DNA of 25,135 bases from a virus. Positions 1-25,135 of the stretch are shown piece by piece (the stretch's first letter is position 1; each line of letters opens with the position of its first letter). Below the pieces are notes generated by a model, which ran no database searches, was not told the origin of the DNA, and worked only from the letters and a program-made list of their open reading frames with translations. Position numbers and translations under genes: made by a program. Location of the stretch: IMG/VR virus record IMGVR_UViG_3300044844_000817, positions 1-25,135 of that record. One strand, given 5' to 3'.

Positions 1-2
1 AC

Positions 3-506
3 GAAACAATAAATGCTAGGCTTAAACGTCTTGAGCATATATTGATTGGCGTTGCTGGTTTCATAATTATTTTCTTGCTTTCACAAACGGTGGCGCATGC
101 AGATGAAACAACAATCAACTACAAAGGTCAACCTGTCCCCTCTGCTATGGCTCCTTCGATGTCAGCTTTCAGTCAAGATGTTTGTGGCATTGGAGTCAGT
201 GGTGCTGTTAACGGGGGCGTATTTTCTGTAGCAGGTGGAACGATGGTTACGGACAACAACTGCGTTAAGTTACGTTGGGCTAAGTTCCTAAGCGATAGTG
301 GACTAAAGGTTGCGGCAGTATCTCTTGCTTGTGCAGCCAACCATGAAAACTGGGTTGCTATGGAGATGTCGGGCAGTCCCTGTCCTATAGGTGGTGCTAT
401 TGGTGATGCAGCAAGAAAGGCGTGGTATGACTTACACCCAGACTGGTTTGAGGCAATTTACGGAAAAGATTTTGTTTTAATAACACCTTTAAAAACAGAT
501 GAATAA
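3..506 (+). CDS. 5'-truncated membrane-anchored or exported protein, unknown function
   Basis: The reading frame is open from the first in-frame codon of the window, so the true start probably lies upstream. A TTG at 42 could start a 154-aa product, but it has no ribosome binding site. The visible N-terminus is a short charged helix (NARLKRLEH) followed by a strongly hydrophobic stretch (GFIIIFLL) and an AHA/DE boundary like a signal peptidase I site. If more sequence lies upstream, the hydrophobic stretch would be a membrane anchor. The rest is a small globular domain with four cysteines (CGIG, NNCVK, LACAAN, SPCPIG), which would suit an exported, disulfide-bonded protein. I do not recognise the family. 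The stop codon overlaps the HNH gene start by 8 bases. Its place upstream of lysis genes is suggestive only. Confidence 0.6.
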   Translation, partial: ETINARLKRLEHILIGVAGFIIIFLLSQTVAHADETTINYKGQPVPSAMAPSMSAFSQDVCGIGVSGAVNGGVFSVAGGTMVTDNNCVKLRWAKFLSDSGLKVAAVSLACAANHENWVAMEMSGSPCPIGGAIGDAARKAWYDLHPDWFEAIYGKDFVLITPLKTDE

Positions 507-1074
507 TATTGAACAAAAAATAATAAGCAAAGAAGCAAGGTACTATCAAAAAAATAAACAAAAGATTCTTGCTAAAGCTAAAGTATATTATGAAAATAAT
601 AAAGAACGCATTTGCGAAAACTCTAAAGAAAACAAAAAACAGCACTATCAAAATAATAAAGAAATATACAAATTAAAAGCTAAGAATTGGGTAGCCGAAA
701 ATAAAGAACAATCCACGGAAAATAAAAAGAACTGGGTTATTAAAAACAAGCAAAAAATTAATAAATATTTTAGGGAATGGAAAGCTTTAAATAAATGTAA
801 AGTATATGCTTGGACTGCAAAAAGAAGAGGCGCTTTATTAAATGCAACTCCTTCTTGGCTATCTAAAGAGGAATTAAATAAAATAAGCGAGTTTTATATA
901 TGCGCTGAAATGTTTGCTATGTACACAGGTGAAAAGTACCATGTTGACCACATCATTCCGTTAAGAGGAAAAACAGTAAATGGACTCCATGTGCCTTGGA
1001 ATCTGCAAGTTATTCCAGCAAAAGAAAACCTTGTTAAAAGCAATAAGCTTTATATGTCTAATATTTGGGAGTAA
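499..1074 (+). CDS. HNH homing-type endonuclease
   Basis: This 191-aa protein ends in an HNH nuclease domain: HVDHIIPLRG carries the first His and the metal-binding region, then LHVPWNLQVI with the central Asn, then NLVKSNK with the last conserved residues. It would cut DNA with a beta-beta-alpha metal fold. The N-terminal half (about residues 10-90) is a run of Tyr/Asn/Lys repeats of the type (Y)YxxNKExI, common in phage HNH proteins and probably DNA-contacting. The gene is far richer in A+T than both neighbours and uses AAA, AAT and ATA heavily, a sign of recent transfer. No Shine-Dalgarno precedes the ATG, so translation is probably coupled to the upstream gene through the 8-base overlap. 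Its 3' end overlaps the proposed signal-peptide codons of the next gene in another frame. It is probably a free-standing mobile endonuclease with no virion role. Confidence 0.88.
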   Translation: MNNIEQKIISKEARYYQKNKQKILAKAKVYYENNKERICENSKENKKQHYQNNKEIYKLKAKNWVAENKEQSTENKKNWVIKNKQKINKYFREWKALNKCKVYAWTAKRRGALLNATPSWLSKEELNKISEFYICAEMFAMYTGEKYHVDHIIPLRGKTVNGLHVPWNLQVIPAKENLVKSNKLYMSNIWE

Positions 1075-2065
1075 TTATGTTCAAGCATATTGTTACGCAG
1101 GTCAGTGGGCTGATTATGGTCCTGTATACTCGAGTCTTGGCGTTGCTCAAGGCACTACTATTCAAGCCTGCCAACAGCTTGCTTGCCAAATTTATCCTGG
1201 TATTCCGGAGTGTAGCCAACCTCCGCCGCCACCTCCACCGCAGCCAACTTGCACTTATAGTGCCGTTACCGAAGAAAGGCAAACCTGTGGGAATAACCAA
1301 ATCGGCTCGGTCACGTTTAAAAGAGAACAAAACTGTCCCGACCCCTACGGCTCTCCAGTCGACTCAGGATGGTTTGAAATCGCAAGGTCGTGCCAAGCGG
1401 CACCGCCGACCTGCCGCACAAGTGTCGAAGAAAGGCAAGTAGCATGTCAAGATGGGTTCGTGGGATCTATAACTCAGCAGCAAATTTTGTCTTGTCCAGA
1501 TCCTTACGGGCAGCCAGTGGCAGGACCATGGTTAGAAACTCAAAACACTTGCCAGAAGAGCCAAACAAATCCGACCAACATGACAAGTCCTGTGAATCCA
1601 GCAAGTCCAATAGCGCCACCTCCACCTCCTGCTCCAGAGCCACCTGCTCCTGCGCCAGAGCCTCCTACAGAAGTGGCAGCAGAGCCACCTGCTCCAGCAG
1701 CGACGAGCGGAACTGCGCAATCAACTCCGCCAACCCAAACGATGAATGTTCCTGCTCAGCCTGCAGGAGCTACGCCGACTACCTCGCAACCACAGACGCC
1801 AAAGGGCAAGGAATTGGTTCCAGGATTCGGGATAGTGTTGAGCCTAGAAATTTTAAACAAGCCGATGCAGATCCAAGAGATTCAATTGAACGACGCATTG
1901 GCATACCAGCAGGAGTTACCGTATGAGCTTAAAGGAAACCAAGGAATCCTACTCGAACTACTCAGCGAAAACGCTATTAGTAGTGGTTTTTGGGATATTA
2001 GCGCCACTAGGTGGGACAGTCTACGTAGGCATAACGACTTACAACCGAGTTATAGCGGCGACTGA
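1031..2065 (+). CDS. Secreted Cys-rich, Pro-rich repeat protein, unknown function
   Basis: I place the start at TTG 1031 because it gives a textbook signal peptide: MLKAISFICLIFG, then SNYVQA with cleavage before YCYAGQW. The frame stays open back to ATG 980, which is a less natural N-terminus. Domains from the 1031 start: signal peptide 1-19; a Cys-containing N-terminal domain to about 62; a poly-Pro spacer; two tandem 48-aa Cys modules (about 74-122 and 128-175) with the shared signature EERQ..C....GS.T......CPDPYG.PV; a long Pro/Ala/Glu linker (about 185-275); and a C-terminal domain ending LQPSYSGD. The last 143 bases overlap the next gene in another frame. It probably acts in the periplasm or at the cell surface; an adhesin-like or lysis-phase role is a guess. 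The start is uncertain because it lies inside the HNH gene and lacks a clear ribosome binding site. Confidence 0.62.
   Translation: MLKAISFICLIFGSNYVQAYCYAGQWADYGPVYSSLGVAQGTTIQACQQLACQIYPGIPECSQPPPPPPPQPTCTYSAVTEERQTCGNNQIGSVTFKREQNCPDPYGSPVDSGWFEIARSCQAAPPTCRTSVEERQVACQDGFVGSITQQQILSCPDPYGQPVAGPWLETQNTCQKSQTNPTNMTSPVNPASPIAPPPPPAPEPPAPAPEPPTEVAAEPPAPAATSGTAQSTPPTQTMNVPAQPAGATPTTSQPQTPKGKELVPGFGIVLSLEILNKPMQIQEIQLNDALAYQQELPYELKGNQGILLELLSENAISSGFWDISATRWDSLRRHNDLQPSYSGD
1250..1555 (+). repeat. Two tandem 48-residue cysteine modules (coding repeat)
   Basis: The encoded segments 1250-1396 and 1412-1555 each begin with Cys and end with Cys-Gln. Both contain EERQ, a central Cys, G-S-[VI]-T, then CPDPYG and a conserved Trp. 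The DNA has diverged considerably while the peptide spacing is kept, so this is an old duplication maintained at the protein level. Confidence 0.8.
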
Positions 2066-2393
2066 AGCGATTGAGGCAGCCAAGCCATACGATGATACTG
2101 AGTTACGAGCAGAAGTCAACGCACTTAAGGTTCAACTGGCTGCACAGCAATCATCTGTAAACACAGTTAAAGACAGTATGGTAACTACATCTAACCAGCT
2201 AGTGTCTATGCAAGAGAAGGTGTCCAATGCTATTGGCACTGCAAATGAGGCTAAGGCAATTACCAACGGCAATGTGCGTGAGACATCAGCTTCATTGCTT
2301 GGCGTGCGTGAGGAAATGAAAGCTACGCGTGAAGGTATAGAGTCGCAACTTAAAGCACTTAAACGTGCAACATCAAATCCACTGGGGAATTAA
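1923..2393 (+). CDS. Membrane-anchored coiled-coil protein, possible inner-membrane spanin
   Basis: The 156-aa product has a short polar N-terminus, a single hydrophobic segment (about residues 17-45, including LLVVVFGILAPLGG), and a long Ala/Glu/Lys/Gln-rich helical region (about 46-150) with heptad-like spacing and no cysteines. This layout, cytoplasmic N-terminus, one membrane span and a periplasmic coiled coil, matches i-spanins (Rz-like) that help disrupt the outer membrane. The position just before holin and endolysin supports that. No partner o-spanin lipoprotein is evident, so the role is inferred from shape and context only. The ATG at 1923 is well supported by an AGGAG seven bases upstream, even though this makes the gene overlap the preceding one by 143 bases. 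The next ATG follows the stop by two bases. Confidence 0.6.
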   Translation: MSLKETKESYSNYSAKTLLVVVFGILAPLGGTVYVGITTYNRVIAATEAIEAAKPYDDTELRAEVNALKVQLAAQQSSVNTVKDSMVTTSNQLVSMQEKVSNAIGTANEAKAITNGNVRETSASLLGVREEMKATREGIESQLKALKRATSNPLGN

Positions 2394-2395
2394 TT

Positions 2396-2893
2396 ATGTT
2401 ATCTATAATATCAGGTTTATTAGGCATAGGCTCATCAGCCTTACCAAGTTTATTGAGTTTCTTTCAGCAAAAAGGCGATCAAAAGCATGAAATGGCTATG
2501 GCTAGGTTGCAGACTGAACGTGAAACTGCGATGGCTGCTGCTGGATTTGCATCACAAGAAAAGATAGAAGCTATCAAGCTAGATGAACTAGAGGTGCAAA
2601 CGTATGCTCAAGAACGTGAGGCTTTGTACACACACGACATGAAGATGATGGACAAGGCATCACAAGGCACAGTAGATTTAAATGCTAAGGTGCGTCCTAT
2701 AATAGCCTTTACGTTTGTGGGCTTGCTTGTAATAGTAGATCTTGTTGGTCTAGGTTGGGCAATATATACTGGCGTAGAGTTTGGCACTGCTATGAGCTTA
2801 GTATTTTCTGATGATGAAATGGCAATTGTAAGTAGCATAATCGGCTTCTACTTTGGTTCACGCCAGTGGGAAAAGCATCGTGAAGGTAAGTAA
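2396..2893 (+). CDS. Holin of the GTA_holin_3TM type
   Basis: The 165-aa protein has a hydrophobic N-terminal helix (LSIISGLLGIGSSALPSLLSFF), a long charged, probably cytoplasmic helical middle (about 26-95), and two C-terminal hydrophobic segments: about 98-125 after the conserved K-V-R-P-I-I, and about 140-156 ending IIGFYFGSRQW. The R-P before the second segment and the terminal GF(Y/W)FGSR motif are typical of the three-transmembrane holins first defined in gene transfer agents and shared by many phages. It would form holes in the inner membrane that release or activate the endolysin and set lysis timing. The ribosome binding site is GGGGAATTAATT before the ATG. The gene overlaps the endolysin start by 14 bases, giving a compact lysis cassette. 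Confidence 0.8.
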   Translation: MLSIISGLLGIGSSALPSLLSFFQQKGDQKHEMAMARLQTERETAMAAAGFASQEKIEAIKLDELEVQTYAQEREALYTHDMKMMDKASQGTVDLNAKVRPIIAFTFVGLLVIVDLVGLGWAIYTGVEFGTAMSLVFSDDEMAIVSSIIGFYFGSRQWEKHREGK

Positions 2894-3374
2894 AGAATTA
2901 ATTAAATTGTTGAAACACCATGAGGGCGTCAGATATAAGCCATATAAATGTCCAGCAGGACTTTGGACAGTTGGTGTTGGTCATGTGTTGTATCCTGAGC
3001 AAGCCAAAATACCAGCAAGTTTAGAAGGCATGGTTGCGCGAAAAGCACACCCCTTAAAACCTGAAGATAACCGTAGATGGAGCGAGGAAGAAGTTGACTC
3101 ATTATTGGCTAAGGATGTCGTACGATTTGAAAGAGGGGTTGGACGTTATTTACCTATCAAACTTTCACAGAATGAATTTGATTCTATGGTCAGTTTTAGC
3201 TTTAACCTTGGTCTTGGCACACTACAGAGGTCACCAGTCCGTCAGGCGCTTTTGCGTGGGGATAAAATTACGGCTATACAACGCTTGCTCAAATATAATA
3301 AAGGCGGTGGCAAAGTGCTAAAAGGCTTGGACAACCGTCGCAAAGATGAAGCTGCACTATTCCGTAAAGAGTAA
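2880..3374 (+). CDS. Endolysin, glycoside hydrolase family 24 lysozyme
   Basis: This muramidase cleaves the MurNAc-GlcNAc bond of peptidoglycan. The diagnostic catalytic spacing E-8aa-C-5aa-T is visible near the N-terminus: E15 in HHEGVRY, C24 in KCPAG and T30 in WTVGVGH, the Cys form of the T4 lysozyme E-D-T triad. FDSMVSFSFNLG and a terminal GL(D/x)NRR region are typical of the family. I choose GTG 2880 as the start, giving 164 aa; an upstream in-frame TTG at 2853 would add nine residues and lies deeper in the holin gene. No signal peptide or SAR-type hydrophobic N-terminus is present, so export should depend on the holin hole. A 2-3 kDa C-terminal extension or cell-wall binding domain is absent. 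Confidence 0.9.
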   Translation: MKVSKELIKLLKHHEGVRYKPYKCPAGLWTVGVGHVLYPEQAKIPASLEGMVARKAHPLKPEDNRRWSEEEVDSLLAKDVVRFERGVGRYLPIKLSQNEFDSMVSFSFNLGLGTLQRSPVRQALLRGDKITAIQRLLKYNKGGGKVLKGLDNRRKDEAALFRKE

Positions 3375-3381
3375 ATAGATG

Positions 3382-3410
3382 TTTCCATTTGCCTGTTTTT
3401 AAGGCATAAT
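3382..3410 (+). promoter_or_regulatory. Candidate sigma70-like promoter before the virion operon
   Basis: TTTCCA (3382-3387), a 17-base spacer and CATAAT (3405-3410) lie in the only sizeable gap in the right-pointing block. The -10 matches consensus at five of six positions and the -35 at four of six. It would start transcripts about 45 bases before the adaptor gene. A five-base inverted repeat, TGCCT/AGGCA (3390-3394, 3402-3406), overlaps the spacer. Confidence 0.45.
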
Positions 3411-3422
3411 TATTAAAAATTG

Positions 3423-3441
3423 GACTGCTGTATCAGTAGTC
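3423..3441 (+). other. Leader hairpin upstream of the adaptor gene
   Basis: GACTGCTG and CAGTAGTC form an eight-pair stem (one G-U pair) with a three-base loop. It ends ten bases before the AGAGGA ribosome binding site (3451-3456) of the adaptor gene. There is no T-run after it, so it is not an intrinsic terminator. A 5'-end stability or processing hairpin is more likely. Confidence 0.45.
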
Positions 3442-3462
3442 ATGTAACCAAGAGGATTTTAC

Positions 3463-4107
3463 ATGGCTTATGCAATGACTTTTGCGAGTCTCCAAGTTGA
3501 CTTGCGTAGATACTTAGAGCGTGGATTCACGCTAGCAGACGATCCGTACGTTTACGAGCAGCTGCCTCGTCTTATCAATATGGCTGAACGCCGTATTGCC
3601 CGTGATTTAAAAATCCAAGGCTTCATCGTTGCAGTAACAACACCGCTATCAGTGGGCGTCAGCACGTACGCAAAGCCTAACCGCTGGCGTGAAACTATCA
3701 GCATGACAACCAAGGACGGCAACACAGTCACGCCTGTCTATACTCGCTCTTACGAGTACTGCCGCAGTTACTGGCCAGACGACACTCAGACAGGCCAACC
3801 TCAATTCTACGCAGACTACGACTACACCCACTGGCTGTTAGTACCAACACCAAACGACACGTACGACCTTGAGGTCTTGTACTACGAGTTGCCCGTGCTG
3901 CTAGACGACAGCACTCAAACCAACTGGCTAACCGACTACGCCCCTAACTTACTACTCTACGGTGCTCTACTAGAGGCAACGCCGTTCCTTAAGAACGACG
4001 ATCGTATTGCCACATGGCAGCAGTACTACCAATCCGCAGCCAACGCACTGAACACTGAAGACCTCAAGAAAATACTTGATCGTGACTCTGTTAGGACTGA
4101 AGCCTAA
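3463..4107 (+). CDS. Head-tail adaptor protein (SU10-adaptor/gp6-like)
   Basis: The 214-aa protein resembles podovirus adaptors that sit below the portal ring and connect it to the tail. Seen features: an N-terminal helix pair (FASLQVDLRRYLERG, then QLPRLINMAERRIARDLK) typical of the adaptor fold, a beta-rich centre full of Tyr and Trp (about 60-140), and a C-terminal helical part with the conserved-looking YAPNLLLYGALLEATPFLK segment. I relate this to the SU10 adaptor family by pattern memory, not by a search. The ATG is preceded by AGAGGA at a good distance and by the candidate virion promoter. The stop overlaps the next ATG (TAATG), so the two are translationally coupled. The product would be a structural protein of the tail vestibule. 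Confidence 0.72.
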   Translation: MAYAMTFASLQVDLRRYLERGFTLADDPYVYEQLPRLINMAERRIARDLKIQGFIVAVTTPLSVGVSTYAKPNRWRETISMTTKDGNTVTPVYTRSYEYCRSYWPDDTQTGQPQFYADYDYTHWLLVPTPNDTYDLEVLYYELPVLLDDSTQTNWLTDYAPNLLLYGALLEATPFLKNDDRIATWQQYYQSAANALNTEDLKKILDRDSVRTEA

Positions 4108-5165
4108 TGTCATACACCAACGTCTTTACTGGTTCAACCATCTACCCTACAGAGGTAGCACTCACCAAGTTGGACATGACAGCCAATGTCATTCTTTACT
4201 GGCCAGTAGAAGCTCCCCTTGGAGTGCCGTTAGCGTCAGAGATCGTTGAGATAACTACAACCACATCAGCGAACTGGTCCATTGCGGTACCAGACGCTAT
4301 GCTGGTGTCCGTTGGTCAAACCATCCTATTTAACAACCGCACGGCAGAGGCTATTAGCGTTGTCGACTTCGACGGTATAAGTATCGTCTCTGTGCCAGCT
4401 GGCACGCAGTGGCAGATATACCTAGCAACTAACACAACCCAAGCTGGTGTGTGGCGTCAGTATCAGTTTGGCGCAGCGACATCCACAGCTAACGCTGCAG
4501 CTTTGGCAGGACATGGTTTACGCGCAACTGGCTCAGAGTTAGAGGCAGCTGTTATTGTTGAGTACGTCACATCAAGCACTACACTGACTGAGAACGATCA
4601 CGCTGGGTTCTTTAACTGGGAAACAGTAGGCACTGGCACGATAACGTTGCCAGACACAACAGGCTTAAGCGCCGCGTGGTATGTTTATATACGCAACACT
4701 GGCAACGGTACACTTACTGTAGACACAATTGGTGCTGCAGAGATCAATCACGCGGCGACGTTAGTTTTCTCACCTGGTGACTCTGCCATGATTGCCAACG
4801 ACGGCTCAAACTATTACACCGTCGGCTTTGGTCAGAGCGCTATATTTGCATTTGACTACACGGAAATAAACGTAGGTGGTGGTACAGACTACACCTTATC
4901 AGGAAACGAGCTAAACCGTATCGCCTATCAATTCACTGGCGTGCTAACAGCAAACATAACCGTGATTGTCCCTGCTACCGTTCAGCAGTACTGGGTGTTC
5001 AATAATACCACTGGCGGTTTTGATTTAAGCGTAGGCACGGCAGCGCAAGTTACACCGCTTATTGTTACACAAACACTGCGCACCATTGCTTATTGCGACG
5101 GAGCAGACGTAGTGCCAGCAGTTACTTCATTCATAACTGGTACGATTAGCGGAGGCTCATTCTAA
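4107..5165 (+). CDS. Beta-structured virion protein, probably tail-associated
   Basis: The 352-aa product is rich in Thr, Val, Ala, Gly and Ile with almost no charged helical regions, as expected for a beta-sheet virion protein. Three loosely related stretches recur, each with an Asn-Asn/Asn-Thr turn, beta strands and a terminal aromatic strand: one starting ILFNNRTAEAISVVDF (about 72-110), one starting YVYIRNTGNGTLTVDT (about 190-235), and one starting WVFNNTTGGFDLSVGT (about 298-340). These look like repeats of one beta module. Between the first two lies an Ala-rich linker (TANAAALAGHGLRATGSELEAA). Its position between the adaptor and a nozzle-like protein suggests a tail or tail-fibre-attachment component. 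No catalytic motif is visible. It overlaps each neighbour by one base (TAATG). Confidence 0.6.
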   Translation: MSYTNVFTGSTIYPTEVALTKLDMTANVILYWPVEAPLGVPLASEIVEITTTTSANWSIAVPDAMLVSVGQTILFNNRTAEAISVVDFDGISIVSVPAGTQWQIYLATNTTQAGVWRQYQFGAATSTANAAALAGHGLRATGSELEAAVIVEYVTSSTTLTENDHAGFFNWETVGTGTITLPDTTGLSAAWYVYIRNTGNGTLTVDTIGAAEINHAATLVFSPGDSAMIANDGSNYYTVGFGQSAIFAFDYTEINVGGGTDYTLSGNELNRIAYQFTGVLTANITVIVPATVQQYWVFNNTTGGFDLSVGTAAQVTPLIVTQTLRTIAYCDGADVVPAVTSFITGTISGGSF

Positions 5166-7009
5166 TGGCAGCCTCTGTTGTCGTCTTAAAGTCAGGCGCT
5201 GGTATCAAGCGCGACGGTACTATCTTCGAGGGTGACTTTTACGTTGACGGCTCTTGGGTTAGATTCCAACGTGGATTGCCTCGTAAGATCTGGGGCTACC
5301 GTGCCATCTCGTTGTACCTACCGCAAATCGTTCGTGGCCTAAGCACCTTTGTGCAAAACCAATTGGTCTACACGCACGCTGGATCACGGGACACAATTAA
5401 ACGGTTCACCATAAACAGCTCGTTTATTCCTTCTGTGGTCAGCGATCGTACACCAGTTGATGTTGGTGCTACTGGTACGGTCACATTGACTGGTGGGGCT
5501 GCCGGCTCTGTAAACAGCGTCACGGTTAACGGTGTGACTATTACCTCAGGCGCGGTTGCATTTAGCGTAGACTTGCCAACAACCGCAACTGCGGTGGCTG
5601 CTAACATAACAGCGTACACATCGACACCTAACTACACTGCCACTGCAGTTGGTAGCGTAATAACAATCACGGCATCGACAGGTGGCTCAGCAAGCAATGG
5701 CTTTGTTGTTGCGACAACGTTAACAACCATAACAGCGACCAGCACGAACATGGTTGGTGGCTCTAACGGCCTAATTGTTGACAACAATAACACATGGATG
5801 TTCGACGTAATGTTCGACTCCGTTTCATTGGATAACTTATTGATTGCTTCCGTCGCACCTAATCTAGAGTCGATCGACTCTTCTGCTGACGGTCAAATAT
5901 TCACAGGTAATGTGCTAGGCACCGATCCGTTGGTCGAGGTTGAACTTCCTGTCAATGCTAATGCCTCTGGAGGCATGGTCGTCTTGCACCCTTACTTGTT
6001 CTACTACGGAACGGCAGGTATTGTCGGATGGTCTGTTCCTGGAGATCCAAGAGATTTGACTGGTTCAGGATCTGGACAGGCTCGTGTAGCTGGACAAAAG
6101 ATACTTAAAGGATTGCCATTGCGTGCTGGTGCTGGTTCTGCACCTGCTGGCCTGTTCTGGGCTTACAATGCACTTATCCGCTCTACATTCACTGGCGGTG
6201 CTACAGTATTTCAGTTCGATACCATATCAGCTGAGACTACTGTGCTGAGCCCAAACAGCATCATTGAGTACGACGGCATTTACTACTGGTGCGGTGTGGA
6301 TCGATTTTTAATGTTTAACGGTGTGGTGCGTGAGTTACCAAACACCATGAATCTTAACTTCTTTTTTGATAGCCTAAACAATGAACAAGCGCAAAAGGTA
6401 TTCGCCACCAAAGTACCACGTTTCGGAGAGATATGGTGGTGCTTTCCTCTCGGAACCAGCACCGAATGTAATCACGCTATTATTTACAATGTACGCGAGA
6501 ACACCTGGTACGACACAGAACTCCCAAACTCAGGGCGCTCTGCTGGCTCATTCGTTCCCTTCTTTGCGGCTCCATTGACGACTGGCGTAACTAACCAAAA
6601 CGGTTTGGGTTACAAAGTCTGGTTGCAGGAACAGGGATTAGACGAGATCGACGGCACAACAGTTAATGCGATCGTCTCTTATTTTGAAACGGCTGACTTG
6701 TCATTGGCTGTGCTTAACAATCAAAATCGCAAAGTTAAAATTAGCTACATCGAGCCTGATTTTGTTCAGGAAGGCGACATGACGGTAGAAGTAAAAGGTC
6801 GTGCCAACGCTAGAGCACCAACAGTGACCAGCAACGTAGTAACATTTGTGGCTAATCCAGGTTCAGATCCTGCAGCTCAAATCGTGCCGTTCAAAGAACA
6901 ACGCCGTGAGATGCGCGTAAGGTTCACAAGCAACGCAATTGGTGGTGACTACCAAATGGGCCAAGTGCTAATGCACATCGAGCCAGGCGACGGAACGATA
7001 ACAGGATGA
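5165..7009 (+). CDS. Probable tail tube/nozzle protein with an inserted Ig-like domain
   Basis: The 614-aa protein begins with a segment (GSWVRFQRGLPRKIWGYRAI) similar in pattern to nozzle/packaged-DNA-stabilisation proteins of podoviruses such as P22 gp10 and T7 gp12, which form the distal tail tube. A beta-rich Ig-like module appears inserted at about residues 95-200; it starts VGATGTVTLTGGAAG and contains NSVTVNGVTI and AVGSVITITAS, and the surrounding propeller-like sequence resumes after it. Later parts have the alternating aromatic/Gly strands of a beta-propeller (for example EYDGIYYWCGVDRFLMFNGV and NVRENTWYDTELPNSGRSAG). The C-terminal part contains KISYIEPDF and REMRVRFTSNAIGG, probably a closing beta domain. 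Gene order adaptor, beta protein, nozzle agrees. Some codon use around 5985-6130 (GGA, AGA) differs from flanks. Family assignment is by memory and moderately secure. Confidence 0.55.
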   Translation: MAASVVVLKSGAGIKRDGTIFEGDFYVDGSWVRFQRGLPRKIWGYRAISLYLPQIVRGLSTFVQNQLVYTHAGSRDTIKRFTINSSFIPSVVSDRTPVDVGATGTVTLTGGAAGSVNSVTVNGVTITSGAVAFSVDLPTTATAVAANITAYTSTPNYTATAVGSVITITASTGGSASNGFVVATTLTTITATSTNMVGGSNGLIVDNNNTWMFDVMFDSVSLDNLLIASVAPNLESIDSSADGQIFTGNVLGTDPLVEVELPVNANASGGMVVLHPYLFYYGTAGIVGWSVPGDPRDLTGSGSGQARVAGQKILKGLPLRAGAGSAPAGLFWAYNALIRSTFTGGATVFQFDTISAETTVLSPNSIIEYDGIYYWCGVDRFLMFNGVVRELPNTMNLNFFFDSLNNEQAQKVFATKVPRFGEIWWCFPLGTSTECNHAIIYNVRENTWYDTELPNSGRSAGSFVPFFAAPLTTGVTNQNGLGYKVWLQEQGLDEIDGTTVNAIVSYFETADLSLAVLNNQNRKVKISYIEPDFVQEGDMTVEVKGRANARAPTVTSNVVTFVANPGSDPAAQIVPFKEQRREMRVRFTSNAIGGDYQMGQVLMHIEPGDGTITG

Positions 7010-7245
7010 GTTTCAACATTACATTGCCTGTTGGGTTGGAGCTCATGGATTGGGCAGACCAAATTACGTTTGACTTAGACAACCAAACATCTCTTTCAAA
7101 ATTGATGAGCGACGATGAATGGCAGGATTGGGCAGTACAGTTTGTAACAGCAACGGGGTTGTCAGGATATAATGTCCCAACACCGTACGCATTTAATGAT
7201 TGGCAACCGTGGGCAGATAGCTTGTGCAAGGCACTAGAAGCATAA
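7006..7245 (+). CDS. Small acidic Trp-rich protein in the virion operon
   Basis: A 79-aa, strongly acidic protein with five or more Trp residues in W-A-D/W-A-V contexts (LMDWADQ, WQDWAVQF, NDWQPWADSL). It has no membrane segment or signal. The ATGA overlap with the nozzle-like gene indicates coupled translation, and it is followed 13 bases later by the first large ejection-type gene. Small acidic proteins in this position may be tail accessory proteins or chaperones, but I do not recognise the family. Confidence 0.6.
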   Translation: MSFNITLPVGLELMDWADQITFDLDNQTSLSKLMSDDEWQDWAVQFVTATGLSGYNVPTPYAFNDWQPWADSLCKALEA

Positions 7246-7258
7246 TAGGGGTAATAAA

Positions 7259-9145
7259 ATGGCAAACAAAGACAACTTAATTAAATTGGTCGCACAAAAG
7301 CTTGGACCAGATAAGCTTAACCAAATGGTCGAACAGGCAGCGCAAGCGCTTAGCCAAGACCCTGACGTTACGCCAGACGTCATTGATAAGATCATTGAGA
7401 TGTTTGAGTTTGTTGCTGAGAACCCTGACGAGTATCAGTCAGTGGTGCAGCAAGCCATTCAAACAGGTGCGTTAGACGAAGGCGACTTGCCCCCAGAGTT
7501 TGACCCAGTAATTATTGCCGTAATATTGCTTGCCTTCTATGGTTTGCGTGATCGCGTTGGCGGTGAAATGCAAATGGCCCAAGGTGGCCTAGCTAGCATG
7601 GCTAACCGCGTGCAGTCTGCCGGCAGAAACGGCGACACGATGCTCGCGCATATCACACCACAAGAGGCCGCACTTTTAGAGCGCCGTGGTGGCTTGGGCT
7701 CAATCAACCCAGCGACTGGCTTGCCTGAGTATGGGTTCTTTAAAAAGCTAAAGAAAATAGTTAAGGCCGTAGCGCCAATTGCTGTTTCATTTATTCCAGG
7801 TATTGGTCCACTAGCTGCTGCAGCGTTGTCTGCCGGTACCACTGCGGTATTGGGTGGTAACCTTAAGGAAAGCTTGTTGTCTGGGCTTGGCGGCGCTTTA
7901 GGTACAGTAAAGGGCATGAATTTTGCTGGTAACCTTGGTCAAAGTTTAAATCAAGCCGTACCAGGCTTAAGCACATTAGGCCTAAGCAACCAAGTACTTG
8001 GCTCTGGCATACTAGGTGGTGCGGCAAGTGCTATTGCAGGTAAGAACCCATTAATTGGCGCGCTGACTGCTGGTCTAACTAGCTACGCCGCGCCTAAGAT
8101 TGCAGAATCATTAAATGCTAACATAGCAGGTTCGCAAGGTGTTACAGCTGACATGGTACGTGGCGCAAACATCGCTGCGCAAACTGGTGGCAATCCACTA
8201 GTTGGCGCTGGTGCTGCCGGTATTGGTAGTATCGCTGGCAACCTAATGAGCGATGGCTCTTTGTTAGGTACTCCACAAACTATAGCGGGCAATCCTATAC
8301 AAGGTGATGGAACAGGTGTTCGACTTGAACCTACTTCAGGTGATCCATTTACTTCTGCTAACCCGTATGATCTTTCAACATCTCAATACGGCGGAAGCCA
8401 AGGTGTCACACTCCCTACGCCAACAAACGGCATGACCGGTGGCATTGGGTATGATTTGCCAACAACAGTGCCAATGGGTACGCAAGGTGTACAAGGTTCT
8501 GCACTTGCATCAACACCTGCTGCAACAAGCGGTGCATTATCTCAAGTGGCACAAACAGCTGCTGCGCCATCAACCGGCTTCGGCTTCGGTGACATTGCTA
8601 AAGTAGGCTTAATCGGCAGCTTGATCGCTGGTAAGACACCGCAACAAGCGCAACAAAATATTCAAGATTCTGCGTTAACTGCTCAACAAAAAGAGGGCAT
8701 GCTGCGCTCACTAACTAACTACCAATTCAGTCCAAACATGACTACCTTCCCAACCGAAGGTACGGCCGAGTATGATAAATTGATGTCTGATCTGTCGAAA
8801 GGCATTGAGCAAACTTACTCTAACCCAACCTTTACAGAAGTAAAAGCTAAAGGTGGCCGCACTAAACGTCAACCACAAGGCGCATTAAGCCAAATGTCAT
8901 ACGCCGTAGAGGGTCCAGGCACTGGTCGCTCAGACAGCATAGACGCTAGATTATCTGACGGCGAGTATGTCATTGATGCCGAAACTGTGGCATTATTAGG
9001 TAATGGTTCAACACGAGCAGGTGCCGCGATGCTCGATCAAATGAGACAAGGTATTAGACAACAAAAGGGTAAGGCTTTAGCTAAGGGCAAGTTTAGTCCT
9101 GACGCCAAATCGCCCTTGGCATACATGAAAGGCGGATTACGATAA
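7259..9145 (+). CDS. Probable internal virion/ejection protein, glycine-zipper rich
   Basis: The 628-aa protein starts after a clear AGGGG ribosome binding site. Order of parts: an acidic helical N-terminus (1-90); a short hydrophobic helix (about 82-92, VIIAVILLAFYGL); a segment with M-A-Q-G-G-L; long small-residue hydrophobic stretches with glycine zippers (about 170-330, e.g. PGIGPLAAAALSAG and AGAAGIGSIAGNLMS), able to insert in membranes; a Pro/Thr/Gly low-complexity region (about 345-470); and a C-terminal domain starting near 545 with GPGTGRSDSIDARLSDGEYV. I have seen that C-terminal sequence pattern in many environmental phage virion proteins. The composition suits a protein stored in the capsid and ejected to form a trans-envelope channel, like the T7 gp14-16 group by role, not by homology. 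It ends TAATG into the next gene. Confidence 0.6.
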   Translation: MANKDNLIKLVAQKLGPDKLNQMVEQAAQALSQDPDVTPDVIDKIIEMFEFVAENPDEYQSVVQQAIQTGALDEGDLPPEFDPVIIAVILLAFYGLRDRVGGEMQMAQGGLASMANRVQSAGRNGDTMLAHITPQEAALLERRGGLGSINPATGLPEYGFFKKLKKIVKAVAPIAVSFIPGIGPLAAAALSAGTTAVLGGNLKESLLSGLGGALGTVKGMNFAGNLGQSLNQAVPGLSTLGLSNQVLGSGILGGAASAIAGKNPLIGALTAGLTSYAAPKIAESLNANIAGSQGVTADMVRGANIAAQTGGNPLVGAGAAGIGSIAGNLMSDGSLLGTPQTIAGNPIQGDGTGVRLEPTSGDPFTSANPYDLSTSQYGGSQGVTLPTPTNGMTGGIGYDLPTTVPMGTQGVQGSALASTPAATSGALSQVAQTAAAPSTGFGFGDIAKVGLIGSLIAGKTPQQAQQNIQDSALTAQQKEGMLRSLTNYQFSPNMTTFPTEGTAEYDKLMSDLSKGIEQTYSNPTFTEVKAKGGRTKRQPQGALSQMSYAVEGPGTGRSDSIDARLSDGEYVIDAETVALLGNGSTRAGAAMLDQMRQGIRQQKGKALAKGKFSPDAKSPLAYMKGGLR

Positions 9146-12100
9146 TGGCATCTTTATTTGCAGGCACCCCACAACAGGCACCTAGCTACGCGGCAACCAC
9201 GTCCGATGTGCCAAAGTGGTTACAAGACTACACCGTTGACTTGTTCTCACAACAACGTGCTGTATCAGGTACACCTTTCCAACCTTACACGTTGCCTAGG
9301 ATTGCACAACAAACAGCGCCTACCACTGCCGCGTATGACTTAATACAAAAGAACATTGGTGCATATCAGCCAACCGTTCAAAATGCAATCACTGGTACAC
9401 AAGGCTTAGCTGGTCAATCCGCCGTAAGCAACATCGGCACCTACATGAACCCGTACACTCAAAACGTGACGGATCAAATCGCTAAGCTCGGCGCTCGTAA
9501 CCTATCTGAAAACTTATTGCCGGCTGTTAGCGATCAGTTTATTAAGGCTGGTCAGTTTGGCTCATCAGGTATGGGTACATTCGGTGGCCGCGCATTGCGT
9601 GACACGCAAGAATCAATATTAGCTAACCAGGCTGCAGCGTTGCAATCAGGTTATACACAAGCGTTGGGCGCAAGCCAAGCGGATTTAACACGTCAACAGG
9701 GTGCACTAGCACTAACCGCTGACTTAGCTAAAGCACAACAAGGCTTGTCTACAGCTGACGCTGCTGCATTAGAATCTATAGGCACTGCACAACAAGCGCA
9801 ACAACAAAAAGGTTTAGACGTAGCGTACCAAGACTTTTTAGCGCAACGCAACTTCCCACAAGAGCAAATCAACGCGATGAGTACAACATTGCGTGGCTTA
9901 CCTGCAAGTGCAACACCGACTACAGGTACAACGTCAGGCTATCAAACACAGTTCACACCAAGCACGTTAGGTCAAATTGCCGGCGCGTACAGCTTGTTCC
10001 AAGGTATCAACAGCGCAGCAAACCCATTAGTTGGCAAAGCTAAAGGTGGCGTGGTTAATGGCTACGCTGACGGCGGCGCAGTATCAGGCGGTAATGATTT
10101 GCATGCTTCTGTAATGGCTGACTACGGTCAATACTTTAAACGCGGTGGTGAGGTTGAAGGTTACGCTAGAGGTGGGACAGCCAGTCCACAAGTTGGAATG
10201 TCTAGCATAGGTAACAAATCTATTCCAGAGTTACAACAATATATTGCTGATTTAAAAAATAATAATATTATGCCAGGAGCTATTAATCGAGGTAGCCAAC
10301 CTAGTATGGGTGGTATATTTGGCAAACTAATGAGCGCCGGTATGCTTAAGATGGCTCAACAAGAGCTAGACAACAGACAAGCCTCTGGTGCACCAATGTC
10401 TACCGCTGATCATTACACACAGATGACGTCTGCACCCAACGTAACCTTAGCTGCGCCAGTTAGTATGCCGGCCAACATCGACGAGCTTAACGCTAAGTAC
10501 TATCAAGGTGGCGACCCATACGGTAAGTATTTAGGTCAAGGTTATTCACACGGTGGCATGGTGCCAGGCTACGCTGAAGAGGGTTACGTTGATGCAGAAG
10601 ATCCTGCACCAATGGTTGATGGTGGCCAAGCGTTTGCTGATCAGTACGCACAAGGTCAGTTGGAGTACCCAACACAACAAGACGCACCGGTGCGAGTAGC
10701 GCCAACGATGTCTTACATGCAAGACCCTGAGGTAATGCAGGCTAACGCTGAGCGTAAGGCGTTGCTAAAACAATTACAAACATCTTTGTCTAACGCCCCG
10801 GCTGGTCGAGACACTGGTCCTACTGAGTCTGAGATGTGGTTCAATCGTGCCGCAGCGTTCTTAGACCCAGGCAAGACTGGCTCATTCGGTGAGGGTCTAC
10901 AACACCTATCTGCTGTAGAGGCCGCGCATAAGGCTGAGCAACGCAAGGCTAAGATTGCCAACCAAGCTGCAGACTTACAACGTCTACAGGCCCGCTCAGA
11001 GTTAGCTCAAAAACAATACGAGATGACAATGGACGAAGGTAAACGTCGCATGATTGAGCAATACCTAACACCAACACCTCGTTCAACTGATGGTGGCAAA
11101 GTTGGCGGCTACGACACTGGTGTGCCTGATAACATGAAGGCCTTGTTGTTATCTCAAGAGCCAGCTGATGCGGTTAAAACATTGGTCGAGATGGCTAAAG
11201 AAAATAACAAGCCTTCTGATTTAATCAGAGGCGTTAAGTTCTTAGTCGGTAACGGTTCAATAACCCCTGTGCAAGGTGACGCAATTATTCAAGAGCAATT
11301 ACAAGGTAAGTTTGAAATGGTTGACGTGGCTATCCCTGAGTTGGGTGGTACTTTTAAACTTAGTGGCACTGAGGCTCGTAAGTACTATGATTCAGGTGTG
11401 TTGCCTAAACGTTTTGCGCCAACGGCTGCACCTGCTGAAGCAACTACACAAACTACTGCGCCAGGTGGCGCTCCCGCACCTGCTGGGGCACCTGCTCAAG
11501 CTGCGCCTAAACAATTACCACTATCACAAGAGCAAATGAAAGCTAAAGAGACTGGCTTAGTTGAACAGTCTAAAGCCGACATTGCAGCGAGTGGTGACTT
11601 GTTAGCTCAAAAATCGTTTGCTAAGCAACAAAAAGATGCGGCAAACCTTGTGCTTGGTTACGCTACAAAGAGCCCTAAATCGTTTGGTATCCTTGCCGAT
11701 CCTACGTTCTCAAATGCACTGGCTAGCCTAGTTGATACTGGCGTTAATACGCCGTGGGGTAGCGTTGGTTTGGCCGTTGAAGAGCCTATCGCTAAGCTTA
11801 AACTAACTGGCCCTGAGGCCTCTGTTCGTCAATTAGCCGCTGCACCTATAGCGTTGATTGAGGTTGGTTACCGTAAGATGTTCTTAAAAGGCGAAGGCGC
11901 CGTGTCTAACATGGAGGGTGCGTTAACCAAGTACATTGGTCCACAACTTTCTGATAATGCTAAGACCGTGCAACTTAAAGCTGGCATGATTACCATTGGT
12001 GCTGAGAAGCAAGAAAAAATAATTGATGCCTTTGAAAAATACAAAGAGCAGCACCCAGAGGCAGGTCCTCGTTCATTCTATCAAACACCTGAGTATAAAC

Positions 12101-12243
12101 GTATCAACGATAGCTATGAAACTAAATACCGTGCGTTTGCTGAGAAGAACGGCATACCAGTTGCTGCTAGCACGTCTGGCGGGAGCTTAGCAGATCGCAT
12201 AAGGCAAGAGCGAGTTAATCGTCAAAACAAAGAAGGAAAATAA
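9145..12243 (+). CDS. Large internal virion/ejection-type protein with GYAxGG repeats
   Basis: The 1032-aa product begins with an Ala/Gln-rich helical domain (about 1-275; the early part is conserved-looking, e.g. FGSSGMGTFGGRALRDT). Next come three copies of a Gly-Tyr-Ala peptide: KGGVVNGYADGG (near 306), RGGEVEGYARGG (near 339) and HGGMVPGYAEEG (near 475). Between the last two sits a short A+T-richer insert (about residues 343-405, starting SPQVGMSSIGNKS). Downstream are a coiled-coil region (about 530-640, rich in Lys, Glu, Ala), a Pro/Ala linker (about 755-792) and an alpha-helical C-terminal domain (about 800-1032). No enzymatic motif was found. Size, low-complexity linkers and position between two other giant proteins suggest a DNA-ejection protein packed in the capsid. 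It ends two bases before the next ATG. Confidence 0.6.
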   Translation: MASLFAGTPQQAPSYAATTSDVPKWLQDYTVDLFSQQRAVSGTPFQPYTLPRIAQQTAPTTAAYDLIQKNIGAYQPTVQNAITGTQGLAGQSAVSNIGTYMNPYTQNVTDQIAKLGARNLSENLLPAVSDQFIKAGQFGSSGMGTFGGRALRDTQESILANQAAALQSGYTQALGASQADLTRQQGALALTADLAKAQQGLSTADAAALESIGTAQQAQQQKGLDVAYQDFLAQRNFPQEQINAMSTTLRGLPASATPTTGTTSGYQTQFTPSTLGQIAGAYSLFQGINSAANPLVGKAKGGVVNGYADGGAVSGGNDLHASVMADYGQYFKRGGEVEGYARGGTASPQVGMSSIGNKSIPELQQYIADLKNNNIMPGAINRGSQPSMGGIFGKLMSAGMLKMAQQELDNRQASGAPMSTADHYTQMTSAPNVTLAAPVSMPANIDELNAKYYQGGDPYGKYLGQGYSHGGMVPGYAEEGYVDAEDPAPMVDGGQAFADQYAQGQLEYPTQQDAPVRVAPTMSYMQDPEVMQANAERKALLKQLQTSLSNAPAGRDTGPTESEMWFNRAAAFLDPGKTGSFGEGLQHLSAVEAAHKAEQRKAKIANQAADLQRLQARSELAQKQYEMTMDEGKRRMIEQYLTPTPRSTDGGKVGGYDTGVPDNMKALLLSQEPADAVKTLVEMAKENNKPSDLIRGVKFLVGNGSITPVQGDAIIQEQLQGKFEMVDVAIPELGGTFKLSGTEARKYYDSGVLPKRFAPTAAPAEATTQTTAPGGAPAPAGAPAQAAPKQLPLSQEQMKAKETGLVEQSKADIAASGDLLAQKSFAKQQKDAANLVLGYATKSPKSFGILADPTFSNALASLVDTGVNTPWGSVGLAVEEPIAKLKLTGPEASVRQLAAAPIALIEVGYRKMFLKGEGAVSNMEGALTKYIGPQLSDNAKTVQLKAGMITIGAEKQEKIIDAFEKYKEQHPEAGPRSFYQTPEYKRINDSYETKYRAFAEKNGIPVAASTSGGSLADRIRQERVNRQNKEGK
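10060..10584 (+). repeat. Three GYAxGG peptide repeats in the 1032-aa protein
   Basis: Copies lie at 10060-10077, 10159-10176 and 10567-10584. At the DNA level they share GG(C/T)TACGCT followed by two variable codons or a Gly-rich tail, and each is preceded by a G-G-x-V codon run. The stretch after the second copy (about 10180-10350) is visibly richer in A+T than its flanks. Confidence 0.75.
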
Positions 12244-12245
12244 TC

Positions 12246-15200
12246 ATGGCTGATATAGAGATGACGCTTAAACCAGTACCCGTCACGCCTGATAGTGCGC
12301 CATTGATTGATTATGACAAGTTAACCGACGATCAAAAGCTTATAGCAAATAAAATCTTTGACGAGGCAGAAAGACAGGGGGTCGACCCTGATCTTATGTT
12401 GTCGCTTGCTCACATTGAAAACCGTTTCAAAACTGGCCCATCACCCAAGGGTGCGCTTGGCCCAATGCAGCTCATGCCTGGTACGGCTAAAGATTTAGGT
12501 GTTGACCCTAATAACATCGATCAAAATATCACCGGTGGTGTTACTTACTTTAAGATAATGCTCGACAAGTACAAGGATCCGTACATTGCAGGTATTGCCT
12601 ACAATGCTGGCCCAAGTGTTGCCGATAAGTTCTTAGAGACAGACGACCTTAGCGGTCTTGATATAGAAACACTTGACTATATTGATCAACTAGACAGACT
12701 GTATAAACCAAAAGGCGCTGATGTTGATGTGGACAACGTGCCGGTTATTCAGCCATTGCCGGAAGAGAAGGCTGGCTTTGAACGCGACGCTATGGCTGAG
12801 GCCGCTGGCGCAGGTGCTGGTGCAACAGCAGGTTTAGCTAGCGGTGCTTACACTGAGACTAAGCTTAAACAAGCCGAGGCTGCAGAAAAAGTAGCACAAC
12901 GTCAAGCGGCCGCTGCGGAAAAACGCGTCGTGGCTGGTGAGACTCGCGTATCAGCAAGAGAGGGCGAGCACACTGGTCGTCTTAAAATACAATCCGCCGC
13001 CGCAGAGAACTCAGTAAAAGAGGCAGCTCGTTTACGTCAGGCGCAATTGGCCGCAGAGGAACGTTTGGCTAAGGCTACAGAAAACGCTCGTCGCTACGGT
13101 GTGTTAGAAGAGACAGTTAAAACTACCCCTGGTGGCGTTACGCAGCAAGGTGGTATTGGTTCTGGCGCGATGCGTCACTCTAACGTTATGGGTGAGATTA
13201 CCGAGGCCAACGTTGTGCGTAAAGGCACCGAGAGTGCAGGTCCTGGGTACTCACAAAAATCACGACTAATTGTTCCTGACAAATACTCTGGCGCGTCTGT
13301 TTATAATTCAGAGCAACTTGCTGCACAAAAAGAGTTGGCCGCCGCTGAGGCAGAGCATCAACGTTTAATCAAGGCTGCAGAGAAGGCAGAAGGCGCTGCT
13401 CAAAAAGAGGCGGATCGCTTACGCAACCTAACAGAGAAAGGCCCAACCGGCAAGACCATAGCGCAAGCTAATTTAGATATCGCTAAAGATGAATACGCTA
13501 AGGCTGCGGCTAATAAAGCCCCTGGTGTTGGTACAACCGTCGCTCGTTACTTGAGCAGAATACCTGGTATGTCTATGTTGCCAGGTGCTGGTGCAGGCTT
13601 GGATATTGTTGAGGCCCGTGAGCGCTTTAAGCAAGGCGACTACCCTGGTGCAGCAATCAGTGGCGTTGGTGCTGTTGGCGGTGCGTTGTCTATGATCCCA
13701 CCGATTGGTCCAGTTGGCGCAGGTCTTAAAGTTATCGGTGGCTTAACGTCACTCGCTGCCCCTGCCTTAAACTACTACCGTGACAGTAGAGAACCAGAAC
13801 AAACACCTGGCTACGCTGCTGGCGGTAAAGTAGCTGCTATTCTTGCAGAGAAAGCAAAAAAAGCAAGCACAAACATAGATGAAATTTTAAAATCTAAAAA
13901 AGCGCCAATGACTACTCCGCGTGGAACAGGGTTACCATTAATGCCTCGTTCAACAGGGATGTATACTCAAGGTATTGAACAAAAAAATCTTGCTCGTATG
14001 CCAATGGTAGACGCCGCAAGGGCCAGTGGAAAACAACCAAAATATACAGGTCGGATGCAAGATTTACTTGATAGCCCAACCGCTCGTAAACAAGCCAACA
14101 ACTTAATTGAAAAAGGCTTAGATTTGGGAATGACTGAGTGGTATGGTACAGAACCATTACGACAAGTAGCGCTAGATATTGGTTTAACTCAACAAAAATA
14201 CGACGAGTTCCTTGCTCAATTAGCATCTGCGTCTCAACGCAATCCTGTTGATCAACAAAATAAAATGGGCAGTTATCTTTGGCATTTAAGTCAAACAGGA
14301 AGATTGCCAGAAGATGCATACTTACTAACCAACAAAATTAAACGTGGTAAAGAAGTAGCCCCAGTTGGAACGGCTATTGAATTACCTCCTGGGTATGGTT
14401 CATTGGCGCAAGGTGATATTTTTACTCGCGGTAAACAAATTGCTGCTGGTGATATTGAAGGTGCATTGCCTGAAGAAAGAAAACTAGGTACTTTTTATAG
14501 AAACCTTCAAGGTAATCTTGTTCCAGTAACAGTAGATGTTAATGCTGTACGTGGCCCAATAATTGAACGCGGTGACCCACGGTGGTTAACGTCTAAATTA
14601 GTGGAAAAAGATGAAGAAGGAAATATACTTGCTACTCACTTTCCACGTAAAGATTTTGAATCTGGAAAATTATCATTAAAACAAGCAAGGGCTCGCCCTG
14701 GTTTTTGGGAAGCTGCGCCATCTGGATCTGAATACGCAGGATTTGAAGATTTTTGGCAACGTGCAGCTAAAAGATACGGCGTTGCCCCAGCAGAAGCACA
14801 GGCTTTAGGCTGGTATGGATCGGCAGATGTGACTGCTTTAAAAACTAAACCAGAACTTTATATTGATAACCTTGAACGTTTAATTCGTCGCACGGCTGAG
14901 CAAACAGGGCAAAACCCAACGACAGTTATGCAAGATGTATTAAAAGGTGACACGTACTTAAAGAAAAAAGGCGGTTTAATAAAAGGTTACGCTGAAGCTG
15001 GCAAGGTTGATATTGACGAGGTTGCTAAATACTACGGCAATAGACTAGACGCCAGCAATAGCGACATGCGCCCACCTGTTATTTCAGACAAGGGTAACGT
15101 TGTCCGCAATATGGTTGCACAAAGAAACGCCCTTGCAGACAAGTATTTTGGTGGTGCTGGCCGACCTATCTCTAAGGGATTAAGTGCAGCTCGTCAATTT

Positions 15201-16121
15201 TTAAATGATGAGGTTCATACTTACACTAGCCCAGGTAACCGTTTCGGTGATTGGACTATTGGCCAAATGCCAGAGGCAATATACGACTACACGACCGCAG
15301 GCATGCCTGGGCCAGTATTAGGCAACGAGTGGGCACCTAATCCTGCAACCGGAGGGATGCTACACACAGATCCGTATGGCGATATTCGTGGGTTGGATTT
15401 ATTAAACTTGGTTGGCGCTGAGGTTCCGTTTGTGGCTGCCGGCAAGGCTGCCTATAAAGTAGCTAAACCATTAGCCCGTGCGGCCGCTGAAAATACAATC
15501 GGTGGTATTAATCGTGCAAACAGAGCATTGCGTACACCAGAGCCAATATTGATGAATGTTGAAACTGGTACAGCAAACAGATCAGACGATGCCGCATCGA
15601 CATTGCGTAGATTTAAAGAAGCCAGTGGGTCATCAAAAGATTACCCGGTTGGCCAAGGTGTTTGGACCGGTGAAGAAGGCGCTGCGCAATTTCATCCTAA
15701 CGTAATGGTGAACATGCAAGACTTTTCACCAGAGCAGATCGATCATATACGCCGCATGTTAGATCAGTATGGTATCGGCGCTGGTCGGTTTAGACCAGAC
15801 CTTATTCAGCAACCTAGCCGTGCAAACGCCGTGCAAATATTAGACGCAGATCCGGAATGGATAAAAAACATTGGTCAACATTACGCTGAAAATGATTTGC
15901 CGGCGGTTGTGTTTGCTCAGCCAAATAATAGGGCTATGGTTTTTAATATGAATAGCGACATGCCAAAAGATTTGTCAGTACTATTAGACGCGCCGCAACT
16001 TGCAGGTAAAAAAGTACGTTACGGTGAGGCTAACATCCCGACAGATCGAAACTACATAGACAGCGTCGAATCAGCGAGAGTCACTGGCACCAAAAAGGCG
16101 CCTAAGAAAAAAGCAAAATGA
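12246..16121 (+). CDS. 1291-aa ejection-type protein with N-terminal lytic transglycosylase domain
   Basis: Residues about 30-130 form an SLT-type lytic transglycosylase: catalytic Glu58 in AHIENRF, then GALGPMQLMPGTA (69-81) and AYNAG (118-122). It would open peptidoglycan locally during DNA entry. Next come an Ala/Gly-rich segment (about 184-203), a long Ala/Glu/Arg/Lys coiled coil (about 205-430), a Gly/hydrophobic zipper region (about 440-515), a GYAAGG peptide at 522, a distinct module (about 540-905) encoded by A+T-richer DNA, a second motif at 914 (KGGLIKGYAEAGKV), and a C-terminal part (about 925-1291) ending in a Lys-rich tail (KKAPKKKAK). The middle and C-terminal modules are not recognised. 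The plan, lytic domain plus huge helical body, parallels T7 gp16-type internal core proteins in role. The 3' end overlaps a minus-strand small gene by 51 bases. Confidence 0.78.
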   Translation: MADIEMTLKPVPVTPDSAPLIDYDKLTDDQKLIANKIFDEAERQGVDPDLMLSLAHIENRFKTGPSPKGALGPMQLMPGTAKDLGVDPNNIDQNITGGVTYFKIMLDKYKDPYIAGIAYNAGPSVADKFLETDDLSGLDIETLDYIDQLDRLYKPKGADVDVDNVPVIQPLPEEKAGFERDAMAEAAGAGAGATAGLASGAYTETKLKQAEAAEKVAQRQAAAAEKRVVAGETRVSAREGEHTGRLKIQSAAAENSVKEAARLRQAQLAAEERLAKATENARRYGVLEETVKTTPGGVTQQGGIGSGAMRHSNVMGEITEANVVRKGTESAGPGYSQKSRLIVPDKYSGASVYNSEQLAAQKELAAAEAEHQRLIKAAEKAEGAAQKEADRLRNLTEKGPTGKTIAQANLDIAKDEYAKAAANKAPGVGTTVARYLSRIPGMSMLPGAGAGLDIVEARERFKQGDYPGAAISGVGAVGGALSMIPPIGPVGAGLKVIGGLTSLAAPALNYYRDSREPEQTPGYAAGGKVAAILAEKAKKASTNIDEILKSKKAPMTTPRGTGLPLMPRSTGMYTQGIEQKNLARMPMVDAARASGKQPKYTGRMQDLLDSPTARKQANNLIEKGLDLGMTEWYGTEPLRQVALDIGLTQQKYDEFLAQLASASQRNPVDQQNKMGSYLWHLSQTGRLPEDAYLLTNKIKRGKEVAPVGTAIELPPGYGSLAQGDIFTRGKQIAAGDIEGALPEERKLGTFYRNLQGNLVPVTVDVNAVRGPIIERGDPRWLTSKLVEKDEEGNILATHFPRKDFESGKLSLKQARARPGFWEAAPSGSEYAGFEDFWQRAAKRYGVAPAEAQALGWYGSADVTALKTKPELYIDNLERLIRRTAEQTGQNPTTVMQDVLKGDTYLKKKGGLIKGYAEAGKVDIDEVAKYYGNRLDASNSDMRPPVISDKGNVVRNMVAQRNALADKYFGGAGRPISKGLSAARQFLNDEVHTYTSPGNRFGDWTIGQMPEAIYDYTTAGMPGPVLGNEWAPNPATGGMLHTDPYGDIRGLDLLNLVGAEVPFVAAGKAAYKVAKPLARAAAENTIGGINRANRALRTPEPILMNVETGTANRSDDAASTLRRFKEASGSSKDYPVGQGVWTGEEGAAQFHPNVMVNMQDFSPEQIDHIRRMLDQYGIGAGRFRPDLIQQPSRANAVQILDADPEWIKNIGQHYAENDLPAVVFAQPNNRAMVFNMNSDMPKDLSVLLDAPQLAGKKVRYGEANIPTDRNYIDSVESARVTGTKKAPKKKAK
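13809..15002 (+). repeat. Two GYAxGG repeats flanking an A+T-rich module in the 1291-aa protein
   Basis: Copies lie at 13809-13826 (GYAAGG) and 14985-15002 (GYAEAG). The DNA between about 13850 and 14965 uses AAA, CAA, GAA and TTA more than the Gly/Ala-coding flanks. Both copies share GG(C/T)TACGCTG with the repeats in the preceding gene. Confidence 0.72.
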
Positions 16122-16250
16122 TTCTATCCATTGTGAACTACGTGTCTCAGCATACGGCACGTAGTCCGCAGGGGGTTTTTGTCTACGTGTAATTTCTAAA
16201 TACTCTCGCCTGGTGTATGCTTTAGGCTTTATTTTTTGATTTATTGTCAT
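16071..16250 (-). CDS. 59-aa small protein, antisense to the end of the last virion gene
   Basis: Reading right to left, an ATG at 16250 is preceded by AAGGAG with a six-base gap, an ideal ribosome binding site, and opens a 59-codon frame. It starts MTINQKIKPKAYTRREYLE and ends FFLRRLFGASDSR. The product is very basic, with aromatic residues and no membrane segment. Its last 51 bases lie opposite the 3' end of the 1291-aa protein gene, and its middle contains the hairpin sequences at 16137-16189. It is the last gene of the left-pointing small-gene run. Function is unknown. The strong ribosome binding site is the main evidence; the frame itself is short. Confidence 0.6.
   Translation of the reverse strand: MTINQKIKPKAYTRREYLEITRRQKPPADYVPYAETRSSQWIESFCFFLRRLFGASDSR
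16137..16189. terminator. Convergent-junction hairpins, probable terminator of the virion operon
   Basis: ACTACGTG (16137-16144) pairs perfectly with CACGTAGT (16158-16165), 16 bases after the virion stop codon, followed by CCGCAGGGGG and TTTTT (16176-16180). The T-run is ten bases from the stem, so termination strength is uncertain. CACGTAG can instead pair with CTACGTG at 16183-16189, making two mutually exclusive hairpins. The same bases are coding on the minus strand. Confidence 0.5.
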
Positions 16251-16271
16251 ATCTTTCTCCTTTTTTAACTC

Positions 16272-16292
16272 AAATGGCCGTATTGGCCATTT
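16272..16292. other. Perfect hairpin between two small minus-strand genes
   Basis: AAATGGCC and GGCCATTT are separated by five bases (GTATT). On the minus strand it sits between the stop of the 63-aa gene and the ribosome binding site of the 59-aa gene. No U-run follows it in either direction beyond the stem itself, so RNA processing or stability is likelier than termination. Confidence 0.5.
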
Positions 16293-16311
16293 CTAGCTCG
16301 ATAGACGGGAT

Positions 16312-16503
16312 TTAGTTTGTTTCTAATGCCGTAGCATTGCCGGTTAATAAATTATCGCTCGTACAGAGCTGTTTTCTGCCGATTTGTAAGAACACAACGG
16401 CCTGAATTGCAAAAAGTACCTCATAATCACTTTCGCTTAACTTTTCAGGTAATTCCATCCCAACAGATCGGCAGTCTTCAATTAGTTGTTGCAGATTATT
16501 CAT
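16312..16503 (-). CDS. 63-aa small protein, unknown function
   Basis: A short, mostly helical protein beginning MNNLQQLIEDCRSVGMELPE, with a middle hydrophobic stretch (YEVLFAIQAVVFLQIG) too amphipathic to call a membrane segment with certainty. There is no separate ribosome binding site. The ATG overlaps the upstream stop in an ATGA, so expression should depend on translational coupling. Part of the small-gene run transcribed leftward. Confidence 0.55.
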   Translation of the reverse strand: MNNLQQLIEDCRSVGMELPEKLSESDYEVLFAIQAVVFLQIGRKQLCTSDNLLTGNATALETN

Positions 16504-16652
16504 CCCAGGCTTTTCAGGTACTCGTCCGCTAACGCGTTGGCCATATTAATAATACGCTCTGGGTAACGATCCGTTCCGTTGTTTAGCAGCTCAGGGTTAC
16601 TGGCTAGGCTGTGCATAAAACTTAAAACTAACTCTTGTCTAGTTTGAGCCAT
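16500..16652 (-). CDS. 50-aa small protein, unknown function
   Basis: The ATG at 16652 is preceded by AAAGGAGG with a seven-base gap, one of the best ribosome binding sites in the region. The product is a small helical protein, MAQTRQELVLSFMHSLASNP at the start and NMANALADEYLKSLG at the end, without membrane or signal features. It overlaps the genes on both sides (14 bases upstream, ATGA downstream). I do not recognise the family. Confidence 0.6.
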   Translation of the reverse strand: MAQTRQELVLSFMHSLASNPELLNNGTDRYPERIINMANALADEYLKSLG

Positions 16653-16881
16653 CTTCCGCCTCCTTTGCTAGGTCTTCCTCTAACTCTGCCTTGGCGGCCT
16701 GATCTTGCGCTTGCTTGGCCAACACGGCTTGCTGATGTAACGCTGCCTGCGCTAAGTGCACGGACGTCACCTCACGCTGCACTGACAAGACAGCAAACAT
16801 CTCGTCTAGGTTAACACCCTCTTGATAAGCCTGGTGCATCGCGTCTGCAATTAAGGTTGCTGCGGTTGTGTATCCACTCAT
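16639..16881 (-). CDS. 80-aa Ala/Gln-rich helical protein, unknown function
   Basis: The protein has an N-terminal globular-looking half (MSGYTTAATLIADAMHQAY and following) and a C-terminal helix dominated by Ala, Gln, Lys and Glu (about 45-78), likely a coiled coil. The ATG follows AAGGAG with a suitable gap. It overlaps both neighbouring genes by a few bases, consistent with one polycistronic message. Function unknown. Confidence 0.62.
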   Translation of the reverse strand: MSGYTTAATLIADAMHQAYQEGVNLDEMFAVLSVQREVTSVHLAQAALHQQAVLAKQAQDQAAKAELEEDLAKEAEDGSN

Positions 16882-17069
16882 TTTGTTTCTCCTTGTTTAC
16901 GTTGTTGGGCTTTTAAAAGTAGTTCTCGTAGTTCTTTCAGTTGCTCTTTAGTCATAAGTTCCCTTGCTAGTTTCAATTCGTTTTTCAAATCCATAATTAT
17001 ATAATGGTCTGACGCCATGCCCTCTGTTAGAAAGCGGATGTGTTCCGTTAGTTTCCATTCCTCACTCAT
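16878..17069 (-). CDS. 63-aa charged helical protein, unknown function
   Basis: I start at ATG 17069 (MSEEWKLTEHIRF), which overlaps the upstream stop in an ATGA and has CAGGAC before it. An in-frame ATG at 17126 would add 19 residues but would run deep into the upstream gene. The C-terminal half is a Leu/Lys/Glu helix (ELKLARELMTKEQLKELREL) with heptad spacing, probably a coiled coil for self-association or partner binding. No known domain recognised. Confidence 0.58.
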   Translation of the reverse strand: MSEEWKLTEHIRFLTEGMASDHYIIMDLKNELKLARELMTKEQLKELRELLLKAQQRKQGETK

Positions 17070-17281
17070 ACTGTCCTGCCTATATATGTTGCCTTGCTGT
17101 CCTTGAATTGGACCTCCACGCTGCATGGTGACCCCTTAGTGTTGTTTACTAGTTCAAATATACCGTACGCCAGCGCGCTCAATAAAACAAAAAATAACAC
17201 GGTGACAACTACAGCCTTGTCTCCACTTCTTGAGCAGTCGCAGTCACGGCCTTGGTTGCAATCCCCCTTAGTACATGGCAT
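17066..17281 (-). CDS. 71-aa single-span membrane protein with Cys-rich N-terminus
   Basis: The short N-terminus carries four cysteines in a C-x5-C-x5-C-D-C pattern (CTKGDCNQGRDCDC). It is followed by one clear membrane segment (about residues 23-45, VVVTVLFFVLLSALAYGIFEL) and a polar C-terminal tail with one more Cys. An AAGGAG seven bases upstream supports ATG 17281. The Cys cluster before the span could bind metal or be lipid-modified or disulfide-linked, depending on topology. Together with the next membrane protein it may be a pair. Function unknown. Confidence 0.62.
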   Translation of the reverse strand: MPCTKGDCNQGRDCDCSRSGDKAVVVTVLFFVLLSALAYGIFELVNNTKGSPCSVEVQFKDSKATYIGRTV

Positions 17282-17460
17282 TATTTATCTCCTTGTTTAG
17301 ACATTACGTGGCACTCAGGCTGGTAGTTTACAATCTGCCAGTCGGTGCATACCCATTTGCCTGTGTTAGTTGGATTATTGTCGAGTATGGCTGCAATAAG
17401 CAGTGCTGTTCCAAGTGCACCCATAATGGCTCCTATTAAACATGCATTAAACTCAGACAT
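17281..17460 (-). CDS. 59-aa small membrane protein, unknown function
   Basis: The product starts MSEFNACLIGAIMGALGTAL and has a single Gly-rich hydrophobic span (about residues 7-27), then a polar tail with two cysteines (WVCTDW, PECHVM) likely on the far side of the membrane. Two adjacent ATGs exist at 17463 and 17460; the second is better spaced from AAGGAG. The stop overlaps the ATG of the next membrane protein by one base, so the two are probably made together. Phage genes of this shape can be holin-like, superinfection-exclusion or just accessory; nothing in the sequence decides. Confidence 0.58.
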   Translation of the reverse strand: MSEFNACLIGAIMGALGTALLIAAILDNNPTNTGKWVCTDWQIVNYQPECHVMSKQGDK

Positions 17461-17857
17461 CATTCTTCTCCTTTAATGCTTGTTCAACAGCACGACCATA
17501 ATCAATAAGACCTAATATATGATTCAAATCACATTGCTGACTAAGGTTAAAAATTTCTTTATCCGTTAATCCTTGCCATGCTGGTTGTTCTGGTGCTTCT
17601 TTAAACTCACTATCCCTAGCAATGCGTTCTTCTATGGTATGTTTCCAATCCCTTGTTAGTGGTTGTTCTAGTGCTTCACCTGTCATGCAACATTTACCTG
17701 TCATTTTGCAAGTTATTACATCTGTTGTTGTCATAGGTTCAGGTTCTAGTGCTTCTTTGCAAGCGTTGATTGCTTCTTTCCATTTACTTTCACTTACACA
17801 ATCTACATTCAAATCCAATACTTCAATCGCCATCTTTAATGCTTCGTCTTTAGTCAC
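17453..17857 (-). CDS. 134-aa phage hypothetical protein with Ala-Leu-Glu repeats
   Basis: I prefer GTG 17857 (MTKDEALKMAIEVLDLN), which overlaps the upstream stop as GTGACTAA; the longer frame from ATG 17887 would overlap the upstream gene by 38 bases. The protein has a helical N-terminus, then EALEPEP and EALEQPL repeats, a cluster of cysteines (CKMTGKCCM), and a later segment (EQPAWQGLTDKEIFNLSQQC). The EALEQP / WQGLTD(K/E)EI pattern occurs in many phage proteins of unknown function and looks modular, built from short shuffled units. No catalytic motif is visible. Confidence 0.6.
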   Translation of the reverse strand: MTKDEALKMAIEVLDLNVDCVSESKWKEAINACKEALEPEPMTTTDVITCKMTGKCCMTGEALEQPLTRDWKHTIEERIARDSEFKEAPEQPAWQGLTDKEIFNLSQQCDLNHILGLIDYGRAVEQALKEKNDV

Positions 17858-18020
17858 CTTTGTCCACCTTGTCCAGCTCGTCGTCATTCATTTCAAGCAC
17901 GTCAATCCATGTAGGCTCTTCAGGCTTGCGAAAGATGGCGTCAAAATTGTCGTCAAAAGATTTAGACTTCTTCTTGGTGATTATTTTGTCACCAGTAATT
18001 GGGTTACGGTTATTGGCCAT
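17850..18020 (-). CDS. 56-aa small acidic protein, unknown function
   Basis: The ATG at 18020 is preceded by AAGGGGG. The product starts MANNRNPITGDKIITKKK and ends MNDDELDKVDKGD, with a basic N-terminal third and an acidic C-terminal third. No membrane segment. It overlaps the upstream gene by 11 bases and the downstream GTG start by 8. I do not recognise it; the charge asymmetry could suit a nucleic-acid or protein-binding adaptor. Confidence 0.6.
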   Translation of the reverse strand: MANNRNPITGDKIITKKKSKSFDDNFDAIFRKPEEPTWIDVLEMNDDELDKVDKGD

Positions 18021-18387
18021 TTAGTACCCCCTTAATTCTTCTGCCCTTGGGCGGTTCAATGTCTGTGTACCCCATACGAAGGCCAAGCTGCATGTTGCCA
18101 ACGTACTGCTCTGGAATTATCACCGGATCAATCTTGTTAGAGCGCTCCTTGCTTTCGTCTTTCGTTACAGAGTAGTAGGTGTTCCTACCCACGCCGTACT
18201 TAAACACCATCCCCTCGGAAACAAGCATCTGCATGCTGTACTGAATGTCAGACCGGCTAAAGCCTTGGTCCATTAAACTTCTACCGCTACGGTTAGCAAT
18301 CAGCAACTCTGCATAAAGGGCCATCCTTACCTTAGCTAGGTCTTCAGACGACGATATAGACTTAATAAACGAGGCTACATTATCCAT
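18010..18387 (-). CDS. 125-aa winged-helix-like DNA-binding protein
   Basis: I start at ATG 18387 (MDNVASFIKSISSSEDLAK). The frame is open further upstream, but that extension lies over the preceding gene and reads like out-of-frame sequence. The central part, GRSLMDQGFSRSDIQYSMQM then LVSEGMVFKYGVGRNTYYSV, has the helix-turn-helix-wing spacing of winged-helix proteins: a recognition helix followed by a two-strand wing with a basic turn. The C-terminal tail (about 75-125) is basic and Pro-containing. A role in transcription control of the phage early genes is plausible but inferred. Confidence 0.6.
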   Translation of the reverse strand: MDNVASFIKSISSSEDLAKVRMALYAELLIANRSGRSLMDQGFSRSDIQYSMQMLVSEGMVFKYGVGRNTYYSVTKDESKERSNKIDPVIIPEQYVGNMQLGLRMGYTDIEPPKGRRIKGVLNGQ

Positions 18388-18551
18388 AGCAGCGCACCCA
18401 AGGCGACCAAGCAAACCATAATCCAGCGGCCGGTGTAAAGGCGTAAGTGATCTGCATCCCAGTGGTCTTCCTCTACAAACGTTGCGCCTGACCACTCGTC
18501 CTGGCGATTGAAGTGGTAGTTGCTCTTATCCCACGGCTCACGGTAGTTCAT
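18375..18551 (-). CDS. 58-aa protein with C-terminal membrane anchor
   Basis: An ATG at 18551 follows GAGGAG with a good gap. The product starts MNYREPWDKSNYHFNRQDEW, rich in aromatic and charged residues, and ends in a hydrophobic stretch (WIMVCLVALGALLWIM) that should anchor it as a tail-anchored membrane protein with the polar part in the cytoplasm. It overlaps both neighbours by 13-14 bases. Function unknown. Confidence 0.6.
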   Translation of the reverse strand: MNYREPWDKSNYHFNRQDEWSGATFVEEDHWDADHLRLYTGRWIMVCLVALGALLWIM

Positions 18552-18717
18552 TTAGTTTCTCCTCAAGCGCCTTAACACGGTGATCTAAGTTCTGCACTAT
18601 GTTAATTAATACGCCAATGTTGTTGTGTATGCCATTCATTATGGCGTCCTGTTTTTCTTTCTCGGTCATTCCTGCACCTACGTGTTCCATCTGTTTAACG
18701 TAATCAATCTGTACCAT
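18538..18717 (-). CDS. 59-aa helical/coiled-coil protein, unknown function
   Basis: Starts MVQIDYVKQMEHVGAGMTEK and ends in a heptad-like helix (NLDHRVKALEEKLNELP), typical of a short trimeric or dimeric coiled coil. A modest AAGGGAC site precedes ATG 18717. It overlaps the genes on both sides by 14 bases. No known domain recognised. Confidence 0.55.
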   Translation of the reverse strand: MVQIDYVKQMEHVGAGMTEKEKQDAIMNGIHNNIGVLINIVQNLDHRVKALEEKLNELP

Positions 18718-18820
18718 TTTCTTTGTCCCTTTGCGCCATGCGCATCTCTAGTTGTTCAAACTCTTTACGAGCCTCTTGTATTTGACGGATAATTTCTGCT
18801 AACTGTTCGTTAAGATCCAT
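18704..18820 (-). CDS. 38-aa helical small protein
   Basis: A very short frame, MDLNEQLAEIIRQIQEARKE at the start, almost wholly a charged amphipathic helix. AGGTGG upstream of ATG 18820 is an acceptable ribosome binding site and overlaps the previous gene's stop. It overlaps the next gene by 14 bases in the same style as its neighbours, which is the main reason to accept it. Could be a small coiled-coil partner of the next protein. Confidence 0.5.
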   Translation of the reverse strand: MDLNEQLAEIIRQIQEARKEFEQLEMRMAQRDKENGTD

Positions 18821-18830
18821 GTCGGCCCAC

Positions 18831-19148
18831 CTATTGCGTTAAATTATTCATGCTGCGCCAAGCGTTGACGTAAGCAGAAATGTTATTGCTGGTAGCAAGC
18901 TCTTCCAATGTTGCTGACTTAAGTAGTAACTTGCCATTAACAAGTTGCGTTGCGTATGCCCCACTAAATGTTTTTGGGCGATCAGTACGTGCACGATAAC
19001 TAAATGTGTCAGTCTGTTTGCGTAATGTTTTAATGCCTTTGATCTTACAAAGCTCTTCAAAGGTAACTTCTTTATACTCTTCAGTTATCTTGCCGTAATA
19101 GTCTTCAAAGCGACCAACAAGTATTTTAAATTTTGATTTAATTGTCAT
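18831..19148 (-). CDS. 105-aa hypothetical phage protein, possible nucleic-acid binding
   Basis: ATG 19148 is chosen because GGGG sits seven bases upstream and it leaves a ten-base gap to the previous stop; the frame extends 14 codons further into the previous gene. The product starts MTIKSKFKILVGRFEDYYGK and contains KGIKTLRKQTDTFSYRART, and a C-terminal helix pair. It is moderately basic with no membrane segment. I do not recognise the family. Confidence 0.58.
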   Translation of the reverse strand: MTIKSKFKILVGRFEDYYGKITEEYKEVTFEELCKIKGIKTLRKQTDTFSYRARTDRPKTFSGAYATQLVNGKLLLKSATLEELATSNNISAYVNAWRSMNNLTQ

Positions 19149-19158
19149 GTCAATCCCC

Positions 19159-19590
19159 TTACTTAATGTGTACGATTTGAAGTTTACCAAGCTCGCGCAA
19201 CGCTTTAAACTCTAGCATGTTTTCCAATAGGTTAACTGCTGTGTTTTTGTAAGGCTTGTCCCAACGGCCGACGTTGATGTCGATATAAAACGCGGTGTTG
19301 AAGTAGTCTGTCATTGCGTCTGAGTTGTCGTACCAGTCGCCGGTATTTTTGATGGTGTTTAGTACGTGGTTTAAGAATAACCTCGCCTTACCAGTATGGT
19401 TCTTGTCTATGTGGTAAACATTGACTTGTGTGTAATCGGAACCGAAGTCAATGTCACCGGCGGAAATGTTTACAACCAAGGTTGACTTGTTAGAACTGCG
19501 AGCGATCGTAGCCTTAACACCGTAACTTTTAAATATAGGTTTTAATGCTGCACTAATGTTTAATTTTGTTTCGTTTGATACATAAGCCAT
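19159..19590 (-). CDS. 143-aa hypothetical protein, first gene after the small-gene promoter
   Basis: ATG 19590 is supported by AAGGAG eight bases upstream; the frame extends to 19638 but without a site. The sequence MAYVSNETKLNISAALKPIF, the GVKATIARSSNKSTLVVNIS segment, and GDWYDNSDAMTDYFNTAFYI suggest a compact alpha/beta fold. I have a vague memory of similar sequences as domains attached to large mobile-element proteins, not strong enough to name. It is the promoter-proximal gene of the small-gene run, so it may be made early and in quantity. Confidence 0.62.
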   Translation of the reverse strand: MAYVSNETKLNISAALKPIFKSYGVKATIARSSNKSTLVVNISAGDIDFGSDYTQVNVYHIDKNHTGKARLFLNHVLNTIKNTGDWYDNSDAMTDYFNTAFYIDINVGRWDKPYKNTAVNLLENMLEFKALRELGKLQIVHIK

Positions 19591-19620
19591 TTTTAATTCT
19601 CCTTTTACTTTTAACCTTAT

Positions 19621-19643
19621 ATTGTGTTGCCCAACCACAAAAA
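19621..19643 (-). promoter_or_regulatory. Operator-like palindrome just downstream of promoter A
   Basis: ATTGTG (19621-19626) and CACAA(AAA) (19636-19643) form an inverted repeat with a nine-base centre. Its right edge is two bases from the -10, so the predicted transcription start falls inside it. The same arrangement occurs at promoter B (23647-23671). Confidence 0.5.
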
Positions 19644-19645
19644 CG

Positions 19646-19673
19646 ATTATACAGAGTGTTGAGGGAAACGCAA
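19646..19673 (-). promoter_or_regulatory. Promoter A: sigma70-like promoter for the small-gene run
   Basis: On the minus strand TTGCGT (19673-19668), a 16-base spacer and a perfect TATAAT (19651-19646) lie between the helicase stop and the 143-aa gene. It would produce a leader of about 50 bases before ATG 19590. Confidence 0.65.
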
Positions 19674-19677
19674 CACT
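19655..19677. promoter_or_regulatory. Second inverted repeat over the -35 of promoter A
   Basis: AGTGTTG (19655-19661) and CAACACT (19671-19677) are perfect seven-base arms with a nine-base centre, covering the -35 and spacer and touching the helicase stop. GTGTTG recurs at 19624-19629, 32 bases away (about three helical turns). A repressor operator is likely; a weak terminator hairpin for the helicase gene is the alternative, but no T-run follows. Confidence 0.45.
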
Positions 19678-21017
19678 TATTTTTGTACTTTTAACGCATT
19701 TAGTAAATTATTTTGTACGGCACCCTTCAAACTCAGTACTGATACCACTCGCTCGTCTATCGTACCGCTAGCGATGATGTGAATAATTCGCACTGGGCGC
19801 TGCTGGCCTTGCCTGTGCAGCCGCGCGTTGAACTGCTGGTAGTGGCCAAGTGACCACGTCAAGCCAAACCAAACGGCCAGGCAGCCGCCGTCTTGTAGGT
19901 TTAGTCCGTGCCCGGCAGACTGTGGGTGCGCAAACATTAGTTTGATCTTACCCTGCTGCCAACGCACGACGGTGTTGGGGTCCTTGTCTAACGCGACGCC
20001 GCTAGGGAACCGCTGCTGCAGCTTGGCCAGGTCGTGCTTAAAGTTGTACGCGACCAAGATGTTCTCACCGCTGTTGTTCTCAATGATCTCGGCTAGGGCG
20101 TCCAGCTTAACGTCGTGGATGTTGGTCCAGTTGTGGTGCTCGTCGGTGTAGATGGCGCCGTTGGCGTACTGCAGCAGCTTGCCCGCTAACACTGCCGCGT
20201 TCATGGCCTCAATCTCTTCGCCGTCGGGCAAGGTCGCCAGTAGCGTGGTCTCGAAGTCCTTGTACTCGCGCAGCGTGGCCGGCGGTAAGTCTACGGCCTC
20301 AACCAAACTTATCCGATCAGGCAGCTCAAGGTAGTCCTCGCTGCTCATGCTCAAGACCTTGTCCCTAAGCAGGTCGTGTATCTTGCCGGCGCTACCCTCA
20401 CGCAGTGTGAAGTTGTAGCCCATGTAGTCCTTCTCGAAGAACCGGTCCTTGTAGGATGTCATCGTCCTACCTAGGCGCTCACCGAAGTCAATCAGGTACA
20501 TCTGCGCCCAGACATCGAGTAGGCCATTGGGCGACGGGGTGCCTGACAGTAGGACCATGTGTGTCGTGTCTGGCAGCACCTTGCGTAGCGCCCTAAAGCG
20601 CTTAGAGCTAGCGTTCTTGAACGAGTCAGACTCGTCGACCACCACGCAATCAAAGCGCCACTTCTTCTGCGACTTAACTAGCCACTCGACGTTCTCACGG
20701 TTGATCACGAAGACGTCAGCGTCTTGCATAAGCGCCGTCAGCCGCTGCCGCTCGTTACCCGTGCAGACGCTAATCTTTAAGTGCTTGGTGTGCTCCCACA
20801 GCTCGGCCTCTTGCGCCCAGACGCTGTTGGCCACGCGTAGTGGCGCGATGATTAGCGTCTTATGTATCGTGAACGAGTCTATCAAGTCGTTGACGGCCGT
20901 CAGCGTTGAGATGGTCTTGCCTAGACCCATCGAGATGGCTAGCAGGCAGCGCTTCTGCTGCTTGATAAAATTAATCGCGTGCAGCTGGTACTGGTGTAGA
21001 TCACTCAGGGAACGCAT
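19677..21017 (-). CDS. SNF2-family DEAD/DEAH-like helicase/translocase
   Basis: The 446-aa protein is an ATP-driven DNA translocase of superfamily 2. Visible motifs from ATG 21017: the Q/Ia-like start LHQYQLHAINF, Walker A MGLGKT (30-35), IIAPLRVANSVW, Walker B DESD (128-131) in place of DEAH, LLSGTPSPNG (motif III), and in the second RecA domain the motif V/VI run QSAGHGLNLQ and QFNARLHRQGQQRPVR with arginine fingers. Length and motif order match the compact phage SNF2-like helicases found beside VRR-NUC nucleases. I choose ATG 21017 because the frame above it overlaps the nuclease gene and is not family-like; overlap is then 17 bases. Its role is probably replication or recombination, working with the adjacent polymerase and nucleases. 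Confidence 0.9.
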   Translation of the reverse strand: MRSLSDLHQYQLHAINFIKQQKRCLLAISMGLGKTISTLTAVNDLIDSFTIHKTLIIAPLRVANSVWAQEAELWEHTKHLKISVCTGNERQRLTALMQDADVFVINRENVEWLVKSQKKWRFDCVVVDESDSFKNASSKRFRALRKVLPDTTHMVLLSGTPSPNGLLDVWAQMYLIDFGERLGRTMTSYKDRFFEKDYMGYNFTLREGSAGKIHDLLRDKVLSMSSEDYLELPDRISLVEAVDLPPATLREYKDFETTLLATLPDGEEIEAMNAAVLAGKLLQYANGAIYTDEHHNWTNIHDVKLDALAEIIENNSGENILVAYNFKHDLAKLQQRFPSGVALDKDPNTVVRWQQGKIKLMFAHPQSAGHGLNLQDGGCLAVWFGLTWSLGHYQQFNARLHRQGQQRPVRIIHIIASGTIDERVVSVLSLKGAVQNNLLNALKVQK

Positions 21018-21267
21018 CGACCTGCTCCATAGTAGAGATAACCCTGACGTCGCAGCCGAACGCACGACGGATGTCGTGGTCACGCAGCTGCAGCTCAGTC
21101 GGCTTGGCGCCAGGCTTCTTTAGTTCAACAAAGATAATCTTGCCGCCAGGCAGCGTGACAATTCGATCAGGCACCGAGCGCTTGGCGGGTGACGTGAACT
21201 TCTCAGCCATGCCGCCTAGTGACTTAACCCGCTTAACAAACGCCTTCTCTATGTCGCGCTCTAGCAT
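21001..21267 (-). CDS. VRR-NUC domain nuclease
   Basis: An 88-aa stand-alone VRR-NUC protein of the PD-(D/E)xK nuclease superfamily. Glu7 in the first helix, Asp34 in SVPDRIV, and Glu48-x-Lys50 in FVELKKPGAKPT form the expected metal-binding active site, followed by the family's LQLRDHD helix. Phage versions of this size act on branched or junction DNA in replication and recombination. The ATG overlaps the polymerase stop by one base (TAATG), and the 3' end overlaps the helicase start, so polymerase, nuclease and helicase are one translational unit. Confidence 0.9.
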   Translation of the reverse strand: MLERDIEKAFVKRVKSLGGMAEKFTSPAKRSVPDRIVTLPGGKIIFVELKKPGAKPTELQLRDHDIRRAFGCDVRVISTMEQVDAFPE

Positions 21268-23036
21268 TACAAACCCACCTCACATAAAAGTTTCTCAGCC
21301 TCAACCAGGTAGTAGTTGTAGTCAACGTCCGTTGGGAACGTGTCTGGCAACTCCATCAATGGTCGCGCACCCGCTGAGTTCGGTACGCGGTTACTGTTGG
21401 TCGCGTAGTGAATACACTGCGCGCTCGGCACGGCGTTGCTGTGATAGAACCTCACCGCCTTACCTAGGTACTCACCCTGCCACGTAGCGCCGCCCTGCAC
21501 GCGTCGTATGGTAATGAACTGCGTGATGTCACGGCAGTTGCGTATCGTTATCTCTAGCGGAATCTCGTGCGCGACGTACTGGGCCACCGCGTGGGCGATG
21601 ATCGGGTCGTCTGGGTTCTTAGCTAGGCTAGTGCTCGCGAAGACGCCCTTACCCTTGGTCTTGCCGTCTAGCTTCACGGCCACGTAGCTGTTCACGTCAC
21701 GGCTGGCTAGTGCTCGGTAGTCTGTTCGCTCTAGGTCAAACGAGGTACGAAGCATCCAGTCAAATGCCACCACCTCAATCTTGTGCTCTAGCTTGCGTGG
21801 GCACAGGATCACCACGCCGTCGGTGTTGGCGCTGACTACTCTGGCGCCCGCTAGCTCGACGGCCTCGATCAGCATAAGCAGCGCAAGCTGGCCGGTGATG
21901 GTCGTCTGTATCAGTAGCTCCGGCGCGAACAGCGCGCTGTACTTACTGCCAAGCTTGCCAAAGCTGCCGTTGACGGCAATCTTAAGCACGTCGGCCGTCA
22001 CCTTGTCGCCACGGTGCTTGGCCTCTAGGCGCCTGGTGACTATTGTCTGGTACACGCGCAAGAACGGCGCGCCCATGCTCTTAGGCGCCAATCGCTGCTG
22101 CAAGATAATGTTCGGGTAGTAGCTGGCCACGTCTAGCTCTAGCAGTATGTTCTCGTCGTCTGCCTTGATGTACTGCGACTTCTCGCAGCTGTGCAGGCCA
22201 CCGATGCCCATCTGATACTCGGCCGTGCCGATCTTAATCTTGGTGTTGCGTAGCCAGTCCGGCATCTGCACCGCGCCGTTCAACCCTAGCGTGAACTTGT
22301 GCTCGCACAGGCTGTTGATTAGTAGGTTAAGCGCCGTGTCGGTGAAGTTAACAATCTTAGGGTCGGTGTAGTTAAAGGTCGTGTTGTCCTTTAGCGTTAC
22401 CTTGCCGTAGCCCTCGTTCGTGATCTTGGTCAGCTCGCTGATGATCACCGTCTCGGCAATCTGCGCATCGCTCTTACTGCGTAGGTCCATGCCGTACTGC
22501 TTGCTCATTGTGACGCGCAAGTCAATCTGTGGCTTCAGCGCCTTGTACAGCATGGCCGTTGTGTGTAGGTCGTTCTCGCAGTACTGGCGTAGCTCAGCGC
22601 GTTGGCTTGGGGATATTCTGCTGCTTGGGTCAATCGGTAGGTCTTGCATCTTGGGGGCGTTCATGCGGCCGCCGTAGATCTTAAGGCTAGAGCGCCCAGG
22701 GGCGACCTCGATTAGATCGATGTGGTCTGTCTTTAATAAATCAAAAGTATATAAGCGAAGAATTGTCCATATTGGAGCATTGCTTTTGATAATGCTGTCA
22801 GATAGCTCTTTAATCTTTTTGTTGGTAAAGCCAGCTAAGGCTGCACTAATAATAGGTATGTCGTAGCTGTTGCCGTTGAAGCTAATCACGGTCTCGGTCG
22901 CAAACAGTTTTTTTATCTTGGTTACGTCAAGCTTGGCGTCTGCGTGAAACTCAAAGTGACGAATCTTACCGTCGCTTAAGCGTAGCATCGAGAGTAGAAA
23001 ATAATCCGAGTAGACCTCGGTATCGATTATAAACAT
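21267..23036 (-). CDS. Family B DNA polymerase with 3'-5' exonuclease domain
   Basis: The 589-aa protein replicates phage DNA. Exonuclease motifs: Exo I D5-x-E7 (IIDTEVY), Exo II with D59 (FNGNSYD), Exo III Y152-x3-D156 (YCENDLH). Polymerase motifs: GIGGLHS (277-283, the YxGG-like region), motif A LDVASYYPNII with D302, motif B K352-x3-N356-x3-G360 (KIAVNGSFG), motif C ANTDGVVI with D406. This order and these motifs are family B (phi29/T4 class), not family A. Oddities: motif C reads N-T-D where D-T-D is usual, so the first Asp is replaced by Asn; and a short A+T-rich patch lies in the exonuclease coding region (about 22730-22860). At 589 aa it is about phi29 polymerase size, but motifs alone do not show protein priming. 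The start ATG 23036 has only a weak AAAGG site. Confidence 0.9.
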   Translation of the reverse strand: MFIIDTEVYSDYFLLSMLRLSDGKIRHFEFHADAKLDVTKIKKLFATETVISFNGNSYDIPIISAALAGFTNKKIKELSDSIIKSNAPIWTILRLYTFDLLKTDHIDLIEVAPGRSSLKIYGGRMNAPKMQDLPIDPSSRISPSQRAELRQYCENDLHTTAMLYKALKPQIDLRVTMSKQYGMDLRSKSDAQIAETVIISELTKITNEGYGKVTLKDNTTFNYTDPKIVNFTDTALNLLINSLCEHKFTLGLNGAVQMPDWLRNTKIKIGTAEYQMGIGGLHSCEKSQYIKADDENILLELDVASYYPNIILQQRLAPKSMGAPFLRVYQTIVTRRLEAKHRGDKVTADVLKIAVNGSFGKLGSKYSALFAPELLIQTTITGQLALLMLIEAVELAGARVVSANTDGVVILCPRKLEHKIEVVAFDWMLRTSFDLERTDYRALASRDVNSYVAVKLDGKTKGKGVFASTSLAKNPDDPIIAHAVAQYVAHEIPLEITIRNCRDITQFITIRRVQGGATWQGEYLGKAVRFYHSNAVPSAQCIHYATNSNRVPNSAGARPLMELPDTFPTDVDYNYYLVEAEKLLCEVGL

Positions 23037-23056
23037 TAAGGGGTGGCCTTTTAGTT

Positions 23057-23082
23057 AAAACGCCCCTCAACATCGAGGGGCG
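23057..23082 (-). terminator. Intrinsic terminator-like hairpin before the polymerase gene
   Basis: On the minus strand CGCCCCTC and GAGGGGCG form a perfect eight-pair G+C-rich stem with a six-base loop, followed at once by TTTT. It lies 20 bases after the ssDNA-binding protein stop and ends 20 bases before the polymerase ATG. With no promoter between it and the polymerase, it probably lets through only part of the transcripts and lowers polymerase level relative to the ssDNA-binding protein. Confidence 0.65.
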
Positions 23083-23084
23083 GT

Positions 23085-23096
23085 GTTACATGTAAC
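23085..23096. other. Perfect 12-base palindrome after the ssDNA-binding protein gene
   Basis: GTTACATGTAAC is a perfect dyad immediately next to the terminator stem. It may be a protein binding site or simply extend the terminator structure. Nothing else supports a specific role. Confidence 0.35.
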
Positions 23097-23101
23097 GCGT
23101 A

Positions 23102-23617
23102 TTAAAAGTCTTCGTCGATCACATCAAAGTCATCTACTCCAACACTCGTACCGCCGTCACCGAACGGTTCACCGTCACCGGCAAATTGAACGGCCAACAG
23201 GTTAGCGTTGATACGCTTACCAAAGCCGTTGTCCTGTGCCCAAAGCTCGATTATTGCGTTGACGTAGCAACCAGCGTAGAGAACGTTATCGTCCTCTGTT
23301 AGTGGTGACTTGTCCTTGCCAATAACCAACGGACGTTTGCCGTTAGCGCCCTTGATACTAAAGTGACCGGCGTACCCGTCGTAGTCAATCTCGTCGCCAT
23401 CCTTAAGGCAGATCTTGTCGGCGCCAAGCTTAGCACCTTTTAAGTCTGTCTTAACTTTCTCAGCGATTGCAGACTGAATCTCGGCGATTGTTTCCGCGTG
23501 TGTCTTTTTGTTTAGTAGGAAGGTTGCCTCGTACTTAGTTTCGTTGCCTTGGAAAGACGCCTTGTGAAACAGTGAGGGGAATGATAGTCGTACATTTTTA
23601 AGTTTAATTTGAGACAT
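23102..23617 (-). CDS. DUF2815 / Enc34-type single-stranded DNA-binding protein
   Basis: The 171-aa protein matches the DUF2815 pattern: an opening KLKNVRLSFPSLFHKASFQG, then YEATFLLNKK, a central IDYDGYAGHFSIKGANGKRP, and VLYAGCYVNAIIELWAQDNGFG followed by GKRINANLLAVQF. Phage Enc34 protein of this family binds ssDNA with an OB-like fold. The C-terminus is strongly acidic (VDDFDVIDEDF), as in other ssDNA-binding proteins where the tail recruits partners. An AAGGAAAAAG site precedes ATG 23617. It is transcribed from promoter B and should be more abundant than the polymerase behind the terminator. It would coat ssDNA at replication forks. Confidence 0.9.
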   Translation of the reverse strand: MSQIKLKNVRLSFPSLFHKASFQGNETKYEATFLLNKKTHAETIAEIQSAIAEKVKTDLKGAKLGADKICLKDGDEIDYDGYAGHFSIKGANGKRPLVIGKDKSPLTEDDNVLYAGCYVNAIIELWAQDNGFGKRINANLLAVQFAGDGEPFGDGGTSVGVDDFDVIDEDF

Positions 23618-23646
23618 TTTACTTTTTCCTTTTACGTTTGAAGTTT

Positions 23647-23671
23647 ATTGTGCCTAGACTGCGCACAAAAA
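23647..23671 (-). promoter_or_regulatory. Operator-like palindrome just downstream of promoter B
   Basis: ATTGTG (23647-23652) and CACAAAAA (23664-23671) repeat the layout seen at promoter A, again two bases from the -10. With six-base arms it reads TTGTGC, nine bases, GCACAA. It covers the predicted transcription start. Confidence 0.5.
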
Positions 23672-23673
23672 GA

Positions 23674-23702
23674 ATATTAGCACAGCTAATTAATTAAGTC
23701 AA
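23674..23702 (-). promoter_or_regulatory. Promoter B: sigma70-like promoter for the ssDNA-binding protein gene
   Basis: On the minus strand TTGACT (23702-23697), a 17-base spacer and TAATAT (23679-23674). The -35 overlaps the end of the DUF2800 gene. The leader to ATG 23617 is about 50 bases, the same as at promoter A. Confidence 0.62.
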
Positions 23703-24810
23703 AGTCATTTTTACTGACGTTGACCGGCGGACGCTTGTCTGACTCAGGCACTAGCGTTGGTGCGCCCTCTGGCTTGGTGACCAGGTCGTCTAGCAACTCA
23801 GCGCGTGACTTGCCCAGCTCCTTCTCGGCCTGCGCAGGTGAGATGATCTTGCGCGTGTAGAGCGTGTCCTCGCCTAGCACGTCACGCAGTGCGGCTGCTG
23901 TCGCTACCTCGTCACGCCAGGCACGGTTGGCCCTACCGGCTACTAGCTTGTACCCGTTGAACCCTTGACCGGTGCTTAGGCGATCGGTTACCAAGGTCTC
24001 GACGGCGTCGAACCATGAGACGATTAGCTTCTTATTGTCTAGCGCTGTCTTAAGCTGCTCGTCTGTCAGCTGCTCCGGCTTGCTGGTGTCCAGGTTATCG
24101 AACGAGGTCATCAGCGTGCTCTCGGTTAGCTTGGCTAGCGCTGGGCAGGTGGCCTTAGCTCGACACCACTGACACTGTTTCTCACCTGGCACTCTTGGCG
24201 CGTTGTCAGTTAACGCTAGCTCAGCCGCTTGCTTTAGGCGCTCACCCCAACGGTTAAGCTCGTCGATGCCGATGGTCCACTCTGAGATGTGATCGAGGCG
24301 CGGCTGCACAATAACTATATTAATAGTCTTGATGTTGAACAGCATGCCGTAGTCGTTCACCGCACCGAGGGCGTACAGTATGCCCTGCGTGTTGTTCTCA
24401 GCGTCAACGCGTACACCCTTGCCGTACTTAAGGTCGACGATGGTCATGGTCTCGTCGTTGATCACGATGGCGTCGCTGGTGCCGAACCCCTCTGGCGCGA
24501 TGTGACTGAAGTCCACGCGCTGCTCGATGAATAGCTCGCCGCTGATTGAGTTGACGTAGCTGACGTAAGTCATAACGTAGTCGTACATGTCTTGGGTGAC
24601 GACCACGTTGCTCTCTAACAGCGTTTCGCCAATTACGTTATTCCAACTGTCGCCTCGCAGCAGCATCTCAGCTAGCTCGTGCGCGGCCGTGCCTTCTTCA
24701 GCAAAGACAGAGGTTGTGTTGGGGAAGTCCTTCTCGGCGAACACGCTGCCGGCACAGAGGGACCACTTCGCGCTGCCGCTTGCGCTTAGCTTTGCGTGGG
24801 CGGTGCTCAT
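23686..24810 (-). CDS. DUF2800 Cas4/RecB-like exonuclease
   Basis: The 374-aa protein is a PD-(D/E)xK nuclease of the RecB/Cas4 type. Visible: Cys19 in WSLCAGS, His44 in EEGTAAHEL, Asp113 in FGTSDAIV, Asp126-x-Lys128 in IVDLKYGKG, the Gln-containing NTQGILYALG helix, and a C-terminal Cys cluster (CQWCRAKATC, about 213-222) which with Cys19 supplies the four ligands for an iron-sulfur cluster as in Cas4/AddB. It would process DNA ends during recombination-linked replication alongside the ssDNA-binding protein. The C-terminal extension (about 235-374) ends in KNDFDLIN, similar to the DFDVI tail of the next protein. The ATG overlaps the upstream stop (ATGA). Confidence 0.9.
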   Translation of the reverse strand: MSTAHAKLSASGSAKWSLCAGSVFAEKDFPNTTSVFAEEGTAAHELAEMLLRGDSWNNVIGETLLESNVVVTQDMYDYVMTYVSYVNSISGELFIEQRVDFSHIAPEGFGTSDAIVINDETMTIVDLKYGKGVRVDAENNTQGILYALGAVNDYGMLFNIKTINIVIVQPRLDHISEWTIGIDELNRWGERLKQAAELALTDNAPRVPGEKQCQWCRAKATCPALAKLTESTLMTSFDNLDTSKPEQLTDEQLKTALDNKKLIVSWFDAVETLVTDRLSTGQGFNGYKLVAGRANRAWRDEVATAAALRDVLGEDTLYTRKIISPAQAEKELGKSRAELLDDLVTKPEGAPTLVPESDKRPPVNVSKNDFDLIN

Positions 24811-25135
24811 GATCCAAGCGCCATTAGTTGCTTAGCCAATGACGGCAGCTTGTCGGCTGCGACGTCGCTCACCAGGGTAGCGCCGAAGCTAGAGATCACT
24901 GCCTTAATCTTGTCTCTGTTCGCTGGGTCCTTGCGCACTAGGTCCAGGCACAGCGCCTTTAGCTTGTCGTGCGTTTGCTCTGGTGACTCTTCGACCTTCT
25001 CGGCTGCCGGCGGATCGTTCTGTACAACCTTAAGCTCGGCCTTAGGCTTCTTAGGTGCCGGGGCCGTTAGTTCTACCTCGTAGATGGTCTCGGTCGGTGC
25101 CGGCGTTACGCTCGCGGTTGTAACGTCTAGCGCTA
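24807..25135 (-). CDS. 3' part of a hypothetical replication-block protein
   Basis: Reading leftward, an open frame with no start in the window runs from the edge to TGA 24809-24807, giving at least 109 residues. It contains a Pro/Ala/Thr/Glu linker (TAPAPKKPKAELK, PPAAEKVEESPEQ) and a C-terminal helical domain (LKALCLDLVRKDPANRDKIK, then FGATLVSDVAADKLPSLAKQ). The helical tail resembles the C-terminal domains common at the ends of phage replication or ssDNA-annealing accessory proteins, but I cannot name the family. Its ATGA overlap places it in the same operon as DUF2800. The N-terminal part, which would decide its role, lies outside the window. Confidence 0.72.
   Translation of the reverse strand, partial: ALDVTTASVTPAPTETIYEVELTAPAPKKPKAELKVVQNDPPAAEKVEESPEQTHDKLKALCLDLVRKDPANRDKIKAVISSFGATLVSDVAADKLPSLAKQLMALGS

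What the first reader, a model, noticed from the sequence alone, without database searches (positions are those of the whole stretch)
13850..14965. A foreign-looking 370-residue module inside the transglycosylase-bearing protein
Between the two GYAxGG copies lies a segment that reads unlike the rest of the protein: A+T-rich codons, many aromatic and charged residues (e.g. GMTEWYGTEPL, MGSYLWHLSQTG, GFEDFWQRAAKRYG) rather than Ala/Gly/Lys helices. It looks like a globular domain acquired by a structural protein, possibly delivered into the host with the DNA. I cannot name the fold.
Basis: partly seen in the sequence, partly recalled or inferred. Interest (0 to 1): 0.5.

Follow-up and report, generated by a model that had tools for sequence, protein, structure and literature searches.

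The report
Swappable glycosylase-like cassette in ejection protein
A phage protein that probably travels into the host with the phage DNA carries an interchangeable plug-in domain that looks like a very divergent DNA-base-removing enzyme, and relatives of the phage carry a different plug-in, or none, at the same place.

Summary
Residues 551-909 of the 1291-aa transglycosylase (SLT) protein (13896-14972) form a confidently predicted domain (AlphaFold pLDDT 92.7) with clearly lower GC3 than neighbouring genes. It is a cassette: four relatives share the SLT half (76-93%); at this site one carries a very divergent homologue, one a dissimilar segment, two no insert. L252, an empty site, has one GYAEGG where the window has two such motifs around the module. 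Elsewhere the module is stand-alone or joined to ADP-ribosyltransferase or cell-wall-hydrolase domains, coded among terminase, portal and coat genes. It matches Pfam DUF7178 (unknown function). Top structural rows are HhH-GPD-type DNA glycosylases (TmOgg2 Z 10.2, AGOG 6.7). Profile alignment puts the Ogg2 Lys/Asp pair on K746 and D764, invariant in 100 of 100 distinct modules from scans not baited with them, 18 apart as in Ogg2. Against: Foldseek alone is not significant, the hairpin signature is missing, no Pfam glycosylase model matches, and the sister module's model gives no PDB match. Best reading: an injected, DNA-acting, glycosylase-like effector in an exchangeable slot; delivery, activity and substrate are inferred.

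The parts
12246..16121 (+). 1291-aa SLT-bearing (T7 gp16-like) ejection/internal virion protein that hosts the module
   Evidence: directly downstream of a DNA-ejection-protein gene
12354..12626 (+). SLT lytic transglycosylase domain (residues 37-127)
   Evidence: Pfam PF01464 E 6.2e-12, 45.6 bits, cut-off 21.3
13809..13826 (+). left GYAxGG motif (GYAAGG)
   Evidence: also present in L250, FGAGG in L249
13896..14972 (+). exchangeable module, DUF7178-type, HhH-GPD-like predicted fold (residues 551-909)
   Evidence: Pfam PF23802 over cut-off; AlphaFold pLDDT 92.7, pTM 0.90; VIA 3n0u Z 10.2
14412..14552 (+). best-scoring stretch to the DUF7178 profile (residues 723-769), contains the Lys and Asp
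14232..14234 (+). S663 (module S113), invariant serine of the SASQR/ATSPR motif
   Evidence: 100 of 100
14481..14483 (+). K746 (module K196), aligned with the Ogg2 Lys of the K-D pair
14535..14537 (+). D764 (module D214), aligned with the Ogg2 Asp of the K-D pair
14811..14813 (+). W856 (module W306), aligned with the Trp that ends the Ogg2 C-terminal helix motif
   Evidence: conserved 99 of 100 with one gap, but part of the bait
14985..15002 (+). right GYAxGG-type motif (GYAEAG) within KKKGGLIKGYAEAGKV
   Evidence: the empty site of L252 has one GYAEGG in its place
14967..15467 (+). conserved host-protein segment after the cassette (residues 908-1074), which follows the SLT half directly in L252
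9145..12243 (+). upstream ejection protein with four GYxxGG-type motifs, also variable near these motifs
   Evidence: phrog_4287

Best explanation
The module is a plug-in cassette of a gp16-like ejection protein. Shown by sequence comparison: it is present, replaced or absent as a unit at a fixed site between glycine-rich GYAxGG-type linkers, and the same module is used in other (polyvalent-type) proteins coded among virion genes. Strongly suggested: it has an HhH-GPD DNA-glycosylase-like fold of its own family (DUF7178), closest to the Ogg2/AGOG branch, and keeps a Lys and an Asp at the Ogg2 catalytic positions. Inferred: on infection the SLT part opens peptidoglycan, the rest of the protein enters the cytoplasm with the DNA, and the module acts there on DNA bases as a glycosylase (Asp assists the attack, Lys forms the Schiff base of an AP-lyase; this chemistry is recalled for the family, not tested). 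I lean slightly towards clearing lesions from the incoming genome (about 55:45) over attacking host DNA. The GYAxGG linkers would act as flexible joints that tolerate replacement of the domain between them.
For: Cassette: four relatives: one divergent homologue, one dissimilar segment, two without insert; no DUF7178 match anywhere in those four records. Linker: GGx[VI] follows 58 of 59 distinct close modules in one 35-residue window, against 181 of 2568 background windows. Context: 42 distinct complete close ORFs at E 0.001 match SLT in 0, ART-PolyVal in 13, LPD23 in 1, PcfJ in 1; 54 distant ones match cell-wall hydrolase in 3, SLT in 1, methyltransferase in 1; neighbours are terminase, portal and coat genes. 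Fold: model pLDDT 92.7; VIA Z 10.2 to TmOgg2 over 185 of 209 residues, 6.7 to Pa-AGOG, 4.3 to the phage DNA glycinyltransferase 8z2n, then unrelated rows at 3.7 and below; 11 of 976 chains reach Z 2. Sequence: hhalign to a profile of ten Ogg2 proteins scores 30.0 and aligns K and D with the Ogg2 pair; 0 of 200 column shuffles reach it, maximum 23.6, and 0 of 16 real unrelated families, maximum 20.4. K, D and S are invariant in 100 of 100 distinct modules once the loci of the scan baited with K and D are set aside. Spacings K-D 18, D-R 5 and Y-W 26 equal those of 3n0u and 9o00. PDB variants 9o02 (Lys position changed) and 9o01 (Asp to Asn) differ at the same two residues. Constraint: 87% amino-acid but 68% nucleotide identity to L002, dS not computable.
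Against: Foldseek alone finds no PDB match at E 0.001 (best 0.18). The VIA tool warns that Z under about 13 may mean only a common arrangement in helical models. hhalign probability on its database scale is only 10%. The GxG hairpin signature is absent, and PF00730 and PF22175 do not match. The divergent sister module, clearly homologous to this one, shows no PDB chain at Z 2 or more among 508 compared, and its profile does not beat shuffles against Ogg2 (22 of 100 reach it). Even the DUF7178 match is partial and near threshold: the best single stretch in the window scores 18.5 bits, and most close relatives scanned fall just under the cut-off of 27. Virion presence, ejection and activity are untested.
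Confidence: 0.5

Rival explanations
1. The module has the glycosylase-like fold but is a non-catalytic DNA-binding or structural piece of the ejection apparatus (for example the cytoplasmic DNA-binding part described for T7 gp16).
For: [quoted passage not shown] the hairpin signature is altered.
Against: Two of four close relatives have no insert at the site, so it is not needed for the machine; 29 of 96 distinct complete ORFs have less than 170 residues on either side of the module; the invariant Lys, Asp and Ser look catalytic.
Confidence: 0.25
2. The module is an amino-acid:DNA-transferase-like enzyme of thymine hypermodification (ADDT, PaMx11 gp46).
For: Structure 8z2n (PaMx11 gp46) is the first Foldseek row and the fourth VIA row.
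Against: No Pfam ADDT match, while gp46 itself matches it; profile no better than shuffles (32 of 200 reach it); the hydroxymethyluracil-kinase and thymidylate-synthase families are absent from 8 records (4 with the module, 4 close relatives of the window phage; some may be fragments) and present in the PaMx11 control.
Confidence: 0.05
3. The module belongs to some other, unrecognised helical enzyme or effector fold, and the glycosylase resemblance is chance.
For: Foldseek not significant; the sister module gives no match and no profile signal.
Against: The first three VIA rows are DNA glycosylases, with a gap to unrelated rows; the profile alignment puts the two invariant residues on the Ogg2 pair with the same spacing.
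Confidence: 0.2

Closest known systems
Pfam PF23802 DUF7178
   Same: The window module passes the curated cut-off (31.2 and 31.5 bits, cut-off 27); 45 of 46 members of A4 match at E 1 or better.
   Different: DUF7178 has no assigned function; matches cover part of the 193-position model, and most close relatives scanned fall slightly under the cut-off.
Ogg2 8-oxoguanine DNA glycosylase/AP lyase (3n0u, 9o00; Pfam PF22175)
   Same: Predicted fold, Lys and Asp in register, spacings 18, 5 and 26.
   Different: No GxG hairpin signature, a longer stretch between Asp and the C-terminal helix motif, PF22175 not matched, the Asp of the DLxxW motif is Gln here.
Phage polyvalent proteins (Iyer et al. 2017, PMC5512222)
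   Same: Multi-domain, coded beside virion genes; module joined to ART-PolyVal (13 of 42), LPD23 (1) and PcfJ (1).
   Different: 'Glycosylase' occurs 0 times in that paper's main text (word search; passages seen only); no metallopeptidase family among the matches at E 0.001; here the host protein is an SLT ejection protein.
T7 gp16-type ejection proteins
   Same: N-terminal transglycosylase, long C-terminal part, ejection-protein neighbour; domain swapping among ejection proteins is described (PMC8954989, passages).
   Different: The swap described in the passages seen is of the peptidoglycan hydrolase; here it is a putative DNA-acting domain in the middle of the protein.
Ordinary phage-coded glycosylases (HhH-GPD protein gp35 of Streptomyces phage Sf3, PMC5336643; pyrimidine dimer glycosylase of roseophage CRP-810, PMC11288001)
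   Same: Phages coding base-excision enzymes are already known (passages).
   Different: Separate genes; the passages seen do not place them in virion proteins.
Brig1, a DNA glycosylase of bacterial antiviral defence (PMC11078745)
   Same: A glycosylase used in phage-host conflict.
   Different: Its structural homologues are uracil DNA glycosylases and it defends the bacterium (passages); here the fold is HhH-GPD-like and phage-borne.

Membership tests
DUF7178 (PF23802) | score over the curated cut-off | tested here: met
   31.2 and 31.5 bits for the module, 27.9 for the whole protein, against 27; best single stretch alone 18.5
HhH-GPD superfamily (fold) | helical glycosylase fold over most of the domain | tested here: inconclusive
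   VIA Z 10.2 over 185 of 209 residues of 3n0u, AGOG 6.7, next unrelated 3.7; but Foldseek not significant, helical-model caveat, and no match for the sister model
HhH-GPD superfamily (fold) | Asp before the helix after the hairpin, Dx[HN]xxR | tested here: met
   D214 invariant 100 of 100; aligned with the Ogg2 Asp; helix 215-225 starts right after it
Ogg2 / bifunctional glycosylases | Lys 18 residues before the Asp | tested here: met
   K196 invariant and spacing 18 in 100 of 100, same spacing in 3n0u and 9o00; that the pair is catalytic in Ogg2 is recalled
HhH-GPD (PF00730) / Ogg-HhH (PF22175) | G-x-G hairpin signature and Pfam model match | tested here: not met
   PEERKLGTF / NPKPxTF instead of GxGxK; no match in hmmscan. 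Not filed as a member of these Pfam families
Amino acid:DNA transferase (PF18724) | Pfam match and hypermodification partner genes | tested here: not met
   no match; partner families absent in 8 records, present in the control
Polyvalent proteins | effector domains fused in one long protein coded among virion genes | tested here: met
   for the module family: 13 of 42 close ORFs match ART-PolyVal, neighbours TerL and portal in three contigs checked. For the window protein itself only SLT and DUF7178 are named
gp16-like ejection proteins | SLT at the N-terminus and ejection-protein neighbour | tested here: met
gp16-like ejection proteins | present in the virion and ejected into the cell | not testable with these tools
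   needs virion proteomics

The most novel reading that the evidence does not exclude
Tailed phages inject a DNA glycosylase/AP-lyase from the virion: DUF7178 is a new, essentially viral branch of the HhH-GPD superfamily, carried as a plug-in effector between GYAxGG joints that work as a general exchange site for effector domains in ejection proteins.
Probability: 0.35. Interest if true: 0.8.

Novelty: new variant of a known kind. Interest (0 to 1): 0.62.

Why it matters
It gives a domain of unknown function that recurs in environmental viral contigs a testable biochemical identity (two named residues, a reaction class) and shows an exchangeable slot in an ejection protein with filled, differently filled and empty states in close relatives. 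If right, a base-excision enzyme would join ADP-ribosyltransferases and polymerases as a class of virion-injected enzymes, and the slot would be a natural place to look for further injected effectors.

Tried and rejected
Sequence search of the module profile against the PDB gave only 3 hits, at E 1.2-1.5, none a glycosylase. Foldseek against PDB gave no hit at E 0.001. Foldseek against predicted viral structures gave 5 hits at E 0.001, none with a functional name except one called cell wall hydrolase; hits called ART-PolyVal-like follow at 2e-3. They agree with the fusions seen but name no function. FeoB_Cyto, wHTH-HSP90_Na-assoc, Phage_L5_gp82 and other weak Pfam hits were not used. A pattern-baited genome scan found one relative (a MAG contig) in a collection of 84,980 species (two 8-residue baits, so a lower bound); tblastn with one distant module found none in 72,556 plasmid records; phage isolates gave 4 of 50,697 records (the same four). 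The sister module found no isolate phage and no PDB chain at Z 2 or more (this absence is not evidence of a different fold). dS could not be computed. No held paper holds the word DUF7178. Injected or virion glycosylases were looked for; none was seen in the listings or in the passages read, and most listed papers were not opened. The library lacks most subscription papers.

Full report
WHAT IS THERE. The window is a 25,135-base IMG/VR virus record. ORF 12246-16121 codes 1291 aa with an SLT transglycosylase domain at residues 37-127, directly downstream of a gene matching a 'DNA ejection protein' family (phrog_4287). Residues 551-909 stand out. GC3 is 0.228 against 0.334-0.471 in 141 overlapping windows of 359 codons from neighbouring structural genes and the rest of this gene. 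The flanking motifs are GYAAGG at residue 522 and GYAEAG at 914.

A CASSETTE, NOT A FIXED DOMAIN. A search with the SLT half (residues 1-535) found four close relatives, L249-L252, at 76-93% identity; a fifth hit, L253, is a short 37% match and was dropped. L249 carries a very different segment that proves to be a distant homologue of the module (below). L250 carries a segment without detectable blastp similarity between the same conserved parts. L251 continues after the motif into a different C-terminal half without the module. In L252 the segment equivalent to window residues 909-1074 follows the SLT half directly, with a single GYAEGG. DUF7178 is not found anywhere in those four records (they may be fragments). 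The upstream ejection protein behaves alike: residues 350-454, between its GYARGG (339) and GYSHGG (466) motifs, are missing in L249, and L250 has about 237 residues in place of about 124 there, while L251 is 89% identical over the whole length.

THE MODULE ELSEWHERE. Close relatives (60-87% identity) come from IMG/VR contigs, but in other proteins. Of 96 distinct complete ORFs, 29 have under 170 residues on either side of the module, 23 a longer N-terminal flank only, 19 a longer C-terminal flank only and 25 both. At E 0.001, of the 42 close ones 0 match SLT, 13 ART-PolyVal, 2 Phage_L5_gp82, 1 LPD23, 1 PcfJ; of the 54 distant ones 3 match a cell-wall hydrolase, 1 a methyltransferase, 1 SLT. 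That last, L111, is an independent SLT fusion, again with GYAEGG, GYAEGG and GYAHGG linkers around the module. The three contigs checked place the gene between terminase and portal, L052 with one more gene between. Roseobacter phages CRP-3 and CRP-212 place it between portal and coat genes; in Microcystis phage MJing1 it lies a few genes upstream of a DUF5309 gene, which I recall as a coat protein family, and its portal is not annotated. CRP-901 carries a more distant copy in a 456-aa protein. In 58 of 59 distinct close modules the domain is followed by GGx[VI] in one 35-residue window, against 181 of 2568 background windows taken from all close ORFs, repeats included. The protein is under constraint: 87% amino-acid but 68% nucleotide identity to L002, so the exchange is not recent.

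WHAT FOLD. Pfam names it DUF7178, unknown function. AlphaFold2 on 46 sequences gives pLDDT 92.7, pTM 0.90, mostly helical. Foldseek against PDB has no significant hit (best E 0.18, the phage enzyme 8z2n). The VIA second look ranks TmOgg2 (3n0u) Z 10.2 with 185 of 209 residues, Pa-AGOG 6.7 and 6.5, the phage DNA glycinyltransferase 8z2n 4.3 and 8z2m 3.7, then unrelated rows (chaperonins, a peroxidase) at 3.7 or less; 11 of 976 chains reach Z 2. The tool warns that helical models can reach Z 13-14 by arrangement alone, so I looked for independent support. A profile of ten Ogg2 proteins aligns with the module at score 30.0 (P 0.003, probability 10%) and pairs K196 and D214 of the module with the Lys and Asp of Ogg2, and W306 with the Trp ending the Ogg2 helix motif. 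Column-shuffled Ogg2 profiles reach at most 23.6 (0 of 200), the reversed profile 16.8, 16 unrelated real families at most 20.4. A general HhH-GPD profile of 19 sequences scores 24.3 (0 of 200 shuffles). Spacings K-D 18, D-R 5 and Y-W 26 are identical in the module, 3n0u and 9o00. That this Lys and Asp are the catalytic pair of Ogg2 is recalled; PDB variants 9o02 and 9o01 changed at exactly those residues fit it. K, D and S are invariant in 100 of 100 distinct modules when the loci of the scan baited with K and D are set aside, and in 136 of 136 with them.

AGAINST. The hairpin G-x-G signature is absent; PF00730 and PF22175 do not match. The DUF7178 match itself is partial: 31.2 bits for the module but 18.5 for its best single stretch in the six-frame search. 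The L249-type sister module (73 loci; the size classes printed are mostly 465-580 aa) is clearly homologous to ours (P 1.9e-11) and keeps K-x3-Y and D-A-H with spacing 23, but its model (pLDDT 87.7) has no PDB chain at Z 2 or more among 508 compared, and its profile does not beat shuffles against Ogg2 (22 of 100 reach it). In the same set-up ADDT, a family I recall as related to glycosylases, scores only 14.2 against Ogg2, so the profile method may miss true distant relatives. I put the fold assignment at about 0.75 and catalytic activity at about 0.5.

HOW IT WOULD WORK. In T7, gp16 carries the transglycosylase at its N-terminus, and its C-terminal part is presumed to reach the cytoplasm (PMC8954989, passages). 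By analogy the window protein would open peptidoglycan and bring the module into the host with the DNA. There a Lys/Asp glycosylase would remove bases from DNA. Repair of the incoming genome fits Ogg2-type chemistry and the open-water origin of the isolates (sea and lake water; exposure to sunlight is my inference); an attack on host DNA fits the company of ADP-ribosyltransferases. I lean slightly to the former. The hypermodification rival is disfavoured because 8 records (4 with the module, 4 close relatives) lack the kinase and thymidylate-synthase families that PaMx11 has. The glycine-rich motifs are best read as tolerant joints; whether they are also cleavage sites is open.

NOVELTY. Polyvalent proteins and swapping in ejection proteins are known (PMC5512222 and PMC8954989, passages), and so are ordinary phage genes for glycosylases (PMC5336643 and PMC11288001, passages). 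I saw no report of a glycosylase-like domain among injected phage proteins in my searches of the held library, which lacks most subscription papers. Hence a new variant of a known kind, with a sharp biochemical prediction.

Noticed in passing
L250, ORF at 6646-9687, residues ~563-836: A dissimilar segment (GGPGFSGLQHVDP...) without a Pfam match occupies the same cassette site in a close relative.
   Followed up: partly
window 9145-12243 and its homologues in L249-L252: The upstream ejection protein has four GYxxGG-type motifs and gains or loses segments near them; in L252 its homologous parts lie on two ORFs.
   Followed up: partly
L111:2200-4869: Independent fusion of an SLT domain with a distant DUF7178 module, again with GYAEGG linkers.
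   Followed up: yes
L251 and L252, C-terminal ~500 residues: Both share a C-terminal half, compared by eye, that differs from that of the window protein: a second exchange point in the same gene.
   Followed up: no
L300-L372: A second subfamily (73 loci) with conserved KVPSY...GDAHWSR, mostly in ORFs of 465-580 aa; no isolate phage carries it in the collection searched.
   Followed up: partly
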